Positions 1 to 64,000 of a stretch of 64,000 nt of DNA are shown here, piece by piece. Position numbers and translations under genes: made by a program. The notes beneath the pieces were generated by a model. That model was given only the letters and a program-made list of their open reading frames with translations, did not search any database and had not been told where the DNA came from. Within the stretch, counting starts at the first letter, position 1. The number at the start of each line of letters is the position of its first letter. This DNA comes from Arcanobacterium canis (GTDB lineage: Bacteria > Actinomycetota > Actinomycetes > Actinomycetales > Actinomycetaceae), in NCBI RefSeq assembly GCF_029625435.1, contig NZ_CP121208.1:1798001-1862000 (forward strand), given 5' to 3'.

Positions 1-367
1 ACAGCATATTGAGCGTCGCCATCGGCACGTTCGACAGGAGGCCTACCTCAAGGCCTCCAGCAGTAAGCTCCTCAAGCCAAGCAATCATCTCAGTATCTGG
101 GCGATTCCATGTTTCGTAGTCCGCGCGGGTAAAGCCATCAATATCAGGGAACTGAATACCAAGATCCGTCCCCATTACTTCCAAGTACTCCGGGAAGCCC
201 CACTTGTTCGCATCCAACGGCTCACGGAGCTCACGATATTTCGCACGGAATTGCTCCGCCGTTACCCCGAATTTGTCAATCTCGACGTACTCTTCAAGAG
301 CAACTTTCTGTTCCTCGGATTGCACCTGCATGAACAGGCCCCACAGGTCAAACAAAATCTTTCGCAT
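1..367 (-). CDS. HAD-superfamily hydrolase (partial, C-terminus outside window)
   Basis: The frame opens with ATG at 367 and runs off the left edge. The first residues read MRKILFDLWGLFMQ: a beta strand ending in the HAD motif I aspartate (FDLWG), with Gly where many family members have the second acid Asp. About 105 residues later comes GLLSNVP, which fits motif II (hhhS/T-N). Between them is an alpha-helical stretch typical of a C1 cap. HAD enzymes are mostly cytosolic phosphatases or dehalogenases using the motif I Asp as nucleophile; the substrate cannot be read. No convincing ribosome site is visible before the ATG. The replaced second Asp occurs in some HAD subfamilies, so it is not evidence of inactivity. 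Hydrolase family fairly sure, function unknown. Confidence 0.7.
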   Translation of the reverse strand, partial: MRKILFDLWGLFMQVQSEEQKVALEEYVEIDKFGVTAEQFRAKYRELREPLDANKWGFPEYLEVMGTDLGIQFPDIDGFTRADYETWNRPDTEMIAWLEELTAGGLEVGLLSNVPMATLNML

Positions 368-461
368 GGGATAAGTCTAGCGGGTCAAACTGAAGCGAAC
401 GAAGGCTGTTGCGCTCTGCGCGTGAACCGATACATTTCTCTACGAAGGGGCAGCGAGGGTT

Positions 462-869
462 TTACTTGCGCCAAAAACTCGTGATGTCAGCTTTCTGAAC
501 GATCTGGAATTCAATCACACGTCGCAACAATTCCCACGGCACAGGTTCATCCCACCGAAGCCGAACCAAACGAGTCCCGTGAGAGAGACCTGCGGCCTCG
601 AATTCTTCAGCAAAATGCTCCACACCCTCCCCTTCTGGAGCAAATGCCAGATGCTCCCGAGCAGGAGAAAAGCCGATAATAAACGTGCCGTGGTCAGTAA
701 ACATTGGCTGGCGCCATGCAAAACGGAATCCGAGTTGCGGAAATTCTTTCTTCACCCATTGAAGAACCTCAAGAGCGCGCTGGCGATTGTCCTCCACGGG
801 AATTGTGGCAAGCCAGTCAGCAAAAAATTCGTCCAGTGGCTCATCGCCCTGCGCAATGATGGTTGCCAT
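462..869 (-). CDS. DUF1801 / YdhG-like protein
   Basis: This encodes a 135-residue soluble protein. It has the DUF1801 (YdhG-like, frataxin-like fold) layout: an N-terminal helical part, then FAWRQPMF around residues 50-60, IGFSP near 67, and a C-terminal LRRVIEFQIVQKADI segment. The ATG at 869 follows an AGGAG-type ribosome site six bases upstream; a TTG one codon earlier is less likely. Family members have been proposed to act in iron or metal handling, but the biochemical role is not established. It lies alone between the HAD gene and hrpB with about 100 bases on each side, on the same strand as both. Family assignment is from overall pattern only. Confidence 0.65.
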   Translation of the reverse strand: MATIIAQGDEPLDEFFADWLATIPVEDNRQRALEVLQWVKKEFPQLGFRFAWRQPMFTDHGTFIIGFSPAREHLAFAPEGEGVEHFAEEFEAAGLSHGTRLVRLRWDEPVPWELLRRVIEFQIVQKADITSFWRK

Positions 870-969
870 CAATTCTCCTGTTCACGAAAGGACACTTGTC
901 TGCGCCGCTCTGATGAGAAATCTTAGCTGATATCGCCACTGCGCCCTAGCGCCGTCGGCCACACAGTGA

Positions 970-3480
970 CTATTTACGTGGCTTGGCCCTGCGAGTCGGC
1001 GGCGCTTCAAGCGGATTTTCTGGCCACGGATGGCGTGGGTATCGCCCACGCATCTCAGCTCTGACCTGTTGATACGGCCCAGCCCAAAAAGACGCAAGAT
1101 CGGATGTCACAGCCAAGGGCCGTCCCGCAGGAGAAAGAAGCTCAAGCGTAATAGGAACGGTAGCCTGCCCCGCAATTCGAGGTGTGTCAGTCCATCCGAA
1201 CGCTTCTTGGAGCTTCATCCGAGCCGTTGGGTGAGCTCCTTCGTAGGACACCCGAGCCGAACCCAGCGGAGTGTCGATGCGTTCAGGCGCGAGTTGATCG
1301 AACTTAGTACCTTCCGGCCACGGAATCAATTGACGCAAACCCGCTGCAAGATCTGGATGTGAGACTCCAAAATCTACCCACTGCGCTGCACACTCAGTCA
1401 GCGCATGATCGGACATATCGGGCCACGGATCGCCTAAGCACTCGTGGAGAAATGCGAGTCGAGAACGCAATGCCACTGCGTGTTCACTCCAGTCCAGCGC
1501 ACCGACGCCGCTGCGCTGGATGTGGTCATACCTCGCCTGTCGGGCAATCTGCGCAGAGACAGCAACACTTTTGCGTGAAAGCTCAATCGCGCCGAGGGAG
1601 CGAACTTCCCACGCACGCACTGTCGAACCATCGACTTCAGTTTCAATGCGGGTGCGGCACATTTCCTTGCCAGCTTCGATGGCACATTCAGCGCTGAGGG
1701 GAGCCGCACAATCGATCATGGCGTCGGCTCGACCTTGGCCTCGACGCAGGGCACCGACGGCGAGCCACTCTTGTCCAGCCAGCGGCGAGGGGGTAGGCAA
1801 GACGGCGCCGGTACCGCCAGCGAGGACGTACCCGGAGCCACGACGTCGGGCGATTGACCAGGGGTAGGCGAGGGCGAGGACGCCAGCAACACCTTCGTCA
1901 GCGGAAACGGAATCATTTCTTTCGATGCCAGCGGCCTCGCCGTTGTGAGTACACGAAGCATTCGCAGCAGTTGCCTCCAGACGTCGAACTTCTCGATGAT
2001 ATTCTGCCGCGTTCACGCCTCCCACACGCGCGTTTTTACCCGAACGTTCAAGTACAGCCACAGCGTGAGGAAGATCAGAACCGTCAGGACGCACACCCAG
2101 ACCGAGCGCGGCCGCCGTGCGCACAGCAATATTGCCGAACATCGGTATGCCATCAATCAACGCTCGCGCAATCGATGGAGATGCTGGGATCGCGGCAAAT
2201 GTGCGGCCCCGGTCCGTCACGTGACCCGAGTGATCCACGGCCCCCAAAGCGCGAAGTGTCTCGATTGCCGCAGTGAGGTTGGCGGTTGGTGGCAGATCGA
2301 GAAGTCGCAACCCGTGGAATTCGGGAGCACCCCAGCACGCACTCATCAGCACTTGTCCCGTCACGTCACTCATTGTGATTTCTGGCTGGGCAAAGGCAGC
2401 AGCTGTGGCAAACGGTAAACAGCGATATGCCACGCCTTTCCCGAGTCGCCCGGCGCGGCCTGAACGTTGTGTCATGGCAGCACGATCAGCGTGAACGGTA
2501 ACGAGGCCGCCAATACGTGATCCAGGGTCGAAACGAGGTTCACGTTTGAGACCCGAATCCACTACCACACGCACACCTGGAACTGTGAGCGCAGATTCAG
2601 CGATCGGCGTCGAGACAATCACACGCGCTTCACCCGCAGTCAACACACGGTCTTGGTCACGCGGATCCATTTGGCCGTGCAACTCATGAACCGGCAGCGG
2701 GCCGCCCGGGCCCGCTGCCGGAACATCCCGCAACATGCCAGCAATTTCGCCTACTTCACGCACACCTGGGGCGAAAACAAGAATCGAGGAGTCTAGAGTG
2801 GTCAGCGCCGACTGAGCCGCTTCTCGGACAACACCAGCCACGTGCCGAAGAAAATCCCGTTCCACAATAATCGCGCCACTTCTCGTGGCGCCAAGAGCGC
2901 GCGGGCCAACACGCTCACGAATCTCGACGTCATACAAGGAACCTGGGACGTCCACGACTTCACCGTCGATCAGTTCCCCTACCCGCTGAGCATCGAGTGT
3001 TGCTGACATCACCACGATCCGCAAGTCGTCACGGAAAACATCTTGAACGTCCAGGGCGAAAGCGCATACCAGATCTGTGTCTGCGTCACGTTCGTGAAAT
3101 TCGTCAATCACAACTGCACCCACTCCGTCAAGTGCGGGATCATCAAGCAACATCCGCATCATGACACCGGGAGTGACAAATTCAATCTGTCGGCCTGCGC
3201 GGTTCTCTCCTCGCACCCGAAAGCCAACACTTTCTCCCACGCTCTGTCCACACAGATGAGCAACGCGTCGGGCGCTCGCCCTGGCAACAATTCTTCTCGG
3301 GGAGACAACGAGGACTCGACCGCGAACCATAGCCGTCAGAAGCACCGGAACGAGCGTTGTTTTCCCCGAACCGGGAGGAGCACTGACCACAAAGTTTCGT
3401 TGGGTAGCACGCATGGCCGCCAGGCCTTCGACAACGGGGAGGTCTGGCGGGTTATCGATCACATTCTCAAGCGCATCCAC
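970..3480 (-). CDS. hrpB: ATP-dependent helicase HrpB (DEAH family)
   Basis: The product is an 836-residue cytosolic DExH helicase. Visible motifs in order are Walker A APPGSGKTT (residues 34-42), the motif Ia region VVSPRRIVARASARRV, the DEFH box at 126-129, MSAT (motif III) near 159, and the motif VI segment QRSGRAGR near residue 345. The C-terminal third contains the helicase-associated and HrpB-specific domain ending in a basic tail. Length agrees with bacterial HrpB (about 820-850). The start is GTG at 3480, with only a weak AGGCG ahead of it. HrpB is a predicted RNA helicase of poorly defined role. The next gene upstream on the same strand is a TetR regulator ending 36 bases away. Confidence 0.92.
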   Translation of the reverse strand: MDALENVIDNPPDLPVVEGLAAMRATQRNFVVSAPPGSGKTTLVPVLLTAMVRGRVLVVSPRRIVARASARRVAHLCGQSVGESVGFRVRGENRAGRQIEFVTPGVMMRMLLDDPALDGVGAVVIDEFHERDADTDLVCAFALDVQDVFRDDLRIVVMSATLDAQRVGELIDGEVVDVPGSLYDVEIRERVGPRALGATRSGAIIVERDFLRHVAGVVREAAQSALTTLDSSILVFAPGVREVGEIAGMLRDVPAAGPGGPLPVHELHGQMDPRDQDRVLTAGEARVIVSTPIAESALTVPGVRVVVDSGLKREPRFDPGSRIGGLVTVHADRAAMTQRSGRAGRLGKGVAYRCLPFATAAAFAQPEITMSDVTGQVLMSACWGAPEFHGLRLLDLPPTANLTAAIETLRALGAVDHSGHVTDRGRTFAAIPASPSIARALIDGIPMFGNIAVRTAAALGLGVRPDGSDLPHAVAVLERSGKNARVGGVNAAEYHREVRRLEATAANASCTHNGEAAGIERNDSVSADEGVAGVLALAYPWSIARRRGSGYVLAGGTGAVLPTPSPLAGQEWLAVGALRRGQGRADAMIDCAAPLSAECAIEAGKEMCRTRIETEVDGSTVRAWEVRSLGAIELSRKSVAVSAQIARQARYDHIQRSGVGALDWSEHAVALRSRLAFLHECLGDPWPDMSDHALTECAAQWVDFGVSHPDLAAGLRQLIPWPEGTKFDQLAPERIDTPLGSARVSYEGAHPTARMKLQEAFGWTDTPRIAGQATVPITLELLSPAGRPLAVTSDLASFWAGPYQQVRAEMRGRYPRHPWPENPLEAPPTRRAKPRK

Positions 3481-3516
3481 ACGCCTAGTTTAGCGGCCAA
3501 GCACGACACTCACTTT

Positions 3517-4197
3517 TCACGCAGGCTGGACAATCGCCTTTGCGCCTGCCAGCACGGCGGCCTTGACACCAGCGAGCTCGCTGCCTTCGTCCAGTTCTCC
3601 CATCCCAGCACGCAAAAGCGCAGTCAGTAACGGAACCACGATGGCAGGATCAACCCCGTCGATTCTTCCAACAGGTTCAGCCACCGAATTGGCTAGCATC
3701 GCATGGAAGTCCCGAATGAGTTCTAGCCCATAATCATGTTCTCCCAGCGGAGCTTTGGAGTGAGCGGCGCGGTGTTGCCGCCCAGCCTCTCGCTTCGACG
3801 ATGCTTTTCCCGCCGCCTTCTGCCGTGACATCTTCGCACTTTTATACTCCATCACACCCATCAGCCAGCGGTGGCCGGTTTCCTGAGCAAGATCGAGGGC
3901 AACTGCCAAAAACGTCAGTAGCTGATCGCGTGGATCCTCAACGTCTGCCAACGCCTCACACACAGCTTTTTTCCAACGCGGAATATAGCGCACAATCACG
4001 TGTTCACGCAGGTCATCCACAGATTCGACATAACGGTAAATCGAGTTGCGTGCGATTCCAGCACGCTGTGCAACTGCGCCGGCAGTGAGGTGTTCGACGC
4101 CGTGGTTGCGCAGTACTTCTTCGGCTGCGTCCACCAGTTTTTCGAACATGTTGTCGTGGTGCTCTTTCACCGTCGCGGCGGCAATTTTTGGCGACAC
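3517..4197 (-). CDS. TetR-family transcriptional regulator
   Basis: This is a 226-residue protein with an N-terminal TetR helix-turn-helix at about residues 38-62 (LTAGAVAQRAGIARNSIYRYVESVDDL read as helices 2-4). A variable ligand-binding region follows, with an unusually basic linker near 125-145 (SRQKAAGKASSKREAGRQ). The GTG start at 4197 follows a GGGAG ribosome site at a good distance. No permease or enzyme gene stands beside it in a typical divergent arrangement: hrpB lies downstream and the FHA-wHTH gene is upstream on the same strand. The target is therefore unknown. It may regulate itself through the imperfect inverted repeat at 4256-4281. Confidence 0.85.
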   Translation of the reverse strand: MSPKIAAATVKEHHDNMFEKLVDAAEEVLRNHGVEHLTAGAVAQRAGIARNSIYRYVESVDDLREHVIVRYIPRWKKAVCEALADVEDPRDQLLTFLAVALDLAQETGHRWLMGVMEYKSAKMSRQKAAGKASSKREAGRQHRAAHSKAPLGEHDYGLELIRDFHAMLANSVAEPVGRIDGVDPAIVVPLLTALLRAGMGELDEGSELAGVKAAVLAGAKAIVQPA

Positions 4198-4255
4198 AAG
4201 AGGCTCCCTTCATGAATGTACTGTCCACAATATATCGAATTTACCGTGATGACGT

Positions 4256-4281
4256 GCGGATTATCAGATATTGATATCCGC
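4256..4281. promoter_or_regulatory. Imperfect inverted repeat upstream of the TetR gene
   Basis: The arms GCGGATTATCA and TGATATCCGC pair with one base inserted, around a GATAT centre. The site lies about 60 bases upstream of the GTG of the TetR gene and just beyond the stop of the FHA-wHTH gene. An operator for autoregulation is the simplest reading, but a degenerate transcription terminator for the upstream operon is not excluded. Confidence 0.3.
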
Positions 4282-4303
4282 CGACGCCGTTACACCTGGC
4301 GCG

Positions 4304-5026
4304 CTAATGTGTCTCGTTCACTTCCTGGCACGCATCGAGCAACGCCACATCCTCAAGCGTGACCAGTTGAGACGCAACCGCATACTCGACAAGCCGCGAG
4401 CGCCTGTGCATCGCATGACCAGAAGAATCACTTTTTAGCCCACGTACACCAATCGCTGCAAGTTTGTCACACACGTTGTCGAGCTTGCGGTTGAACTTCG
4501 TCTGTGTCCATCCCAGTCTGGTGGCAGCAGCCGCAGAGGTCGGGATATCTGAGGAACCCGTTCCGATCCGAGTCAGCCATGGCTCTGCAAGCGCAACGAT
4601 TAACATCTTCTGAGACGGAGTGAGTACCACTTGCCCAACGGTAGTTTGGCCGACGTCGTCGGTCCCTGTGTGAATTGTTTGGTAGACAGATTGCGGAATC
4701 GTTAGGTTAATTTCATAAGTGGTTGGACCTGCCGTGAAGACAAGCGACATTTTTTGCACAACCAACGGTATCCGCGTTCCTGGCCCTACCCATGATTGAA
4801 GCTGTCCACTTGATTCAGCTACAGTGACCGCAATGCGCGAACCCACGTTGGATAGCCACCACATGCCGTCCTGGTAACACAGCTCAAGAAAATGCCGATG
4901 TAAGAATGGGTTGTCCTCAATCGCAAGATCTCCCACTCGTCCAATGACAAACACTTGACCAGGCAAGACTTGGTAGTACTCACCGGAAAAGTCGATCTCT
5001 AAAGATGGCTGAGTGTGCGTTTCCAT
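4304..5026 (-). CDS. FHA-domain protein with C-terminal winged-helix-like region
   Basis: The product has 240 residues. The N-terminal half (about 20-95) has FHA features: IGRVGDLAI, then HRHFLELCY, then WWLSNVGSRIAV, corresponding to the GR, H and N/GS positions of a phosphothreonine-binding FHA fold. The C-terminal half (about 160-225) reads as a winged helix (AAAATRLGWTQTKFNRKLDNVCDKL, then LVEYAV). The ATG at 5026 has an AGAAGGAGAG ribosome site; a longer upstream frame lacks support. It is the last gene of the surface/signalling operon, 22 bases after the kinase stop. A DNA-binding protein whose FHA domain docks on phosphothreonine made by the kinase is a reasonable inference. No DNA-binding data can be read from sequence. 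Confidence 0.7.
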   Translation of the reverse strand: METHTQPSLEIDFSGEYYQVLPGQVFVIGRVGDLAIEDNPFLHRHFLELCYQDGMWWLSNVGSRIAVTVAESSGQLQSWVGPGTRIPLVVQKMSLVFTAGPTTYEINLTIPQSVYQTIHTGTDDVGQTTVGQVVLTPSQKMLIVALAEPWLTRIGTGSSDIPTSAAAATRLGWTQTKFNRKLDNVCDKLAAIGVRGLKSDSSGHAMHRRSRLVEYAVASQLVTLEDVALLDACQEVNETH

Positions 5027-5048
5027 CTCTCTCCTTCTCTGTACCTTT

Positions 5049-6458
5049 CTAACGTGCAACACACAATGAGACAGGCTCGGATTCCTTCCCACTGGCGGCC
5101 AGTGCTGATATTTCGACGCACGTGGCGCTCTCACCTGCGTCGAGTTCGACTGATGGCTCAGTGACCGTCAGAAGTTTCCCTCCATTTTGAGGTTTGACGA
5201 TGAACGAAAAACCCTGCGCGTATTTCCAGGTGAACCTCACTTTTGTGCCGTGAGTGTGTGCTGTGAGTCCCGTCACCGGCGCGACGTAATGATCGATTGG
5301 ATCAACTCCGGTTGTGTAAGCATCGCTTTGGTGCGGTTCCACTGTGCCACCACCACGAGTGGCCAGTGCAAGACCACCGACCACTGACACCACGCCGACG
5401 CAGAAGGCGAGTGCCATACCTGTGCGACGTCGTCGGCGGCGGTCTTTCTCCGTCAGCGGCCGTGCGCTAGGACGTTTCGCAGCACCAACTTGCCCAGCGG
5501 CCAGGGGAAGTGACGTTGTGTCTGGGCCGAAGTCAATGCGCCTTACAGCCGCACGTGTCACATCCTCGTCAACGTCGGCGCCACTAGTTGCGTTGCGTGC
5601 GTAGCTGGGAACGTCAATCGGAGTAACGTGCTCACCAATCTTTTCTTGAATCGCTGCGAGTGCGTAGGCAAAGTCGAGCGCAGATTCAAAACGCAATCCG
5701 GGGTCTTTCGCCATCGCCGTCGCCAAGGCACGATCAAGTTCGGCAGGAAACGCATCACCCAGTGAGGGAACCGGCGCATTGAGCACTCGCGTAATGGTGG
5801 CAACTTCGCGATTATCACCGCCAGGAAGAGTGAAGGGTGCGTGGCCGACGAGTGCCGTGTAGATCGTCGCCGCAAGGGAATAGATATCTGCACTTGGACC
5901 GACTGCTCCTTCTCCCAAAGCCTGCTCAGGTGGAGCCCACGGAGCTGAAAATCCAACAGCAGGTGTCACTGGCTCATCAGTGGCGTAAGCGATCCCAAAA
6001 TCAGTCAAAACAGGTGCGCCGTATGCAGTGTAGAGAATATTTGCGGGTTTGATGTCTCGGTGGACAACCCCAGCCCGATGCATTGCATCCACTGCAGAAG
6101 CGAGCTGGATCCCCAGCTCAAGCACTTTGGCAATCGATAAGGGTTTTTCTGCAACACGTTTCGCCAACGATGGCAAAGGACAGTACTCCATCATCAGGTA
6201 CAGCCTGCCGTCACAGGTTTCACCTGCTCCGAAGACATTGGCAATGTGAGGATGTCCGCTCACTCGTGCCTGAATATCAGCTTCGCGGCGGAATGCCTCT
6301 TGACGTTCGGGTTCGAGACCACGCTGGGTCACTTTCACCGCAACCTGTCTTTTGGGGATCGATTGCTCGTAGAGATAGACGTCGGCAAATCCGCCCGAGG
6401 CAATATAGTCGATGTAGGTGGCGCCCTCAATCACCGGTGCTGACGCTGGTGTCCTCAT
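5049..6458 (-). CDS. Membrane Ser/Thr protein kinase (Pkb2/PknB-like) with extracellular Fn3-like domain
   Basis: This is a 469-residue protein. The kinase domain spans about 10-275, with a glycine-rich loop (ASGGFADVY), the catalytic lysine K42 in VAVKVT, the HRDIKPANIL loop (D135), DFG at 153-155 and APPEQ near 176, so it looks active. A basic juxtamembrane stretch (DRRRRRRTG) precedes one membrane span at about 347-368. The outside part (394-469) resembles a single fibronectin III-like domain (VTGLTAHTHGTKVRFTW) with two cysteines near the end. It overlaps the FHA gene by four bases (ATGA). In bifidobacteria the equivalent kinase is Pkb2 of the PFNA cluster. Likely substrates are the FHA partners and DUF58/MoxR neighbours, which is inference. 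Confidence 0.93.
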   Translation of the reverse strand: MRTPASAPVIEGATYIDYIASGGFADVYLYEQSIPKRQVAVKVTQRGLEPERQEAFRREADIQARVSGHPHIANVFGAGETCDGRLYLMMEYCPLPSLAKRVAEKPLSIAKVLELGIQLASAVDAMHRAGVVHRDIKPANILYTAYGAPVLTDFGIAYATDEPVTPAVGFSAPWAPPEQALGEGAVGPSADIYSLAATIYTALVGHAPFTLPGGDNREVATITRVLNAPVPSLGDAFPAELDRALATAMAKDPGLRFESALDFAYALAAIQEKIGEHVTPIDVPSYARNATSGADVDEDVTRAAVRRIDFGPDTTSLPLAAGQVGAAKRPSARPLTEKDRRRRRRTGMALAFCVGVVSVVGGLALATRGGGTVEPHQSDAYTTGVDPIDHYVAPVTGLTAHTHGTKVRFTWKYAQGFSFIVKPQNGGKLLTVTEPSVELDAGESATCVEISALAASGKESEPVSLCVAR

Positions 6459-7264
6459 TGCTCCACCACCTCGATCCTCACTCCATCACCAAGATCAAGA
6501 ACATCACCGTCGCGCAGACGTGTGGCTGTGGTGGTTGAGATGCGAAGAGGCTCGGCACCTTGACGTAATACATACGTGCCATTTCCGCTCTCAAGATCGA
6601 TGACGCGCAGAGCCCAGCCCGCAACGATCACGGCGGCGTGGGTGCGGGAAACCTGTTTATTAGGACTGGGGACTTTGAGAAGTTTCGGGCATTGTCCGTC
6701 CTTGCGAGCTGGGTCTCTCCCAATCACCACATCACGCTCAACACCGACCTTTGCCCCTGTGTTTGTCACGAGATATCCGAGTACGGGTGGATCGATCCAC
6801 TGCGTCGCTTCGCCGACGTTGGCTCCGCAGATCCGGCAGGATACTAACGTTGGCGAGTTTGGATGGCCCAGAAGACAGAGAGCGGCAAGCACCTGACCAC
6901 CATGAACTTTGCGCATTCGAGACGGCTCAGCTGGTGTCATCGAGCGTACCGACAGCGGAGGTTCAGTCAACGCCATGTGAGGGAGTTGGGAAGGAAATTC
7001 CTCAGGTGATTCCTCACCCAATTCACGATAAAGATTGCCAACCGCCTCAGGATCGAGAGTCGAGGCAAGGTGATCATCACCAGCATGAGGAGATGGCCTG
7101 AGTGTGAAATCAATATCGATGCCTTGTGCTCTGACAACCCCCGATCCGATTGGGTAGCCAGTACCTGTGCAAACACCGAGGCGGAATTTGCCCATTGGAC
7201 TTCGACTTTCTTCCCATAAGTCCAGATGATATGACGGAGAAATTTCTTCATCCGCATACCTCAC
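6455..7264 (-). CDS. FHA-domain protein (downstream part of a TGA-interrupted reading frame)
   Basis: The 269-residue frame starts at GTG 7264. Near residues 128-147 is a small zinc-ribbon-like patch (CLLGH ... CRICG). A C-terminal FHA domain covers about 172-265, with VVIGRDPARK, VSRTHAAVIV and LESGNGTYVL, which are all the conserved FHA residues. It should bind phosphothreonine peptides in the cytosol. The frame is the same as that of the 75-residue ORF immediately upstream: TGA at 7274-7276 is followed by three codons and this GTG, with no frame change. GAGGG overlapping the stop could serve as a restart ribosome site. It overlaps the kinase start by four bases. The FHA call is firm; whether this is a separate protein, a readthrough product or a damaged gene is open. 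Confidence 0.85.
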   Translation of the reverse strand: MRYADEEISPSYHLDLWEESRSPMGKFRLGVCTGTGYPIGSGVVRAQGIDIDFTLRPSPHAGDDHLASTLDPEAVGNLYRELGEESPEEFPSQLPHMALTEPPLSVRSMTPAEPSRMRKVHGGQVLAALCLLGHPNSPTLVSCRICGANVGEATQWIDPPVLGYLVTNTGAKVGVERDVVIGRDPARKDGQCPKLLKVPSPNKQVSRTHAAVIVAGWALRVIDLESGNGTYVLRQGAEPLRISTTTATRLRDGDVLDLGDGVRIEVVEQ

Positions 7265-7273
7265 TGGTATCCC

Positions 7274-7501
7274 TCAGCGAATCGCCACCCGCACCTCGTC
7301 GCCTTCGTGAACGACGAGGCAAAAATCGGGCATCACCGTAGCGTTCCAGGATCGTTGGATCAAATCGAGGATCTGATCGAAGCTCACGCCGGCGGCGAGT
7401 GCCCGGTAAAATTCGCTGATGTCGTCTTGAGTACGAATGAACAGCGCACCTGTAGGCGAAACGGCGGCGAGTGCCTCGCCCTGATACCAGTAGCCGCGCA
7501 T
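7274..7501 (-). CDS. Small 75-residue protein, in frame with and just upstream of the FHA ORF
   Basis: The start codon ATG at 7501 overlaps the PP2C stop by one base (TGATG), and GGGAGA lies ahead, so translation is coupled. The sequence (MRGYWYQGEALAAVSP ... FYRALAAGVSFDQILDLIQ ... MPDFCLVV ... VRVAIR) has no membrane span or known motif. It looks like the N-terminal segment that precedes the linker and FHA domain in longer actinobacterial FHA proteins. That comparison is from memory of the pattern and needs an alignment. Because the following FHA frame continues in register after one TGA, this may be the N-terminus of a single 348-codon gene. An independent small subunit is the alternative. 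Confidence 0.55.
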   Translation of the reverse strand: MRGYWYQGEALAAVSPTGALFIRTQDDISEFYRALAAGVSFDQILDLIQRSWNATVMPDFCLVVHEGDEVRVAIR

Positions 7502-8250
7502 CAGTCTTCTCCCCTTTCCCATATTAAGCTCTCGTCCACACCACACGTACTGGTGACGTCCACTACCACGGCGGAGGCATTGTCACATGTGCCTTCTTTG
7601 AGGGCTGTTTGCACCAGAGCGGAGGCTGTGGCTTGAGGGTCTAATCCCGCATTGAGCACATCCGATATTTGTTGTGGTGTGAGCGTAGCGCAGACACCGT
7701 CAGTACACGCAAGAAATCGATCTCCCACAGCAAGCGCAACTTCGAAGTAATCCACACGCCGATCAGGTGAGCCTGCACCGAGAGCTCGCGTGATGATGTT
7801 GCGTTGGCGCGAACATCGTGCCTCGTCCTCACTCATGACACCTTCGTCCACAAGCTCTTGGACAAACGAGTGATCCTTCATGATCTGGAAAAGATGATGT
7901 GACCGGGAAATATATGTGCGCGAATCTCCCACGTTAAAGACGAGAGCACGTGGTGGGTGAGCCTCGGTAAAAACAACACCAGATACCGTAGATCCGGGCG
8001 CTCTCCCTCGATGTCTGAGGTGTTCGACATCGGCGCGTGCAGCACTCAATACACTGTCAATATCCGATACTGCCCGCACTGCACCCACCTGACCAAGGGC
8101 GTTGACCACAGCGGCCGACGCCGCAGCCCCACCCGAGTGTCCACCGACGCCGTCGGCGACCGCGAAAACTGGCCACTGTGCAAGTGCACAGTCTTCGTTT
8201 TCCTCACGGATGCCTCGATCAGATGCGACACCGTGAACTGTCTGAATCAT
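7501..8250 (-). CDS. PP2C-family Ser/Thr protein phosphatase (PrpC/PstP-like)
   Basis: This is a 249-residue soluble phosphatase without the membrane tail of PstP. PPM/PP2C motifs are present: GVASDRGIREENED (metal-binding Asp/Glu), VADGVGGHSGG, VFNVGDSRTY, ITRALG, LACTDGV and the final CDNASAVVVDV. It should remove phosphate from Ser/Thr residues phosphorylated by the kinase in the same operon, with Mn/Mg. The start is the ATG at 8250 inside the ATGA overlap with the transglutaminase-fold gene; a longer in-frame extension upstream lies wholly inside that gene and is rejected. It corresponds to prpC of the bifidobacterial PFNA cluster. Confidence 0.93.
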   Translation of the reverse strand: MIQTVHGVASDRGIREENEDCALAQWPVFAVADGVGGHSGGAAASAAVVNALGQVGAVRAVSDIDSVLSAARADVEHLRHRGRAPGSTVSGVVFTEAHPPRALVFNVGDSRTYISRSHHLFQIMKDHSFVQELVDEGVMSEDEARCSRQRNIITRALGAGSPDRRVDYFEVALAVGDRFLACTDGVCATLTPQQISDVLNAGLDPQATASALVQTALKEGTCDNASAVVVDVTSTCGVDESLIWERGED

Positions 8251-10460
8251 GTCGCCCTCCGGTTCTTCCAGCCAGCCAAGGACAAGGCTCGACGGATTTT
8301 GCTCCGCGGTGATTTTTCTGCCAACTGTTGGTGAGCACGGGCATTGAGCGACCATGCCTCATCCGATTGCTCGGCGTCAAACACATGGTCAGAGAACGCT
8401 GCCTCGTCAGCGGCTCGCGCCAAAAATTCGAACGTCGCTTCCTCGCTTTTATTCGTCGCTTCCTGCAACTGACATGCGAGTTCACGGCGGGTTCCCGCAC
8501 TCACACAGTATCCGGCATCGTGGGCACTAGAGACGACATCTTCCCACGCACCGCAGATTTGTCCGGCCACGTCAGCCCTCGTTCGCAGGGCGCGCCTCCA
8601 GTACCACTTGGCGAGAAGAATCACCGCAAGCGGGCTGAGCAACACAATGATGCCACCCACTGACGCCACCACTGTCCACCCCCACCCGGCTGACACCTGG
8701 TGTTGATCAGGATCAACCGGATCTGCAACCTCAGGTTGGAATTGCGCGGGATCTTTTTGAGCAGATGGAGGTTGCAGGACGCGCGGAGCGGGATCTGGGT
8801 CAGCCTTGGGCAACGCAGTATTGAAGATTTGGTCACGATCCGGTGTTGGATCGAAAGGCACCCAGCCTGACTCTGCGAAAGCAATCTCGACCCAGGCATG
8901 AGCATCCGCTCCCCGGATCTCTAACGTGCCGCCAGAATTTTTCTCCGGGTAAAACCCCACCACTACGCGCGCAGGTAACCCGAGTGAGCGGGCCATCAAC
9001 GCCATCAGAACTGAATACTGTTCGTCGTCGCCTACTAACTGGGGCGCGTTGAGCATATCGACGATTCTTGACGCTCGGTGCCCTGGGCGACCAAGCCTGG
9101 GACTTGTCGGATCGGAATAGTAGCTCTCGTGGAGATACTTTTCGATGGTGCGCGCGGCTGTAATGGGGTCTTTCGCATTTCCCGCAATCTGGCGCGCGAA
9201 TGCCTCAACTTTTTCCGGAACCCCTGTCAGTTGCGGCAGATCGACATGTGCAACTTTCTGTCCGGCGAGCACTTTGTCCGACGTCGCAGGGTAAACCACT
9301 TGCGTCGTCACGACCTGATCGCCCTTCGCCAGTCCTTCCATCGCAACGGCGGTGCGTCCGTAACTCCAGTACGCCAGTGACGCATCGAGATGACGGGCAT
9401 TGGGGCCATGAAAAACGACGTCGGTGAGTTCCCCACTCGTCGGCACCCACACACCTCGATACTTGTCGATATTAAGAGTGAGTTTTTCATCCTCTGCTCC
9501 TGGCGGGACGATAGAAATTGGACGTCGAGGGTGCGAAAATCCATCTTCGCCGTTCGGCGTACCAATCGAGTAAATGATGCCGTCGTAATCATTCAAAGCA
9601 GCCAGACGTAGCCGTGATCCTGGACGCAGCCCTGTCACCGTGAACATGACGTCATCTTTCCTGGTGTCAATATAGGAACGAAACTGTGCCAACGGCGTGG
9701 GCACGTCATTGACATCGATGCGAGCGTTGACATAGTTGCGCGCGACGACACGTGACCCGGTGAGCAATGGAGCGACAGCCAAACCCACGGCAAGCGCAAA
9801 ACACATCATCACCAGTCCACCGGTAGCAGCTCTGCGCATCAGCGCGGATGGGTCCCCGACAGTGGACTCTCCGGCTAGCACACGACGTCGGAAAGAAAGG
9901 TAAGCGACCCACATGACTGCGACGCCACCTGCGAGTGCTCCAATCCACGGGTGATCTCCGGCTCGGACTCCGAAACCCATCCCAATCAGTGCGTGTGCCG
10001 AAATTGGAAGAAGTGCCCATTCTCTGTGGTGGTAGCGCAGAGTCGCCGAAATTGCACCGAGACCCGCAATCACACCCACCAGGTAAGGAAGAACGCTCGG
10101 ACCGACATAATGGGACGCCGGCGGAATCAGGGTGAGCAAATCTTTCCAAGAAGTCACCGCCTCAACCGCAAGCATTTTGAGTGAGAGCGGTGTCGGGATC
10201 ACCACGCCCACACCGAGCTGCGGCAATGCGCAGGCAGTGCCGAAGAGGAAATATCCCGCAATAGCAAACATCAGGGTCGGGAAGACACCCGCACCCAAAA
10301 GGTAGGAAATCCACGCAGCGAGTGTGCCAACAGCGGCTCCCCCAAAAGCAGCAATGAATCCCGAGTAATCACCAAATACATCCGTGTGGAACACAGATGC
10401 CAGACCCAGGAGAAACACCACGATCAGTGCATTGTGAATATTGTGCAGTTTCGACTTCAT
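8247..10460 (-). CDS. Transglutaminase-fold membrane protein (TgpA/DUF3488-like), catalytic Cys apparently absent
   Basis: The product has 737 residues. Five or more membrane spans lie in the first 230 residues (LIVVFLLGLASVF, YLLGAGVFPTLMFAIAGYF, LPYLVGVIAGLGAI, VMMCFALAVGLAVAPLL). An extracytoplasmic transglutaminase-like domain covers about 250-545, and a further span near 605-630 is followed by a cytosolic DUF4129-like tail. The core motif reads GDDEQY (D478-Y482) where active enzymes have a Cys directly before the Glu-Gln. The His (ADAHAWVE) and Asp (VPFDPTP) of the triad remain. Thiol catalysis is therefore doubtful and a structural or binding role on the outer face is possible. Start and stop overlap both neighbours by four bases. 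It matches tgm of PFNA clusters. Confidence 0.88.
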   Translation of the reverse strand: MKSKLHNIHNALIVVFLLGLASVFHTDVFGDYSGFIAAFGGAAVGTLAAWISYLLGAGVFPTLMFAIAGYFLFGTACALPQLGVGVVIPTPLSLKMLAVEAVTSWKDLLTLIPPASHYVGPSVLPYLVGVIAGLGAISATLRYHHREWALLPISAHALIGMGFGVRAGDHPWIGALAGGVAVMWVAYLSFRRRVLAGESTVGDPSALMRRAATGGLVMMCFALAVGLAVAPLLTGSRVVARNYVNARIDVNDVPTPLAQFRSYIDTRKDDVMFTVTGLRPGSRLRLAALNDYDGIIYSIGTPNGEDGFSHPRRPISIVPPGAEDEKLTLNIDKYRGVWVPTSGELTDVVFHGPNARHLDASLAYWSYGRTAVAMEGLAKGDQVVTTQVVYPATSDKVLAGQKVAHVDLPQLTGVPEKVEAFARQIAGNAKDPITAARTIEKYLHESYYSDPTSPRLGRPGHRASRIVDMLNAPQLVGDDEQYSVLMALMARSLGLPARVVVGFYPEKNSGGTLEIRGADAHAWVEIAFAESGWVPFDPTPDRDQIFNTALPKADPDPAPRVLQPPSAQKDPAQFQPEVADPVDPDQHQVSAGWGWTVVASVGGIIVLLSPLAVILLAKWYWRRALRTRADVAGQICGAWEDVVSSAHDAGYCVSAGTRRELACQLQEATNKSEEATFEFLARAADEAAFSDHVFDAEQSDEAWSLNARAHQQLAEKSPRSKIRRALSLAGWKNRRAT

Positions 10461-11593
10461 TTCACCGCCTTCGCAAAGGCCAGTGGTGCATCTGCCAATT
10501 GAGCGATGTTGAGCACGTACGTGTGATCAAGCTGAGACAGTGCAGTCTCTTTCCCTGAACGAACCACAATCGAGTGCGCAGAGTGTGGAACGACACTGAG
10601 TACACGCCGAAGCTCCACAGGTGAGACTTCGTGCGCAGTCACCAAGACACAAATGGATGCCGAGGGCAGGTGGGAAACTGCAGTGGCGACGTCATCGGCC
10701 AACGATGATTCTGCACACGGATGGATCACTGCCAACGAATCCATAAGCTCCACGGGCGTGGAATCAGCAAGCATCTGGCCAGCCCACGCAATTTTGACCA
10801 ACCGGTTCTCGCTCATTTCCGCCGCCGCAATAGATGCCGCAAGCGAAACTCCGAGTTCAAAGTCATCTGCATCAGCCCAGTGACGAAGATCAGAATCGAG
10901 CACGATGAGCATGTGGGATCGCCGAGTGTCATCGAATTGACGGACCATCAGTTGCCCAATGCGCGCACTGGTTTTCCAGTGGATAGAACGCCGCGCATCT
11001 CCTCGAACATAAGGACGCAATGCGCGGAATGACACGTCTGAACTCGTCATTTCACCACTCGACCGACCCTCAATATCGTGCAAGAGACCTCGAGCATGGA
11101 CATTGACCGGCACACGCAGGGGGTGGACAACAAATTTTTCTTTGTCTGAGAGCGGTTCATACGCATGGACCAATCCCAAAGGATCGCCTCGCACGGAATT
11201 CACTGGGCCAATCGTGACCATTCCTCGGATCTTGGCGGGGATCGTAAAAATCTGTTCGTGCTCAGCTCCGGGATCGAGACGAGGGATCGCGAAGACGATC
11301 TTCTTGTCTCCCACGGGAAGCTCAAGCCACGTTGCGCGCGAAGTACGTGGGCTCATGTTGTGTACTTTGACTACACCCACGCCACTCTTGCCGACAACCA
11401 CGCGTGTCGTTGCCAGCACAAGCTTGGCTCCTATTGTGTTCTTCCCAAAGGAGGCGATCCAGCCAAATACCACGAGCACGGCGGTGAATATCCCCATGCC
11501 AACGAGTTCAACCCAACCTAAGGCAATCCCGACACTCCATCCAAAGAGTGATGCGAGCACCACTCCCCAGCCCAACGGGGTCAGTTTTCTCAC
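10457..11593 (-). CDS. DUF58-domain protein
   Basis: This 378-residue protein has two N-terminal membrane spans (LGWGVVLASLFGWSVGIAL and ELVGMGIFTAVLVVFGWIA). The family signature RPYVRGDARRSIHWKTSAR lies at about residues 195-213, followed by a von Willebrand A-like region beginning MLIVLDSD. DUF58 proteins usually accompany MoxR AAA ATPases, and the pair is thought to act in assembly or maturation of other proteins; the mechanism is not established. It overlaps MoxR upstream and the transglutaminase-fold gene downstream by four bases each, giving strong translational coupling. Equivalent to duf58 of the PFNA cluster. Confidence 0.93.
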   Translation of the reverse strand: MRKLTPLGWGVVLASLFGWSVGIALGWVELVGMGIFTAVLVVFGWIASFGKNTIGAKLVLATTRVVVGKSGVGVVKVHNMSPRTSRATWLELPVGDKKIVFAIPRLDPGAEHEQIFTIPAKIRGMVTIGPVNSVRGDPLGLVHAYEPLSDKEKFVVHPLRVPVNVHARGLLHDIEGRSSGEMTSSDVSFRALRPYVRGDARRSIHWKTSARIGQLMVRQFDDTRRSHMLIVLDSDLRHWADADDFELGVSLAASIAAAEMSENRLVKIAWAGQMLADSTPVELMDSLAVIHPCAESSLADDVATAVSHLPSASICVLVTAHEVSPVELRRVLSVVPHSAHSIVVRSGKETALSQLDHTYVLNIAQLADAPLAFAKAVK

Positions 11594-12540
11594 GGCGCTG
11601 ATACCTTCGTCCTCGCACGCTCAAGAACCAGTTCAGCCGTTGCGCCTGAGAATTGAGCGTCGGGATCAAGCACAATGCGGTGTTGCCACATGTGGCTCAC
11701 TAGTTGCAGTACGTCGTCGGGGATCACATAATCACGTCCGTCAATACCCGCCCACACTTTTGCAGCGCGAACCATTGCCAACGCACCACGTATCGACACG
11801 CCAAGTCGAGTTTCAGGATCCTCGCGAGTGGCTTGCGCAAGTGCCCACACAAACGTGAGGATGTCATTCGAAGCGTGAATTTCTGCTGCGGTTGCGATCA
11901 TCGCGCTGACGGTTGAGGCATCGACTACCGGCGTCAGCTCAGCCGCACGATCAGCCAGATTCGCGCCAGCAAGCACTGCCACACCGACGTCGGCCGACGG
12001 GAAACCCACCTGAATTTTCATCATGAAACGATCTAACTGAGCCTCGGGCAAAGGATACGTTCCCGCCTGCTCGATGGGGTTCTGGGTAGCAATCACCATA
12101 AATGGCTGTGGAGCAGGATACGCAGTGCCATCAACGGTGACATGTCCCTCTTCCATGACCTCCAACAACGCCGACTGCGTCTTGGGCGAGGCCCGGTTGA
12201 TTTCATCAGCAAGGACAACCTGTGCAAAAATCGGTCCGGGATGGAAGTTCCATGCCCCTGTCCTCTGATCAAACATCGTCACACCCGTAATATCCGAGGG
12301 TAAAAGATCAGGAGTGAACTGGATTCGTGACGATGATGCTTCAACCGACGCCGCTATCGATCGCGCCAAGGCTGTTTTCCCGGTTCCTGGTGCATCTTCA
12401 ATCAGCAGATGTCCACGAGCCATCATGGCCGTCAGCGCCAGACGAATCACGTTCTCTTTTCCCATCAGTGCGCGTGAGACGTTGGTGAGAATCGCGTCGA
12501 AGTTTTGCGCGAAGTCACGCACGCTCATTGTGTCGTTCAT
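11590..12540 (-). CDS. MoxR-family AAA+ ATPase
   Basis: This is a 316-residue cytosolic AAA+ protein. Walker A EDAPGTGKTALARS is at about 48-61, Walker B VVLADEINRASPKTQSALLEVMEE near 110-130, sensor 1 IATQNP near 150, and arginine-finger/sensor 2 positions follow (LDRFMMKI). The ATG at 12540 has AAGGAAA nine to ten bases upstream. MoxR ATPases act as chaperone-like partners of VWA/DUF58 proteins; here the presumed partner is the next gene, and the client may be the giant surface protein encoded just upstream. Equivalent to aaa-atp in the PFNA cluster. Confidence 0.95.
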   Translation of the reverse strand: MNDTMSVRDFAQNFDAILTNVSRALMGKENVIRLALTAMMARGHLLIEDAPGTGKTALARSIAASVEASSSRIQFTPDLLPSDITGVTMFDQRTGAWNFHPGPIFAQVVLADEINRASPKTQSALLEVMEEGHVTVDGTAYPAPQPFMVIATQNPIEQAGTYPLPEAQLDRFMMKIQVGFPSADVGVAVLAGANLADRAAELTPVVDASTVSAMIATAAEIHASNDILTFVWALAQATREDPETRLGVSIRGALAMVRAAKVWAGIDGRDYVIPDDVLQLVSHMWQHRIVLDPDAQFSGATAELVLERARTKVSAP

Positions 12541-12549
12541 CGTTTTTCC

Positions 12550-15500
12550 TTAATCAATCTGCAGTGGACGAGAAATTGTTGGTGCTGACGCACCGACGTC
12601 GTTGTACAAAACAACATGGAATTGATGTGCCACACCCCGGATCCTCGCAGGCATACGGCACACGGATCCAGGAGTACATCTGACGTGATCGCCTTGTGTG
12701 AGGTCGGTGATCACCGCCGCGCGGAGCGAGGATCCTCCCAATCCGCCTGGCACGAATGATACGAGGGCCGTGTGTCCTTGAAGAACTGCCGTCACCTCGC
12801 GTGGGGCATCGGGAACATCAACGGCATCGAGATAAACGATTGAGGAAACATCCCGTGACGCATCACCCGTGGCATCGCGGAGCGTAAATCGAACAGGAAA
12901 CTCACCCACCTGCGTCGGAGTAACCGTCAAACGCGTTCCCGACACCGCCACGCGCACTGCCCCACCGCCGTCGGCAGAAACGATCCGGGGCGGGGTAGGG
13001 AATGGATTGTGGACGAGATCGCTGACATCAATCGTGACGCTCTGCCCACGTCGCACCTGCCGAGCAGTTGTTCCAACCGAGAGTCGAGGAGCAGTTTGCT
13101 CGATCACCGAAACACTCACGTTCCCCGACGTCGTTGCTTTGCCATCGCTGGCGGCGATGCGTATCGTTCCCGCACGGCCGACACGGGCACCGCGGTGAGC
13201 ATCGACCCGTAACGTATGCCCATTGACCTCAGCGGCGATGCCGTCTGGAACCGATTCGATCGTGTAGGACAGCTGATCGTCATCTGGATCGCGTGCAATC
13301 GTCCCTAGGTCTAGCGAAATACCCTCACCACCGGTGACAACCTCCACGGCAGCACCGCTGATAATCGGAGCACGGTTGCCGTCGCGAATGAGGACGGGGA
13401 TCGAAATCGTGGCACGTTTACCTGACTTACTCACCACGCCCACACTGACATAGGTGTTTCGCGCGTCGCCGTCTGAAGCGGTGACAGTAAGGTTCGTACC
13501 GTGGCCTCGGGCAATCATTCCAGTTCCCGGAGTGACCTGCCCATCAATCGTCACATCTGGATCAATATAGGAATTGATATCCGATGTCAGGCTTTGACCT
13601 GGACGAAGGGAGATGGCAGCTCCACGAATGAGGTGAGGAGTCTGATCATCCTGTGGGGCAGAGGAAGGATTCTCTAACCCTGGCACCCATACCACTGCCG
13701 AGCCGCTCAGCCCGTCAGCGTCAGTGACGGTGTAAACCACCGGGCGACGTGTGGGTGCAAGATCGATGACAAGCCGTTGGTCACGGACTTTCGCTGCAGG
13801 ATCTGACGTCGAAACCTTCAGTTGCGATGCTGCTCCGTCCGGATCGCGATCGTTACGCAAAACATCGACAGTGATCTGTTGTGGTGCGCCTGTGACCTGC
13901 GGGAAGTCATCAGCTGGGATCGGAGCGAGTTTGGGCGCGTTGGGATTGACGATAACGGTCAGGAGCCCCGTCGCCCGACCACCTCGTGAGTCCACGACGT
14001 CGTAATGAACAAGGTACGTTCCCGGCTTCTCCGGCGCAGTGAAGGCGAGCTGTCCACCGCTCTTCTCCGTCACGACCACGTCATCCTTGTGAGAATGCGC
14101 AGTTCCGATGGCGAGTGCAATCGGATCAAAATCTGGATCCACGTCGTTCGCCAATACCGGAACTTCTACCTGTGTTCGCGGCCGCACAGTAACCCGGTCA
14201 GGTCCTGGGATCGGTGCCTGGTTGTGGTCAGACGCTGGAGCGATACCCACTCTCACGCGTGCCTGCGCACTCTTACCCCCGCGATCGGTGACCTGATACG
14301 TGAAAACGTCAGTTCCGGCGGCATCAGCATCTGCTCGATAGGTGATCGTGCCATCCGCCTGAGCTGTGGCAACACCGAGTTTCGCCGAGTTATCGATCGA
14401 CGTGAGCTCGACGGAGTCGCCATCAGAATCGATTCCATTCAGCGGTACATTGATCGTCACCTGGCCACCCGCGCGTGTGCGCGCCACTAGATCGAGAGGA
14501 TGAGGAACCGCATTCTGACCTGGGGAAAGAACACGGAGATTTACCCGCGCCCGAGCGCTCCGCCCATGCTCGTCAGTCACCGTGTACGCAATTGCATACT
14601 GACCCGGTTTGCCAGCTTTGACGCGGACGTCGTGTTCACTGAAAAAGACCTCGCCAGCGGCGGCGGGAATGTCACCGACACTCGTCACTTGCAAGGCATC
14701 GGGTGAGATATCATTCGCAACCACATCGACGGTTCCCACGTCACCGGAACGGACTGTGAGAGTGTCATCAATCGCAATCGGTGCCTCATCGTGCGGTGGC
14801 CCGCTTGGAAACACCACAATGGTTCCTTGCGCACTGGCTGTTCCGTTGGAGACGGTGTATGTCAGTTGAGCTGGCGCCGTGAGTCCTGCATTCGCACTGA
14901 TGCGAACGTATTGTTGTCCCATCGCGAGTACACTGACGCCTTTCGGAGCGCGAACATCAGTCACAGTTAACACGCCTGATCCTGGATCCCAGTCATTGGC
15001 AAGCGGATCAATCACGGTTGGCTTATCGCCCGCTACTGCGAGGTCAGTTTCGGGGATCGGAACGCCGTCCTGTTGAGCGTCAGTGACATCAATGCGCACC
15101 TTGCCCACTGCAGAATTCTTTCCGTCAGTAATTGAGTAGGGTAAGTAAAACGTCCCCACACTCAGGGCTTCGAGGCTGATATTTCCGCTGGCAGGATCCA
15201 TATTGGCGACAATCCCTTGGGGAATCTCTCCCAGCGATACGAGTCGCAGTGGATCACCATTAGGGTCAACGTCGTTGGCTAGCGGTGAGAAAACAGTCGA
15301 GTTTCCTAAGGTCAGCGAGACGGAATCGGCGTTCGCCGTCGGGGCCACCTCACCAGAGGCCACCTGAACGGCAAGCGCCCCATCGCCCGTCAGCAATCCG
15401 TCTGAGACGGCAATGGGGAGGGACACTGTGCCTGACGCGTGGCCGGCGTTGGCCAACTCAACCGAACCGGTACGGTTCCATGTGATGTTGAGTTTGTCTT

Positions 15501-17085
15501 CCTCGCCCACGTTCGCTAAGTAAATCGGATCTCCGTCGGGATCGATCCAGTCATCAAGCAGTTGCGCGCTGATACGCCCATCAGGAGCTAGGCGCGTCAC
15601 CGTTGAGACAACCTGACGCGGCGGAAGATTCTGCTCCGGGGGGTGGACGGTAATTGCGACGGTTGTCTGCGCACGTCCCCCGCGACCGTCATTGACTTCG
15701 TAGGTGAAAGTTGTGCGTCCCGACGCTGAAGCTGGAGTGTCAATCTGGAAGGCGCGGCCCGCGCGGATGGGAACGACTCGTCCGAAACTCGGTTCCTTGA
15801 GAAGGGACACCGTCAGGACATCGCCGTCGGGATCTGAATCGTTGAGAAGGACGGGCAATGTGGTGATCTGTCCGGCCCGCACACCAAAGGCATCGGGCTC
15901 AGCCAATGGCACGCGGTTGTGCGCGCTTGTTTGAGGATTAGCTGGCTCATTTGACTGCGAATGAGAACGCTGGTCAGCCTTCTGCGGAGTGTTGTGGTCA
16001 GTGAGCGTCGTGTCCCAGTCATCAACAATCTGCATGTTTTTATCTGGTAGCCAAACGCGCCCGCTCACCGTGTCATTGAGGACAATTGCATCACGGTTCG
16101 TGCGAAACACAGCGGCTCGTGAATCACGCAACGAATCGTTTTGCTTGACTTGGTCGTCCTGGTGGCCTGGACATTCACGCATGTAGACACCCGTACCTGA
16201 CCACGCACTGTAGGCACAGCCCTGATGAAAAACAGGACGGGCGGGAGCGCCCGACTGAGTCTCGCGGCCAGATACTTGCGCTGGATACGCCTCAATACTC
16301 GCCGTCTCAAGGTTCACTTCGATCAGTTCTTTATCGTTGGCAATCAGTGCAAAATCTGCTTGTGGTCCAGGAAGCTGGAGAGCGAGATCCTTGCCTCTGA
16401 TATGCGCCTGTCGTTTTGCTCCATCGATATAGAGCATTCCCGATGTCGTGTCTAAAACCAGCGAGTGATCTCCCACAGCACTGACCTGAAGAGTGTGGTC
16501 ATATCGGATGTCAGCGGGCAGGACATCGCGATGATCGCCAGCAATCCACTTCCGAGTGATCGGTGACGCCCCATGAAGAGTTCCAGTATCGGTGAGAACC
16601 ACATCGCCTTGAGGCAACGATGTCGCTGCAACAGTGTCATTTGTTCCCAGATGTGCGGCTTTCCCTACCTCTGCTTTCCATACGGTTCCCGACGTCGGAT
16701 CATAGGAGGCCACATAACCTCCACCGAGTGTGGAGACGCTTGCCTGAGCTAATGACGTTAATTTTCCAAAGGTGGACGAAGCAGGATCAACCATCGCGAT
16801 CGATCGGGCGCTGAGATCATGGAACAGCACTTCATCACCTTGCTGTGCCACGTCAAACGCACCCGAGGGGGTGCGAAGTTGGGCATCTAAAGTCATCGAT
16901 GGGTAGTTCACATGACCGACAATTTGGCTGCGAGTATTGGTTACCCACACGCCAGAATCGGTCAAATCCACGTGTTGAGCTGGAATTCCGCCATGCCACA
17001 CGGCTGCGGTAACCCAGGTGGCCAAAAGAGCGCCACCTGCAACAAGTGACGCAATTTTCTTTTGTGCTCGGCGTTTAGTGAACAT
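12550..17085 (-). CDS. Giant surface protein: membrane anchor, propeller-like head, eleven Ig/cadherin-like repeats and a terminal Fn3 domain
   Basis: The product has 1511 residues. A short basic tail and one N-terminal span (IASLVAGGALLATWVTAAVW) suggest N-in anchoring with everything else outside. Residues about 35-370 look beta-rich and propeller-like (repeated strands such as GGGYVASYDPTSGTVWK). From about 395 to 1420 come eleven repeats of roughly 95 residues, most with an LxNDxDPDGD-type calcium-binding signature and a YxVxDxxG strand. The last about 85 residues (VPDAPREVTAVLQGH) are fibronectin III. No LPxTG or C-terminal anchor is seen. It is the first gene of the operon (ATG 17085, AAGGG upstream). 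It corresponds by position and architecture to the Fn3 protein of PFNA clusters; a role in adhesion or host or cell-wall contact is inferred. Confidence 0.88.
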   Translation of the reverse strand: MFTKRRAQKKIASLVAGGALLATWVTAAVWHGGIPAQHVDLTDSGVWVTNTRSQIVGHVNYPSMTLDAQLRTPSGAFDVAQQGDEVLFHDLSARSIAMVDPASSTFGKLTSLAQASVSTLGGGYVASYDPTSGTVWKAEVGKAAHLGTNDTVAATSLPQGDVVLTDTGTLHGASPITRKWIAGDHRDVLPADIRYDHTLQVSAVGDHSLVLDTTSGMLYIDGAKRQAHIRGKDLALQLPGPQADFALIANDKELIEVNLETASIEAYPAQVSGRETQSGAPARPVFHQGCAYSAWSGTGVYMRECPGHQDDQVKQNDSLRDSRAAVFRTNRDAIVLNDTVSGRVWLPDKNMQIVDDWDTTLTDHNTPQKADQRSHSQSNEPANPQTSAHNRVPLAEPDAFGVRAGQITTLPVLLNDSDPDGDVLTVSLLKEPSFGRVVPIRAGRAFQIDTPASASGRTTFTYEVNDGRGGRAQTTVAITVHPPEQNLPPRQVVSTVTRLAPDGRISAQLLDDWIDPDGDPIYLANVGEEDKLNITWNRTGSVELANAGHASGTVSLPIAVSDGLLTGDGALAVQVASGEVAPTANADSVSLTLGNSTVFSPLANDVDPNGDPLRLVSLGEIPQGIVANMDPASGNISLEALSVGTFYLPYSITDGKNSAVGKVRIDVTDAQQDGVPIPETDLAVAGDKPTVIDPLANDWDPGSGVLTVTDVRAPKGVSVLAMGQQYVRISANAGLTAPAQLTYTVSNGTASAQGTIVVFPSGPPHDEAPIAIDDTLTVRSGDVGTVDVVANDISPDALQVTSVGDIPAAAGEVFFSEHDVRVKAGKPGQYAIAYTVTDEHGRSARARVNLRVLSPGQNAVPHPLDLVARTRAGGQVTINVPLNGIDSDGDSVELTSIDNSAKLGVATAQADGTITYRADADAAGTDVFTYQVTDRGGKSAQARVRVGIAPASDHNQAPIPGPDRVTVRPRTQVEVPVLANDVDPDFDPIALAIGTAHSHKDDVVVTEKSGGQLAFTAPEKPGTYLVHYDVVDSRGGRATGLLTVIVNPNAPKLAPIPADDFPQVTGAPQQITVDVLRNDRDPDGAASQLKVSTSDPAAKVRDQRLVIDLAPTRRPVVYTVTDADGLSGSAVVWVPGLENPSSAPQDDQTPHLIRGAAISLRPGQSLTSDINSYIDPDVTIDGQVTPGTGMIARGHGTNLTVTASDGDARNTYVSVGVVSKSGKRATISIPVLIRDGNRAPIISGAAVEVVTGGEGISLDLGTIARDPDDDQLSYTIESVPDGIAAEVNGHTLRVDAHRGARVGRAGTIRIAASDGKATTSGNVSVSVIEQTAPRLSVGTTARQVRRGQSVTIDVSDLVHNPFPTPPRIVSADGGGAVRVAVSGTRLTVTPTQVGEFPVRFTLRDATGDASRDVSSIVYLDAVDVPDAPREVTAVLQGHTALVSFVPGGLGGSSLRAAVITDLTQGDHVRCTPGSVCRMPARIRGVAHQFHVVLYNDVGASAPTISRPLQID

Positions 17086-17181
17086 ATGTAGAACCCTTAG
17101 TTTCGTGCATACGTGTCGATTTTAGCCAGAAATGACTGTTGATGAACGACTGCGTAGGCCCAGGCATGAGACAATAGACGC

Positions 17182-18546
17182 ATGGAATTCATGCAATGGG
17201 CTCTCGATATTGCCACTCGCCACCCCGCCTTAAAAGGCGCGCTTGTGTCCTCACACGGACAGTGGCTCGATGTCTTGCTTGCCGACGGACGTGCCTTCCG
17301 ATTCCGTCCCTCCGCGATGATCAGGCCAGACGCCGATGAATCAGTTCGAGAAGCCCTCCTCGGACGCTTGATTGATATCGGGATCTCCCAGGCGAAGGAG
17401 CCTGAGGTTGCCGAAGAAGAACTCGACCGCAGCTCTCACGAATCTGACACCTCATCTGCGTCTGGTACTTCTCTCGGCTTCGGCGCGTCGCGCGGTCATC
17501 TCGCCCACCCCAGCACCTTCGCCGACAGTGCCACCCCGGCGTCGGCAGATGAACTAGACGAAATTACGCAGTCCACACCCATCGTGCCGATTGTGCGTGC
17601 AGCTGACTATTTCATCAATCCATCCACGCAAGCCGACCCGCTAGTTCACGTACCGCTGACAGATTTCATCGCGGTTGGTTTGGCCTATGACCTGCCAAAA
17701 TCTGTCCACCCAGTGTATTACTCCGGGCTTGAAGACGATCATCGTCCTATCGGAGAAATTCTGGCTGAATCGGTTCTCTCCCTGCGACACCTCTCGGACA
17801 CGCACAATCACACAGTCGAAATTGCGGTCACCGAGGTCATGGGCGCACAGGTTCTCGCCTTTATGTCCCCGATGAACTACGAGGTGTCGTGGTTCAGTGA
17901 CTTGGACATGATGCAAGAAGTTGCCGAACGGCTCTCAACTGAACGTCCTGGCGACGTTCAGTTGTTCGTACCGGCTTCTCGTACGAAGTTTTACATTGTG
18001 TTCGCCGACGATCCGAATCTTGCTGCGTTTTTCCAGCTTCTCTTTGACCAGCGTGAGTCACCTGATTCTCTCTACCCTCTTCCGCACACAGTGGCAGCAG
18101 ACGGCTGGCGCGAATGGGTACCGTTCCCAGGCTCACAAGTAGCAGATGTACTGGCAGACTTGCGCGGATATTTCCGTGCGCGCATCTATGCCGGTCAGGT
18201 ACGAGCAATGCGCGCTTGGGGCGAACTCGGAGAACTCGTCGATTTCCGCGTACGCACGCTTCGCGGAGGGAGCACGGTCAGTGAAGCCGTATGGGACGCT
18301 CACTCCGGCCCGGGGTCACTTCCACACACGGACTACATCACATTCGTCCGCGAGCGCGGGCCGATGCCCTGGGATGAAACCCCTGAGGTACACGTCTCAG
18401 TCCCCACCCACGTGGTGCGCGATTTGTGGCCTGAAGGCTTGCACAGTGTCGATAACGTCTGGCCAGCACGCTGGGAAAAAACGAGTTTCCCGCCGGACGA
18501 CGTCCTCAAGGCAATGGCCGACGCCGCCGGCAAGAGCGCTTTCTAA
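17182..18546 (+). CDS. Hypothetical protein divergent from the giant surface protein
   Basis: This is a 454-residue soluble protein without a recognised domain. The N-terminal 75 residues (MEFMQWALDIATRHPALKG ... FRFRPSAMIRPD) look folded. A low-complexity acidic/serine linker follows (about 75-130), then a larger folded region (about 140-450) rich in aromatic residues (YYSGLEDDH, MNYEVSWFSDLDMMQEVAERL, PLPHTVAADGWREWVPFPGSQ). No signal peptide or membrane span is present. It is transcribed away from the surface-protein operon across a 96-base shared upstream region and converges on tgt. I do not recognise it; the arrangement permits co-regulation with the operon but does not prove it. Confidence 0.75.
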   Translation: MEFMQWALDIATRHPALKGALVSSHGQWLDVLLADGRAFRFRPSAMIRPDADESVREALLGRLIDIGISQAKEPEVAEEELDRSSHESDTSSASGTSLGFGASRGHLAHPSTFADSATPASADELDEITQSTPIVPIVRAADYFINPSTQADPLVHVPLTDFIAVGLAYDLPKSVHPVYYSGLEDDHRPIGEILAESVLSLRHLSDTHNHTVEIAVTEVMGAQVLAFMSPMNYEVSWFSDLDMMQEVAERLSTERPGDVQLFVPASRTKFYIVFADDPNLAAFFQLLFDQRESPDSLYPLPHTVAADGWREWVPFPGSQVADVLADLRGYFRARIYAGQVRAMRAWGELGELVDFRVRTLRGGSTVSEAVWDAHSGPGSLPHTDYITFVRERGPMPWDETPEVHVSVPTHVVRDLWPEGLHSVDNVWPARWEKTSFPPDDVLKAMADAAGKSAF

Positions 18547-18587
18547 GGGCGCCGTCGGCCACCGACGTCCGGCGTCGCACGGGAAGT

Positions 18588-19799
18588 TTACTTGCCGTAA
18601 AAACCGCCCAGGAACTCGTCCTTAAAGTCCCAGTAGGATCCGTCTTCCATAGAAGAACGGATCTGATCAACTAGGCGCACCGTGAAGTACTCGTTGTGAA
18701 TCGTGGTCAAGGTGTTGACCAACATTTCCTTCGCCTTAAACAAATGGTGGATGTAAGCCTTCGTGTAGTGGGTACACGTGTAACATTCGCACCCCTCGAC
18801 CAGCGGAGAAAAATCGCGCTTGAACTGGGCTCGCGTGATATTAAAGCGCCCTGACGGCGAATAGATCGCCCCGTTACGAGCAACCCGCGACGGATTCACA
18901 CAGTCAAAAGTATCGGCCCCGGCCTCGACGGCGTTGAAGAAGTCGTCGGGCTCAGAAATCCCCAGCAAATGGCGAGCGCGATCGTCGGGAAGTTCTTCAC
19001 ACACCCACCGGACAATGCGCCCTAAGTTTTCCTTTTCTAATGCACCGCCGACGCCGAAGCCGTCAAAATGCTGCCCGTCAATCTCCATTGCTCCCAGATC
19101 TCGTGCTGCTTTACGGCGAAGATCTTCGTATTGGGCACCTTGAATCACGCCCCACAGCTGCTGATAGGGCTTGCCCGAACGCTCTTGAGTGAGTTGCTTG
19201 TGGGCAGCGAGGCAACGCTGTGCCCACAAGCGTGTGCGTTCCAATGACTCTTCTTGGTAGGAGCGTGAGTTCATTAAGGTAGTGAGCTCATCAAAGGCGA
19301 AAATAATGTCTGCACCAAGCTCGTGCTGAATGCGCATCGAAATTTCAGGGGTGAATCGATGAAGATCACCGTTGATGTGCGAACGGAACCACACGCCGTC
19401 GTCGTCCACGTTCGCCAGACGCTCCTTGTTCGGGGCGACGGCGTCGTCAGCAACTTTCTTTCCAGAAAATTCTTCCGACAGAACCTTCTTAAAACCACTA
19501 CCAAGGCTCATCACCTGGAAGCCGCCGGAGTCGGTGTAGGTCGGACCTTCCCAGTTCATGAACTTACCCAGGCCACCCGCTTCGTCAACGATGTCTGAAC
19601 CCGGCTGAAGGTAGAGATGGTAGGCGTTCGAGAGCACGGCCTGTCCACCCACCTGGGCCACTGCTTCAGGAAGCACCCCCTTCACCGTGGCTTTCGTTCC
19701 CACAGGAATAAACGCCGGCGTTGAGATTTGACCGTGTGGTGTGTAAATCACGCCCGTGCGGCCAATCGTGCCATCGAGTTGAGTCTTTACCTCGAACAT
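18588..19799 (-). CDS. tgt: Queuine/preQ1 tRNA-guanine transglycosylase
   Basis: The enzyme (403 residues from the chosen ATG) exchanges guanine at the wobble position of GUN-anticodon tRNAs for the queuosine precursor. Visible features are TPAFIPVGTKATVKG, LSNAYHLYLQPG, the base-binding DSGGFQVMSL, the catalytic-region motif FDCVNPSRVARNG, and the zinc site CECYTCTHYTKAYIHHLF near the C-terminus. Length matches bacterial Tgt with an extended tail. I prefer ATG at 19799 (MFEVKTQ), which follows a purine-rich GAAAGAG; a TTG eight codons earlier would add a basic extension. No other queuosine genes are in the window, so the base may be salvaged. Confidence 0.93.
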   Translation of the reverse strand: MFEVKTQLDGTIGRTGVIYTPHGQISTPAFIPVGTKATVKGVLPEAVAQVGGQAVLSNAYHLYLQPGSDIVDEAGGLGKFMNWEGPTYTDSGGFQVMSLGSGFKKVLSEEFSGKKVADDAVAPNKERLANVDDDGVWFRSHINGDLHRFTPEISMRIQHELGADIIFAFDELTTLMNSRSYQEESLERTRLWAQRCLAAHKQLTQERSGKPYQQLWGVIQGAQYEDLRRKAARDLGAMEIDGQHFDGFGVGGALEKENLGRIVRWVCEELPDDRARHLLGISEPDDFFNAVEAGADTFDCVNPSRVARNGAIYSPSGRFNITRAQFKRDFSPLVEGCECYTCTHYTKAYIHHLFKAKEMLVNTLTTIHNEYFTVRLVDQIRSSMEDGSYWDFKDEFLGGFYGK

Positions 19800-19839
19800 T
19801 TTTCTCTTTCTGCGTGTGATCAATAGTGGTGCGGCTGGC

Positions 19840-20667
19840 CTAGTAGGCGACGCGAATCACTGGGTCGCCTGCGGCAGATTGCGCCTGTGTCAGAGGGAGA
19901 TCGGCACCCGCCCACCCCAAAGTTTGTCCAGGCAGAAGGAATGCTCCACCGGTGACGATGTAGTTCGCTACTCCACCAACTAAGGAAAAGAGGTCTTGCA
20001 CCGTGTGTGCAGAATCGAGCACTTCCACGTCGAGATGGCCGAAAATCGGCAAACCGAGAGTTCGTGCTCGATGAAGATCTTCCCCTGCAACACGCACCGA
20101 GACCCATAACGGGAGGGGGACTTCGCCCTGCGTCAGCGATTGAGATAGTTCAATGATCATTGGCGCTGGGTGCAATGCTCCAAGCTCGGGCCGGAATACA
20201 CCCACTGCGGCGTCTTCACGCATCAGAGCATCAGCGAGTTGAGTCATGACGATATTCGCTGAGACCATTCGTCCACGCCGTTTGAGTTCGGGGAGCTGGT
20301 CAACGTCTGCTGTTTCTCCTGCCAGCTCGCCTTCGAGAGCAGCATCGAGAGGGGCATAGAACGTCATTGCCACATGGAAATTGTGTTCAGGCAGCGATCC
20401 CTTTTCAACATCCACGGCACCAGAAACTGGAGTGAGGAGAACTTGCACCCCCTGCCACGCAAAGTGAAAAATTGCGTCTTTTCCAGCAGTTGCGGGCGCT
20501 CCGTCGGCACCGACCCACGATCCATGTACGTCAATATTCCACAGCTCCTTGAGGCCACTCACAGCCTTTTCCACATCAATAGGGGCCGTGAACAGGGCAA
20601 ATGCCGATAGAACCTCAGGGGCGGTGGGATGAATTGCAGATACTCCAAGCTGATCCATACCGGGCAT
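19840..20667 (-). CDS. DUF4261-like protein
   Basis: This 275-residue soluble protein (start ATG 20667, MPGMDQLGV) resembles the DUF4261 family: an N-terminal AFALFTAPIDVEKAV segment, a central GRMVSANIVMTQLADALMREDAAVGVFRPELG block, and a C-terminal segment with LPIFGHLDVEVLDS and TGGAFLLPGQTLGWAG. The function of the family is unknown. The start is uncertain because no clear ribosome site precedes either ATG (20667 or three codons later). It lies 37 bases downstream of a membrane-anchored hypothetical protein and just upstream of tgt, all on the minus strand, so the three may be co-transcribed. Confidence 0.65.
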   Translation of the reverse strand: MPGMDQLGVSAIHPTAPEVLSAFALFTAPIDVEKAVSGLKELWNIDVHGSWVGADGAPATAGKDAIFHFAWQGVQVLLTPVSGAVDVEKGSLPEHNFHVAMTFYAPLDAALEGELAGETADVDQLPELKRRGRMVSANIVMTQLADALMREDAAVGVFRPELGALHPAPMIIELSQSLTQGEVPLPLWVSVRVAGEDLHRARTLGLPIFGHLDVEVLDSAHTVQDLFSLVGGVANYIVTGGAFLLPGQTLGWAGADLPLTQAQSAAGDPVIRVAY

Positions 20668-20704
20668 TCTACCGTCAGGTGGTTGTACTGGTCGCCTCAC
20701 CAGC

Positions 20705-21277
20705 TCAAGAGAAACGATCAATCGCCAACGGTAAAGGAATCTTCTTCAACGCGCGCGCCCGAATATCTGGGATGACGCCGCGGATGCGTTCCCAAGCGCC
20801 CATCGATCGAAAGTCCGTGGGATCACGGAGAAGCACTTTCGTCAGATCGTCACGCGTGACGGTATAAGACATGGTGTACGAATCGAACGTCACCACCGTA
20901 GTTCGTGATGAAAATGCCATCAGTGCTGTCGCTGAATACATGAGGTTATTTTCAAAGTTTGTGTCCTCGTGGTCAGGATTGACCCACACTTTCACATAGC
21001 TCTCTTCACCCCATCCGCCATCAATAGTTCCTCCGATGGGCATACTCTTCAAAAAGTTAATAACCGTTGCACCGATTTGCTCGTCCGGATCAATATCGAC
21101 AATTTTCTCGAAAGGTGTCATCTTGTGGCTACGCCAATGTTCGGAGCCTGCTTGTTCTGACTTCGGCAGTTCCTCGAAGGGCACGCGTACATCGTTATGC
21201 GTCAGGACATATCCCCCAATAAGCAATGCAGTCAGAATCATACAGATCCCTATTGCCAACCACGACACTTTCTTCAT
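20705..21277 (-). CDS. Membrane-anchored hypothetical protein, possibly DUF4825-like
   Basis: The product has 190 residues, with an N-terminal signal-anchor (VSWLAIGICMILTALLIGGYVL) and no lipobox. The extracytoplasmic part contains VDIDPDEQIGATVINFLKSMPIGG, then NNLMYSATALMAFSSRTTVVTFD, then YTVTRDDLTKVL. This pattern recalls DUF4825 domains, but I hold that weakly. The ATG at 21277 starts a natural signal sequence; a much longer in-frame extension upstream carries no ribosome site and has a composition unlike a protein N-terminus. It is transcribed divergently from the gene at 21476 and sits ahead of the DUF4261-like gene. Confidence 0.6.
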   Translation of the reverse strand: MKKVSWLAIGICMILTALLIGGYVLTHNDVRVPFEELPKSEQAGSEHWRSHKMTPFEKIVDIDPDEQIGATVINFLKSMPIGGTIDGGWGEESYVKVWVNPDHEDTNFENNLMYSATALMAFSSRTTVVTFDSYTMSYTVTRDDLTKVLLRDPTDFRSMGAWERIRGVIPDIRARALKKIPLPLAIDRFS

Positions 21278-21327
21278 ACTCACTATTCTTGCAGGTTCCT
21301 CACGGAGCAGCGACGTCGGCGGGCAGT

Positions 21328-21368
21328 GAGCGCAACGGGTCACCGAGCGCAACGGGTCACCGAGCGCA
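21328..21368. repeat. Short tandem repeat, 17-bp unit, 2.4 copies
   Basis: The unit GAGCGCAACGGGTCACC occurs at 21328-21344 and 21345-21361, followed by a partial third copy (GAGCGCA). It is flanked on both sides by GCGACGTCGG. It lies in the divergent intergenic region between the membrane-anchored hypothetical gene (start 21277) and the DUF4862-like gene (start 21476). Confidence 0.85.
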
Positions 21369-21475
21369 GCGACGTCGGAACACGAAGAATTCACACAGCT
21401 GACGGACGTGGCGCGGGGCACCATGCTCCGCGTACTGTAGGTATGACAGAATACAACGAGACAAGGAGCATACTC

Positions 21476-22393
21476 ATGGCAATACCGTTCGTGGTCGGCG
21501 CTTACGCCGCGTTGCCCGCAGATCGAGAGCAACAGGAAGAGTTTTACGCCTCGCTTGCGGATGCCCAGTGGGTCAACGGACTCGAAATCCCACTTCGTCA
21601 GACCATCACCGATGATTTGCCGTGGTTTGCTCACCAAATCGCGCCGTCGTTTACCATGAATATCCTCACGCCGATTCCGGGAACAATGGGGAATTTAGCG
21701 AAAAACCCGGCGTTCGGCATCGCTTCCCCCGACGAGGCAGGCCGTGCAGCTGCACTCGAATTCCTGATCGACGGAATCAACCAAGTCAAAGCCGTCAACG
21801 ACGCCGTCGGCCGCCAAGTCTTTTCGTGGATTGCGCTGCACACCGCCCCCACAGCCACGGCTGAGCGTGAAGCACTCGTTCGCTCACTGGCCACGATTGA
21901 ACAGTGGGATGCAGATGGCGCAAAGTTCGTCATCGAGCATCAAGATGCGTTTATCCCTGACCAGGCTCCACAGAAGGGTTTCCTCTCACTGGGAGACGAA
22001 ATCGGCGCTATTTCCGACGCGGGAACTGAACGCACTTTCATCTCCTTAAACTGGGGACGAAGTGCGATCGAAGGCCGAAGCCCACAGACGCCACTGGACC
22101 ACATCAAGGCTGCTGCACCGAGCGGAAAACTGGCAGGCGTGATTTTCTCCGGTACGCACAACGTCGATGGAGATTACGGGCCGGCGTGGACCGATTCGCA
22201 TGTGGCACTTCAGCACGACGAGCCCAGTTCGATCATGACGAGCACCCTCGTGGCAACGGCTGCCGAAGCTGCTCGCAGCGCAAAAGTGAGCTACCTGGGA
22301 GCGAAACTCACCCTCGACGGGCGTTACACCGTACCAGAGCGTATTGCGATTTTGCGCAGGGTGGCTGGAGCAGCCGGGAAATCGCAGGCATAA
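21476..22393 (+). CDS. DUF4862-like protein
   Basis: This 305-residue soluble protein starts at ATG 21476, with AAGGAG eight bases upstream; a longer frame upstream is rejected because it runs through the tandem repeat. The sequence opens with the strand-like MAIPFVVGAYAALPAD, has WVNGLEIPLRQTI, NILTPIPGTMGNLAKNPAFGIASPDE, HQDAFIPDQAPQKGFLSL and a late VSYLGAKLTL. The layout suggests a TIM-barrel related to xylose-isomerase-like enzymes, which fits my recollection of DUF4862. No catalytic assignment can be made. It converges on the lipoprotein gene with 35 bases between stops. Confidence 0.6.
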   Translation: MAIPFVVGAYAALPADREQQEEFYASLADAQWVNGLEIPLRQTITDDLPWFAHQIAPSFTMNILTPIPGTMGNLAKNPAFGIASPDEAGRAAALEFLIDGINQVKAVNDAVGRQVFSWIALHTAPTATAEREALVRSLATIEQWDADGAKFVIEHQDAFIPDQAPQKGFLSLGDEIGAISDAGTERTFISLNWGRSAIEGRSPQTPLDHIKAAAPSGKLAGVIFSGTHNVDGDYGPAWTDSHVALQHDEPSSIMTSTLVATAAEAARSAKVSYLGAKLTLDGRYTVPERIAILRRVAGAAGKSQA

Positions 22394-22428
22394 AGGTCTC
22401 GCTCGTCAGCCAGACACTTTGAGTGTTC

Positions 22429-23778
22429 TCACCCCAAGGGACGCAGATACGTCAGTTTCTTACCGTCCCATTGGAAGAACATTGTGTGGGCTGACCCGGC
22501 GCCGACGATTCCTTGTGTACCTGGCTTATTCACGGTCTTTGCGTTTGTCACATCTGCGATATTCGCCCCAGCCTGAACAAAAGGTGCTCCGAGGGCAACA
22601 GGTTCACCGCTGATTTTCCACTGTGATTTGCTAATCCAGTGTCCATCATTGAGGAGCGCTGGTTCCCCTTGCGTCGTCTTCTCGACGTGCGCAAGAAGTG
22701 CCTGTCGCAACTCGCGACTGGTGACATCCGCATTCATCCCCGCAAGCGCGTACGAAAAAGCGGCACTTGAGCTAGGGGCAGGAGTGATCGACACGGCGTG
22801 ACCATTCGAGTTCCATTCAACAACAACGACGCCGGAGCCATCAGTGGCGTGGTTCGTTACCTTCGCTGATTCCTCGGTTTTCGGTGTCGCTGACTGTTGA
22901 TCACCGGGAGTTGTCTGAACCTGGGGGGCGTGATTGACTCCTTTGCTCGCATCTGAGTCAAGTGTCCCCTCCGCAGCCAGACAGACGACGCCGTCGGTTG
23001 CCGACCAGCACGCGTTCCCCTGTGCATACGCAAGCGATGGCAACTGGATGTACTCGCCGTTGCCATTCTTATTCGTTTGCAAGCGAACGAGCCCTGGACT
23101 CACCTGAGGCTCAAGCGTACGGCTGGGCGGAAAATATGTGCGCTGTTGGTTCTGGACTGCTCCGTTTGCGCCGAGCATAGCGACGACCGACGAGCTACGG
23201 CCAACATTGACTACCCCGAGGCTCTGACCAAACGCACCCACAATCTGCGGAATATCCCCGCCCAGAGAATTATCTGTTGACCAGGTAAAATTTACACTTC
23301 CTGTCCGAGCTGAAAGAATCACAAGATCTGAACGCGCCGCGCGTGACTCTGGACGTTCGTCGTCGAGGTTTTCTCCACCTTTGCCGCCGGCGTCGGCAAG
23401 ACCAACCGTGAGGTAAATCGAGCCTGCTCCAGCGTCGAGCGCGGTCAGCGTTGATCCAGTGGGAAGGTAGTAACGCCACGTCGGAAGTGCTGTGTTTTTC
23501 CCGGTGACGGTGTAGCCGGTCAGGCGTCGCAACGAATGATGGCTTGAGAGCACCACCAAAGTTTTTGTTTCGGGATCGTACGTGACCGCTTCAGGCTCGT
23601 CGGCTAGTTCCGCACTCCATGCCTCCTCGGCACCGCCTTGGTATGGGTTACGTGTGTGGACAGTTGCACTCGACGACGACGTCGATGACGGCGTCGGAGC
23701 TGGCTTGACTGCGGGCGAACAACCGGCGAGCACTGCAAGGGTAGCCGTCACGAAAGCAAGAGGAGCAAAGAACTTCAC
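22429..23778 (-). CDS. Secreted lipoprotein, beta-propeller-like, unknown function
   Basis: The product has 449 residues, with a type II signal peptide ending LAVLAGC, so Cys at about 20 would be lipidated. A Ser/Pro/Thr-rich linker follows. The remainder shows repeated short strand pairs (VTYDPETKTLVVLSSHHS, ITLTALDAGAGSIYLTVG-like) consistent with a propeller, interrupted by a Gln/Thr/Glu-rich low-complexity stretch near residue 280-310. The start is GTG 23778, preceded by CTAGGG. It is divergent from the DsbA-like gene over 101 bases. A surface-exposed lipoprotein is well supported; the ligand or role is not. Confidence 0.75.
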   Translation of the reverse strand: MKFFAPLAFVTATLAVLAGCSPAVKPAPTPSSTSSSSATVHTRNPYQGGAEEAWSAELADEPEAVTYDPETKTLVVLSSHHSLRRLTGYTVTGKNTALPTWRYYLPTGSTLTALDAGAGSIYLTVGLADAGGKGGENLDDERPESRAARSDLVILSARTGSVNFTWSTDNSLGGDIPQIVGAFGQSLGVVNVGRSSSVVAMLGANGAVQNQQRTYFPPSRTLEPQVSPGLVRLQTNKNGNGEYIQLPSLAYAQGNACWSATDGVVCLAAEGTLDSDASKGVNHAPQVQTTPGDQQSATPKTEESAKVTNHATDGSGVVVVEWNSNGHAVSITPAPSSSAAFSYALAGMNADVTSRELRQALLAHVEKTTQGEPALLNDGHWISKSQWKISGEPVALGAPFVQAGANIADVTNAKTVNKPGTQGIVGAGSAHTMFFQWDGKKLTYLRPLG

Positions 23779-23879
23779 GTCCCTAGGCTAGCAGGACTGG
23801 CGAATCCCCCACGACTGTGGTCCTGAATTTATTGATGTATCGACGTGGTTAAATTGTGTCAGATGTCTAAGGAGGAACA

Positions 23880-24758
23880 ATGTCCGAGTCCAACCAGAAC
23901 ACATTCCCACCTGCACGCGAACTCGAAGACGATGCTCTTGTTCACAGCGGTACACCCACTCCACTACCCTCACACACTCAGCCTTCGACGAAAAGTCGCC
24001 GCAGCCTCCTCATTGCACTGGTCTGCGTTGCCACTGTCGTTGTTGTTGCCCTGGTGATGACGATGCTTGTGTGGAAGACAAGTTCGTCAACGCCGACCTC
24101 ACGAGCGACAAGCGCCTCGGCGTCGGCACCAGCGACGGAAGAAACTGGAGCTGGGCGGTTCACACCTGTCGAGCAGAGCGACAAAGTCAAGAAGCTCATC
24201 GCCTCTCAGCAACGCCGGCAAGAAGGCGATCCGATGGCTATCGGAAAAGTTGATGCCCCGGTAGTGATGAGCGTGTACTCGGATTACCGTTGTCCTCATT
24301 GCCTGTCGTTTGCGCGCGAAAAGATCCCTGCGTTGCAAAAGTATGTTGATAACGGCACCCTACGCATCGAGTTTTCTGAGCTACCGATCCTCGGCGATCA
24401 GTCAACCCTGGCAGCGAAGGCAGCAATTGCAGCTGGCATACAAGGGAAGTACCTCCCCTTCCATGACGCGCTCTTTGGCTCGTGGAAGGATGGCAGTCAT
24501 CCGGATTACACCCCACAATTCCTCAAGGGAATTGCACAGGAAGCTGGAGTGCCCGATTTGGAGAAGTTCGCCAAAGATATGGAGTCCGATACGGTAGCTT
24601 CACAAGTCAAAGCCACCTATGATCGAGGAATCAACAAACTTGGCTTCGAGTTCGTTCCCAGTATTCTGGTGGGAGAACAGTTTGTGGACGGCAGCTACCC
24701 GGTTGACGTGTTTGCGCAAGTTGTTGAGAGCGAGGCTAAGACGAAGGGATCTCAGTGA
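23880..24758 (+). CDS. Membrane-anchored DsbA-like thiol-disulfide oxidoreductase
   Basis: This is a 292-residue protein. A cytosolic N-terminal tail of about 40 residues is followed by a membrane span at about 42-65 and a Ser/Thr/Ala linker. A DsbA-like thioredoxin domain from about 110 carries the CPHC active site at 138-141, and the cis-proline loop reads FVPSILVG. It likely forms or rearranges disulfides in exported proteins. The start ATG at 23880 has a near-ideal AAGGAGGAACA ribosome site. The stop overlaps the GTG of the acyltransferase gene by four bases. Exported cysteine-containing clients in this window include the kinase ectodomain; the link is only suggestive. Confidence 0.9.
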   Translation: MSESNQNTFPPARELEDDALVHSGTPTPLPSHTQPSTKSRRSLLIALVCVATVVVVALVMTMLVWKTSSSTPTSRATSASASAPATEETGAGRFTPVEQSDKVKKLIASQQRRQEGDPMAIGKVDAPVVMSVYSDYRCPHCLSFAREKIPALQKYVDNGTLRIEFSELPILGDQSTLAAKAAIAAGIQGKYLPFHDALFGSWKDGSHPDYTPQFLKGIAQEAGVPDLEKFAKDMESDTVASQVKATYDRGINKLGFEFVPSILVGEQFVDGSYPVDVFAQVVESEAKTKGSQ

Positions 24759-25369
24759 AGCACCTCATTTCCAAGGCATTTCAAGCGGTTTCTCGTTGGA
24801 CATTTGTCCATGAACCATTGCCGGAAAAAGCGATTGTCATCGGCGCTCCGCACACCTCTATTTGGGACGGTATCTTGATGGCGGTTGCGTTTTGGGATCT
24901 GAAACGCGATTTCAGATTCCTTGTCAAAGACTCGCTCATGCGCGGACCGATTTCTCCGCTCATTAAGTGGGTAGGTGGCATGGGAGTAGATCGCTCACAC
25001 CCGCAGGGAATGGTCGGGGCGGCTGTGGAACAAGCGAAGAAAACTGATGACTTCACCTTGATCATCGCCCCCGAAGGTACTCGTTCACAGCGTACCTATT
25101 GGCGTTCAGGCTTCTACCACATTGCTCTTGGCGCCAACGTTCCAGTTGTTTTGGGTTTTATCGACGCAAAAACTCGTACCTATGGTTGGGGGCCACACAT
25201 CACGTTGACCGGCGATATGAGAGCCGATATGGACGTCATCCGCGCTTTCTATGCTGACAAGAAGGGAATGCGCGATAGGCGCATCTCTACTCCACGCCTG
25301 CGCGCTGAAGATGCTGGTAACGGCTCGCAGACATCGGCCGGTGACTCGTCTGCAGGTGAGAACTCGTGA
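24755..25369 (+). CDS. 1-acyl-glycerol-phosphate acyltransferase family protein (PlsC-like)
   Basis: The product has 204 residues. The acyltransferase signature appears as APHTSIWDG (H33 and D38 of HX4D), followed by the PEGTRSQ motif near 110, as in the glycerophosphate acyltransferase family. It is short and lacks an obvious multi-span membrane region, like the MDR0531/YihG-type small members. The substrate (lysophosphatidate or another acyl acceptor) is not determinable. A Ser/Gly/Asp-rich tail ends the protein. Both ends overlap neighbours by the GTGA tetranucleotide (24755-24758 and 25366-25369), so the three genes form one coupled unit. Confidence 0.8.
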   Translation: MKHLISKAFQAVSRWTFVHEPLPEKAIVIGAPHTSIWDGILMAVAFWDLKRDFRFLVKDSLMRGPISPLIKWVGGMGVDRSHPQGMVGAAVEQAKKTDDFTLIIAPEGTRSQRTYWRSGFYHIALGANVPVVLGFIDAKTRTYGWGPHITLTGDMRADMDVIRAFYADKKGMRDRRISTPRLRAEDAGNGSQTSAGDSSAGENS

Positions 25370-25950
25370 ACAACTTCGACTACCCGCGTGCCTTTGACTC
25401 TGTGAAATCGACGCAGTCACAGAGCACGCGGGCCGAAGTCGCCAAGCTGGTGGTTGATTCACTTCAGCTCCCAGTAGCTACTGCGATCACCATGTTGGAG
25501 AACCAGTCCGTTCTCCTCGATGCGATGCGTGAAGAACTCAAGGACTTGCGGGCCGAGGCATTGAGTTCAGCGGCGGAGGATAAGAACCGCGAGCGCGACC
25601 CAATCGACATCTTTCCCGAATCCCATCAGCCGTTACCTCACGTTGCACACGCAAGCGCGGCAAGTAGCGCAATCGCGACCGCGTTCCGTGCGCTCGACGC
25701 GGCGAAGGTTTCACACGATTTGAGCGCGCTGGCACATCCGATCCGTCTTGAGATTCTGCAACTCACGGCCGAGCGTGCGATGAGCGTGCGCGAGTTGGTT
25801 GAAGCACTATCGACAGGCACTACTGGCCAGGTGTATCACCACATGAAAGCTCTGACCAGTGCGGGGTGGGTCGAGATGACCGAGGGTGAATACCATCTTT
25901 CTCCTGACCGCGGCCCTCAGTTGGCCGCAATCCTCGCAGCCTTGCGCTAA
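25366..25950 (+). CDS. ArsR-like winged-helix transcriptional regulator
   Basis: This is a 194-residue protein. The N-terminal 60 residues are helical and charged and could dimerise. The C-terminal about 75 residues are an ArsR-type winged helix: LSALAHPIRLEILQLTAERAMSVRELVEAL, then GQVYHHMKALTSAGWVEM. No metal-binding CxC motif is visible, so the sensing mechanism is unknown. It is translationally coupled to the acyltransferase gene. It may regulate this small operon or the neighbouring S33 peptidase; neither can be decided from sequence. Confidence 0.8.
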   Translation: MNNFDYPRAFDSVKSTQSQSTRAEVAKLVVDSLQLPVATAITMLENQSVLLDAMREELKDLRAEALSSAAEDKNRERDPIDIFPESHQPLPHVAHASAASSAIATAFRALDAAKVSHDLSALAHPIRLEILQLTAERAMSVRELVEALSTGTTGQVYHHMKALTSAGWVEMTEGEYHLSPDRGPQLAAILAALR

Positions 25951-26012
25951 CAAATAATCAACACGAGTATGCTCTCATCGCTCCTGCGAGTGAAGCGCGC
26001 TAGGCTTGTGCT

Positions 26013-27416
26013 ATGCAAACCGCCTCTTTTACACTTCCAGGCCACACGACGTTTGAGCACCGCCTCCAGGTTCCCCTCGACTGGGACGGCTCCCTGACGC
26101 CGTATGCGTCCAGCGCACATTTCCCGAAAACGATCACTGTTTTTGCACGCGAAATCGTGCGCGAGGGACGCGAGAACGCGCCTCGTCTGGTGTACTTCCA
26201 GGGCGGCCCAGGTTTCCCTGCAAACCGGCCGGCGCCAATCGGTGGCTGGATCAACGACGTACTCGATGACTACCGCCTTGTCTTGATCGACGAGCGCGGC
26301 ACCGGTCAGTCTCATGCGTTAGACCAAGTCACGGTGCCTGTGGTGGGCGACGCCGACGCGCAAGCCGTCTACCTTGCGTGTTTCCGCGCAGATTCGATCA
26401 TTCGCGACGCCGAAGCGCTGCGTCGCGAACTCCAAGGCGACGAGCCGTGGGCCGCTCTGGGGCAAAGCTTTGGTGGTTTCTGTGTCACCTCATATCTTTC
26501 ACTCGCGCCCGAAGGTCTGAGCGCAGCAATGATCGTCGCGGGTCTCGTTTCCACACATCGCCACGCCGACGATGTCTACCGTTTGACCTGGGCCTCTACT
26601 GATCGACGTAACGCCGAGTTTTTCGAACGTTACCCTTGCGACGAAACGACCGCGTGGCATGTTGCCGAACATCTCGCCGCTGGTGCAGCCGCAGCCCTTG
26701 AATCGGGCGATCCTCACGCGGCTGAGCTCCTCCCCACTGGCGAGATCCTCACGCCTGGGCGTTTCCGAATGCTTGGCATTAATCTTGGCCGCAGTTATGG
26801 TTTGGAAACTTTGCATGGCCTGCTCGAAAACCCGTTTGTGGAAGTCGGCGGGCGCACGCGTCTGACTCAACGTTTCCTCACACAGGTGGCCGATCATATT
26901 TCTTATGCCAGCTGCCCAATGTATTGGGCGCTCCACGAGTCGATCTATGCAGGTCCAGGACTCGCCACGCGTTGGTCGGCACAACGAATCCGCACCGAAT
27001 GTGAACAATTCACACTTCCTGAGCTTTCCGCAGGCGGAGACGGCGAACGTGAACTTCGCGCCCGTGGCCTTGGTTTCCGTTTCTCGGGTGAGCACGAATT
27101 CCCCTGGATGGCGCAAACAGATCCTGCTTTGCGCGGGCTGGGAGCGGCCGTGAACGCACTCCACGAACGCGATGATTTACCCTCACTCCATCGTGAGGAG
27201 GTTCTGGCGAAGAACAGTGTTCCGGCAGCGGCGTGGATGTACGAACCAGATATGTTCGTGCCGATCGAAATTTCACGTGAAACGGCGGCACAGATCCGCG
27301 GGCTCAAGCAGATCGAGCATCCAACATTCCATCATGACGCACTCTCCACGCAGTCGTCGGATATTATCTCCGGCTTGAAAGCCGAACTGGCTGACGTCTG
27401 GGGCAAACGAGCCTGA
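26013..27416 (+). CDS. Alpha/beta hydrolase, prolyl aminopeptidase-like (S33)
   Basis: This is a 467-residue cytosolic hydrolase. Features in order are VYFQGGPGFP (oxyanion HGGPG-type motif, near 70), LIDERGTGQS (near 95), and the nucleophile elbow ALGQSFGGF (about 150). An expanded helical cap follows, and the catalytic His likely lies in the C-terminal EHPTFHHD stretch. The size and GGPG...DxRGxG pattern fit prolyl iminopeptidase-type S33 enzymes that remove N-terminal proline or similar residues. Start ATG 26013. A parS-like sequence lies inside the gene at 27269-27284. Confidence 0.85.
   Translation: MQTASFTLPGHTTFEHRLQVPLDWDGSLTPYASSAHFPKTITVFAREIVREGRENAPRLVYFQGGPGFPANRPAPIGGWINDVLDDYRLVLIDERGTGQSHALDQVTVPVVGDADAQAVYLACFRADSIIRDAEALRRELQGDEPWAALGQSFGGFCVTSYLSLAPEGLSAAMIVAGLVSTHRHADDVYRLTWASTDRRNAEFFERYPCDETTAWHVAEHLAAGAAAALESGDPHAAELLPTGEILTPGRFRMLGINLGRSYGLETLHGLLENPFVEVGGRTRLTQRFLTQVADHISYASCPMYWALHESIYAGPGLATRWSAQRIRTECEQFTLPELSAGGDGERELRARGLGFRFSGEHEFPWMAQTDPALRGLGAAVNALHERDDLPSLHREEVLAKNSVPAAAWMYEPDMFVPIEISRETAAQIRGLKQIEHPTFHHDALSTQSSDIISGLKAELADVWGKRA
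27269..27284. promoter_or_regulatory. parS-like sequence inside the S33 peptidase gene
   Basis: The core TTTCACGTGAAAC at 27271-27283 matches the ParB-binding consensus TGTTTCACGTGAAACA at 13 of 16 positions when the whole site is aligned. It sits within coding sequence, as many parS sites do. The window end is close to the expected parAB region, which makes a functional site plausible but not shown. Confidence 0.35.
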
Positions 27417-27479
27417 ACGCTTCGTTACTTACCAACATAGAGTCACCACACAGCAACAAAAGAAACCCAAAGGAGCATC

Positions 27480-27701
27480 GTGGCAGATTTCTTCGAACGT
27501 AACCGCGCAGGGAAATGGTCGTGGATCGGCTGGGCATTTTTCGCCTATGGAGCGGCGATGACCTTCATCTTAGCCTGGTTCGAAATGCACTGGGCGATGT
27601 TGGCACTGACCGCCGCCGGCCCGCTCACAGTGTGGGCCGTGTGTATGGCAGTGGCGTGGCGTCTGCGACGCAAGCAACGAGCGAAGCGCCCGAAGAAGTA
27701 G
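27480..27701 (+). CDS. Small two-span membrane protein
   Basis: This 73-residue protein starts at GTG 27480, with AAAGGAG six bases upstream. Two hydrophobic segments (WIGWAFFAYGAAMTFILAWF and MLALTAAGPLTVWAVCMAVAW) are joined by a very short loop, and the C-terminus is strongly basic (RLRRKQRAKRPKK), predicting both ends in the cytosol. No family is recognised. The clear ribosome site and charge pattern argue that it is real. It follows the S33 peptidase by 63 bases and may share its transcript. Confidence 0.65.
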   Translation: MADFFERNRAGKWSWIGWAFFAYGAAMTFILAWFEMHWAMLALTAAGPLTVWAVCMAVAWRLRRKQRAKRPKK

Positions 27702-27832
27702 GTTCCCCACTCGGTTTCGCACGCTTCGCCGTCATTCGCGAGTATGCCAACGGTTCTTCTGCAACACATAGAACGCGTATGCGCTGGTGAGGACAGCAGC
27801 GAAATTATCTCACTACCCAGACAGTGCGAAAA

Positions 27833-28480
27833 TCAGTTCGTTCCGATTCGAAGTTGGCGCTCGCAGCGCTGCGCAATTGCGGGATCGTGTGTCACCATCA
27901 CCAGCGCCTTACCAAATTCTCGACACAGCACAAAGAGTTCGTCAAGGACAACTCCCGCAAGATGTTGATCAAGCGCGCCGGTTGGTTCGTCTGCCAAAAT
28001 AATTTTCCCTGGCTTAAGCATACACCGCGCAATTGCCACGCGCTGTTGTTCTCCACCCGAAAGGGTGTAAACACTAGCATCGATCACGCTCCCCAAACCG
28101 AGGATTTTGAGTACCCGTCGCGCCTCCGCTTCATGGTTTTTCTTCGGCAGCGGCGAATACTTCATTCCGAGAAGAACGTTTTGGAGCGCAGTTTGCGATT
28201 CCAAAAGCGCATAGGATTGGAAAAGGTAGCTGATCACGGAGCGCCTCAACTTCGTTGCGGCAGACGAGTTGATCCCTGGCGTATCTTTCCCATCAATGCG
28301 AATCGTTCCAGACGTCGGTTCTTCAAGTAAACCAATCATGTTGAGGAGCGTTGATTTTCCGCTTCCGGATTGACCTGTGATCGCCATGGTTTGTTGTGAT
28401 TCAAGCGTGAAGCTGAGCGATTCAATGATGGTGCGCTTGCCGTATTTTTTCGTCAAGTTCTGAACTTCGAGGATTGACAT
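27833..28480 (-). CDS. ABC transporter ATPase of lactococcin-972-type bacteriocin locus
   Basis: This is a 215-residue ATPase. Walker A GQSGSGKST is at 36-44, the Q-loop in SYLFQSYALLESQTALQNVLLG, the signature LSGGEQQRVAIARC, Walker B IILADEPTGALD, and the switch His in VMVTHDP. It is of the MacB/LolD type that pairs with FtsX-like permeases. In lactococcin 972 loci a comparable ATPase (TIGRFAM describes a lactococcin 972-group export ATPase) follows the integral membrane gene, exactly as here: its ATG is nine bases after that stop. A role in export of, or immunity to, the bacteriocin is inferred from the gene order. Confidence 0.92.
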   Translation of the reverse strand: MSILEVQNLTKKYGKRTIIESLSFTLESQQTMAITGQSGSGKSTLLNMIGLLEEPTSGTIRIDGKDTPGINSSAATKLRRSVISYLFQSYALLESQTALQNVLLGMKYSPLPKKNHEAEARRVLKILGLGSVIDASVYTLSGGEQQRVAIARCMLKPGKIILADEPTGALDQHLAGVVLDELFVLCREFGKALVMVTHDPAIAQRCERQLRIGTN

Positions 28481-28489
28481 GAGATATCC

Positions 28490-30694
28490 TTAGTTTGCTT
28501 TGAGAATGTGGGAAATATGGGTGGTGGCCGTTCGGCGAGCAACTGCGAAGAGCACAACGATTTGGATCGCCCCGAGAATGGGGGTGATGCAGAGAATTCC
28601 ATCGGACTTTAGTGGGATACCTATGAGTGTTCCGATCACTGTCGTTGCAAAGACAAGAGCGAACGGCGCCCAGAAAATACGAATGAGCGGATATCCCAGA
28701 AGCCTCATCACCGCGACGCACTGGGCATGGGCCTTGCCATAGAGCTGTACCAGCCCCACAAGGAGGATGGTCTCGATGAGAGCGCCCAGCGCGATCACTG
28801 TTCCGAATAGCTGAAGAAGACGTACAAACGATTTGTGAAGCCCTGCAAGGAAATCGGAGACAGGGATGAACTGTGGCGCATTATCTTCCAGATGGTACTG
28901 GGAAAGGTACCGCTCGTTTGCGTATTTTTCAGCCGCCTGCGCATCAAGCTTGATGTAACTATCTTCCAAACCGGTTGCCCCGAGGCTTTCGTTCTCGAAA
29001 TACGTCATATTCTCCGTTGTCGCCAGATAAATGACGGGGTCGCTCACTGTCGAATTTTGTGGTGCCTGCGCATTCCATGTGAAGAACTTTTCACGTGGAA
29101 TATAGGTGCGGAATTCGAATCGTGGGTTCTTCGTAAATTTCGTCACGATAGGAGAATCGAGACGGTCTTTGTCGTTTTCAGTCAGCCATCCGCGAATCGC
29201 CTTTTGTTGCTCCCGAGAGTAGCTCTCTGGAATGTAGTAGACACGCACCCCGGAACGGGCAAGTTCTTCATCAGTTTTTGGAACATCAAAGTGTGTTGAC
29301 CGTAGGTAATTCGGCGAAGCAGCAAAATACCAAAATGGCTCAATCGGCAGGTTTTCGTATGAAAAATCTTCACGCCACTGCTTAATTGTCTGAGCATTGA
29401 AGTCAAAAGTGTTAATCAGTTGAACTCCAGGTTTGTCTTCAATCGAGGCATACCAATTGAAGTATTCGCGTTGTTTTCCTTCACTCGCTCCATTACTTGA
29501 AAGCTGATTCGTGCCAGGTCTGTCCTCATGGAGGATCCGCGTTTGTTCCACGGGTTGCCACTGCGATCGGATCTCTTGGATTTTCGCAATCTGAATCATG
29601 GGACCATCGATGAAGTGTAGCCCCGTGATCGATGCTCCGCTGGTGAGAATAAAGAGGACTGCGATAGCACCAACGATGACGCGCTGAGAAACTCGATTTC
29701 GAATAGCATTCACCGGATGTATTGCACTCGCTGCTAAAATTGTTGGCACACATGCGATCAGCAACGACACAATGTACAGCCCAATATTTGCTGAAATATC
29801 AATCACGGTTTGTGTATTGATAGAAAATTCCCAGCGCTCCCAGACCTCGATCACGCCGATACTCGCAACTCCAATTCCTGCCCCTATCAGGCTAAAACGC
29901 CACATGGTGGTGAGGAACTCACGCTTTGTGAGTCCGAGAAGAAGATAAATTCCCATCTGTTTCATCGACTGGTAGATGCCCACAAGGAACATCATCGAGA
30001 TCATGATGAGATCGATGGCAAGAAAGGCGCGAATGATCGGCAAAAAGACACCTTCCGTAGCGGACTCGCCGGAAGTAATGGCTGTGATCTGCGCTTTCGG
30101 AGTAGCCACGATTCCGGCAATTTTGTCGGAGATCTTATCGAATCGGGAAGGAGTCAGACCGATAACGTAGTAGGCTCCTCGCGCTGTTCCTGAACGGGTA
30201 ATGAGTTCATCGAGATGCATGCCCACGGCACGAGATGAGAAGTCAATGCTCGGAATATCAGCAATGACCTCCGCTTGAACCTGATCGAGCCCAAGTGTGG
30301 ATTTTTGCTGTGATTTGGACAGGGCGGCGAGATTCTCTTGAGAAAAAATCTTCACTCCGCCGAATTCTAATTCGGCTTGCGCAGGAGCATTCGACAGCTT
30401 CCCGCCAAAACCAAATCGATAACCTTCAGTTTGCCCATTGATGCGAGAGACTAGTGGATCACGGCGAACAATGACACCGCCATTTTTCTCCACTTCACCC
30501 TGAGCGACCCGCACCGCCTTTCCAACAAGGCCATCATCACTGATCGCCGAGAGATTCAGAACAGTGTTTGTTGCGGGATAGCCAGCAATCACCCTCATAT
30601 ATTCGTCACCAAAAGACAGCGTGGAGCTCAAACCAACCAGAACACCAGCGAGAGCAATCAACAAACTCAGCGTGAGCTTTAAAAAGCGTTTCAT
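28490..30694 (-). CDS. Bacteriocin-associated integral membrane protein (FtsX/MacB-like permease)
   Basis: The 734-residue protein has an N-terminal span (LTLSLLIALAGVLVGLSSTLSF), a large extracytoplasmic region, and three spans near 255-355 (FLAIDLIMISMMFLVGIY, FSLIGAGIGVASIGVIEVW, ISANIGLYIVSLLIACVPTIL). A further span precedes a second large outside domain, with C-terminal spans after that (LFGTVIALGALIETILLVGLV, FALVFATTVIGTLIGIPL, CITPILGAIQIVVLFAVA). This matches the bacteriocin-associated integral membrane proteins of lactococcin 972 loci, thought to form the permease or immunity component with the ATPase. It starts 36 bases after the bacteriocin gene. Its codons are more AT-rich than those of neighbouring housekeeping genes. 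Confidence 0.88.
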   Translation of the reverse strand: MKRFLKLTLSLLIALAGVLVGLSSTLSFGDEYMRVIAGYPATNTVLNLSAISDDGLVGKAVRVAQGEVEKNGGVIVRRDPLVSRINGQTEGYRFGFGGKLSNAPAQAELEFGGVKIFSQENLAALSKSQQKSTLGLDQVQAEVIADIPSIDFSSRAVGMHLDELITRSGTARGAYYVIGLTPSRFDKISDKIAGIVATPKAQITAITSGESATEGVFLPIIRAFLAIDLIMISMMFLVGIYQSMKQMGIYLLLGLTKREFLTTMWRFSLIGAGIGVASIGVIEVWERWEFSINTQTVIDISANIGLYIVSLLIACVPTILAASAIHPVNAIRNRVSQRVIVGAIAVLFILTSGASITGLHFIDGPMIQIAKIQEIRSQWQPVEQTRILHEDRPGTNQLSSNGASEGKQREYFNWYASIEDKPGVQLINTFDFNAQTIKQWREDFSYENLPIEPFWYFAASPNYLRSTHFDVPKTDEELARSGVRVYYIPESYSREQQKAIRGWLTENDKDRLDSPIVTKFTKNPRFEFRTYIPREKFFTWNAQAPQNSTVSDPVIYLATTENMTYFENESLGATGLEDSYIKLDAQAAEKYANERYLSQYHLEDNAPQFIPVSDFLAGLHKSFVRLLQLFGTVIALGALIETILLVGLVQLYGKAHAQCVAVMRLLGYPLIRIFWAPFALVFATTVIGTLIGIPLKSDGILCITPILGAIQIVVLFAVARRTATTHISHILKAN

Positions 30695-30730
30695 TATTTC
30701 TTCCGCGATCCACTAGAAATTCGTCATGTT

Positions 30731-31027
30731 TTATCCACGGCAATCCCAGTAAGCACGGGCAGTACCGGTTCCAACCCAGTCAGTAGCGTACGCTCGCGTG
30801 CCTTTAGGCATCCACCGCGTAGTCTTCGAATTGGCAGTCGCTCTGTGCTCGTAGCGGCCAGAGTTTACATCAGAATATGACCATGCCCCCCATGTACGTC
30901 CATGATCCCAATACACTGCTGTGCCTTTGTAGTAGACAGTTTGGGCATATGCTGCCCCAACGCCGCCGACAAGCATCATCGATGCGAGGCCCGCAGCACC
31001 CATTGCTCGGACAAGTTGTTTCTTCAT
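30731..31027 (-). CDS. Lactococcin 972 family bacteriocin precursor
   Basis: This is a 98-residue precursor with a typical Sec signal peptide (MKKQLVRAMGAAGLASMMLV ... AYA, cleavage likely after residue 28), leaving about 70 residues. The mature part has the family layout: W-D-H-G at 40-43, an aromatic YS pair at about 51-52, H-R-A-T at 61-64, and a C-terminal W/Y-rich end. Lactococcin 972 itself has WQHG, YSNY and HSAT at equivalent places. That bacteriocin binds lipid II and blocks septum formation; the same target here is inferred. The ATG at 31027 follows GAAAGGGG. It is the first gene of an operon with a membrane protein and an ATPase, transcribed away from a two-component system. Confidence 0.9.
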   Translation of the reverse strand: MKKQLVRAMGAAGLASMMLVGGVGAAYAQTVYYKGTAVYWDHGRTWGAWSYSDVNSGRYEHRATANSKTTRWMPKGTRAYATDWVGTGTARAYWDCRG

Positions 31028-31107
31028 GTGGAACCCCTTTCTGAAGATTAGTGACGTTCCAGGTTTTCCTGGCGCCAGGCCTATAAAACTCGGATTCCAC
31101 CAAATGC

Positions 31108-31129
31108 AATACCTACAAATGTAGGTATT
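31108..31129. promoter_or_regulatory. Perfect inverted repeat between bacteriocin and regulator genes
   Basis: The arms AATACCTACA and TGTAGGTATT are exact reverse complements separated by two bases. The repeat lies 81 bases upstream of the bacteriocin ATG and 68 bases upstream of the small + strand ORF. A possible -10-like TTATAG for the bacteriocin transcript lies about 25-30 bases downstream of it on the minus strand, placing the repeat at or just upstream of the -35 region. That suits an activator site such as one for the adjacent response regulator. Confidence 0.6.
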
Positions 31130-31196
31130 CGATTTCTCTCTCCTTGCCTACAGTGACCTTCACATACCAGAAAATCACTATTCCTCAAAGAACCTC

Positions 31197-31421
31197 ATGA
31201 AGATCCACATCGCTTTACGAACTGCTTCTGCTACGCTCATCCTCACTGCTTCTCTCATCAGCACTCCTCATGTTTCATACGACAACCTCTCCGTGCCGCG
31301 ACAAGTTGTGTCTCATTTCGAGGGCCTCATGGAACCTGTTGACCAATCAGGACACAGGCAAGCGTTTCTATGTTCAACACGTTTACACAATTGGTTTCCG
31401 TGGTGCATAATGAACAAATGA
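31197..31421 (+). CDS. Small putatively exported protein coupled to the sensor kinase gene
   Basis: This is a 74-residue ORF. Residues 1-22 (MKIHIALRTASATLILTASL) have a signal-peptide-like basic head and hydrophobic core. The rest is polar with two cysteines and ends CSTRLHNWFPWCIMNK. Its TGA overlaps the ATG of the histidine kinase in an ATGA arrangement at 31418-31421, which favours real, coupled translation. No good ribosome site precedes the ATG. I do not recognise a family. It could be a secreted signal or accessory protein for the sensor, or only a leader that couples kinase translation. A chance ORF cannot be excluded. Confidence 0.45.
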   Translation: MKIHIALRTASATLILTASLISTPHVSYDNLSVPRQVVSHFEGLMEPVDQSGHRQAFLCSTRLHNWFPWCIMNK

Positions 31422-32548
31422 GTTTTCAGTTGTTTCCCAATGAACACTCTTTGTCAGCTGACATGCAAATATCACATTTACTCACGCCTCGGTCGATATC
31501 CTATTTTCTGATTGCGCTTCTCTTCGGAATTCCGGACCTGGCTTGGTCTGCAACCACTATCCAAAACACACTCTGGCTATCAGTTGCAGTTGCACTTTTT
31601 ACTCTCGCAAGTCAGGCCACGATTCTTCAGATAGTTTTCATCTCCTACGCTTCAATTCTGATCCTCCAGGTTTTCCCTGAGCTTCCAGGTATTTGCATTT
31701 TCGGGATATACACAATCATCATCGATTGGATCGATTCGGGCTTTTTCCTTCGAGCGTTTTCATTACTCGGAATTTTCCAGATCAGCGCATCATTGATGTT
31801 TCCCCATGCGAATGCCATCGATGTTGTGTTTTCATTCATCGCACCCATCATCCTTTGTGTGGGGTTGGGGTTTTTCCTTCGCTGGATTCACAGCCGGATC
31901 CACACACTTGAAGAAGAAAATGCCACAATCGTCGTCGAAACCAAGACAAAACTCGCCTCCCTCCTTCACGACACAACCGCGAAAGACATCGCACACATCG
32001 CCGTCCTCGTTGGCGACACCCTAGCAAAAAATGACATTCCTCCACACGCGCGTCAGACACTCAAAGAGATCAGCATTATCGCAACGCGTGCTTCGAGAAA
32101 CTTACGCCCGATGATCCTCGATCTTTCAACCGCGCGTGATCAGCCACTCAACGATGTCCTCGACGACACCCGCCGAATGCTCTCAACCCGCTCGATCACG
32201 TTAACCACAAGAATCACCGGCCCCAACGGCGATCCGCTCGATTCGCTTTCTTCTGTACAGCACTCTGTCCGGATCAAACAGCTTTTAACCCTTGCTCTAC
32301 GCGAAGAAGCAACCAACGTCCTCAAGTACGCCCCCGATCATTCCCACGCAATTCTCATCATCGATGTTGGGGATACGGATACCTCGCTCACGTTTACTAA
32401 CGCGATTGCCAAACATCCACAGTCAGGGATGGCCGGCGGGTACGGCCTGGATAACTTGCGTATTCAGGTGGAACGCCGCGGTGGCACGCTCGATTATTCA
32501 CGTATCCGCGACAAGTGGATCTTCGCTTTGGAGGTACCGAATGAGTAA
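31418..32548 (+). CDS. Histidine kinase, HisKA_3 family, multi-span membrane sensor
   Basis: With the chosen ATG the protein has 376 residues. Five or six spans occupy about 27-155, with little extracytoplasmic sequence, as in intramembrane-sensing kinases (LiaS/DesK type). The phosphoacceptor region reads LASLLHDTTAKDIAHIAVL with H184, the N-box LREEATNVLKYA is near 300, and the glycine box GGYGLDNLRIQVE is near the end. The start at 31418 is chosen because it forms an ATGA overlap with the preceding ORF; a start 16 codons earlier (31370) is possible and ribosome sites are poor for both. It overlaps the response regulator by eight bases. It likely controls the divergent bacteriocin operon. 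Confidence 0.85.
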   Translation: MSFQLFPNEHSLSADMQISHLLTPRSISYFLIALLFGIPDLAWSATTIQNTLWLSVAVALFTLASQATILQIVFISYASILILQVFPELPGICIFGIYTIIIDWIDSGFFLRAFSLLGIFQISASLMFPHANAIDVVFSFIAPIILCVGLGFFLRWIHSRIHTLEEENATIVVETKTKLASLLHDTTAKDIAHIAVLVGDTLAKNDIPPHARQTLKEISIIATRASRNLRPMILDLSTARDQPLNDVLDDTRRMLSTRSITLTTRITGPNGDPLDSLSSVQHSVRIKQLLTLALREEATNVLKYAPDHSHAILIIDVGDTDTSLTFTNAIAKHPQSGMAGGYGLDNLRIQVERRGGTLDYSRIRDKWIFALEVPNE

Positions 32549-33215
32549 GCCGATTCGCATCATTCTCGCCGACGACGACGAACAGTACATCGCCGTTCTT
32601 GCACGGTTTTTCGATCGGCAAGACGACATGGAGGTGATCACCGTCGCTCACGACGGTGAGGAAGCGATCACCGCAGCTGCAACGAGGCTCGCGGACATGA
32701 TCATCCTCGACGTTGACATGCCCTGTGCCGATGGGCCAAGCGCCGCGAAAACAATCAAACGCATCAGCCCCAAGCTGAAGATCCTCATGCTCACCGCGTT
32801 TCGTCACCCAAACACACTTGAGCATTGTCTGCGCCTCGGGGTGTCCGGATTCCTCACGAAAGACACAATGCCCCAACAACTCGTTGAGCAAGTGCGCCTA
32901 GCGATGACCGGGCAGACTGTGCTCGGCCCGTCACCGGCGCAGATACTCACTGCCTCCTATCTGGCGTCCCAGCATTCGCGCGAAGAGTTCGCCGAATTCG
33001 TTGAGGTAGTTGAGAATCTTTCACCCCGACTGCGCAACGTTTTCGACGACGTTGTCCTGGCCTACACAAACAAAGAAATCGCGCAGCGTCAAGGACTGTC
33101 CGAGACCACGGTGCGCGGATATGTCACTGAGATCCTGACAATGACACGGATGCGTTCCCGAGCCAAAATAATCCTCACTGCAGCAAAAACAGGCTTCGTC
33201 CATGACGGTAACTAA
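32541..33215 (+). CDS. NarL/LuxR-family response regulator
   Basis: The product has 224 residues. The receiver domain shows the acidic pair in IILADDDEQY, the phosphoacceptor D57 in MIILDVDMP, the T/S in MLTAFRHP and the K in GFLTKDTMP. A LuxR-type helix-turn-helix follows at about 165-200 (LSPRLRNVFDDVVLAYTNKEIAQRQGLSETTVRGY). ATG 32541 follows GGAGGTACCGA and overlaps the kinase stop. The pairing with a HisKA_3 kinase is the usual one. The nearest divergent target is the bacteriocin operon, through the inverted repeat at 31108-31129; that assignment is inferred from position. Confidence 0.92.
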   Translation: MSKPIRIILADDDEQYIAVLARFFDRQDDMEVITVAHDGEEAITAAATRLADMIILDVDMPCADGPSAAKTIKRISPKLKILMLTAFRHPNTLEHCLRLGVSGFLTKDTMPQQLVEQVRLAMTGQTVLGPSPAQILTASYLASQHSREEFAEFVEVVENLSPRLRNVFDDVVLAYTNKEIAQRQGLSETTVRGYVTEILTMTRMRSRAKIILTAAKTGFVHDGN

Positions 33216-33347
33216 ACACTGGATGGGCAACAACGATCACAAACAGCGTGAAGCTGACGTGAGTGCGAAGAACATCAAGAATTTTTCCAATAGCACTCTG
33301 ATACTGTTGTACGCCCGATGCTGCTATCTCCCCGTAGATAGATAGCG

Positions 33348-33426
33348 TATTATAGTTTTTGGCGCTACCCCGGTGGCGCAATCGTTCGGAAAATTCGAGC
33401 GCCGCACACGACACGCGCCAGTGTCG
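33348..33426 (+). promoter_or_regulatory. Putative promoter element and three-hairpin leader of the guanine deaminase gene
   Basis: TATTAT at 33348-33353 resembles a -10 element. Directly after it come three stem-loops: GCGCTAC with GTGGCGC (33362-33379, one G-U), CGTTCG with CGAGCG (33383-33401), and CGACAC with GTGTCG (33409-33426, perfect). The start codon is 65 bases further on, and no U-tract follows, so this is not a standard terminator. I do not recognise a known riboswitch. Confidence 0.4.
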
Positions 33427-33491
33427 TCCCCCTGGATATAAACGATTCTAGGGTCACATACCTCATCCATAGGCAGTGAAAGGGCATAAAA

Positions 33492-34808
33492 ATGCTCGCA
33501 ATCCATAGCGCTTATCTTAGCTTTCAAGCAAACCCATTCGAGGTGCCATTTGACGAGGCAGCAACGTATCACTCTGATGCCGTGATCCTTATCAAGGACG
33601 GTCATATCACCGACGTCGGCGACGCGCAGACACTACTGCCGCAACTTCCCAACGGCACTGACATCCACCACTACCCTCACCACCTCCTTCTACCGGGATT
33701 CATCGACACCCACGTCCATTACTCACAAACCCAAATGATCGCTGCTTTTGGCAAGCAGCTCCTCGATTGGCTCACACAGTACACCTACTCAACCGAACTC
33801 AGCCTGAGCAATCCCGACCATGCCCGCGCAGTAGCGCAACTCTTTCTCGATGAACAGCTTCGCAACGGCACGACGACGTCGGCCGTGTACACCACGGTGT
33901 TCCCGACGTCGGTAGATGCGATCTTTACTGAGGCCCAGAAGCGCAACATGCGCCTGATTGCGGGGAAAGTTACCATGGATCGCAACGCGCCCGATCCGCT
34001 CCTGGATACCCCACAGCGCGCTTACGATGAAAGCGCAGCGTTGATATCGCGCTGGCACGGGACAGACCGCCTCGAATACGCCATCACACCTCGCTTTGCC
34101 CCTACCTCAAGCCCTGAACAACTTGACATGCTCGGTCAGCTAGCTGCCGAACACCCCACTGTGCTCATTCAAACTCATGTCAGTGAAAATCGCGACGAAG
34201 TTGAGCTTGTTTCTCGATTGTTCCCGCAGCGATCTGGATATCTCGACGTCTATGACCATTACGGACTCGTGCGGGAGCGGTCGATTTTCGGTCATGGTCT
34301 CTATCTCAGCGACACCGAACTCAGCATCATGCATGAACGTGGCGCAAGTATTGCCCATTGCCCAACGTCAAATTTCTTCCTGGGCTCGGGTGCCTTGAAC
34401 GTCAAGCGGATCGCCGACGCCGGCGTCGGCCTGTCACTGGGAACCGATCTGGGCGCTGGAACAAGCTTTTCGATGCTCCGCACCCTGGGCGCTGCATATT
34501 CTGCGGCGCAAATGAACGGAACCGCCCTGGACGCTGGACGCGGTTTTTATCTTGCCACCCGCGCAGGCGCACAAGCACTGGGCATGGACAACAAAATCGG
34601 CCACATTAGCCCGGGGTTCGAAGCTGATCTTGTGGTACTTGATCTTCATTCAACCCCACTCATCGAGTATCGAATGGGCTTCGTTGATTCTCTGCTCGAC
34701 GCCCTGTTCGTCCAGATGACGATGGCCGATGACCGTGCAGTCGCTGCAACCTATGTGGCAGGTTCGCGCGCCTATCTGCGCTCTGAGGGAACACATCGTA
34801 ACGCATAA
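33492..34808 (+). CDS. guaD: Guanine deaminase
   Basis: This 438-residue amidohydrolase should convert guanine to xanthine and ammonia in the cytosol. The metal-binding HVHY (in LPGFIDTHVHYSQ, near 75), a second His in IQTHVSEN, FGHGLYLSD, AHCPTSNFFLGSG and the DLGAGTS motif (D for zinc and catalysis) all match bacterial guanine deaminases, as does the length. ATG 33492 follows GAAAGG at a slightly long spacing. It stands alone between the bacteriocin regulator genes and a 650-base gap. Purine catabolism or salvage is the likely role; other purine genes are not in the window. Confidence 0.9.
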   Translation: MLAIHSAYLSFQANPFEVPFDEAATYHSDAVILIKDGHITDVGDAQTLLPQLPNGTDIHHYPHHLLLPGFIDTHVHYSQTQMIAAFGKQLLDWLTQYTYSTELSLSNPDHARAVAQLFLDEQLRNGTTTSAVYTTVFPTSVDAIFTEAQKRNMRLIAGKVTMDRNAPDPLLDTPQRAYDESAALISRWHGTDRLEYAITPRFAPTSSPEQLDMLGQLAAEHPTVLIQTHVSENRDEVELVSRLFPQRSGYLDVYDHYGLVRERSIFGHGLYLSDTELSIMHERGASIAHCPTSNFFLGSGALNVKRIADAGVGLSLGTDLGAGTSFSMLRTLGAAYSAAQMNGTALDAGRGFYLATRAGAQALGMDNKIGHISPGFEADLVVLDLHSTPLIEYRMGFVDSLLDALFVQMTMADDRAVAATYVAGSRAYLRSEGTHRNA

Positions 34809-35457
34809 GATGAAATTTCACATCAATGAACATCTATGCAAAGACTGAATGGAGGGTGAATAATTCGTCGTATATATCACAATTTCTTCGACCTGCAACA
34901 GAATATTTTTACTGCTCAAACACTTGTCTCGGTGCAGACTTAAGCGAATAAATATCCAGCTTATTCAGAAATTCCTGCTACTTCTTTGAACACAGGCGCT
35001 CCCCATTCTCAACACTCCTCACATAACCCAGATCTGAGAGAAGTCCACATTTACCTCACTTTTTGAGAAAGGGATTCTCTCCTCGCCTCCCTTGGGTGAA
35101 CTGTTAAATAAACCCCCACGAGCGCACTTTTCTGTGCATGAAGTTAATTTCAGTGGCTCAACAGTTTTGCGTATTTTCCCTCGATTCAGGACATATTTTT
35201 CCGTGAAGGAATCATAAGCGGGGTTTACTCCCCTTGCGCTCATGCCACAATTGTCCATACCATCAAGAGTCTCACCGGGTCGCACCCCTGGTGAGGGCCC
35301 CGGGCCGTTTGCGACACGAAGATTTTTTAAACCGCCCGGGGCATCCCCTCTTTAGGATGGAATCTCCGTCCTGCCCTCTCGGTGTGACGGGCTACTCTCC
35401 GTGTTGTTAGTATTTTCCACCTTTGCGCTGCTCAGATAGTGCAGGATAATAACTCCT
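34809..35457. other. 650-base gap without a supported gene
   Basis: The left part (34809-35220) is AT-rich and shows no convincing ORF, tRNA or repeat. The right part turns GC-rich and strongly structured (see 35272-35392). A minus-strand frame runs through 35019-35285 and, read upstream of its GTG, is open back to about 35345. Its composition and lack of a ribosome site make it doubtful; a faint resemblance to the tail of TnpB-type transposon proteins is not enough for a call. Confidence 0.5.
35272..35392. ncRNA. Candidate structured RNA or leader upstream of the methyltransferase gene
   Basis: Four stem-loops follow each other. TCACCGGGT pairs with ACCC-CT-GGTGA (35272-35294, two-base bulge). 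GCCCCGGGCCGTTT pairs with AAACCGCCCGGGGC (35297-35310 with 35329-35342, one mismatch). GGATGG pairs with CCGTCC (35355-35371, one wobble). GCCC pairs with GGGC (35373-35392). The last ends 65 bases before the downstream ATG. No U-run follows, and no known RNA family was recognised, so strand and function are open. Confidence 0.35.
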
Positions 35458-36057
35458 ATGAGCACCATTTACGTTCCCTTCAACACCGGCCGTCCTGACC
35501 TTGACAGTTGGCTATTGCAAGTGGTCACGTCCAACGACACCGTCATTGCTAGCGAATTTATTCAGTCCTCACCCGGACTGGGTGAGCAGGTCGGCTCTGA
35601 CACCGGCAATCAGGTTCTCTATGAGTCCGAGGAACATTCACCACACACCGCTCTTGTCTCAATCAATGACCTCCATGGAATTGATCAGCACGCCGCACGT
35701 GCTGTTTTCTCGTGGCAGTCAGGCGACTTCGATGCCATCACCCAGGTGCCGGTCAGCGGCAAGCGCACCGATTTTCACAAAGCATTCGTCCGAGCCTTGC
35801 GCGACATACCCGCAGGTGAGCTCGTGACGTACTCTTCACTCGCTGAGCTGATGGGTCGTCCGCGAGCAACGCGAGCCGCAGCCACCTGTTGTTCCCACAA
35901 CCCGATCCCCTTCTTCATCCCGTGCCACCGCGTCATCCCCATGGAGATAGAAAATTCCCTCATGGCAGGTCGGTGGCCAACACACTTCGGAAAGTTCATG
36001 GGCAAACCTCAACTCAAGACCGCACTCGTCGAAGCGGAGTTCAACCACATCTCCTAA
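35458..36057 (+). CDS. ogt: Methylated-DNA--protein-cysteine methyltransferase
   Basis: This 199-residue protein repairs O6-alkylguanine by transferring the alkyl group to its own cysteine. The acceptor is C156 in FIPCHRVI, preceded by the DNA-binding winged helix RALRDIPAGELVTYSSLAELMGRPRATRA. The usual segment after PCHRV is altered (MEIENSLMAGRWPTHFGKFMGK), and the N-terminal about 100 residues are poorly conserved, as is common. ATG 35458 has AGGATAA upstream. Repair activity is likely; substrate preference is not readable. Bidirectional terminator-like hairpin downstream at 36074-36108. Confidence 0.88.
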   Translation: MSTIYVPFNTGRPDLDSWLLQVVTSNDTVIASEFIQSSPGLGEQVGSDTGNQVLYESEEHSPHTALVSINDLHGIDQHAARAVFSWQSGDFDAITQVPVSGKRTDFHKAFVRALRDIPAGELVTYSSLAELMGRPRATRAAATCCSHNPIPFFIPCHRVIPMEIENSLMAGRWPTHFGKFMGKPQLKTALVEAEFNHIS

Positions 36058-36073
36058 AAGCGGATGTAAAAAA

Positions 36074-36108
36074 CCGACGCCTGTACGCAACACACGCACA
36101 GGCGTCGG
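36074..36108 (-). terminator. Rho-independent terminator of the PTS IIA gene (possibly bidirectional)
   Basis: The arms CCGACGCCTGT and ACAGGCGTCGG are exact reverse complements across 13 bases. On the minus strand the stem is followed by a run of six T, 12 bases after the IIA stop codon region, so the main function is minus-strand termination. The ogt stop lies just on the other side. Confidence 0.9.
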
Positions 36109-36119
36109 CTCAAGAACCC

Positions 36120-36617
36120 TCACGCAGAAGGCATCAAAACCATGACCGGCTCACCTGCTCCGGCTTCGAGATTAGGCTCGGATGCTGCATAGCTCACCAG
36201 TGATGTCACGACAACTGGAGTCAGCATCGACACCGCGCGCTGCGCCACAGTATCGTCGATGCGCAACACAGGGTCTCCTGCCTCAACCTTCTGCCCAAGC
36301 TCAGCAACCGCGCTAAAACCAACGCCACCCAGGCCCACGGTATTGACACCAATGTGGACAAGAACTTCTGCACCGCCCTCACTGCGAACTGTGAACGCGT
36401 GATGCGTGCCAGCAATCATCGTGATCTCACCAGAGATCGGAGCGCAAAATTCGTTCGACTCAGGCAATACTGCGAATCCCTTACCCATGTGTCCGCCAGC
36501 AAATGTCGGATCTGGCACTCGCTCAAGCGGGCTGAGCTTGCCAGGAACCGGCGAAAAAACATCAACTTGGTGCGAGAGCGGCGAATCGCCGGAATGCCTC
36601 TTGAAAATATTGAACAT
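36120..36617 (-). CDS. PTS sugar transporter subunit IIA (glucose family)
   Basis: This is a 165-residue soluble IIA of the Glc family. It has the order FSPVPGKLSPLERVPDPTFAGG, GFAVLPES, the first His in THHAF (H73 region), and the phosphoacceptor H88 in VLVHIGVNTV. Phosphate would pass from HPr to H88 and on to an IIB domain. It stands alone, without IIBC in the window, so it may serve several permeases and carry a regulatory role as Crr does. ATG 36617 has AAAGGA five bases upstream. It lies immediately downstream of the Leloir-pathway genes on the same strand, which suggests sugar-related expression. Confidence 0.93.
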   Translation of the reverse strand: MFNIFKRHSGDSPLSHQVDVFSPVPGKLSPLERVPDPTFAGGHMGKGFAVLPESNEFCAPISGEITMIAGTHHAFTVRSEGGAEVLVHIGVNTVGLGGVGFSAVAELGQKVEAGDPVLRIDDTVAQRAVSMLTPVVVTSLVSYAASEPNLEAGAGEPVMVLMPSA

Positions 36618-36775
36618 CGTTGTCCTTTCAGAATATTCGAGCGCCGAAATCGGCGCTCAACACACAACCATCATACCGGAAAACGTTAGTTTGGGATATT
36701 GAACTGGCCCCCAGGAAACCCAGACGCCAGTTTTGCATCTGTTATACGTACGCAGTCGCGCCGACGTCGGCGATG

Positions 36776-38137
36776 TTACTTTCCACGCACGCGACCTTCG
36801 CCGTCGAGAGTGACGTTGCCACTGAAGCTGAGGGCACCTTCAAAGAACCATTCGCCGTGTACAGTGAAGGACTCGCAGGCCTCCAACGATGGTAAATTCA
36901 GGAAGTGCCGGTCAAAGTCTTGAATAAACTTGTAATAGCGCGAATCGAGCGAAATGACCGGAGCCGACGGATGCCGCAAAACCAAGCGTGAATCTTGCGA
37001 ATATTCATATGCGTCGCAACGCACCAGAGCCAAGTCGTTCGTTGTTTTCACTGGCAAGAAACGCTCACGTCCAACGCAGATGGGCTGCGAATTAGCGAAC
37101 TTTTCCACGATCGCACCCATGGCACATTCCATCTGAATGACGTGAGGGGAATCGGACTGTGTGGGATCAACGTTCTTCCGATTGCGGATCAACGGCAGAT
37201 CAAGCACTCCCTCTGTGCGGCGCAAAAGATCACGCAACGACTCAATGTTGAACCACAGATTATTTGTGTGGAAATACGGATGACGATACAGATCCGTAAA
37301 CCATGCCATATCCTCCGACGGCGTCTGGCCGGTATCTCGCAAAATCACACGTCCATCTGACTTCCGAATCGCCAAGTGTCCACCTTTGACGTCGGCGAGC
37401 GTGCGGTGGCAAACCTCAGGAGAATAGTCTGCTCCTGACCGAGCGAACCAGCCAGCGATTGACGCACTCGGGTATGCGCCGAGATTATCGGAGTTTGAGG
37501 TGTTCAAGTATCGATATCCAGCGTCGAGCATCTGATCCAAGATCCCGCTCTCGTAAAACGCTGTATAAATGTCACCGTGACCGGGCGGACACCATTCAAG
37601 TTCAGGGTTCTCTGGCCAGCTCACTGGCTCAAGTGAATCCTCGAGGATCTTCGGCTCACGACTTTGCAAGACGTCCAGCGGAAGATCCGTTGCGAGATCC
37701 GGGTGGGCGACATCGAGCGTATCGCTGCGCGTTCGGAAAGAATTGAGGAACATCAGCGGGATATTCACACCCGTTTTTTCGCGAGCTTTAAAGATCTGCT
37801 CGGTCATGATGTCAAGGAAGGTCAACCCATCACGAACAGGAAGGAGAGATTTCGCCTTGTCGAGGCCCATCGACGTTCCCAAACCGCCGTTGAGTTTGAA
37901 AAAGACAGTCTGGCCGAGAGCTCGGCGGGCATCGTCAGGATCGACGTCGGTGTGACGAATGTCGGGAACATCAGTGATCGGAATAATTGTGTCCTCCGGG
38001 ATCAGTCCTGTTGCCCCGCCGGCGACCTGCCTGAAGTATCCTTCGAATACTCGCAGCGCCGTCGCCGAGGCTCCGTCGGCACGCAGCTTTTCCAGATTCT
38101 GCGACAACGCCTGCACTTGAGAAGCAGTCAGTTCCAT
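36776..38137 (-). CDS. UTP--glucose-1-phosphate uridylyltransferase (UDPGP family)
   Basis: The 453-residue enzyme makes UDP-glucose (or UDP-galactose) from the hexose-1-phosphate and UTP. The nucleotide loop FKLNGGLGTSMGLDKAKSLL near 79-98, WCPPGHGDIY near 182 and NSDNLGA near 218 identify the eukaryote-like UDPGP family rather than GalU. Such enzymes are used by bifidobacteria and other Actinobacteria in place of GalT in galactose metabolism. The C-terminal beta-helical part (LSFSGNVTLDGEGRVRG) is present, so the protein is full length. It follows galK by 26 bases, giving a galactose-to-UDP-sugar pair. Confidence 0.92.
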   Translation of the reverse strand: MELTASQVQALSQNLEKLRADGASATALRVFEGYFRQVAGGATGLIPEDTIIPITDVPDIRHTDVDPDDARRALGQTVFFKLNGGLGTSMGLDKAKSLLPVRDGLTFLDIMTEQIFKAREKTGVNIPLMFLNSFRTRSDTLDVAHPDLATDLPLDVLQSREPKILEDSLEPVSWPENPELEWCPPGHGDIYTAFYESGILDQMLDAGYRYLNTSNSDNLGAYPSASIAGWFARSGADYSPEVCHRTLADVKGGHLAIRKSDGRVILRDTGQTPSEDMAWFTDLYRHPYFHTNNLWFNIESLRDLLRRTEGVLDLPLIRNRKNVDPTQSDSPHVIQMECAMGAIVEKFANSQPICVGRERFLPVKTTNDLALVRCDAYEYSQDSRLVLRHPSAPVISLDSRYYKFIQDFDRHFLNLPSLEACESFTVHGEWFFEGALSFSGNVTLDGEGRVRGK

Positions 38138-38163
38138 TTTCTCTCCCGTTCCTTGTCCCTTTT

Positions 38164-39297
38164 TCAGACAGCTAGACGAGCGCCCGACGACGCCTGTGCT
38201 ACTAAGAAAGCCGGCTCAGCGAACCCACGCTCACAGCTAACACGGCGAACTTCTTCGGTAATTTTTTCGATATCGTTGAGCTTAACCAGCGCAATCGCAG
38301 ATCCGCCAAAACCTCCACCTGTCATGCGAGCGCCAAATGCTCCAGCAGCCATCGCCGATTCGACAACACAATCAAGTTCCTCACAAGAGACTTCGAAATC
38401 ATCTCGAAGTGAGGCGTGCGACGCAGCAAATTCGCGCCCCAGGGCCTGCCAGTCGCGAGCCTGCAATGCGCATGCTCCAGCGACGACGCGTGCATTCTCG
38501 CTGATGACGTGACGCACGCGGCGAGCGAGCAACTGTGGAAGTTTTTCAAGATCCGCATCCGTTGCCTCACGCAATGAGTCATACCCCAGCATATCGCGAG
38601 CTTGATCGCACTCGGCACGGCGATTTCCATACTGGCCATCCGATAGGGAGTGCTTCGCCCGTGTATCCATAACAAGAATCGCCAGATCATCCGCAGCAAA
38701 ATCAGCTTCCACAAGCTCGCGAGTTTCAGCCGCAAAATCAATAAAAACAGCATGGGCATCGCGCCCGAAAACAGACACCGTTTGATCCATACCACCTGTT
38801 GGTGCGCCAGCGATCTCGTTCTCCGCACGGATACATGCCTCCACAATCGCCTCACGATCATGCTCCGTCGTCGGGGTGCGCAGAGCGAATGCCATCGCAC
38901 ATTCAATTGCCGCCGATGACGAAAGTCCGGCACCAAGAGGAACGCAGGAAACCACTGCAGCGTCGAAACCACGCGTCACACCCAGTGTGTACGTCGGACC
39001 GCCTGCGTAATTCACCCACGAACGTTCCATTCCCGGCCGGATATCGCCCACACGTCCTTCCCATAATTCGCCTGCGTCGGAGATCAAGCGCACCGCGTCA
39101 TCCTCGCGCTGGTGAAACGCAACGAAGGTGGCGTGGGGGAGTGCCATCGGCATACACAAACCGTCGTTGTAGTCGGTGTGCTCGCCAATCAAATTCACGC
39201 GGCCCGGTGCCGCAAATACCTCAGTGGATTCGTCCCCAAAATAGCGGGAAAAAAGCTCGCGAGCACGGCGAGCGCCCTCCTCATCTGACCAATGCAT
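38164..39297 (-). CDS. galK: Galactokinase
   Basis: This GHMP kinase has 377 residues from the ATG at 39297. The galactokinase signature GRVNLIGEHTDYNDG (near 33-47), the ATP loop VPLGAGLSSSAAIE (near 118), GGMDQ with the catalytic Asp, and the third motif ARMTGGGFGGSAIAL are all present. It phosphorylates galactose to galactose-1-phosphate. A frame open for 58 more codons upstream overlaps the neighbouring transporter gene and has no GalK-like sequence, so the shorter start is taken. It forms a unit with the uridylyltransferase downstream; neither galE nor galT is in the window. Confidence 0.95.
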   Translation of the reverse strand: MHWSDEEGARRARELFSRYFGDESTEVFAAPGRVNLIGEHTDYNDGLCMPMALPHATFVAFHQREDDAVRLISDAGELWEGRVGDIRPGMERSWVNYAGGPTYTLGVTRGFDAAVVSCVPLGAGLSSSAAIECAMAFALRTPTTEHDREAIVEACIRAENEIAGAPTGGMDQTVSVFGRDAHAVFIDFAAETRELVEADFAADDLAILVMDTRAKHSLSDGQYGNRRAECDQARDMLGYDSLREATDADLEKLPQLLARRVRHVISENARVVAGACALQARDWQALGREFAASHASLRDDFEVSCEELDCVVESAMAAGAFGARMTGGGFGGSAIALVKLNDIEKITEEVRRVSCERGFAEPAFLVAQASSGARLAV

Positions 39298-39371
39298 TAT
39301 TAACTGCGGCACCGTTGCCTCCAATAATCGAATTTTCTTGACTAACTCTACAGGGCAGGTGCGCAGTTGCC

Positions 39372-40289
39372 CTAGTTCCCGCGGGTATGATCGCCCGGAT
39401 GAGCGGAAAACTTCGAGTAGGACGACAGTGACACTACGCCGTCGAAAGCCAGCAACCCGACAGCAGCCCAAATTCCGACATACGTCCAGATCTGGCCACC
39501 GGCAATAGTTTCACCCAGTGCCAGTGCGGCAAGTGTCACCAGTACCGGCTCAACGTAGCTGAGCAGACCAAAGAGGCCGTAAGGCAGAAGACGTGCCGCC
39601 ATGACATACCCGATCACGCCCATAACGCTGATGACACCGATGGCAAGCATCACCGCAAGCAATCGAGCATCAGTGACGATCGATGTGAACGTATGGCTTC
39701 CTGATGCAACCCAGAGGGCTACCGGCATTGCGAATGTCATTTCCCATGCGAGTGCTGAAACGCCGTCGGTGTGGAAGTATCGCCGGGCCACGAAGTAAGC
39801 CGGGTAACCGATGGAGATGAACAGTGCCACCCATCCCAAACTTCCAGTCCGCACAACCTCATATGCCACGGCTGCAGCGGCAACGAGAGAAGCGATTGTG
39901 GTGAGCACACTCATTTTCTCTTTGTAGAGGACGCGGCCAATGACCACCATGACGAGCGGCATAAGGAAATAGCCCAGCGCAAGCTCCAACGCCCTGCCCG
40001 ATTGCGGCGCCCACCCAAAAAGCCACATTTGTCCGGCAAGCATGGGAGCACAAAAAGCGTAGGCGATGAGACGGCGGGGGTTGGTACGCATTCGCTTCAA
40101 TTCCCACCAATAGCCACGTGACTTTCCCGCCATCGCGAGCGCAATGAGTACTCCTGGCACAGTCATTACCATTCGCCAGGCCCAGAGCTCAATGCCGTTG
40201 AGGGGGTACGCCAAAGCCGCCAGATAGGAGAACAAGGCGAACGATAAAGAAGTGACAAGAGATATGAATACGCCGCGGAAAGTCATCAT
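39372..40289 (-). CDS. EamA/RarD-like drug-metabolite transporter
   Basis: This is a membrane protein of about 305 residues with ten predicted spans, beginning GVFISLVTSLSFALFSYLAAL. The segment ELALGYFLMPLVMVVIGRVLYKEKMS matches the central motif of RarD-type EamA exporters, and a second EamA half ends VEPVLVTLAALALGETI. The substrate is unknown. Two adjacent ATGs (40289 and 40286) are possible, each with only a weak GAG ahead; a TTG further upstream is unlikely. It is separated from galK by 74 bases and transcribed in the same direction. Confidence 0.85.
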   Translation of the reverse strand: MMTFRGVFISLVTSLSFALFSYLAALAYPLNGIELWAWRMVMTVPGVLIALAMAGKSRGYWWELKRMRTNPRRLIAYAFCAPMLAGQMWLFGWAPQSGRALELALGYFLMPLVMVVIGRVLYKEKMSVLTTIASLVAAAAVAYEVVRTGSLGWVALFISIGYPAYFVARRYFHTDGVSALAWEMTFAMPVALWVASGSHTFTSIVTDARLLAVMLAIGVISVMGVIGYVMAARLLPYGLFGLLSYVEPVLVTLAALALGETIAGGQIWTYVGIWAAVGLLAFDGVVSLSSYSKFSAHPGDHTRGN

Positions 40290-40371
40290 CTCTATGGTAT
40301 CGGGGCCTGGGGTGGACCCCAAAAGATCTCAGTGCGTTCCTCTCGGCACATAAGCGTGGAAGAATAGCTGC

Positions 40372-41217
40372 ATGGACATCACTTTGAATACGGGAGCATC
40401 CATCCCTCAGCTCGGGTTTGGCACCTATAAGATCGACGACGATCACGCACCTGACGCGGTCGCAGCGGCCATTGCTGCAGGCTACCGCCACATCGATACT
40501 GCCCAGATGTACGGCAACGAAGCTGGCGTCGGCAAAGGAATCGCTGCCTCCGGCGTTCGACGCGAGGACATCTTCCTCACGACAAAGCTTGATAACCCCA
40601 ACCACCGCCCCGACGATGTACGCCGCTCCCTGGGAGAATCCCTCGACCGGCTAGGAACTCACTACGTCGATCTCTTTTTGATGCACTGGCCTCTTCCTGG
40701 ACAGTATGACGGGGACTTCATAACCACCTACCGCGTGATGGAAGAGTTCGTTGAAAGCGGCGAAGTTCGAGCAATCGGCGTATCGAATTTCCAAACGCAT
40801 CACTTAGAAAAGCTCATGGCTGCCACCTCAATCGTCCCTGCGGCCAACCAAATTGAGATCCATCCACGATTCCAGAACCGCACAGTCACAGATTACTGCA
40901 CAGCACACGGGATCGCCGTTGAATCGTGGAGCCCGCTGGGACGCGGTCGCTCGCTCACACTGCCCGTCATTGAGTCGATTGCACACCGTCTGGGCGTGAC
41001 CAACGCTCAGGTTATTCTTGCCTGGCATCTAGCGAAGGGGTTCGTCGCAATCCCGAAATCAGCAACGCCACAACGTCAAATCGAGAATTTCCGTGCGGGT
41101 TCAGTGGTTCTGTCGGCAGAAGATATAGCTGTGATCGATCGACTTGACCTTGGAGAACGAGGACGTATCGGCATGAATCCCGACACGATGGCACATGGCG
41201 AAGGCGCCCAGCAGTAA
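40372..41217 (+). CDS. Aldo/keto reductase
   Basis: This is a 281-residue NADPH-dependent oxidoreductase of the AKR superfamily with the full tetrad: D42 and Y47 in HIDTAQMYGNE, K72 in LTTKLDN, and H105 in LMHWPLP. VRAIGVSNF, NQIEIHPRF and the cofactor-binding IPKSATPQRQIEN near 230-243 are also present. The pattern is close to 2,5-diketo-D-gluconate reductase-type AKRs (AKR5), though the natural carbonyl substrate cannot be told. The HD-domain gene starts two bases after its stop, so the two are very likely co-transcribed. Confidence 0.92.
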   Translation: MDITLNTGASIPQLGFGTYKIDDDHAPDAVAAAIAAGYRHIDTAQMYGNEAGVGKGIAASGVRREDIFLTTKLDNPNHRPDDVRRSLGESLDRLGTHYVDLFLMHWPLPGQYDGDFITTYRVMEEFVESGEVRAIGVSNFQTHHLEKLMAATSIVPAANQIEIHPRFQNRTVTDYCTAHGIAVESWSPLGRGRSLTLPVIESIAHRLGVTNAQVILAWHLAKGFVAIPKSATPQRQIENFRAGSVVLSAEDIAVIDRLDLGERGRIGMNPDTMAHGEGAQQ

Positions 41218-41219
41218 AA

Positions 41220-41930
41220 ATGAACGCAATGACTCCTGAACAAACATCGTTGGATCGTCGATCAGCAGCCGAAATTTTACCGATCGCACGCGAGTTCGTC
41301 CGTGAACACCTTTCGCGTACGCGCGCGGGCGAGTACGCACGCCGTTATCGGTTTGAACACTGCCTGCGTGTGGCGCGCATTGGCCGCGAAGTCGCCCTCA
41401 AGGAAGGGTTGGATCCCGACCTGCTTGAGCTGGGGTGTCTGTTGCACGACGTCGGCAAATATGACGCTCAGGTACCGGTGGATCACGGACGCGCTGGAGC
41501 ACTGATCGCCCTCGAATTTCTCCTCGATGCCGGCCTTGATCAGTCACTGGCCACCGAGCTTGCACAGGGAATTGCGATGCACACGGACGGCCAGTGGAAC
41601 GCGCGCAACGACGATCACGGGACACCGTATGACGCCGTCGGGCGGGAATATTTGCGCTTCGATGGCGAGCCTACTGTGTTGGCTCAGTCCATTGGCGACT
41701 GCGACAATATCGACCGCTTTTCGCTCTATCGCGTGGCTGACACCCTCAGGTACGTGCGGTTTATGGAAAAATCTACACAGCTCCAACGCGCTTGGCTCGA
41801 AGAAAACCTTGAGCATCTGCGATTTCAATATGGATACCAGTGTGCAACTCAGGAAGCCCAAAATCGCTGGGTGAAGGCATTGGATCGGCAGATCGAATTT
41901 TATCGACAACTCAATGCGGAGCTGGGATAG
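41220..41930 (+). CDS. HD-domain phosphohydrolase-like protein
   Basis: The product has 236 residues. The HD superfamily metal site is visible: an early His in EHCLRVARIGREVA (near 43), the HD pair in GCLLHDVGKYD (near 78), a further His in DHGRAGALIA, and a late Asp in IGDCDNIDRF. Such proteins hydrolyse phosphate esters of nucleotides or other metabolites; the substrate is not known. The start at ATG 41220 is two bases after the aldo/keto reductase stop; a second ATG three codons on is possible. A strong terminator hairpin follows the gene. Confidence 0.85.
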   Translation: MNAMTPEQTSLDRRSAAEILPIAREFVREHLSRTRAGEYARRYRFEHCLRVARIGREVALKEGLDPDLLELGCLLHDVGKYDAQVPVDHGRAGALIALEFLLDAGLDQSLATELAQGIAMHTDGQWNARNDDHGTPYDAVGREYLRFDGEPTVLAQSIGDCDNIDRFSLYRVADTLRYVRFMEKSTQLQRAWLEENLEHLRFQYGYQCATQEAQNRWVKALDRQIEFYRQLNAELG

Positions 41931-41943
41931 GTCACAACTCGAC

Positions 41944-41988
41944 TGAGGGCGGGGCGCTGGATGTGGCTTCATCAGCGCCCCGCCCTCA
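41944..41988 (+). terminator. Rho-independent terminator after the HD-domain gene
   Basis: A 16-bp perfect stem (TGAGGGCGGGGCGCTG with its exact complement at 41973-41988), a 13-base loop and a trailing TTTAT lie 13 bases after the HD gene stop. It may also stop the converging ABC permease transcript that ends at 42006. Confidence 0.9.
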
Positions 41989-42005
41989 TTTATGCGAGCA
42001 GTCAG

Positions 42006-42824
42006 TCACACGAGCGACAGCCGATCGCGAATCGAACGAAGACCTGCCGCAATGATGCCCGCCATCAGTGCAAAAAGAACCGGGATGCACCCCAGGCCGA
42101 GAACGGTTGGATTGCCGCCCGTACGAATTGCATCGATAAACGACGGGAGCATCAGATCCCAGCTCAGCTGCCCAGTTGTTAACGACACCGAGCCAGGGAT
42201 GAGGAGCATCCCTGCCAGTGACACGATCTGGCACGCTGCATAGAAGACGATCAGTCCGCCGACAAATGCACCGCCACCGAAGCGATGATACTTTTCCTGT
42301 GCAGTGATCGAGATCAGAGCAGCAATCGATGCGACCATGAGGAAAACATAGAGCGCGACCACGAGAATGACCACCACGACTTTCCATGGCGTGAACTGGG
42401 ATAACGCATTCCACATTGGTTCAACTACCTGCCAAAACTCAAGCGAATTTTTCCAGGCATAGTGCAAAACGATCGAAGCCACACCAAATATCACCACAAG
42501 CAGTGAGACGAGAATTGTGAGGTAGGCGAACAGCACCTTGGCCCAGAAGATCTCACCGACACGCGCAGGGATAGTGAACGTGAAGTAGGCGCGCGGACCG
42601 CGCATCGTCTTCCAATAGCTCAAACCGAGAAGCACCATTGTTGCAATCGCTGCGGCAACTCCTGCGCCGACGGCAGCGCCAGAAGCCATCGATGAAATGA
42701 AGCCGATTCCCAACATTTGAAGCGGGAAAGAAATGACAATGAAGGCAAGGGCAACCCCGAGGGTGCCAATGTAAATCGTCGCCTTGTTGTCATGCCACTC
42801 TTGTGTGAAGAATTTTCCAAACAT
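42006..42824 (-). CDS. ABC-2 type transporter permease
   Basis: This 272-residue protein starts MFGKFFTQEWHDNKATIYIGTLGVAL and shows six membrane spans (for example GIGFISSMASGAAVGAGVAAAIATMVLLG, VLFAYLTILVSLLVVIFGVASIVL, VVVVILVVALYVFLMVASIAAL, FVGGLIVFYAACQIVSLAGMLLI). The layout is that of YtrC/BcrB-like permeases paired with a single ATPase. Its ATG shares one base with the ATPase stop codon. The substrate is unknown; GntR-linked systems of this kind respond to cell-envelope antibiotics in some Firmicutes and Actinobacteria, which is the best guess here. Confidence 0.85.
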   Translation of the reverse strand: MFGKFFTQEWHDNKATIYIGTLGVALAFIVISFPLQMLGIGFISSMASGAAVGAGVAAAIATMVLLGLSYWKTMRGPRAYFTFTIPARVGEIFWAKVLFAYLTILVSLLVVIFGVASIVLHYAWKNSLEFWQVVEPMWNALSQFTPWKVVVVILVVALYVFLMVASIAALISITAQEKYHRFGGGAFVGGLIVFYAACQIVSLAGMLLIPGSVSLTTGQLSWDLMLPSFIDAIRTGGNPTVLGLGCIPVLFALMAGIIAAGLRSIRDRLSLV

Positions 42825-43522
42825 CAGCGGAACTCCTTTCGTGTCAGCGCATCAATTGAAAGCCCCGTCTCGGCACGAAGATCGTCAGCATTTTGCGTAT
42901 GGATCACACGGCCTTCCTTGAGCATGACGACGTCGTCAAGGAAAGATTCAACGTCGGAAACAAGGTGAGTCGATATGACAAGAAGACTCTCCTGGGGAAA
43001 GTCGCGCAAGATTCCTTCCAGAATTCCCTCGCGGGCGCCTGGATCAACTCCGTTGATCGGCTCATCAAGGAGGTAGACGCAAGCGCGCCGAGACATTACC
43101 AGGGAAACTTTGACCTTCTCGCGCATCCCCGTCGATAGTTCCTTCAGGCGCGAATTTGCTTCAATTGAGAAGAAATCGAGGAGACGAAGCGTCTTGCGCT
43201 CATCAAAATCAGCAAAGAATCGCGAATAGAGACTCACCGCCTCGGCAACCGTCAGTTCTCGGTTCAGAAAATCCTCGCTGGGGAGGAAAGCGACTTTCGC
43301 CTTCGACTCAACGCCGGGAGCATGTCCCGCGATTTCGGCACGGCCCTCGTATGGGCGAATCAAGCCTGCGAGGATCTTGAGCAGCGTCGTCTTTCCACTA
43401 CCGTTGTGGCCAATCAGTCCGACAACTCGCCCGGGAAAGAGATCGAGGCTCACGCCGTCGAGGGCGGCTTTATTGCCGTACATCTTTCTCAACGCTTCCA
43501 CATGGATCAGAGGTTCCATCAT
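42824..43522 (-). CDS. ABC transporter ATP-binding protein
   Basis: This is a 232-residue ATPase. Walker A GHNGSGKTTLL is near 38-48, the signature reads KELSTGMREKVKVSL, Walker B VYLLDEPINGVDP, and the switch His sits in ISTHLVSDVE. It resembles YtrB/BcrA-type ATPases. Two adjacent ATGs are possible; AAGGA lies three bases before the first and six before the second. It follows the GntR gene by six bases and precedes its permease with a one-base overlap, giving a three-gene operon regulator-ATPase-permease. Confidence 0.93.
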   Translation of the reverse strand: MMEPLIHVEALRKMYGNKAALDGVSLDLFPGRVVGLIGHNGSGKTTLLKILAGLIRPYEGRAEIAGHAPGVESKAKVAFLPSEDFLNRELTVAEAVSLYSRFFADFDERKTLRLLDFFSIEANSRLKELSTGMREKVKVSLVMSRRACVYLLDEPINGVDPGAREGILEGILRDFPQESLLVISTHLVSDVESFLDDVVMLKEGRVIHTQNADDLRAETGLSIDALTRKEFR

Positions 43523-43528
43523 TGTTCC

Positions 43529-43891
43529 TTAATCTGAGGTGTCCCAGCGCTGTTGAAGAAGTTCCCAGGCAACGTCCAAACTCAACCCGAGACCACGCAA
43601 AGCTGCGACGTGTTTATCTGTTTGGGTCTGCGCAGCGTGACGTCGCGCACGGTTGATGATGTCAACATCCGTGGTGACAAAACGGCCGTGGGCGCGTTCC
43701 GTGACCGTGAGAGCCTCATCATCAAGTTTTCCGAGGGCACGCTGGATTGTGTTGGGATTTGCCCCTTCTGCGAGCGCAAGTTCACGCACGCTGGGAATTT
43801 TTGTGCCTGGCTTCCACTGCCCGGAAATAATTTTTTGGCCAAAGTTTTCCGCCAGTTGAACCCAGATGGGGCGGGAATCGTCGAAACTCAT
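43529..43891 (-). CDS. GntR-family regulator, YtrA subfamily
   Basis: The product has 120 residues. It has an N-terminal GntR winged helix (PIWVQLAENFGQKIISGQWKPGTKIPSVRELALAEGANPNTIQRAL) and only a short C-terminal helical tail of about 45 residues, as in the YtrA subfamily that has no full effector domain. ATG 43891 follows AAAGGG; a GTG two codons earlier is less well placed. It leads the ABC operon, and three GTATTA-type half sites lie directly upstream, so repression of its own operon is likely. Confidence 0.92.
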   Translation of the reverse strand: MSFDDSRPIWVQLAENFGQKIISGQWKPGTKIPSVRELALAEGANPNTIQRALGKLDDEALTVTERAHGRFVTTDVDIINRARRHAAQTQTDKHVAALRGLGLSLDVAWELLQQRWDTSD

Positions 43892-43912
43892 CGTCACCCT
43901 TTCTGTATTGCC

Positions 43913-43930
43913 GTATTAATACACTAATAC
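43913..43930 (-). promoter_or_regulatory. Operator-like GTATTA-N6-TAATAC upstream of the GntR gene
   Basis: GTATTA (43913-43918) and TAATAC (43925-43930) form a perfect inverted repeat, and the first ten bases GTATTAATAC are themselves a palindrome. A third half site, GTATTG, lies at 43905-43910 and CTAATACAC at about 43962. The block starts about 20 bases upstream of the GntR ATG and overlaps the likely promoter, as expected for autorepression. Confidence 0.65.
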
Positions 43931-44028
43931 AATGGCATGTTGAGGATGCTGTGTCAACTACCTAATACACCTAGATCAAAAGAGAGCCAGGCAACTGCGT
44001 GGTTACCCGCCGCTCACAACCCGAATTA

Positions 44029-45387
44029 CTAGCCAGCCATATCCATGCCACCAAAGTTGGAGAACCGCGCAAAGTGCCCCTGGAAAGCTAACTCCACCGT
44101 GCCCGTCGGGCCGGAACGATGCTTTCCGATGATCACCTCAGAAGGCGGGGCTTCCATTCCCGCTTCCTCTGCATCGGGTCGGTTAATGAGGATGACGACG
44201 TCGGCGTCCTGCTCCAACGAGCCTGATTCACGAAGATCGGACACCTGGGGACGTTTGTCGTTACGCCTTTCTGGATCACGATTGAGCTGGGAGATCGCAA
44301 TAATTGGAATCTCGAGCTCCTTCGCCAGGAGCTTGATCGAACGCGAAAATTCCGAGACCTCTTGCTGACGCGATTCAGGGGTTCGCCCACCCGAGGTAAG
44401 AAGCTGGAGGTAGTCAATCACAATCAGTTCAATCCCCTCTTGCTGACGCAGACGACGAGCCTTCGCTCGGATCTCACTCATCGTCAGATTCGGGGAGTCA
44501 TCAATAAAAAGCGGGGCGTCACCGATACGTTCGATCGTCGAGGCGATCGTCTCCCACCCCTTTTGGTCGATGTCGCCACGAATGAGCTTGTTGAGGAAGA
44601 CCGAGCCTTCAGCAGCAAGAACACGCATCATCAGTTCGTTGCGATTCATTTCCAGTGAGAAGAAAGCAACAGGTTTGTTTTCACGAATTGCTGCGTGCCG
44701 GCAAAAATCCATTGCCAAGGTGGACTTACCCATACCTGGGCGAGCGGCAACGATGATCATCTGCGAGGAACGCAAGCCGGAAAGAACGTCGTCGAGATCG
44801 GTAAAGCCCGTTGCCAAACCGGCCAGGCCGCCGTCGCGGGACGCATTCGCCTCCAGCTCTTCAATCAGCCCGGGAATCACTTCACGAACAGCAGCGTAAT
44901 CATGGGATGCGCGCGACTGCGTCATCGCATAAACCTCTGATTGCGCCATATTAAGCAAGGCAGCGACGTCGCCGCCTTCGGTGTTGTATCCCAGCTGTGT
45001 GATGCGCGTTCCGACTTCGACCAAGGAACGTAGCTGTGCCTGTTCGCGCACAATCTGCGCATAATAGGCGGTATTCGCCGCTGTCGGCACTCCCGCAACG
45101 AGAGTGTGGAGATAGGCACGCCCGCCAATTTGTTCGAGTTTGCCGCGACGATCCAACTCTCCGCCAACGAGCACTGCGTCGGCAGGCTCGCCGCGCGAGA
45201 ACAAGTCCATGATCACTTCAAAAACGATTGCGTGTGCGGGACGGTAAAAATCGTCGGTGCGCAACACTTCCACAACCTCAGCAATCGCGTCCTTGGACAA
45301 CATCATGCCGCCAAGCACGCTCATCTCAGCTTCAATGTTTTGCGGGGGAGTACGTTCGAAGCTCGAGTTCGCAATAACTTCACTCAC
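44029..45387 (-). CDS. dnaB: Replicative DNA helicase DnaB
   Basis: This 452-residue hexameric helicase has an N-terminal helical domain (PPQNIEAEMSVLGGMMLS). The RecA-like domain carries Walker A AARPGMGKSTLAMDF near 220, the motif FFSLEMNRNELMMR, Walker B LIVIDYLQLL and DNA-loop residues QLNRDPERR ... RPQVSDLRESGSLEQDADVV. No intein interrupts it, which is worth noting for an actinobacterial DnaB. It is usually immediately downstream of rplI in Actinobacteria; here about 4 kb with two transporters and a small membrane protein intervene. Confidence 0.97.
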   Translation of the reverse strand: MSEVIANSSFERTPPQNIEAEMSVLGGMMLSKDAIAEVVEVLRTDDFYRPAHAIVFEVIMDLFSRGEPADAVLVGGELDRRGKLEQIGGRAYLHTLVAGVPTAANTAYYAQIVREQAQLRSLVEVGTRITQLGYNTEGGDVAALLNMAQSEVYAMTQSRASHDYAAVREVIPGLIEELEANASRDGGLAGLATGFTDLDDVLSGLRSSQMIIVAARPGMGKSTLAMDFCRHAAIRENKPVAFFSLEMNRNELMMRVLAAEGSVFLNKLIRGDIDQKGWETIASTIERIGDAPLFIDDSPNLTMSEIRAKARRLRQQEGIELIVIDYLQLLTSGGRTPESRQQEVSEFSRSIKLLAKELEIPIIAISQLNRDPERRNDKRPQVSDLRESGSLEQDADVVILINRPDAEEAGMEAPPSEVIIGKHRSGPTGTVELAFQGHFARFSNFGGMDMAG

Positions 45388-45610
45388 GGGGGCAACCTCT
45401 TTCTCTCGGCCCCATCATATCCGCGTCCCCGATCAGTTAGTGGTGTCCACGTCTTTTTCACATTGCCCCCACCTGTGGTGGCGTCCACACACCGCCGTCA
45501 CCACGACAAACGGGATCGACGTGAAGAACGTGACGCAGGCATCCTTAAAATACACCACGAACCGGCGTAAGCTGAAGAGAAATTTTGCACGCAACTTCCG
45601 AGGAACCACC

Positions 45611-46951
45611 TTGTCGAAAACATTCCACTCCCTGCAATACCCGAACTATCGCCTCTGGTTCATCTCGAACTTTTTCTCAGCAAGTGCGATGTGGGTGCAA
45701 CGCGTGTGCCAAATCTGGATTGTGCTAACAATACTCACAGATAATTCGGCAATCGCAGTCGGAATTGTGACGGCCCTGCAGTTTGCACCTCAAATTGTCC
45801 TCGGACCGCTTGGAGGAGTACTGGCTGACCGTGGAAACCGACGACAGGTGATTCAGGCTGGCCAAATTGTTATCGCAATGCTCTCACTGATCTTGGGTGC
45901 CCTCGTCGTGACCGGGACTGCACAACTGTGGCATGTATATCTTCTGGCCTTTATTGCCGGCACTTCCGACGCCCTCACCTCTGCCACACGCAATACGTTC
46001 GTTTCCGAACTCGTTCCCTCAAGCGCACTTCCGAACGCAATCTCACTCAATTCCACGGCATTTAATATCGCCCGTCTCATCGGCCCAGCTGCTGCAGGTG
46101 TGATGATTGACTGGTTCGGTGCCGGGTGGGTTCTCATCGCCGATTTCGTGATCTTCTTCGTGCCAGTCCTCACACTCATCCTCATGCGAAGGGAAAACTT
46201 TTTCCCATTCTCAGCCGTCGCGCGTCACAAAGGAATGGTTCGCGAAGGATTTTCATATATCAAAACGCGTAGCGACATCCTCGGCATCCTCATTCTCGTC
46301 GGTGTCATTTCCGGGCTAGGCTTCAATTTCCAAATGACTCAAGCGCTGATGGCGACACAAGTTTTCAACCGCAGTGCTGGAGACTACGGTCTACTCGGTT
46401 CCGCTCTCGCAATCGGTTCTCTTTCAGGAGCGTTAATTGCTGCACGACGTGCGGCTCCGCGATTTTCCTACATCCTCTTCGCCGGTTTTACTTTCGGATT
46501 CATGTCGATCGGTGCAGCTTTCGCACTCAACTATTGGGTGTTCGCTCTTCTCATGATCCCGTGTGGATTCCTCATGCTGACATTCTTGATCGGCTGCAAT
46601 ACTCTGATCCAAACCTCCGTTCCGCCAGAACTACGCGGGCGCGCCCTGGCGATCTACTTCGCGATCAATCTTGGCTCCACCCCACTCGGTGCCATTCTTG
46701 TGGGGTGGGTCGGTGAGAATTTTGGCGCACGGTGGTCGCTGGCAATCGGCGGCATCGCCGCCTTGATTGTCTCACTGGTCGTTTTTGTGTGGACGAAGTC
46801 GCATTGGGACGTCGAACTTCACCGTGCCCGTCACTGGCCGTTCGTCTCGATCAATGGTCCGCGCGAGCGGGCTCACCTCTCCGAGCAAGAAAACGCAGAT
46901 CTCACGGCCCAGCGTGCTCGCCGCGGTGACGAACACGCAACTGAGGCCTAG
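45611..46951 (+). CDS. MFS transporter (EntS-like)
   Basis: From the chosen TTG (45611, preceded by AGGAACC) the protein has 446 residues and 10-12 membrane spans, beginning SKTFHSLQYPNYRLWFISNFFSASAMWVQR. The motif LGGVLADRGNRRQV between spans 2 and 3 and RGRALAIYFAINLGSTPLG are typical of the enterobactin-exporter/DHA3 group. A longer in-frame extension overlaps dnaB on the other strand and looks random. The substrate is unknown (drug or siderophore export in relatives). Its stop codon shares CTAG with the stop of the converging MATE gene. Confidence 0.85.
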   Translation: MSKTFHSLQYPNYRLWFISNFFSASAMWVQRVCQIWIVLTILTDNSAIAVGIVTALQFAPQIVLGPLGGVLADRGNRRQVIQAGQIVIAMLSLILGALVVTGTAQLWHVYLLAFIAGTSDALTSATRNTFVSELVPSSALPNAISLNSTAFNIARLIGPAAAGVMIDWFGAGWVLIADFVIFFVPVLTLILMRRENFFPFSAVARHKGMVREGFSYIKTRSDILGILILVGVISGLGFNFQMTQALMATQVFNRSAGDYGLLGSALAIGSLSGALIAARRAAPRFSYILFAGFTFGFMSIGAAFALNYWVFALLMIPCGFLMLTFLIGCNTLIQTSVPPELRGRALAIYFAINLGSTPLGAILVGWVGENFGARWSLAIGGIAALIVSLVVFVWTKSHWDVELHRARHWPFVSINGPRERAHLSEQENADLTAQRARRGDEHATEA

Positions 46952-48342
46952 CGATCTTTCTTCAGTCCCATCCAGGCGGTCCCGCGAACACGCCACATCA
47001 TGGTGGCAGCGCGCGCTCCCATAAAGATGAGCGCATACCCGCCCCATAGCGCGAGCATACCAACCGTGCCCGCCTCCCATAGCAGGAAGAGCACAGCAAT
47101 CGGCGTAAAAGCAACCAGCGCAATCACCATGTACCGCGCAAGAGCGCGAGTGTCCCCTGCACCGATCAGCACGCCGTCAAGAATGTAAGCAACCGACGCA
47201 ACCGGCATCGACGCGGCAATCACCCACATGGCGTAGCGTGCAACCTCACGCACATCACCGTCGGCAGTCATTACCCACGGAACGGCGAATGCGAGGAGCA
47301 CGTAAAGTATCCCTACCCCAATACCGACTCGGACACCCCACGCCTCGCAGCGACGCAAGATCCGATGCACCTCATGCGTGTCACCACGCCCGAGTCCTTG
47401 CCCTGTGAGGATCTGTGCTGCTGTGGCAAGCGAATCCATACCAAACGAAGCAAAGTTCCACATTGTCATCACGATCTGATTCGCAGCGAGTTGCACGGTT
47501 CCCAGGTGCGTTGCAGCCGAAATCTGCAAGATGAGTGCAGCACGCAAGCACAGTGTGCGAATGACGAGCGGCCCTGCGTCGCGTAGCGAGCGTATGACCC
47601 CGCCTCCCGACGGGGTCATAGGTGCGTGGTGCGTGCGGGCAAGTTTGACGACGGCGTAGGTCAGGTAGCCACCCATGGCAGTTTGTGCGATGGCAGAACC
47701 AGCGCCTGCGCCAGCAACACCAAGTTCTGCACCATAGATGAGGAGGGCATTGAGCGGGATGTTCGCGAGCGCTCCAGTCGTGGCCGCTTTGAGTGGCGTT
47801 TTGGCGTCCGCGAAACCACGTAAAGTTCCGTTTGCTGCTAGGACAAGGAGCATTCCAGGCAGACCGGGAGCACAGGCACGCGTATATGCAACAGCTTGAT
47901 CGGCAACGTCCGCAGCTGGCTGGAATATTCCGATCACTGATGGTGCAAATACGTACAGAACAATTGCCAGAATAACGCCCAGGCCTAGGGCTAGCCACAT
48001 CCCATCAATTCCTTGACGCAACCCGCGTGAAGGATTTCCTGCACCAACGAAACGCGCAGTGGCAGCAGTAGTGGCATACGAGAGAAAAATACACACTCCC
48101 ACGATCGTGCCCAACACCGTAGAGGCAAGCGAGAGACCGGCCAAAGGAACCGTGCCAAGGCGTCCGACCATCGTCGAATCCACCGCGATGAGGAGTGGTT
48201 CAACGAGGAGTGTAGCGAGCGATGGCAGTGCGAGGGCAAGAATTTGACGGTCAAGTTTGCGCGAATTCAGCGCGTTTGCAGAGTTGCCTTCGTCCTGAGA
48301 ATCGTGCGTTGCGGCATGTGAGTGTTCTTTTCGTGATGTCAT
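46948..48342 (-). CDS. MATE-family efflux transporter (DinF-like)
   Basis: This membrane protein of about 464 residues has twelve spans. After a hydrophilic N-terminus (MTSRKEHSHAATHDSQDEG) the MATE core begins RQILALALPSLATLLVEPLLIAVDSTMVGRLGTVPLAGLSLA, and the second half contains LAANQIVMTMWNFASFGMDSLATAAQILTGQGLG. Cation-driven export of drugs or metabolites is the family role; DinF-like members export organic cations. ATG 48342 has GGTGG upstream; a GTG three codons earlier is possible. The upstream region is the DnaA-box-rich intergenic segment. Confidence 0.92.
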   Translation of the reverse strand: MTSRKEHSHAATHDSQDEGNSANALNSRKLDRQILALALPSLATLLVEPLLIAVDSTMVGRLGTVPLAGLSLASTVLGTIVGVCIFLSYATTAATARFVGAGNPSRGLRQGIDGMWLALGLGVILAIVLYVFAPSVIGIFQPAADVADQAVAYTRACAPGLPGMLLVLAANGTLRGFADAKTPLKAATTGALANIPLNALLIYGAELGVAGAGAGSAIAQTAMGGYLTYAVVKLARTHHAPMTPSGGGVIRSLRDAGPLVIRTLCLRAALILQISAATHLGTVQLAANQIVMTMWNFASFGMDSLATAAQILTGQGLGRGDTHEVHRILRRCEAWGVRVGIGVGILYVLLAFAVPWVMTADGDVREVARYAMWVIAASMPVASVAYILDGVLIGAGDTRALARYMVIALVAFTPIAVLFLLWEAGTVGMLALWGGYALIFMGARAATMMWRVRGTAWMGLKKDR

Positions 48343-48423
48343 CGCTTCCACCTTACCCGCGTATGTGATGATGATGCCGAAATGTGTGGAGGACTTGTGG
48401 AGTCATATTGCATAAAAATGGGC

Positions 48424-48665
48424 TGTGGAGAACTTGAAGTTTTTGAACAAGTCGGGCGTGCCGGGATGTATCGAACTAAGAAATAATCCACAGATGTGAA
48501 CAACTCAGTGGGCGAAATAGCGGGCTTTCTCACGAACTTATCCACTATTGTGGGTAACTGTATGCAAAACTGTGGATAACTTCGAATGTTTTTCCACCAC
48601 TTGTCCACTGTTTCGATCAAGAAATCCACAATAAACAGTAAAGTTTCCACAGCCTCTGTGGAAAC
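48424..48665. promoter_or_regulatory. DnaA-box-rich intergenic region
   Basis: Within the 388-base gap (48343-48730) there is a perfect DnaA box TTATCCACA (reverse strand, 48571-48579) and several one-mismatch copies of TT(A/G)TCCACA: 48424-48432 (reverse), 48484-48492, 48538-48546, 48601-48609. Weaker TCCACA cores lie at 48622-48630 and in both arms of the palindrome at 48635-48673. The segment is AT-rich. DnaA binding here is likely; whether it is a titration site, a regulatory site or a secondary origin is not known. Confidence 0.6.
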
Positions 48666-48673
48666 TTTACTGT
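48635..48673. repeat. 39-bp perfect palindrome with 18-bp arms
   Basis: ACAGTAAAGTTTCCACAG and its exact reverse complement are separated by three bases (CCT). Each arm contains a TTTCCACAG core like those of the adjoining DnaA-box cluster. On the minus strand the stem begins 58 bases after the stop of the small membrane protein and is followed by TTTATT, so it may double as a transcription terminator. Confidence 0.9.
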
Positions 48674-48730
48674 ATTTACGCCCTGCAGCCGCTCACAGCA
48701 ACAACAAAATACGTGTCGTTGCCACAGAGA

Positions 48731-49102
48731 TCACTGATGGGTAGGTTCTTCCCAGGGACGGCGATTGATCTTGCGTGAAAGGATGACGTACGCAATGACA
48801 AGGACCACCGCAGCTAGACGCGCCCACTGTGATTGCCAGAAAGCGAGCATACCCACGCATACCGTCAACAGAACGAAGATCAGGGCGATATTCTCGCGTC
48901 CTTTGCCATACTCAAGAGTTTTGTTTACTGACCACCCTGCAAATAGCACTAAGAGAGCCGCCTGAAAGAGCAGTAACCAGAGTGAGTCAGCCGAGTCGCC
49001 AACATTTTGCGTAAAGGATGTCGCCAATCCCACCCATGCGAGAATAGGGAAATAATCAACCATCGCAGTCGTGGTCGTCTTCAAGGGCTGCTCACCCATC
49101 AT
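48731..49102 (-). CDS. Small four-span membrane protein
   Basis: This is a 123-residue protein starting MMGEQPLKTTTTAMVDYFP, with AAGGAGCGC directly before the first of two ATGs, so the start is good. Four hydrophobic segments follow (FPILAWVGLATSF, LWLLLFQAALLVLFAGWSV, IALIFVLLTVCVGMLAFW, LAAVVLVIAYVILSR), ending in a polar tail. No domain is recognised. It is transcribed in the same direction as the ribosomal operon but lies beyond the terminator at 49141-49174. Confidence 0.7.
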   Translation of the reverse strand: MMGEQPLKTTTTAMVDYFPILAWVGLATSFTQNVGDSADSLWLLLFQAALLVLFAGWSVNKTLEYGKGRENIALIFVLLTVCVGMLAFWQSQWARLAAVVLVIAYVILSRKINRRPWEEPTHQ

Positions 49103-49140
49103 GCGCTCCTTCTCTTGACTGTCCCTATGATATATCGAAA

Positions 49141-49174
49141 GTGGCGGTGGAGAGTTTTCCCTCTCCACCGCCAC
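49141..49174 (-). terminator. Rho-independent terminator after rplI
   Basis: A 14-bp perfect stem (GTGGCGGTGGAGAG and its complement) with a six-base loop is followed on the minus strand by TTTC, about 100 bases after the rplI stop. The U-tract is short, so efficiency is uncertain. Confidence 0.8.
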
Positions 49175-49274
49175 AACATTCAGCTGGATCTGATCGTTAC
49201 TTCCACGTTATCTCGCCCTGAAACATCTGCAAACGTTCCTGGACATTCCACATGGTAACGACATCACCTCACTA

Positions 49275-49721
49275 TCAGGCAGCGACAACCGAAATATTGG
49301 CGCGAGCCTCGATATCCTCGCCGAGCTTGACCAGTGCGGTGTACTCGCCAACCGACTTGATGTGCTGCGACAGGTTGATCGAGCGGCGATCAACGTTCTT
49401 GCCGGTGGCAGCGTTGATCGCCTGCGCAACATCAGCGGTCGAAACGCCACCGAAGAGACGCCCGTTTTCACCAGCGGTCTTGACAATCTGGAAGGTTACG
49501 CCTTCGATTGCCTCGCGAGCTTCGCGAGCAGCTTCGATCGATTCCGTGGCGCGCTTACGACGCGACTCCGTAATCTGATCGATCTGGCGCTGAGCACCCT
49601 TAGTCCATGCAGTGGCATAGCCACGCGGGATGAGGTAGTTGCGAGCGTAGCCATCCTTGACGGTGGCGACATCGCCCGCGTCGCCCAGGCCCTTAACTCC
49701 GTGAGTAAGAATAATCTTCAT
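49275..49721 (-). CDS. rplI: 50S ribosomal protein L9
   Basis: This is a 148-residue protein with the L9 signature at the N-terminus (MKIILTHGVKGLGDAGDVATVKDGYARNYLIPRGYA), a long central helix rich in Arg/Glu (ESRRKRATESIEAAREAREAIEG) and the C-terminal domain containing GRLFGGVSTADVAQAI. It binds 23S rRNA near the base of the L1 stalk. It is the last gene of rpsF-ssb-rpsR-rplI, 15 bases after rpsR. Confidence 0.98.
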   Translation of the reverse strand: MKIILTHGVKGLGDAGDVATVKDGYARNYLIPRGYATAWTKGAQRQIDQITESRRKRATESIEAAREAREAIEGVTFQIVKTAGENGRLFGGVSTADVAQAINAATGKNVDRRSINLSQHIKSVGEYTALVKLGEDIEARANISVVAA

Positions 49722-49736
49722 GTTTTATTACTCCTC

Positions 49737-49973
49737 TCAGCGGTTCGAGCCGGTGTAGGGGAGCAGTGCCATCTCACGCGCGTTCTTCACGGCGCGAGCA
49801 ATCTGACGCTGCTGCTGAACGGTGACGCCGGTGACGCGCTGCGAGCGGATCTTGCCGCGATCCGAAATGAACTTGCGCAGGGTTGCGGTGTCCTTGTAGT
49901 CGATGTTCTCGATCTTCGCAGCCTTGAGGGGGTTGCCCTTCTTCTTCGGCTTGCGCAGAACTGGCTTTGCCAT
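49737..49973 (-). CDS. rpsR: 30S ribosomal protein S18
   Basis: This 78-residue basic protein has the core [30 protein letters not shown] followed by [21 protein letters not shown], diagnostic of S18, which binds S6 in the 30S platform. No zinc-type Cys cluster is present (C-minus form). It lies between ssb and rplI in the expected order. Confidence 0.98.
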
Positions 49974-50070
49974 AATTCCTCTTCTCTATACGGGGCCGAG
50001 GCCCCAAAAGTTCATGAGATGCGCGTATGACGCGCGATTGCCTCAGTCATTGACTGAAGGCCGTAAGAGA

Positions 50071-50619
50071 TCAGAACGGCGGGTTGTCGTCGAATGACGA
50101 TCCACCTGCCGGCGCCTGGCCCCACGGATCCCCTGCCGAGCCACCTTGGGGGGCATCGTACGATGCACGTCCTTGGTTGTACCCGCCCTGGTTTGCGTAG
50201 TTGTTGCCAGCGCCGAAGCCGGAATTTCCGCCGCGGTTTCCTCCACCGTTACCGCCTGCACGCTTTGACACCTGTGCGGTGGCATAGCGCAATGACGGAC
50301 CCACTTCATCAACCTGCATTTCAACAGAGGTTCCCTGAGAACCATCGTTGCGCTGGTAGGAGCGGATTTGAAGGCGGCCAGTCACGATAACACGCATTCC
50401 CTTAGAAAGAGATTCGGTTACGTTTTCTGCGTAGTCACGCCAGACGGAGCAGCGAACAAACATCGCTTCGCCGTCTTCCCACTCATTCGTGGATCGGTTG
50501 AACGTACGAGGGGTGGACGCCACGGTGAAGGAAGCAACAGGCGTACCAGAGCCTACGTACTTGAGTTCCGGATCAGCCGTGAGGTTGCCGGTGACGGTAA
50601 TAATCGGTTCGCCTGCCAT
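50071..50619 (-). CDS. ssb: Single-stranded DNA-binding protein
   Basis: The product has 182 residues. The OB fold (1-110) begins [35 protein letters not shown] and contains [23 protein letters not shown] Gly/Asn/Gln-rich tail ends in the acidic SSB-interaction tip DDNPPF, which recruits replication and repair partners. ATG 50619 has AAGGAGAAG upstream; a longer frame into rpsF is rejected. It is located between rpsF and rpsR, the usual bacterial arrangement. Confidence 0.98.
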
Positions 50620-50629
50620 GATCTTCTCC

Positions 50630-50932
50630 TTAGTTCTTTGCCTGCTTGGGCTCGACGCGCAGAAGCTTGGTGCGCAGAACGGACTCGTTGAGTCCGAGCT
50701 GGCGATCAAGCTCCAGAGCGGTTGCCGACTGAGCGGTCATGTAAACGACCACGTACACGCCTTCCGACTTCTTCTTGATGTCGTAGGCGAGGCGACGGCG
50801 ACCCATGATGTCCGTCTTGTCCACGGTTCCGCCTTCGGCGGGGACGACGGCGAGCAGCTTGTCGAGGTAAGACTGCAGGTTACGCTCATCAACTTCAGGA
50901 TCGAGGATGATCATCATCTCGTACTGACGCAT
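50630..50932 (-). CDS. rpsF: 30S ribosomal protein S6
   Basis: This 100-residue S6 has [16 protein letters not shown] at the start, [36 protein letters not shown] in the second half. It forms the S6:S18 heterodimer in the ribosome platform. A strong AAAGGAGGTGGG ribosome site precedes ATG 50932. It is the first gene of the rpsF-ssb-rpsR-rplI operon; a leader hairpin at 50962-50980 may serve feedback control. Confidence 0.98.
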
Positions 50933-50961
50933 GGTGTACCCACCTCCTTTGGTCTAAAACG

Positions 50962-50980
50962 GTTGCGGTCCTTCCGCAAC
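50962..50980 (-). promoter_or_regulatory. Hairpin in the rpsF leader
   Basis: GTTGCGG and CCGCAAC form a perfect 7-bp stem around a five-base loop, 30 bases upstream of the rpsF ATG. rpsF leaders in many bacteria bind the S6:S18 complex for autoregulation through a CCG-containing stem. This hairpin carries a CCG at its loop-proximal side on the transcribed strand, so a similar role is possible but untested. Confidence 0.35.
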
Positions 50981-51097
50981 AGGAGGGTTCATGCTAGTGC
51001 ATGTATCACGGGTGTGACATATGCACCGCACCACTCTACCGGATTTACCGTGAAAATTCGTGCGTTTTGAGACACATGTGGAGAGCGTGTTGAGACA

Positions 51098-53293
51098 CTA
51101 TTTTCCTTGTTGAACCGAATGATTTGCTGGCTCCTGTCCAGGAGGTGCCGGCGGTGGATACGTATGATTCAAACCGCCGTCATTCGCCGGCGGTTCGCCG
51201 GAATTCTCGGGAACCGACGGTTTCGAGTTCTCCTTCGTCGGCTGGGGCTTTGGCTTTTCTTCAGGTGCCTTGGTACTCGGCTCTGGTGTCGGAGTCGGTT
51301 CAGGTGTTGGAGTCGGCTCTGGAGCCTGGTACTTCGGAGCCGGAACATAAGGCTCAGGCGCAGCTTTCCCTTCAGGGAGTGGGAACTTCTCTGCCGCCAA
51401 ATCTGCCAAGGCAACACTCATATACTCATGCATGACAATGCCCGGCAAATTACCGCCTGCCACCTGGGTCTCGCCGCCGAACGGTGCAAGTTTTTCTTCC
51501 TCACCATTGGGGCCAACCTGAATCATGTCCACAACAGTCGCGAGTTGCGGGGTGTAACCGCCGATCCATGCGGACCACGGCCCTGACGAAGTGCCGGTTT
51601 TTCCCGCCATCGGGTGTCCGGAAACTCCCTTTCCTTCAGCAGTTCCACCCCAGTCATAGACACCTTGCATCATCTGGTTCATCGTGCGAACATGGTTCGC
51701 CTCGATCACCTGATTAGCTGAAGTCGGACCAGTGTAAATAACGTTTCCAGCTTTATCTTTCACCTCTCGAATGAGATGCGGGGTGGCTTGCTTTCCGTCA
51801 TTGGCGAGTGTGCCAAATACCTTGATCATGTCAATCGGGCGTGCAGATGCGGATCCCAGAACATTTCCGACACGTGAATCCAGACCCGGGGTTTTCTCAG
51901 GTAAACCGAGATCAATCGCAGCCTGTTTTGCCTTCTCAGCCCCCACCTTCTCGTTCAAGATGATGAAAGGAGTATTGATCGATTGAGCCGTCGCGCGAGC
52001 GAGCGTCACAGAACCGTGGTCACGCTGGTCAACGTTGTTGAAAGTCGTCTTGCCAACTTTGTAATGTGCAGGTGAATTCACGCGTGAATACGGGCCCCAT
52101 CCTTCACGAACGGCAGCAAGCAAGCCAAAAACTTTGAACGTTGAGCCACCCTGGGCACGGTCTTGTGTCACGAGGTTTCGCTGACGCTTCGCATAGTCAG
52201 CACCACCGTAAAATGCCACGATTTCACCGTTTGTCGGATTCATCGACACAGCTCCGACGTAGTTATTCTTGGGACGATCTTGCGGAAGCTTCGTCACTGC
52301 TTCTTCGAGAGCTTTCTGATTCTTTGGTTCGATCGTTGTGGTCACGCTAAATCCACCACGATCAACTTCTTCTTCGCTAAATCCACCCTGGTTAATGAGT
52401 TCGGCCTTCACTGCCGTGACAATGTAGCCGGTAGTTCCCTTGAGCGAATCATTTGCCGACGAGGGGATCGTCTTCGGCATTGTTTTGCTGGCCCCGTTGT
52501 ACTCCGCCGCAGTGATCCAACCGTCTTCTTTCATCAGTTTCAACACGCGTTCGTAGCGTTGCTGAGCCCGTTGAGGACTAATCGCAGGATCCCACGCTGA
52601 GGGTGCAGGGATGATCCCTGCAATAAGGGCCGATTGTTCGAGAGTGAGATCTTTGGCAGAGACATTGAAGTATGCCTTCGCTGCAGATTCGATACCGTAC
52701 GTACCTCGCCCAAAATAAATGGTGTTGAGGTAGTTTTCCAGAATTTGTTCCTTGGATTGACTGCGATCAATTTTTAAAGCGAGGAGAGCTTCTTTGCCTT
52801 TGGAAATCAATGACGTATTCGTTCCGGTGTAGTAGCGCTCGGCATACTGCTGCGTCAACGTTGACCCACCTTGGGTCGGCAAGCCGCGAATATTGTTCCA
52901 GAATGCGCGCGCAATGCCCTTCAAATCCACACCGTTATTTTGGTAGAAACGACGATCTTCGCTGGCCACCACTGCGTTGCGCACGAACGGAGAAATCTTG
53001 TCCAACGGAACTGAATCACGATTCACCTTGGAAAATGATCCGAGCTTCGTTTTTCCGTCCGCATAGTAGGTCATCGTGTTCTGGGCCAGTGCGAAGTCTG
53101 CAGGCGCCGGGATTTTTGTCGCCGCATACAGCCCTGCCAGACTTCCGAAGCCAAGGGCGATCAACAGTAAAAAAGCTCCAATAACTACACGCCACGAAGG
53201 CACCCACCGGCGAACCGGACCGTAGCCCGCGCGCGGATAGTTCCACCCTTTTACACGCTTCGGCTTGGTCTTCGCCTTCGTTGACGTCACCAT
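51098..53293 (-). CDS. Bifunctional penicillin-binding protein (class A, PBP1-like)
   Basis: The 731-residue peptidoglycan synthase has a basic cytosolic head and one span (VVIGAFLLLIALGFGSLAGLYAA). The GT51 glycosyltransferase domain shows VVASEDRRFYQNNGVD and GGSTLTQQYAERYY. The transpeptidase domain has the SxxK serine in GGSTFKVF (near 375), SIN, and KTGTSSGPWSAW (near 560). The tail is rich in Pro, Thr, Glu and Lys with PEPTPTPEP repeats. It polymerises and crosslinks the wall and is a beta-lactam target. ATG 53293 follows GAGGG. It sits seven bases after the AI-2E-family gene stop. Confidence 0.96.
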   Translation of the reverse strand: MVTSTKAKTKPKRVKGWNYPRAGYGPVRRWVPSWRVVIGAFLLLIALGFGSLAGLYAATKIPAPADFALAQNTMTYYADGKTKLGSFSKVNRDSVPLDKISPFVRNAVVASEDRRFYQNNGVDLKGIARAFWNNIRGLPTQGGSTLTQQYAERYYTGTNTSLISKGKEALLALKIDRSQSKEQILENYLNTIYFGRGTYGIESAAKAYFNVSAKDLTLEQSALIAGIIPAPSAWDPAISPQRAQQRYERVLKLMKEDGWITAAEYNGASKTMPKTIPSSANDSLKGTTGYIVTAVKAELINQGGFSEEEVDRGGFSVTTTIEPKNQKALEEAVTKLPQDRPKNNYVGAVSMNPTNGEIVAFYGGADYAKRQRNLVTQDRAQGGSTFKVFGLLAAVREGWGPYSRVNSPAHYKVGKTTFNNVDQRDHGSVTLARATAQSINTPFIILNEKVGAEKAKQAAIDLGLPEKTPGLDSRVGNVLGSASARPIDMIKVFGTLANDGKQATPHLIREVKDKAGNVIYTGPTSANQVIEANHVRTMNQMMQGVYDWGGTAEGKGVSGHPMAGKTGTSSGPWSAWIGGYTPQLATVVDMIQVGPNGEEEKLAPFGGETQVAGGNLPGIVMHEYMSVALADLAAEKFPLPEGKAAPEPYVPAPKYQAPEPTPTPEPTPTPEPSTKAPEEKPKPQPTKENSKPSVPENSGEPPANDGGLNHTYPPPAPPGQEPANHSVQQGK

Positions 53294-53300
53294 ATTTCCC

Positions 53301-54668
53301 TCACTTGTCGTTGTTTGTATGCCTTCTAGGCACTTTAAGTTGCCCAGTTAACCCAGAGAGCCGACGGTGGTTCTTCTTCTGACCCTCGCCCGTATCTTCG
53401 TTTGAAAATCCAACAAAAGGATTTCGGAACTCGACAAATTCATCTTCTACTTCAGCATCAATATCGTAAAAACCTTCACGCCGACGCGTTTTCGCGTCGT
53501 CTTCTGAAATGAGGAACGCGTCAACCCACCTGCTCCTGGGGTCAGAGTCTACTAGGAGAGCCTTGAAGAAAAGTGTGAGAGGCACCGCAAGAATGGACCC
53601 CAACCATCCCACAATGACCGTCCAAATCGTCAACGAGATAAAGGTGACCGTCGTCGATAGGCCAACACGATCGCCAGTAAACTTCGGTTGGATGAAGGTC
53701 TGGATGACCACATTCGACACCACGTAGAGCACGGCCACCCACATCATTGACTGCCATCCCTGATCCAGCAAGGCCATGAGCATCGGAGGAACAACACCCA
53801 CGAAGAATCCCACATTCGGGATGTAGTTCGTGATGAACGCCCACACACCCCAGGTCCATGCAAGCGGCACACCAAGCATCTGCATACCGATAGCATCAAT
53901 CACTGCCACGATCAGACCAAAAACAGTGGAGATGATCCAGTACTGACGAACCCTGCGTTCAAAGCTGCCCAATGCCGAAGCGAGGTGTGAGTGCGTCATT
54001 CGCATGATCGTATTTCGTGACCCGAGCACCATCGTATCCACCGTGATGAAGAACAATGCCACCACAACGATCATGATCAGCCCGCCCACCGACGAGACGT
54101 AATCGAACAAGCTCCATGCCCATCCCACAACCGAATTGAAATTCAGTTGATTGAGATAGACCGAGAAATCCTGTGTTTCGATCCCCTTGTCCTGAGCGAA
54201 CTGCAAGACAGTTTGAACGATGTTTTCAAAGTTATCTGAGTACTTCATGAGTGTTGCCGGCAGAGGCATCAGCGACAACACAGTGATTCCCACAACGATC
54301 AAAATAAAACCCACCACGGTGATGATCATCGCGGTGGCAGCAAGCCATGACGGCCAGCCCTTCTTCATGAGCCATTGGCCGATTGGACGGAATGCCAGCA
54401 CGATAGTAAACGCCAAGAAAACCGGGCCGAAAACATTCTGAATTGCTGAAAGGCCCGCCCCCACAATCACCAGGAGAGCAAGGACAGCGAGAATAACGAT
54501 TCCGTTGATTTTCCCACTGGCCTGAATAACTTCCTCGCTGTCAATGCCAGCATTGTGATCGTCATGGGCAGGCTGTGACGATTCAGCATCAGGTTGGACA
54601 TGCTGAGCCTGAGGCTCAACATCTGAATCACTCGCGCGCTCCGGTGCGAGTGGGGTTTCGTTTTCCAC
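53301..54668 (-). CDS. AI-2E family transporter
   Basis: This 455-residue membrane protein has an acidic, Gln/His-rich N-terminal tail of about 50 residues and eight spans typical of the family (for example IVILAVLALLVIVGAGLSAI, FGLIVAVIDAIGMQMLGVPLAWTWG, YIPNVGFFVGVVPPMLMAL). It contains the conserved GxxxxVPxxLxxKALL-like end and a charged cytosolic tail. Family members export small molecules or exchange ions; autoinducer-2 export is shown for only some, so the substrate is unknown. GTG 54668 has GGAGAGG upstream. It probably shares a transcript with the PBP gene. Confidence 0.9.
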   Translation of the reverse strand: MENETPLAPERASDSDVEPQAQHVQPDAESSQPAHDDHNAGIDSEEVIQASGKINGIVILAVLALLVIVGAGLSAIQNVFGPVFLAFTIVLAFRPIGQWLMKKGWPSWLAATAMIITVVGFILIVVGITVLSLMPLPATLMKYSDNFENIVQTVLQFAQDKGIETQDFSVYLNQLNFNSVVGWAWSLFDYVSSVGGLIMIVVVALFFITVDTMVLGSRNTIMRMTHSHLASALGSFERRVRQYWIISTVFGLIVAVIDAIGMQMLGVPLAWTWGVWAFITNYIPNVGFFVGVVPPMLMALLDQGWQSMMWVAVLYVVSNVVIQTFIQPKFTGDRVGLSTTVTFISLTIWTVIVGWLGSILAVPLTLFFKALLVDSDPRSRWVDAFLISEDDAKTRRREGFYDIDAEVEDEFVEFRNPFVGFSNEDTGEGQKKNHRRLSGLTGQLKVPRRHTNNDK

Positions 54669-54745
54669 TTTCCTCTCCTTCGTTCACGTTTATTGTGCCC
54701 GATGGGTGCGACACTTTTTGTCGAACACTCGCCCACGGCGCAACT

Positions 54746-56035
54746 TCAGAGATTACTCACTGAGGATTCCTCGTATTTTTCGCCGACGCCGACGCGTAAA
54801 TACGCTGCCCCGCACACCACACACAGGACAGTCGCCACACAAAAGACGATTCGGCTCCATCCCTCAGGTGGCAACACTAAAATCGCAGCGAGAGCAGCCA
54901 AAATAAAGGCCATATTAAAAGCCATGTCATAGAAGGCGAAAGCTCGTCCGCGATAGCGGTCTTCCGTGCTGGCCTGGACGATCGTATCCACCGCAATTTT
55001 CGATCCTTGTGCAGAAAATCCCGCGAGCACTGCTGCGATATGCAGCCACGGAGCGTGCCATGAACCAGCAACAATCGCCTGTGACACTGCCATGATTCCG
55101 AAACACCAACATACCCACGCCCACGGACTCATCACATTATTTGCGATCGGCGTCGCCACCACTGCGAGTGCATTACCTGCAAACGAGACGCCCCCAACCA
55201 GCGCAAATTGCGCGAATCCAGCGGAGGTATTCATTGGATCCGCTAAGAGATGTCGAGAGATGATGATGAGCGCGACGAAGTTGAGACCGTAGAAAAAACG
55301 GTGTGAGGCAATCGCCATAAGCGCAAGAGCAGGGATGCGCCGTTGGATGAGATAACGCGCCCCACTAGCCATATCGGAAGTGACCTTTCTCATGTCACCC
55401 CATGCACTCGACGTCGGTGGTGTGCGCGGTCCAAGCGCACCGGCGTCGAAAAACACGACCGAGAGCAGCGACGAGAGCCCGAAAATGACAGCCGCAGCCA
55501 CAAGCGAGCCTCCCGACACCCACGTCGTCGGCAGAGTGAGCGCCAGTAGCGCGCCGATTCCGCCGCCCAGAGCCGCCATTAGCGAGCCGAGAGTGGGCGT
55601 GATCGAGTTTGCAATCAGATACAACCGCAGAGGAAGTGTATGAGGCAAGGCCGCCGATAATCCCGCTAAAAGGAAACGGTTCATCCCGAGTGCGCTCAAC
55701 GCCAGAATGTAGACCACGGGGGTGTCGCCAACAGTTTCGATGAGCACCGCCAAGATCCCGGCGAGAACCAGCCGCACTGCGTTTCCCACAACCAACACGT
55801 TACGCCGTCGCCAGCGATCCAGAAGGGGACCGGCGAATGGGCCGATCACAGTGAAGGGCACAAGCAGTATTGCGAAGGCAATAGCGATCTGCCCTGCTGT
55901 TGCAGCCTTCGTTGGGTTGAAAATTAAAAGTGTTGCGAGACCTACTTGGAAAAACCCGTCACCTGTTTGGGAGACGAGCCGTATCGCGAGCAAACGGCGA
56001 AACTGCCGATAGCTCAGGCATTCGCGGAGTTTCAC
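54746..56035 (-). CDS. MFS transporter
   Basis: This membrane protein of about 429 residues has 10-12 spans. The motif FAGPLLDRWRRRNVLVVGN after span 2 and DRYRGRAFAFYDMAFNMAFILAALAAI in the second half identify the MFS drug-export type. Start GTG 56035 gives a GTGA overlap with the CCA-adding enzyme stop; a GTG six codons earlier is also open. In many Actinobacteria a similar MFS gene accompanies pcnA. Substrate unknown. Confidence 0.85.
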   Translation of the reverse strand: MKLRECLSYRQFRRLLAIRLVSQTGDGFFQVGLATLLIFNPTKAATAGQIAIAFAILLVPFTVIGPFAGPLLDRWRRRNVLVVGNAVRLVLAGILAVLIETVGDTPVVYILALSALGMNRFLLAGLSAALPHTLPLRLYLIANSITPTLGSLMAALGGGIGALLALTLPTTWVSGGSLVAAAVIFGLSSLLSVVFFDAGALGPRTPPTSSAWGDMRKVTSDMASGARYLIQRRIPALALMAIASHRFFYGLNFVALIIISRHLLADPMNTSAGFAQFALVGGVSFAGNALAVVATPIANNVMSPWAWVCWCFGIMAVSQAIVAGSWHAPWLHIAAVLAGFSAQGSKIAVDTIVQASTEDRYRGRAFAFYDMAFNMAFILAALAAILVLPPEGWSRIVFCVATVLCVVCGAAYLRVGVGEKYEESSVSNL

Positions 56036-57444
56036 GACCGTTCTTCCCACCACGCGAGCAGACGCCGTGTGGCCTCTTCTTCACCCAAGGGCCCCTCTTC
56101 CATACGAAGATTCAGCAAGTATTTGCGTGCCTCGCCAACGTCACGCCCAGGGGTAATCCCCAGCAATTCCATAATCTGAGCGCCGTCAAGGTCCGGACGA
56201 ATAGCCTCAAGCTCTTCTTTTTCCTTCAGCGCCACGATGCGTTCTTCGAGATCGTCCATCGCTGCACTGAGCCAACGGGCCTTGCGCTTATTGCGCGTGG
56301 TGACATCGGCGCGAGTGAGTCGGTTCAGACGCTCAAGGAGGTCTCCGGCGTCGGTGACATATCTGCGCACAGCAGAATCTGTCCACACCTGTTCGCCATA
56401 GCCATGGAAACGTAAGTGCAGTTCAACCAAGCGCGAGACGGCTTTCGTTGAAGCTTTGTCAAATTTCAGTTCTTTCATCCGCCGCCGAGTCATACGTGAA
56501 CCGACGAGGTCGTGCGCATGGAAAGAGACTGTCCCGTCTGGCTCGTATTTACGAGTGGCTGGCTTGCCGACGTCGTGCATCAGTGCCGCGAAACGGAGCA
56601 CGAAATCTGGCCCAGGAACTGCTCCTTCGGCGTCGGTTTCCAGCGCGATCGCCTGGTCAAGAACCGTCAGAGTGTGCTGGTAGACGTCCTTGTGTCGGCC
56701 GTGTTCGTCAACTGTGGCCACCAGCCCGGAAACCTCGGGGAGAACGACGTCGGCGACGCCGGTTTCAACCATAAGTTCGATTCCGCGGCGTGGGCACGTG
56801 CCGACAATGAGCTTTTCAAGCTCCGCTTGGATGCGTTCAACCGACACGATACCGAGACGCGAAGCTTGATCTGCCATCGCTGTCATCACACGCTGGGACA
56901 CATCAAATTCCAGTTGGGATGCGAAGCGCGCAGCACGCATAATACGTAACGGATCGTCGTCAAAACTTTGTTCCGCGGCAACCGGGGTGTCAAGAACGCC
57001 AGCTTCGAGGTCGTCGAGGCCACCGCATGGATCAACCAGCTCCAGCTGTGGAACTCGAACAGCCATGGCGTTCACGGTGAAATCGCGGCGCGTGAGGTCA
57101 CCTTCGAGACTGTCGCCGTATTTCACTTCGGGTTTGCGTGAATTTGGATCATATTCCTCGGTGCGATACGTGGTTACTTCCACCACAAGTCCGTCCTTGG
57201 CAGCACCAATTGTCCCAAATTCTTTGCCGATGTCCCAGACACCGTCTGCCCACTCTCCAAGCAGTTTCTCGGTGTCTTCCGGGCGCGCGGAGGTAGTGAA
57301 ATCGAAGTCGTGAATCGGCCGTCCCAAGAATGCGTCGCGAACTGGACCTCCGACGAGTGCCAATTCATACCCAGAACGTGAGAAAATGGATCCCAGTTGA
57401 AGGATTGCCGCAGGAAGCTGACGCAGGGACGCAAGTCCTTGCAT
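56032..57444 (-). CDS. CCA tRNA nucleotidyltransferase
   Basis: From ATG 57444 (GAGGTG six to seven bases upstream) the protein has 470 residues. The nucleotidyltransferase head contains LVGGPVRDAFLGRPIHDFDFTTSA with the DxD metal pair, RRDFTVNAMAV and DPLRIMRAARFASQLEF. An HD domain follows (FAALMHDVGKP near 290, then HAHDLVGS), as in actinobacterial CCA-adding enzymes. It completes or repairs tRNA 3' ends. The frame is open for over 100 codons more upstream, but these lie across the divergent NUDIX promoter and lack family sequence. A GTG at 57516 is a second choice. Confidence 0.93.
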   Translation of the reverse strand: MQGLASLRQLPAAILQLGSIFSRSGYELALVGGPVRDAFLGRPIHDFDFTTSARPEDTEKLLGEWADGVWDIGKEFGTIGAAKDGLVVEVTTYRTEEYDPNSRKPEVKYGDSLEGDLTRRDFTVNAMAVRVPQLELVDPCGGLDDLEAGVLDTPVAAEQSFDDDPLRIMRAARFASQLEFDVSQRVMTAMADQASRLGIVSVERIQAELEKLIVGTCPRRGIELMVETGVADVVLPEVSGLVATVDEHGRHKDVYQHTLTVLDQAIALETDAEGAVPGPDFVLRFAALMHDVGKPATRKYEPDGTVSFHAHDLVGSRMTRRRMKELKFDKASTKAVSRLVELHLRFHGYGEQVWTDSAVRRYVTDAGDLLERLNRLTRADVTTRNKRKARWLSAAMDDLEERIVALKEKEELEAIRPDLDGAQIMELLGITPGRDVGEARKYLLNLRMEEGPLGEEEATRRLLAWWEERS

Positions 57445-57583
57445 CAACACCTCGGCACGTCGGTTCGTACCGGCGGAAGTTTTTTGTGTAAGTGAAAGCG
57501 ATTCATCGGTAGGCACCCTATAAGGGTGCCATGAATTCGAGTCGAATCCCACCCCGCTTGCACCTTGGATGTACAGAAGAATT

Positions 57584-58114
57584 ATGAGGAGAAGAGTTCC
57601 AACGCCGCCGCCCCACCCACGCGGCGAAAAGACGCACACCCGGCTGAGATCTCGGCGTGCCTCGAACCTACCTGTGTCGAATGAGACATCAGCAGGCGGC
57701 GTGATCGTTGCTGTGCATAACGGGCACGCATACGTGGCCGTCATCGCACGCCGAAATCGCGCCGGGCGTCTCGAGTGGGTTCTACCCAAAGGCCACCTCG
57801 AAGGAGTCGAAACTGCACGTGAAGCAGCTGTGCGCGAAATTTCCGAGGAGACGGGTATTTTCGGGCGCGTATTGAAGCATCTCGCTTCGATTGATTACTG
57901 GTTTTCTGGCCATGACCACCGCGTTCACAAAGTTGTCCACCATTTCCTGTTGGAGGCCCTTGAAGGGACTATCACTGTGGAAAACGATCCCGACCACGAA
58001 GCCGAAAAGGCAGAATGGGTGCGTATTGATCGCGTTGCGACTCGCCTGGCATATCCAAATGAACGCCGGATTGTGGGCGATGCCGCTGCAATTCTTCGAG
58101 GTGAGCGAGAGTGA
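57584..58114 (+). CDS. NUDIX hydrolase
   Basis: The protein has 176 residues from ATG 57584 (a second ATG lies five codons upstream). A basic, Pro/Arg-rich N-terminus is followed by ETSAGGVIV and a complete Nudix box GHLEGVETAREAAVREISEETG (Gx5Ex7REUxEExGU). Relatives next to pcnA in Actinobacteria (MutT4-like) are thought to clean damaged nucleotides or hydrolyse capped/diphosphate compounds; the substrate is unknown. It is divergent from the CCA gene, and its stop overlaps the start of the DUF6049 gene by GTGA. Confidence 0.9.
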   Translation: MRRRVPTPPPHPRGEKTHTRLRSRRASNLPVSNETSAGGVIVAVHNGHAYVAVIARRNRAGRLEWVLPKGHLEGVETAREAAVREISEETGIFGRVLKHLASIDYWFSGHDHRVHKVVHHFLLEALEGTITVENDPDHEAEKAEWVRIDRVATRLAYPNERRIVGDAAAILRGERE

Positions 58115-60357
58115 AACGACGTTTGGGGGGTTTTTTCGTTGCTGCGTACGCAACTTTCGTGGCCTTTGCCGGCTACGTTGGCCCCGCAGCGGCACTCACG
58201 ACGACGCCGTTGTCTGGCTCACCGATCGTGGCGACACCACAGCTTCCCGCACCGACGTCGTTGAATCGAAGTCAGAAATCCTCCGAACCGCAGATCACCA
58301 TCACATCTGTGGGCACGCCTGTTCTTGCGCCGGAGACGCCACTTCGCATCACAGTGAATGTCTCCAATCCATCCACTTCACCTCTGACACTGACTCATTT
58401 CGATCTTCGCGCGGCTTACTCTTCACCACTCAATGATCAAAATGTTCGCGATTGGATGCGGGGAAACCTCGATTCAGCCCAAGTTGCCCGCGATTCGTCG
58501 CCGTTGACTGTTCCACCTGGTGGGAGCGAAAGCCGCACCATTACTGTTGAAGCAAAAGACCTGACGTGGGACACGAGCCAGTTTGGGTGGGGCCCGCGTG
58601 GAATCCTCGTGCGAGCCACAACTGATCAAGGAGAACGCCTCAGTGATACGAGCTTCATCATCGTTGCTCCGAAAGTGAACCTCCAACGCACACCGACCAC
58701 CGTCGTCGCGCCGCTCGTTCGGTCGGCACAAAATATTGCTCAGCAAGGGACTCTCTCTGATTTTCTTGCACAGGCACACTCCTTGAGGGTTGCGCCTGAA
58801 CCGGCTGCGAAACCGACACCAACACCTCAGTCAACAAAGAGTGAAGCAGGCGAAAAGACTGATCACGAGACAAAAACTGCGCCTGAAGGAAACGACATCT
58901 CCTCACCCGGTGATCTCTTTGCACAGGTTCCAGCTTTCATCAAGGAACCTGAGGATATCGGGGCGATGCTTCAACTCCTCGGGCAATCTCAGAAGGGGAT
59001 GGAATTCCTTGTTGACCCCACTCTGCAAGCCTCATCAGGATTTGCCGAGGCGGTGACACAGCGCGATCATCACTTCCTTCCGACTTTCGATGCGTCGATA
59101 GCGTCGTTTGCGGCTGCTCATCGGCCGACACTCGCCAGCGCTGCGATGGCCGATGATAACTCGGTAACCTACGGGCTGACTGATTCGGCGTCCTTGAAAA
59201 CAGCGAAAGATGCCGGTTTTACTGCAGGAATCGTCTCAAGCCACGATTTTTTCCCGCGCGCAGAGCTTACCTATACTCCCAGTGCTTACGTGCCAGCGAA
59301 GGCAAGTGAACTTCCGAGCGATGTATATGTTTTTGATCAATCGCTTTCGGACGCACTTGCTGGGTATATGCCTGGGGCAGGTCCTGCTACCAGCGGCACA
59401 TCTGCCTCGGGCGCTCACACAAACTCTGACGCTCAATCGAATTCTGCGGAAAAGGTTGATGCTCTCGATTCACGTCAACTCGCGCTGACCGTGGCTGCCA
59501 TGCAGTACCGGGAACGTCCCAATGATCAACGAGGGATCATCGCAGCGTTTCCGCGTGGAGCAGAGATTCGAACAGAAACCGCAAGATCTCTTCTACAAGC
59601 GCCGTGGGCAATGCCTGCCTCACTTGAGGAACAAAAGAAAACTGCTGCTAGTGGCAAGTACCTTGCTCGGGAAAAAGAACCGAGCACCAATGTCATCAAC
59701 ACAGATACGCTGAGCCGTCTCCAGCAGGCACGGCACTCGCTGGCAACGATTGCCAATGCCACTCCGTTTGGCACCGATCTCAACCAACTCAACGATCTTT
59801 ATACCTCGCTGGCAGCGGCTCAGAGTTCAGCTGGAGTTCCGAGCACCGCGGAGCATCAAATTGCTCAAATGGCCATTACGTCCGACCCGCGCCTCAAGGT
59901 CAAAGTCGCTGAAACCTCGACAATCAACATGATTTCTGAGGCATCATCAATCCCACTGCGGGTGATGAATTCGCTTCCTTTCCCCATCAATGCTCAAGTC
60001 GTTTTACGTATGCCAGACCAACGCCTGCGCACTGATTCTCCAGCTCCGGCCGCCATCCCGGCAAAAAATTCAGCAACGATCGCTATCCCTGTCAAAGCCT
60101 ATGGCTCAGGCGATCTCGATGTAGAAGCCCGCGTCGAGACCCCTGGAGGCGAAGTTCTCAGCTCCCGAACCCCGCTCAATATTCGAGTGCGCGCCCAATG
60201 GGAAAACGTTGGCACAGTGGTTGTCGGTTCCCTCGTGGTGATTCTCTTTGCGACGGGCGTGGTGAAGTCGGTCAGAAAGGGACGTCGATCCCAACCTGTT
60301 TCGGCTGGCGAATTCGGTGAGAACGTGAAACGTTCATCTGGACAGCTATCGGGATAG
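58111..60357 (+). CDS. DUF6049-family exported protein
   Basis: This is a 748-residue protein. A signal peptide (MKRRLGGFFVAAYATFVAFA ... AAA) leads into a long extracytoplasmic region: beta-sandwich-like at about 55-190, a Pro/Thr/Lys linker near 225-255, a mixed alpha/beta part (FLVDPTLQASSGFAEAVTQRDHHFLPTFDASI), and another beta-sandwich near 590-700. A C-terminal span (VVGSLVVILFATGVV) ends in a short basic tail. In Actinobacteria DUF6049 genes lie just before the lipid II flippase murJ, implying a cell-envelope role; here the next gene is the pseudokinase instead. Confidence 0.85.
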   Translation: MKRRLGGFFVAAYATFVAFAGYVGPAAALTTTPLSGSPIVATPQLPAPTSLNRSQKSSEPQITITSVGTPVLAPETPLRITVNVSNPSTSPLTLTHFDLRAAYSSPLNDQNVRDWMRGNLDSAQVARDSSPLTVPPGGSESRTITVEAKDLTWDTSQFGWGPRGILVRATTDQGERLSDTSFIIVAPKVNLQRTPTTVVAPLVRSAQNIAQQGTLSDFLAQAHSLRVAPEPAAKPTPTPQSTKSEAGEKTDHETKTAPEGNDISSPGDLFAQVPAFIKEPEDIGAMLQLLGQSQKGMEFLVDPTLQASSGFAEAVTQRDHHFLPTFDASIASFAAAHRPTLASAAMADDNSVTYGLTDSASLKTAKDAGFTAGIVSSHDFFPRAELTYTPSAYVPAKASELPSDVYVFDQSLSDALAGYMPGAGPATSGTSASGAHTNSDAQSNSAEKVDALDSRQLALTVAAMQYRERPNDQRGIIAAFPRGAEIRTETARSLLQAPWAMPASLEEQKKTAASGKYLAREKEPSTNVINTDTLSRLQQARHSLATIANATPFGTDLNQLNDLYTSLAAAQSSAGVPSTAEHQIAQMAITSDPRLKVKVAETSTINMISEASSIPLRVMNSLPFPINAQVVLRMPDQRLRTDSPAPAAIPAKNSATIAIPVKAYGSGDLDVEARVETPGGEVLSSRTPLNIRVRAQWENVGTVVVGSLVVILFATGVVKSVRKGRRSQPVSAGEFGENVKRSSGQLSG

Positions 60358-60393
60358 ACTTATGACAGGTTGTGCCGCAGTAAAGGAGATCAC

Positions 60394-62583
60394 GTGAGTA
60401 AGGAATTTGTGCAACCCGGCGATCGTATCGCTGAGCGATTCGATCTCGTCTATCCGATCGAGCATAGCTTGGGTTCACGCGATGGCGTGAACGTGTGGAT
60501 TGCGCGCGACACGATCCTCTCTCGTAGCCTGCGCGCCATCCTTATCAGGCACGATTGCTCTCACGCTTCGGAAGTTGCCGACGCTGCTCGGCGCATCGCC
60601 CTGATCTCTGACCCACACCTCGTCTCGACGATCTCTGTCATCGATACTGACTCACTCACTGCAATTTTCACTGAGGTTCCCCCAGGCATCCCGTTCACGT
60701 CGTACCTCGGCGGCGACCCTATCGATCCGCACATTGTGTGGGCACTTGTAGGCGAAGTTGCAACGACGGTGAATAACATCCGTCACCGTGGAGTACGACA
60801 TCTCTGTTTGGACGCTTCCGACATCCTGATCCAAGACACGTCAGGAGTTGTCGTTGACGGCTTTGGCATCCAAGCTGCGCTAAACGACGAAGATATCTCA
60901 CTCCCATGGGAAGACCTCGACGCTCGTGAAACAACGGGACTCATCCAGCTCACAGCCGCACTTTTACTTGGCCGTGATGTCGATGATCCGCAAGTGAGCA
61001 TCGAGCGCGCTCTCGATATCGACGGTCTCCCCGAACCACTGAGAGCAGTTTTATCATCGTCGGGCGACGATAAAACACCAGCCGACTTCGTGCGCACAAT
61101 TGTGCCGTGGCCTGAACTCGACACCTCGTCCTTGCAGGTTATCAACGAGCCCGCCGACGCTGGCTCCCGGCGTCCGGTTCCTCCCGCTACCTCTGCCGAC
61201 GCTGATCGCCGTCCTTTCAACGTCAGCCACGTCGCATTTCCGCCAGTTCGTCAGCAGGCCGAGCCTCAGCAAGATGACACGGCGGTGCAGCCAGAAAGCT
61301 TGTCTGAGAACGCCCAGGCGATGAAGCCAGCTTCATCAAAGGCCGAAGCAGCGCAAGTGGTTGAGAAAACACTGGGTATTGAAGAGCACAATGGCGTAAG
61401 CAATGTGCAGTGGCCTAAGCCCTCGGCTGATCCATTTGTCGCTTCGGCGATACATGCTCCTGGAGCGGCAGCAAACATTGACAGTATTGCAGCAATAGGA
61501 GCGGATCCGAATTTTGCCCAGCCCATTGAAGTTCCAGATGAGCTGGCCCCCGAGTCCGTCTTTGCTCACGCTGATGCCGATACAGACAGCAACGCTGGTG
61601 GCGACACCGACACCGGGGAAGTGAACGCTACCGATGCTGACCGTGTGAACACATCGTCTGAGCCAGGTTCAGATGCGGGGGACTCGCTTGAAGCGCCCAC
61701 CGCCGTCGTCCCTGTCGTGAAGGAACACGTTGAGCAAGAGACGTCATCACCACAAGAGTCTCCTGTCCACAACACTGTGGTGACGCCGCCCCCTCGCCGT
61801 CACTCAACGTTGCCAACACACCCCTCAGAAGGCGTTACGCGCACGTCGGCTTTTGCTCCAACTCGATCAGGACACGGGCCAACGCACGGCGTCATAGCGG
61901 GAGCTGGCAACTCAAATGGAGAGCTAGTTGCACCGCGCAAGTTTAATCCTTCCAAGGTTGTCGTCAGCGTCTTTGCAATCGGCGTAGTTGTCGCAGGTGT
62001 GTGGTCACTGTCATCCCTTTTCCGTCCACTCGATCCGGTTCAACCGTCCTCAAGTGCTTCCTACCTTGACTTGAGCACATCCACCGGAGGCGCCACTGAT
62101 CAATCACGACAGTCACCGACGTCCGAAACCAGTGCGCCGCCAAAAATCGCATCCGCCGACGTCATTACTCTGGGCATCGAAAACTTCCGCGATGCGCCAA
62201 AAACCAATGTCAATAATGTTGAGGGGATTCAAGCCGCGATTGATTCAAAGCCTGAGACCAGCTGGCGTTCATGGTGGTTCTCTTCCCAAGAAATGAAGCC
62301 AGCAGATTCCACTGTTATCGTGCTGAAACTCGCGGAAAAAGCGACTATTTCTGAAGTCACTCTCAAAGAAGCTGGACGAGGCGGGAATATTGAGTGGCGC
62401 AACACCGTTCCCGAAAAAGCAACGGAAGGTGAGGCGGTCGCACAAGGAGAACTCAGTGGTGACACCACGCTGAAGGCCAAAGATCCGGTGAATACTGACA
62501 CCGTAGTTCTTCGGGTCACTAAGCTCCCCGTGGGAACCGACGGCAAATTCCGTCTCAACATTTCAGAAATTACGCTCAAGTAA
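60394..62583 (+). CDS. Membrane-anchored pseudokinase with C-terminal extracytoplasmic domain (MviN-tail-like)
   Basis: The product has 729 residues. The start is GTG 60394, with AAAGGAG at the right distance. Residues about 8-250 have a kinase fold outline, but the key residues are lost: the VAVK position reads LRAILI with no Lys, the HRD loop reads HLCLDASDIL, and DFG reads GFG (in VVVDGFGIQ). A disordered acidic region (about 260-500) precedes one span (VVVSVFAIGVVVAGVWSLSSLF) and an outside beta-sandwich domain (about 590-729, ENFRDAPKTN ... VLRVTKLP). It matches the pseudokinase and ectodomain that form the C-terminus of mycobacterial MviN (MurJ), where the pseudokinase binds the FHA protein FhaA. 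A stand-alone form is found here without a flippase. Confidence 0.85.
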   Translation: MSKEFVQPGDRIAERFDLVYPIEHSLGSRDGVNVWIARDTILSRSLRAILIRHDCSHASEVADAARRIALISDPHLVSTISVIDTDSLTAIFTEVPPGIPFTSYLGGDPIDPHIVWALVGEVATTVNNIRHRGVRHLCLDASDILIQDTSGVVVDGFGIQAALNDEDISLPWEDLDARETTGLIQLTAALLLGRDVDDPQVSIERALDIDGLPEPLRAVLSSSGDDKTPADFVRTIVPWPELDTSSLQVINEPADAGSRRPVPPATSADADRRPFNVSHVAFPPVRQQAEPQQDDTAVQPESLSENAQAMKPASSKAEAAQVVEKTLGIEEHNGVSNVQWPKPSADPFVASAIHAPGAAANIDSIAAIGADPNFAQPIEVPDELAPESVFAHADADTDSNAGGDTDTGEVNATDADRVNTSSEPGSDAGDSLEAPTAVVPVVKEHVEQETSSPQESPVHNTVVTPPPRRHSTLPTHPSEGVTRTSAFAPTRSGHGPTHGVIAGAGNSNGELVAPRKFNPSKVVVSVFAIGVVVAGVWSLSSLFRPLDPVQPSSSASYLDLSTSTGGATDQSRQSPTSETSAPPKIASADVITLGIENFRDAPKTNVNNVEGIQAAIDSKPETSWRSWWFSSQEMKPADSTVIVLKLAEKATISEVTLKEAGRGGNIEWRNTVPEKATEGEAVAQGELSGDTTLKAKDPVNTDTVVLRVTKLPVGTDGKFRLNISEITLK

Positions 62584-62604
62584 CAACTACCGGAAAGGCC
62601 TTTC

Positions 62605-63552
62605 ATGGCAGTTCATGACGTCATCATTGTTGGATCAGGACCAGCTGGTTGGACCGCGGCAATCTACACAGCACGCGCAGGAATGCAGCCGATCGTGTTG
62701 GCAGGAACCCTCCAAGCTGGCGGTGCGCTGATGAGCACCACCGAGGTGGAAAATTACCCTGGCTTCCCCGATGCCGTTCTTGGCCCAGATCTGATGGACA
62801 AGATGCAGAAGCAGGCTGAACGCTTCGGAGCTGAAGTGCTCTATGAAGACGCTGTTCGCTTTGAACTCGATGGCCCGGTGAAGAAGATCCACACCAACGC
62901 ACAGACCTACGAAGCCTATACCGTTATTCTGGCTCTGGGTTCTGCCTACAAGAAGCTGGGTTTCCCGCGTGAAGCTGAACTTTCGGGCAAGGGCGTCTCG
63001 TACTGCGCCACGTGCGACGGATTCTTCTTCAAGGATCGTGAGATCGTTGTGGTTGGCGGCGGTGATACCGCTGTCACTGAAGCTCTCTTCCTTGCACGCT
63101 TCGGTTCGACGGTTCACGTCGTTCACCGTCGCGATGAGCTGCGCGCCTCCAAGATTATGGCAAACCGACTTCTGGCGAACGACAAGATTGTGATGCACTG
63201 GAACAAGGAAGTTGTTGATGCTCGAGGCGAGGGTGCGCTTGAGTCCCTGACCTTGCGCGACACTGTCACCGGTGAAGAAAGCACACTGGCAGCAGCTGGA
63301 CTGTTCGTGGCAATCGGTCACGAGCCGCGCACGGCAGTTCTCGATGGAGCAGTTGAACTCGGAGACGGCGGCTACATCAAGGTAGCCGAACCAACAACAG
63401 CAACCTCAATTCCCGGTGTCTTCGCTGCCGGAGACGTCGTTGACCACCTCTACCGCCAGGCGGTTACCGCAGCTGGTACCGGTGCCCGCGCGGCAATGGA
63501 TTCAGAGCGTTACCTGATCGATCACAAGTCAGAGCTCGAATCTGCTCACTGA
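62605..63552 (+). CDS. trxB: Thioredoxin reductase
   Basis: This 315-residue flavoenzyme has the FAD loop GSGPAGWTAAIYTAR (11-25), the redox pair C134/C137 in SYCATCDGFFF, the NADPH loop VVGGGDTAVTEALFLA near 148 and the C-terminal FAD motif GVFAAGDVVDHLYRQAVTAAGTG. It reduces thioredoxin with NADPH. The codons after the pseudokinase gene (21 bases apart) include a GGAAAGG ribosome site. trxB stands close to parAB and oriC in most Actinobacteria. A terminator follows. Confidence 0.97.
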   Translation: MAVHDVIIVGSGPAGWTAAIYTARAGMQPIVLAGTLQAGGALMSTTEVENYPGFPDAVLGPDLMDKMQKQAERFGAEVLYEDAVRFELDGPVKKIHTNAQTYEAYTVILALGSAYKKLGFPREAELSGKGVSYCATCDGFFFKDREIVVVGGGDTAVTEALFLARFGSTVHVVHRRDELRASKIMANRLLANDKIVMHWNKEVVDARGEGALESLTLRDTVTGEESTLAAAGLFVAIGHEPRTAVLDGAVELGDGGYIKVAEPTTATSIPGVFAAGDVVDHLYRQAVTAAGTGARAAMDSERYLIDHKSELESAH

Positions 63553-63592
63553 GCAATACACTGAGGCGATAGTGCCAATGTCTGATACGCCG

Positions 63593-63635
63593 GTCCGCGT
63601 CCCCTTGCTGTTCTCGACAGCGAGGGGACGCGGAC
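63593..63635 (+). terminator. Rho-independent terminator after trxB
   Basis: An 18-bp stem (GTCCGCGTCCCCTTGCTG pairing with 63618-63635, one G-U) with a seven-base loop is followed by TTTAT, 41 bases after the trxB stop. It separates trxB from the aminotransferase gene. Confidence 0.9.
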
Positions 63636-63734
63636 TTTATGTTCCAGATGCAACCTGTGTTTAAGCTGTGTCACGCATCTTGTGATGATTCGTGGCATGA
63701 TTAGCGAAAACATATTGTCATTCAAGGAGGAACT

Positions 63735-64000
63735 GTGAGCGGCCATAACAGCATTTCGTCAAAGATTGCCTCGGCAGCCGCCGCAGGCACGCGTCTGGAT
63801 CCATGGTTCGACGCCTATGCCGACCGCGCTTTGGGAATGAAGCAGTCAGAAACTCGTTCCCTTTTTGCTGTTGCGAACCGACCAGAGGTTGTCTCTCTCG
63901 CAGGTGGTATGCCGAACATCGTCGGACTTCCACTCGATTTCCTTGCCGACATGACCTCCCGCCTCATCCGTGAACGCGGACCTCAGTTACTTCAATATGG
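63735..64000 (+). CDS. PLP-dependent aminotransferase, class I/II fold (partial, continues beyond window)
   Basis: GTG 63735 follows AAGGAGG and opens a frame that runs to the right edge (about 88 codons). The reading includes DPWFDAYADRALGMKQSETR, then EVVSLAGGMPNIVGLPLDFLADM and ERGPQLLQY. This matches the N-terminus of 2-aminoadipate/valine-pyruvate-type aminotransferases (ISLAGGxP, LQY). Genes of this type sit between trxB and parB in several Actinomycetaceae. Substrate unknown; the PLP lysine is outside the window. Confidence 0.85.
   Translation, partial: MSGHNSISSKIASAAAAGTRLDPWFDAYADRALGMKQSETRSLFAVANRPEVVSLAGGMPNIVGLPLDFLADMTSRLIRERGPQLLQY

Follow-up and report, generated by a model that had tools for sequence, protein, structure and literature searches.

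Gene content and composition of the locus

We analysed a 64,000-nucleotide stretch of DNA (hereafter the window), positions 1,798,001–1,862,000 of the 1.87-Mb one-contig genome of Arcanobacterium canis, in which a bacteriocin locus is flanked by genes for an alpha/beta hydrolase and a guanine deaminase. On the minus strand, the locus encodes a 98-aa bacteriocin precursor with a predicted lactococcin 972 fold (30731–31027), a large 734-aa ABC permease of presumed immunity function (28490–30694) and a 215-aa ABC ATPase (27833–28480), that is, the lactococcin 972 set of precursor, large membrane protein and ABC ATPase. Divergently, the plus strand carries a 74-aa looped-peptide precursor, a candidate pheromone (31197–31421), a membrane sensor histidine kinase (31370–32548) and a LuxR/NarL-type response regulator (32544–33215). 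A perfect 10-2-10 palindrome, AATACCTACA-AA-TGTAGGTATT (31108–31129), lies between the precursor and kinase sides of the two operons and, judging from its sequence and from relatives, is the probable operator of the regulator. A first-pass annotation had listed five of these genes (precursor, permease, ATPase, kinase and regulator), all of which were recovered in place and on the expected strands by the open reading frame (ORF) list and HMM scans; it had overlooked the sixth gene, at 31197–31421, and the palindrome.

More AT-rich codon use had been noted for the locus, and its GC content is low, at 0.505 compared with 0.556 in the remainder of the window. The three-gene operon reaches 0.501, lower than every one of 523 equal overlapping segments outside the locus (lowest, 0.518); codon use was examined as GC3 only. 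Between 27400 and 33600, five sigma-70-like sites were found against a shuffle mean of 5.0, with none directly 5′ of the precursor, so we claim no promoter. Rfam gave no match in the region 27000–34000.

A divergent bacteriocin type with the predicted lactococcin 972 fold

As first described, the 98-residue precursor has a Sec-like start (judged by eye) and contains WDHG, YS (within SYS) and HRAT. A cut after AYA, also placed by eye, leaves a probable mature part of 70 aa (30734–30943, minus strand). Structure prediction, which the first-pass annotation had suggested as a check on the mature 70 residues, returned a lactococcin 972 beta-sandwich: the best AlphaFold model had a pLDDT of 96.3, and the mean values of the five models were 96.3, 94.3, 94.0, 70.8 and 55.8, the last two being poor. 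Foldseek ranked lactococcin 972 first with a probability of 1.00 and an E-value of only 0.035. VIA-align gave Z scores of 10.1 for 9hkj and 8.4 for 2lgn against 4.9 for the next match, and superposition on 2lgn aligned 59 residues with an r.m.s.d. of 1.4. The molecule in 9hkj_A bears the name ‘Lactococcin 972 family bacteriocin’, and each of the top two matches among solved structures belongs to that family.

The HMM search proposed alongside had the opposite outcome. In scans against Pfam and NCBIfam, the precursor matched neither lactococcin 972 model (PF09683, TIGR01653); a canonical control scored 67.7 bits. The assignment to the lactococcin 972 type thus has the support of the predicted fold, which carries the most weight, and of the gene set, and not that of the family HMMs. 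Sequence searches of the PDB gave nothing useful for the precursor itself and antibody chains only for a profile of its subfamily.

Fifteen subfamily sequences (L036, near-identical to L035, was omitted from the alignments) yield the mature consensus TVYYKG.AV.W..G...H.AT.N...A.AYW[DN]C; the residues W, G, S, H, N, A, A, W and C do not vary across the fifteen. Five members match PF09683 and four match TIGR01653, all displayed scores being below the cut-off; one TIGR01653 match has an E-value of 0.00036. The canonical GGxWxYG near the mature N terminus is absent from the precursor, in which W and G are retained and the GG pair is replaced. Compared with lactococcin 972, the type has YYKGxAVxWxxG in place of the GGxWxYG start, a 2-residue insertion and a C-terminal AYW[DN]C in which the Cys never varies, and it stays under both HMM cut-offs. 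In BLASTP, the window mature protein matched a canonical-type Lactobacillus taiwanensis sequence with an E-value of 0.63, and an L. corticis member of the subfamily matched the same sequence with an E-value of 3e-5.

Could the precursor be an unrelated small beta-sandwich protein and no bacteriocin at all? The missing HMM match would agree with this, as would hhalign, which gave a probability of 3% between the subfamily alignment (A3) and a first, poor canonical alignment (A4). However, in a joint MAFFT alignment with a better canonical set (A5, chosen members only), the W, G, S, H and A columns are common to the new and canonical types; the fold match is clearly above the unrelated rows of VIA-align; a permease and an ATPase of the lactococcin type adjoin the precursor; and one subfamily member reaches the TIGR01653 E-value given above. 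We give this explanation scarcely any credence. We class the precursor with a sister subfamily that has diverged from lactococcin 972 and shares its predicted fold; by the HMM rule, it falls outside the family.

A search with the precursor alignment gave 12 loci, two of which, both in genome G014, were also found by the permease. Across the 213 Actinomycetaceae genomes searched, the precursor type occurs at eight loci in seven genomes. Beyond this family, the subfamily is found in Lactobacillus, another member of the Lactobacillaceae, Olsenella, other Coriobacteriia and Eubacterium brachy (a copy of which the start is missing), as well as on a Macrococcoides plasmid; in these taxa, as in the Actinomycetaceae, the precursors occur with their own permease and ATPase. 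The PLSDB table, which is incomplete by design, lists no gene for the plasmid copy. A literature search for the protein formosin D found no open-licence paper.

The permease and ATPase are more likely to confer immunity

The highest-scoring models for the two transporter genes were bacteriocin-associated and both under their cut-offs: TIGR01654, ‘bacteriocin-associated integral membrane protein’, for the permease (42.2 bits, cut-off 189.35) and TIGR03608, ‘putative bacteriocin export ABC transporter’, the best NCBIfam model for the ATPase (230.2 bits, cut-off 254.85). The Pfam model FtsX gave the permease 16.7 bits against a cut-off of 25.5. A first scan of genome contigs with the permease returned no match; a further permease search matched six of 99 genomes, including the window genome and two weak matches. 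In all seven relatives’ loci read within the family, an ATPase homologue adjoins the permease.

The permease model (pLDDT 83) matched YbbP, BceB and LolE chains in Foldseek with a probability of 1.00, with E-values of 4.8e-8 for YbbP and 7.2e-5 for BceB, TM-scores of only 0.19–0.30 and identities of 10–12%. The predicted fold is thus nearest to BceAB, YbbAP and LolCDE, the type VII ABC class, at low TM-scores. Because the precursor has its own Sec-like signal, we consider immunity of the producer a more likely role for the ABC pair than export. Passages of three reports on such loci presume immunity and transport functions for the permease and ATPase genes, without proof (PMC11796350, PMC12345188, PMC4055356).

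A candidate looped peptide is encoded directly upstream of the kinase

The kinase scored 15.9 bits with HisKA_3, under the cut-off of 24, and is homologous to the kinases of relatives; its start is most likely the in-frame ATG at 31418. The regulator has Response_reg (82.6 bits) and GerE (29.5 bits) domains, both above cut-off, and fits a start at ATG 32544, within a mechanical ORF that begins at TTG 32292. A regulator homologue adjoins the kinase in 12 of the 12 fetched subfamily loci (L108 is cut by a contig end). The PloS/PloR system of Trueperella could be a known relative of the window kinase. Beside one subfamily kinase (L112) stand four tandem proteins of 173–178 aa.

The 74-aa ORF preceding the kinase has a signal-like start (judged by eye) and a C-terminal Cys-x10-Cys loop, ending in FLCSTRLHNWFPWCIMNK. 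Its TGA stop (31419–31421) shares four bases (ATGA) with the kinase ATG. In the sister species G002, FLCNNSLFSWSWWCKIKK precedes the kinase with the overlap GTGA, and the second subfamily kinase of the genome (L084) is preceded by a signal-like ORF ending in GILCWLTYGRYGCKF, again with a 4-base overlap; stop and start thus overlap by four bases in all three cases checked. A search with this second kinase matched 100 of 149 genomes, from which 20 loci were obtained.

A detector for small upstream ORFs with a signal-like start and a C-terminal Cys pair was applied to 21 loci from the search with the window kinase. It found a looped peptide upstream of 10 of the 21 related kinases, against three of 21 on the reverse strand; roughly one in two of the related Actinomycetaceae kinases considered is thus preceded by such a peptide. 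At the remaining 11 kinases no peptide was detected, although visual inspection of three (L090, L092 and L099) suggests decayed copies. Seven of the 21 upstream regions contain a strict motif, defined as C-x-x-[FLIVYWTM]-P-x-[LFWM]-x-x-C no more than nine residues away from a stop. Across 35 longer regions (about 409 kb, both strands), it occurred 11 times, each time directly 5′ of a kinase and on the same strand. Ten of these eleven occurrences were known when the motif was defined, only that at L151 being new, so its weight rests on the absence of occurrences elsewhere. Both Cys residues, and little else throughout, are common to fifteen aligned peptides.

These observations bear on whether 31197–31421 might simply be an untranslated leader of the kinase mRNA with a Cys pair arising by chance. 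The detector fires in 7.0% of shuffles and in 42 of 552 control segments, a set that still included the true loci, and over the last 19 peptide codons the window and G002 differ 4, 8 and 8 times at the three codon positions, a pattern unlike strong purifying selection, so that peptide conservation with G002 alone does not prove coding. Ten hits at 21 kinases nevertheless exceed that background, the strict motif occurs before kinases only, and the stop–start overlap is conserved; we therefore regard an untranslated leader as very unlikely. The product of 31197–31421 looks like a candidate secreted looped peptide pheromone of an undescribed kind.

The palindrome recurs near related kinases

In the window, the palindrome has a single match at up to two mismatches, against a shuffle mean of 0.06. 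Across its own genome, at up to three mismatches, it has one site against 12 for a reversed control pattern; the number of sites is thus not in excess, and what stands out is the perfection and position of the palindrome. It also scores as a terminator-like hairpin (eight terminator-like structures found, mean 6.1).

Upstream of many related kinases the palindrome recurs as ATACCGACA-NN-TGTCGGTAT, and several of these sites are doubled at a spacing of 23–24 bases. At a threshold of at least 12 of 14 positions, 15 related loci contained 13 sites (15 when two in the window are counted), against zero or one site in each of ten Markov controls at the same threshold. The 13 sites fall in eight of the 15 loci, and seven, including the second kinase locus of the genome, have none. 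A second, weaker site in the window (12 of 14) lies at 48539. In a scan of the family, the palindrome was found in 20 of 213 genomes, and the reversed pattern in four of 213.

Twenty further regions were fetched around family palindrome sites. A subfamily kinase lies within about 2 kb of the site in eight, and a secreted-looking protein of 176–240 aa (judged by eye) lies near it in six, three of which also have the kinase; eight regions contain neither, and L152 is ambiguous. No Pfam family exceeded its cut-off for the nine proteins tested, which comprised neighbours of secreted appearance along with two small membrane proteins. A single family comprising the L105, L107 and L113 neighbours was considered and was not supported.

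A lax scan of G002 gave two degenerate palindrome matches, one 5′ of the kinase operon and one 5′ of the precursor. The module-less locus L031 gave three lax matches, and these counts were reached by four (G002) and two (L031) of 200 shuffles; since L031 lacks the module, the G002 sites are weak evidence by themselves. On sequence and recurrence, the palindrome is a probable operator of the regulator.

The peptide, kinase and regulator accompany one bacteriocin lineage

The locus L137, in another genus of the family (G453), was retrieved by the palindrome alone. It contains, in order, a tandem palindrome, a peptide ending in RCLLTPQDPDCIKHRKG, a kinase, a regulator, a second tandem palindrome, and a precursor, permease and ATPase that are 52%, 35% and 57% identical to those of the window. 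The peptide–kinase–regulator module is present at the G000, G002 and G453 loci among the eight with the precursor type. At the other five (G007, G440, G503 and both G014 loci), the operon has no module nearby: the stretches read contain neither a palindrome at 12 of 14 nor a kinase or regulator homologue. In the permease tree, with the root drawn at the midpoint, G000, G002 and G453 fall together in a single clade (97/97), whose sister group is G440, G007 and G503 (100/99). The module was therefore probably gained a single time in this bacteriocin lineage.

The first-pass annotation had attributed control of the operon to the two-component system, and this is supported by the inter-operon palindrome and its recurrence near related kinases, by the recurring peptide and by the full set in L137. 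The argument is carried by the locus in G453 and by the peptide linked to the kinases, rather than by the G002 sites. On these results, control of the bacteriocin operon by the two-component system is very probable, and it probably takes the form of a peptide quorum-sensing circuit.

A probably old locus with divergent parts

Acquisition from elsewhere had been suggested at first. Read as a recently transferred foreign island, the locus would have its low GC content explained, along with close types in other phyla and the failure to find the permease in six of eight other genus members searched. However, in G002 the operon is bordered by the same hydrolase and guanine deaminase genes (88% and 77% identical, respectively), and recent acquisition is therefore not supported. 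A foreign island is refuted by this synteny unless the two species received the locus separately at one site, and we consider it quite improbable; the synteny and a regulator remnant in G002 suggest either that the locus is old and has diverged fast or that parts were replaced in place.

Between window and G002, the ATPase is 78% identical, the regulator 67%, the precursor 62%, the permease 53% and the kinase 45%, which may mean either that the specificity-setting parts diverge fastest or that they were replaced in place. The G002 kinase operon sits on the opposite side of the bacteriocin operon, and the regulator remnant (70% identity over 50 residues) lies at the window-like position, past a transposase-like gene; the divergent layout of the window is therefore probably the older arrangement. 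The operon probably predates the split of the window species and G002. Spread of the bacteriocin type between phyla is likely, but old.

A proposed model for peptide-controlled bacteriocin release

We propose, as the probable reading, that the bacteriocin locus is run by peptide signalling. The precursor, permease and ATPase would be expressed as one operon, and the precursor would exit by Sec, be cleaved after AYA and fold into the predicted lactococcin 972 beta-sandwich, and the putative type VII ABC pair would more likely protect the producer by BceAB-like target protection rather than export the bacteriocin. The divergent operon would supply the membrane kinase and the LuxR-type regulator together with a Sec-like pro-peptide. 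Once released from the latter, the C-terminal Cys-x10-Cys loop would accumulate and be sensed by the kinase, and the regulator may then bind the inter-operon palindrome, the sequence that recurs near related kinases, and activate both operons. The circuit would thereby induce itself and release the bacteriocin once cell density is high. In this scheme we infer secretion, the disulfide of the loop, sensing of the peptide by the kinase, binding of the regulator to DNA, immunity, and lipid II as the target.

Alternatively, the looped peptide may be a second small antimicrobial or a kinase accessory, and the kinase may sense envelope stress or the bacteriocin in the manner of LiaS or BceS, serving self-protection and not quorum sensing. 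The permease model does resemble BceB, whose relatives, according to one report (PMC7438565), operate together with two-component systems for sensing cell-wall antimicrobials, and several module loci adjoin other secreted-looking proteins. Yet the peptide gene directly 5′ of the kinase, with a 4-base overlap in the three cases checked, suits a ligand–receptor pair, the loops vary in step with their kinases, and related modules also occur without such an ABC permease nearby; we judge this alternative unlikely. Peptide signalling remains our preferred reading, and we lean slightly towards a broader version of it, in which the modules form an undescribed, Actinomycetaceae-wide family. Its members would be Sec-exported disulfide-looped pheromones (C-x8-C, here C-x10-C) with a translationally coupled HisKA_3-type kinase, a LuxR-type regulator and the operator ATACC[GT]ACA-NN-TGT[CA]GGTAT, controlling the lactococcin-972-like subfamily and several unrelated secreted proteins of 176–240 aa. 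The latter may be further bacteriocins, with small membrane immunity proteins.

Elements of this arrangement have counterparts in known systems. Lactococcin 972 (2lgn; PF09683/TIGR01653), streptococcin B and mediterrocin resemble the locus in having a Sec-exported small beta-sandwich followed by a large membrane protein and an ABC ATPase; a further criterion of the lactococcin 972 family is lipid II binding with a block of septum formation. For mediterrocin, a passage of its report gives only 18% identity to lactococcin 972 with a similar predicted fold (PMC12345188). The streptococcin B locus of pneumococcus is described, in an excerpt of a further report, as a lactococcin-972-like operon under peptide-pheromone control (PMC11796350). 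That control involves a ComE site and a ComR-type regulator, whereas at the present locus peptide, kinase and regulator share an operon of their own. ComQXPA of Bacillus has the gene order of the locus, a peptide gene, then a kinase, then a response regulator, with the reservation that HisKA_3 is under cut-off in the window kinase. HPK7 is the HisKA_3 group, and ComA is LuxR-type. ComP belongs to HPK7 and senses the ComX peptide, according to a passage in PMC8895600. Unlike the isoprenylated peptide of that system, the window product is a Sec-like pro-peptide with a Cys pair, and there is no ComQ-like isoprenyl transferase among the neighbours or other ORFs of the locus. We found no published account of the peptide–kinase–regulator module in open-licence PMC papers, and the circuit is probably of a type without a description in that literature.

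The precursor type may be overlooked by genome mining, as its displayed scores lie below the lactococcin 972 models and the plasmid copy has no PLSDB gene. If the proposed circuit is true, it would also provide a handle on silent bacteriocins, by means of added peptide and a promoter readout. Most of what is known about peptide quorum sensing comes from Bacillota; with such a family, the Actinomycetaceae would gain a testable signalling language with a recognizable loop and operator.

Additional peptide–kinase–regulator sets and associated genes

The A. canis genome carries a second set of this kind, made up of genes for a looped peptide, a kinase and a regulator, at about 1,577,287-1,579,311 (L084:8288-10312; L numbers denote regions around related loci, with coordinates within the region). 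The loop of its peptide, a candidate pheromone, reads CWLTYGRYGC; at the threshold used, no palindrome (the probable operator of the LuxR-type regulator) was detected at this set, and no obvious bacteriocin adjoins it. Judged by eye, looped-peptide copies that appear decayed lie 5′ of a kinase in the relatives' genomes G007 (L028/L099), G003 (L090) and G005 (L092), and in G007 the kinase itself contains stops.

Secreted-looking proteins of 176-240 aa adjoin the palindrome or the peptide–kinase set (L139:3420-4106, L140:4853-5500, L143:3610-4140, L150:4343-5055, L151:1440-2033, L155:4164-5149, L107:8739-9347 and L113:5771-6421), and some are followed by a membrane protein of 62-88 aa. No Pfam family scored over the cut-off for the secreted-looking proteins; together with the small membrane proteins, they are possibly further bacteriocins with their immunity proteins. 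Separately, two genomes that belong to the same genus have the palindrome close to clpX (L145:4349 and L154:4124), with no kinase or secreted-looking protein nearby.

Distribution and control of the new bacteriocin type

A new-subfamily precursor is encoded on the Macrococcoides caseolyticum plasmid NZ_CP080018.1 (L009:972-1178), directly followed by an annotated permease and ATPase; the PLSDB table has no gene entered for the precursor. G007 carries the new type and, elsewhere in its genome, a canonical PF09683 lactococcin-972-type gene (L052). Near Lactobacillus copies of the operon, other regulators were recognized by eye (L034:5030-5842 and L039:9247-11309): one gene is Rgg-like, and the other case is a two-component pair of LytTR-like type. 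Regulation of this kind of bacteriocin thus appears to be exchanged.
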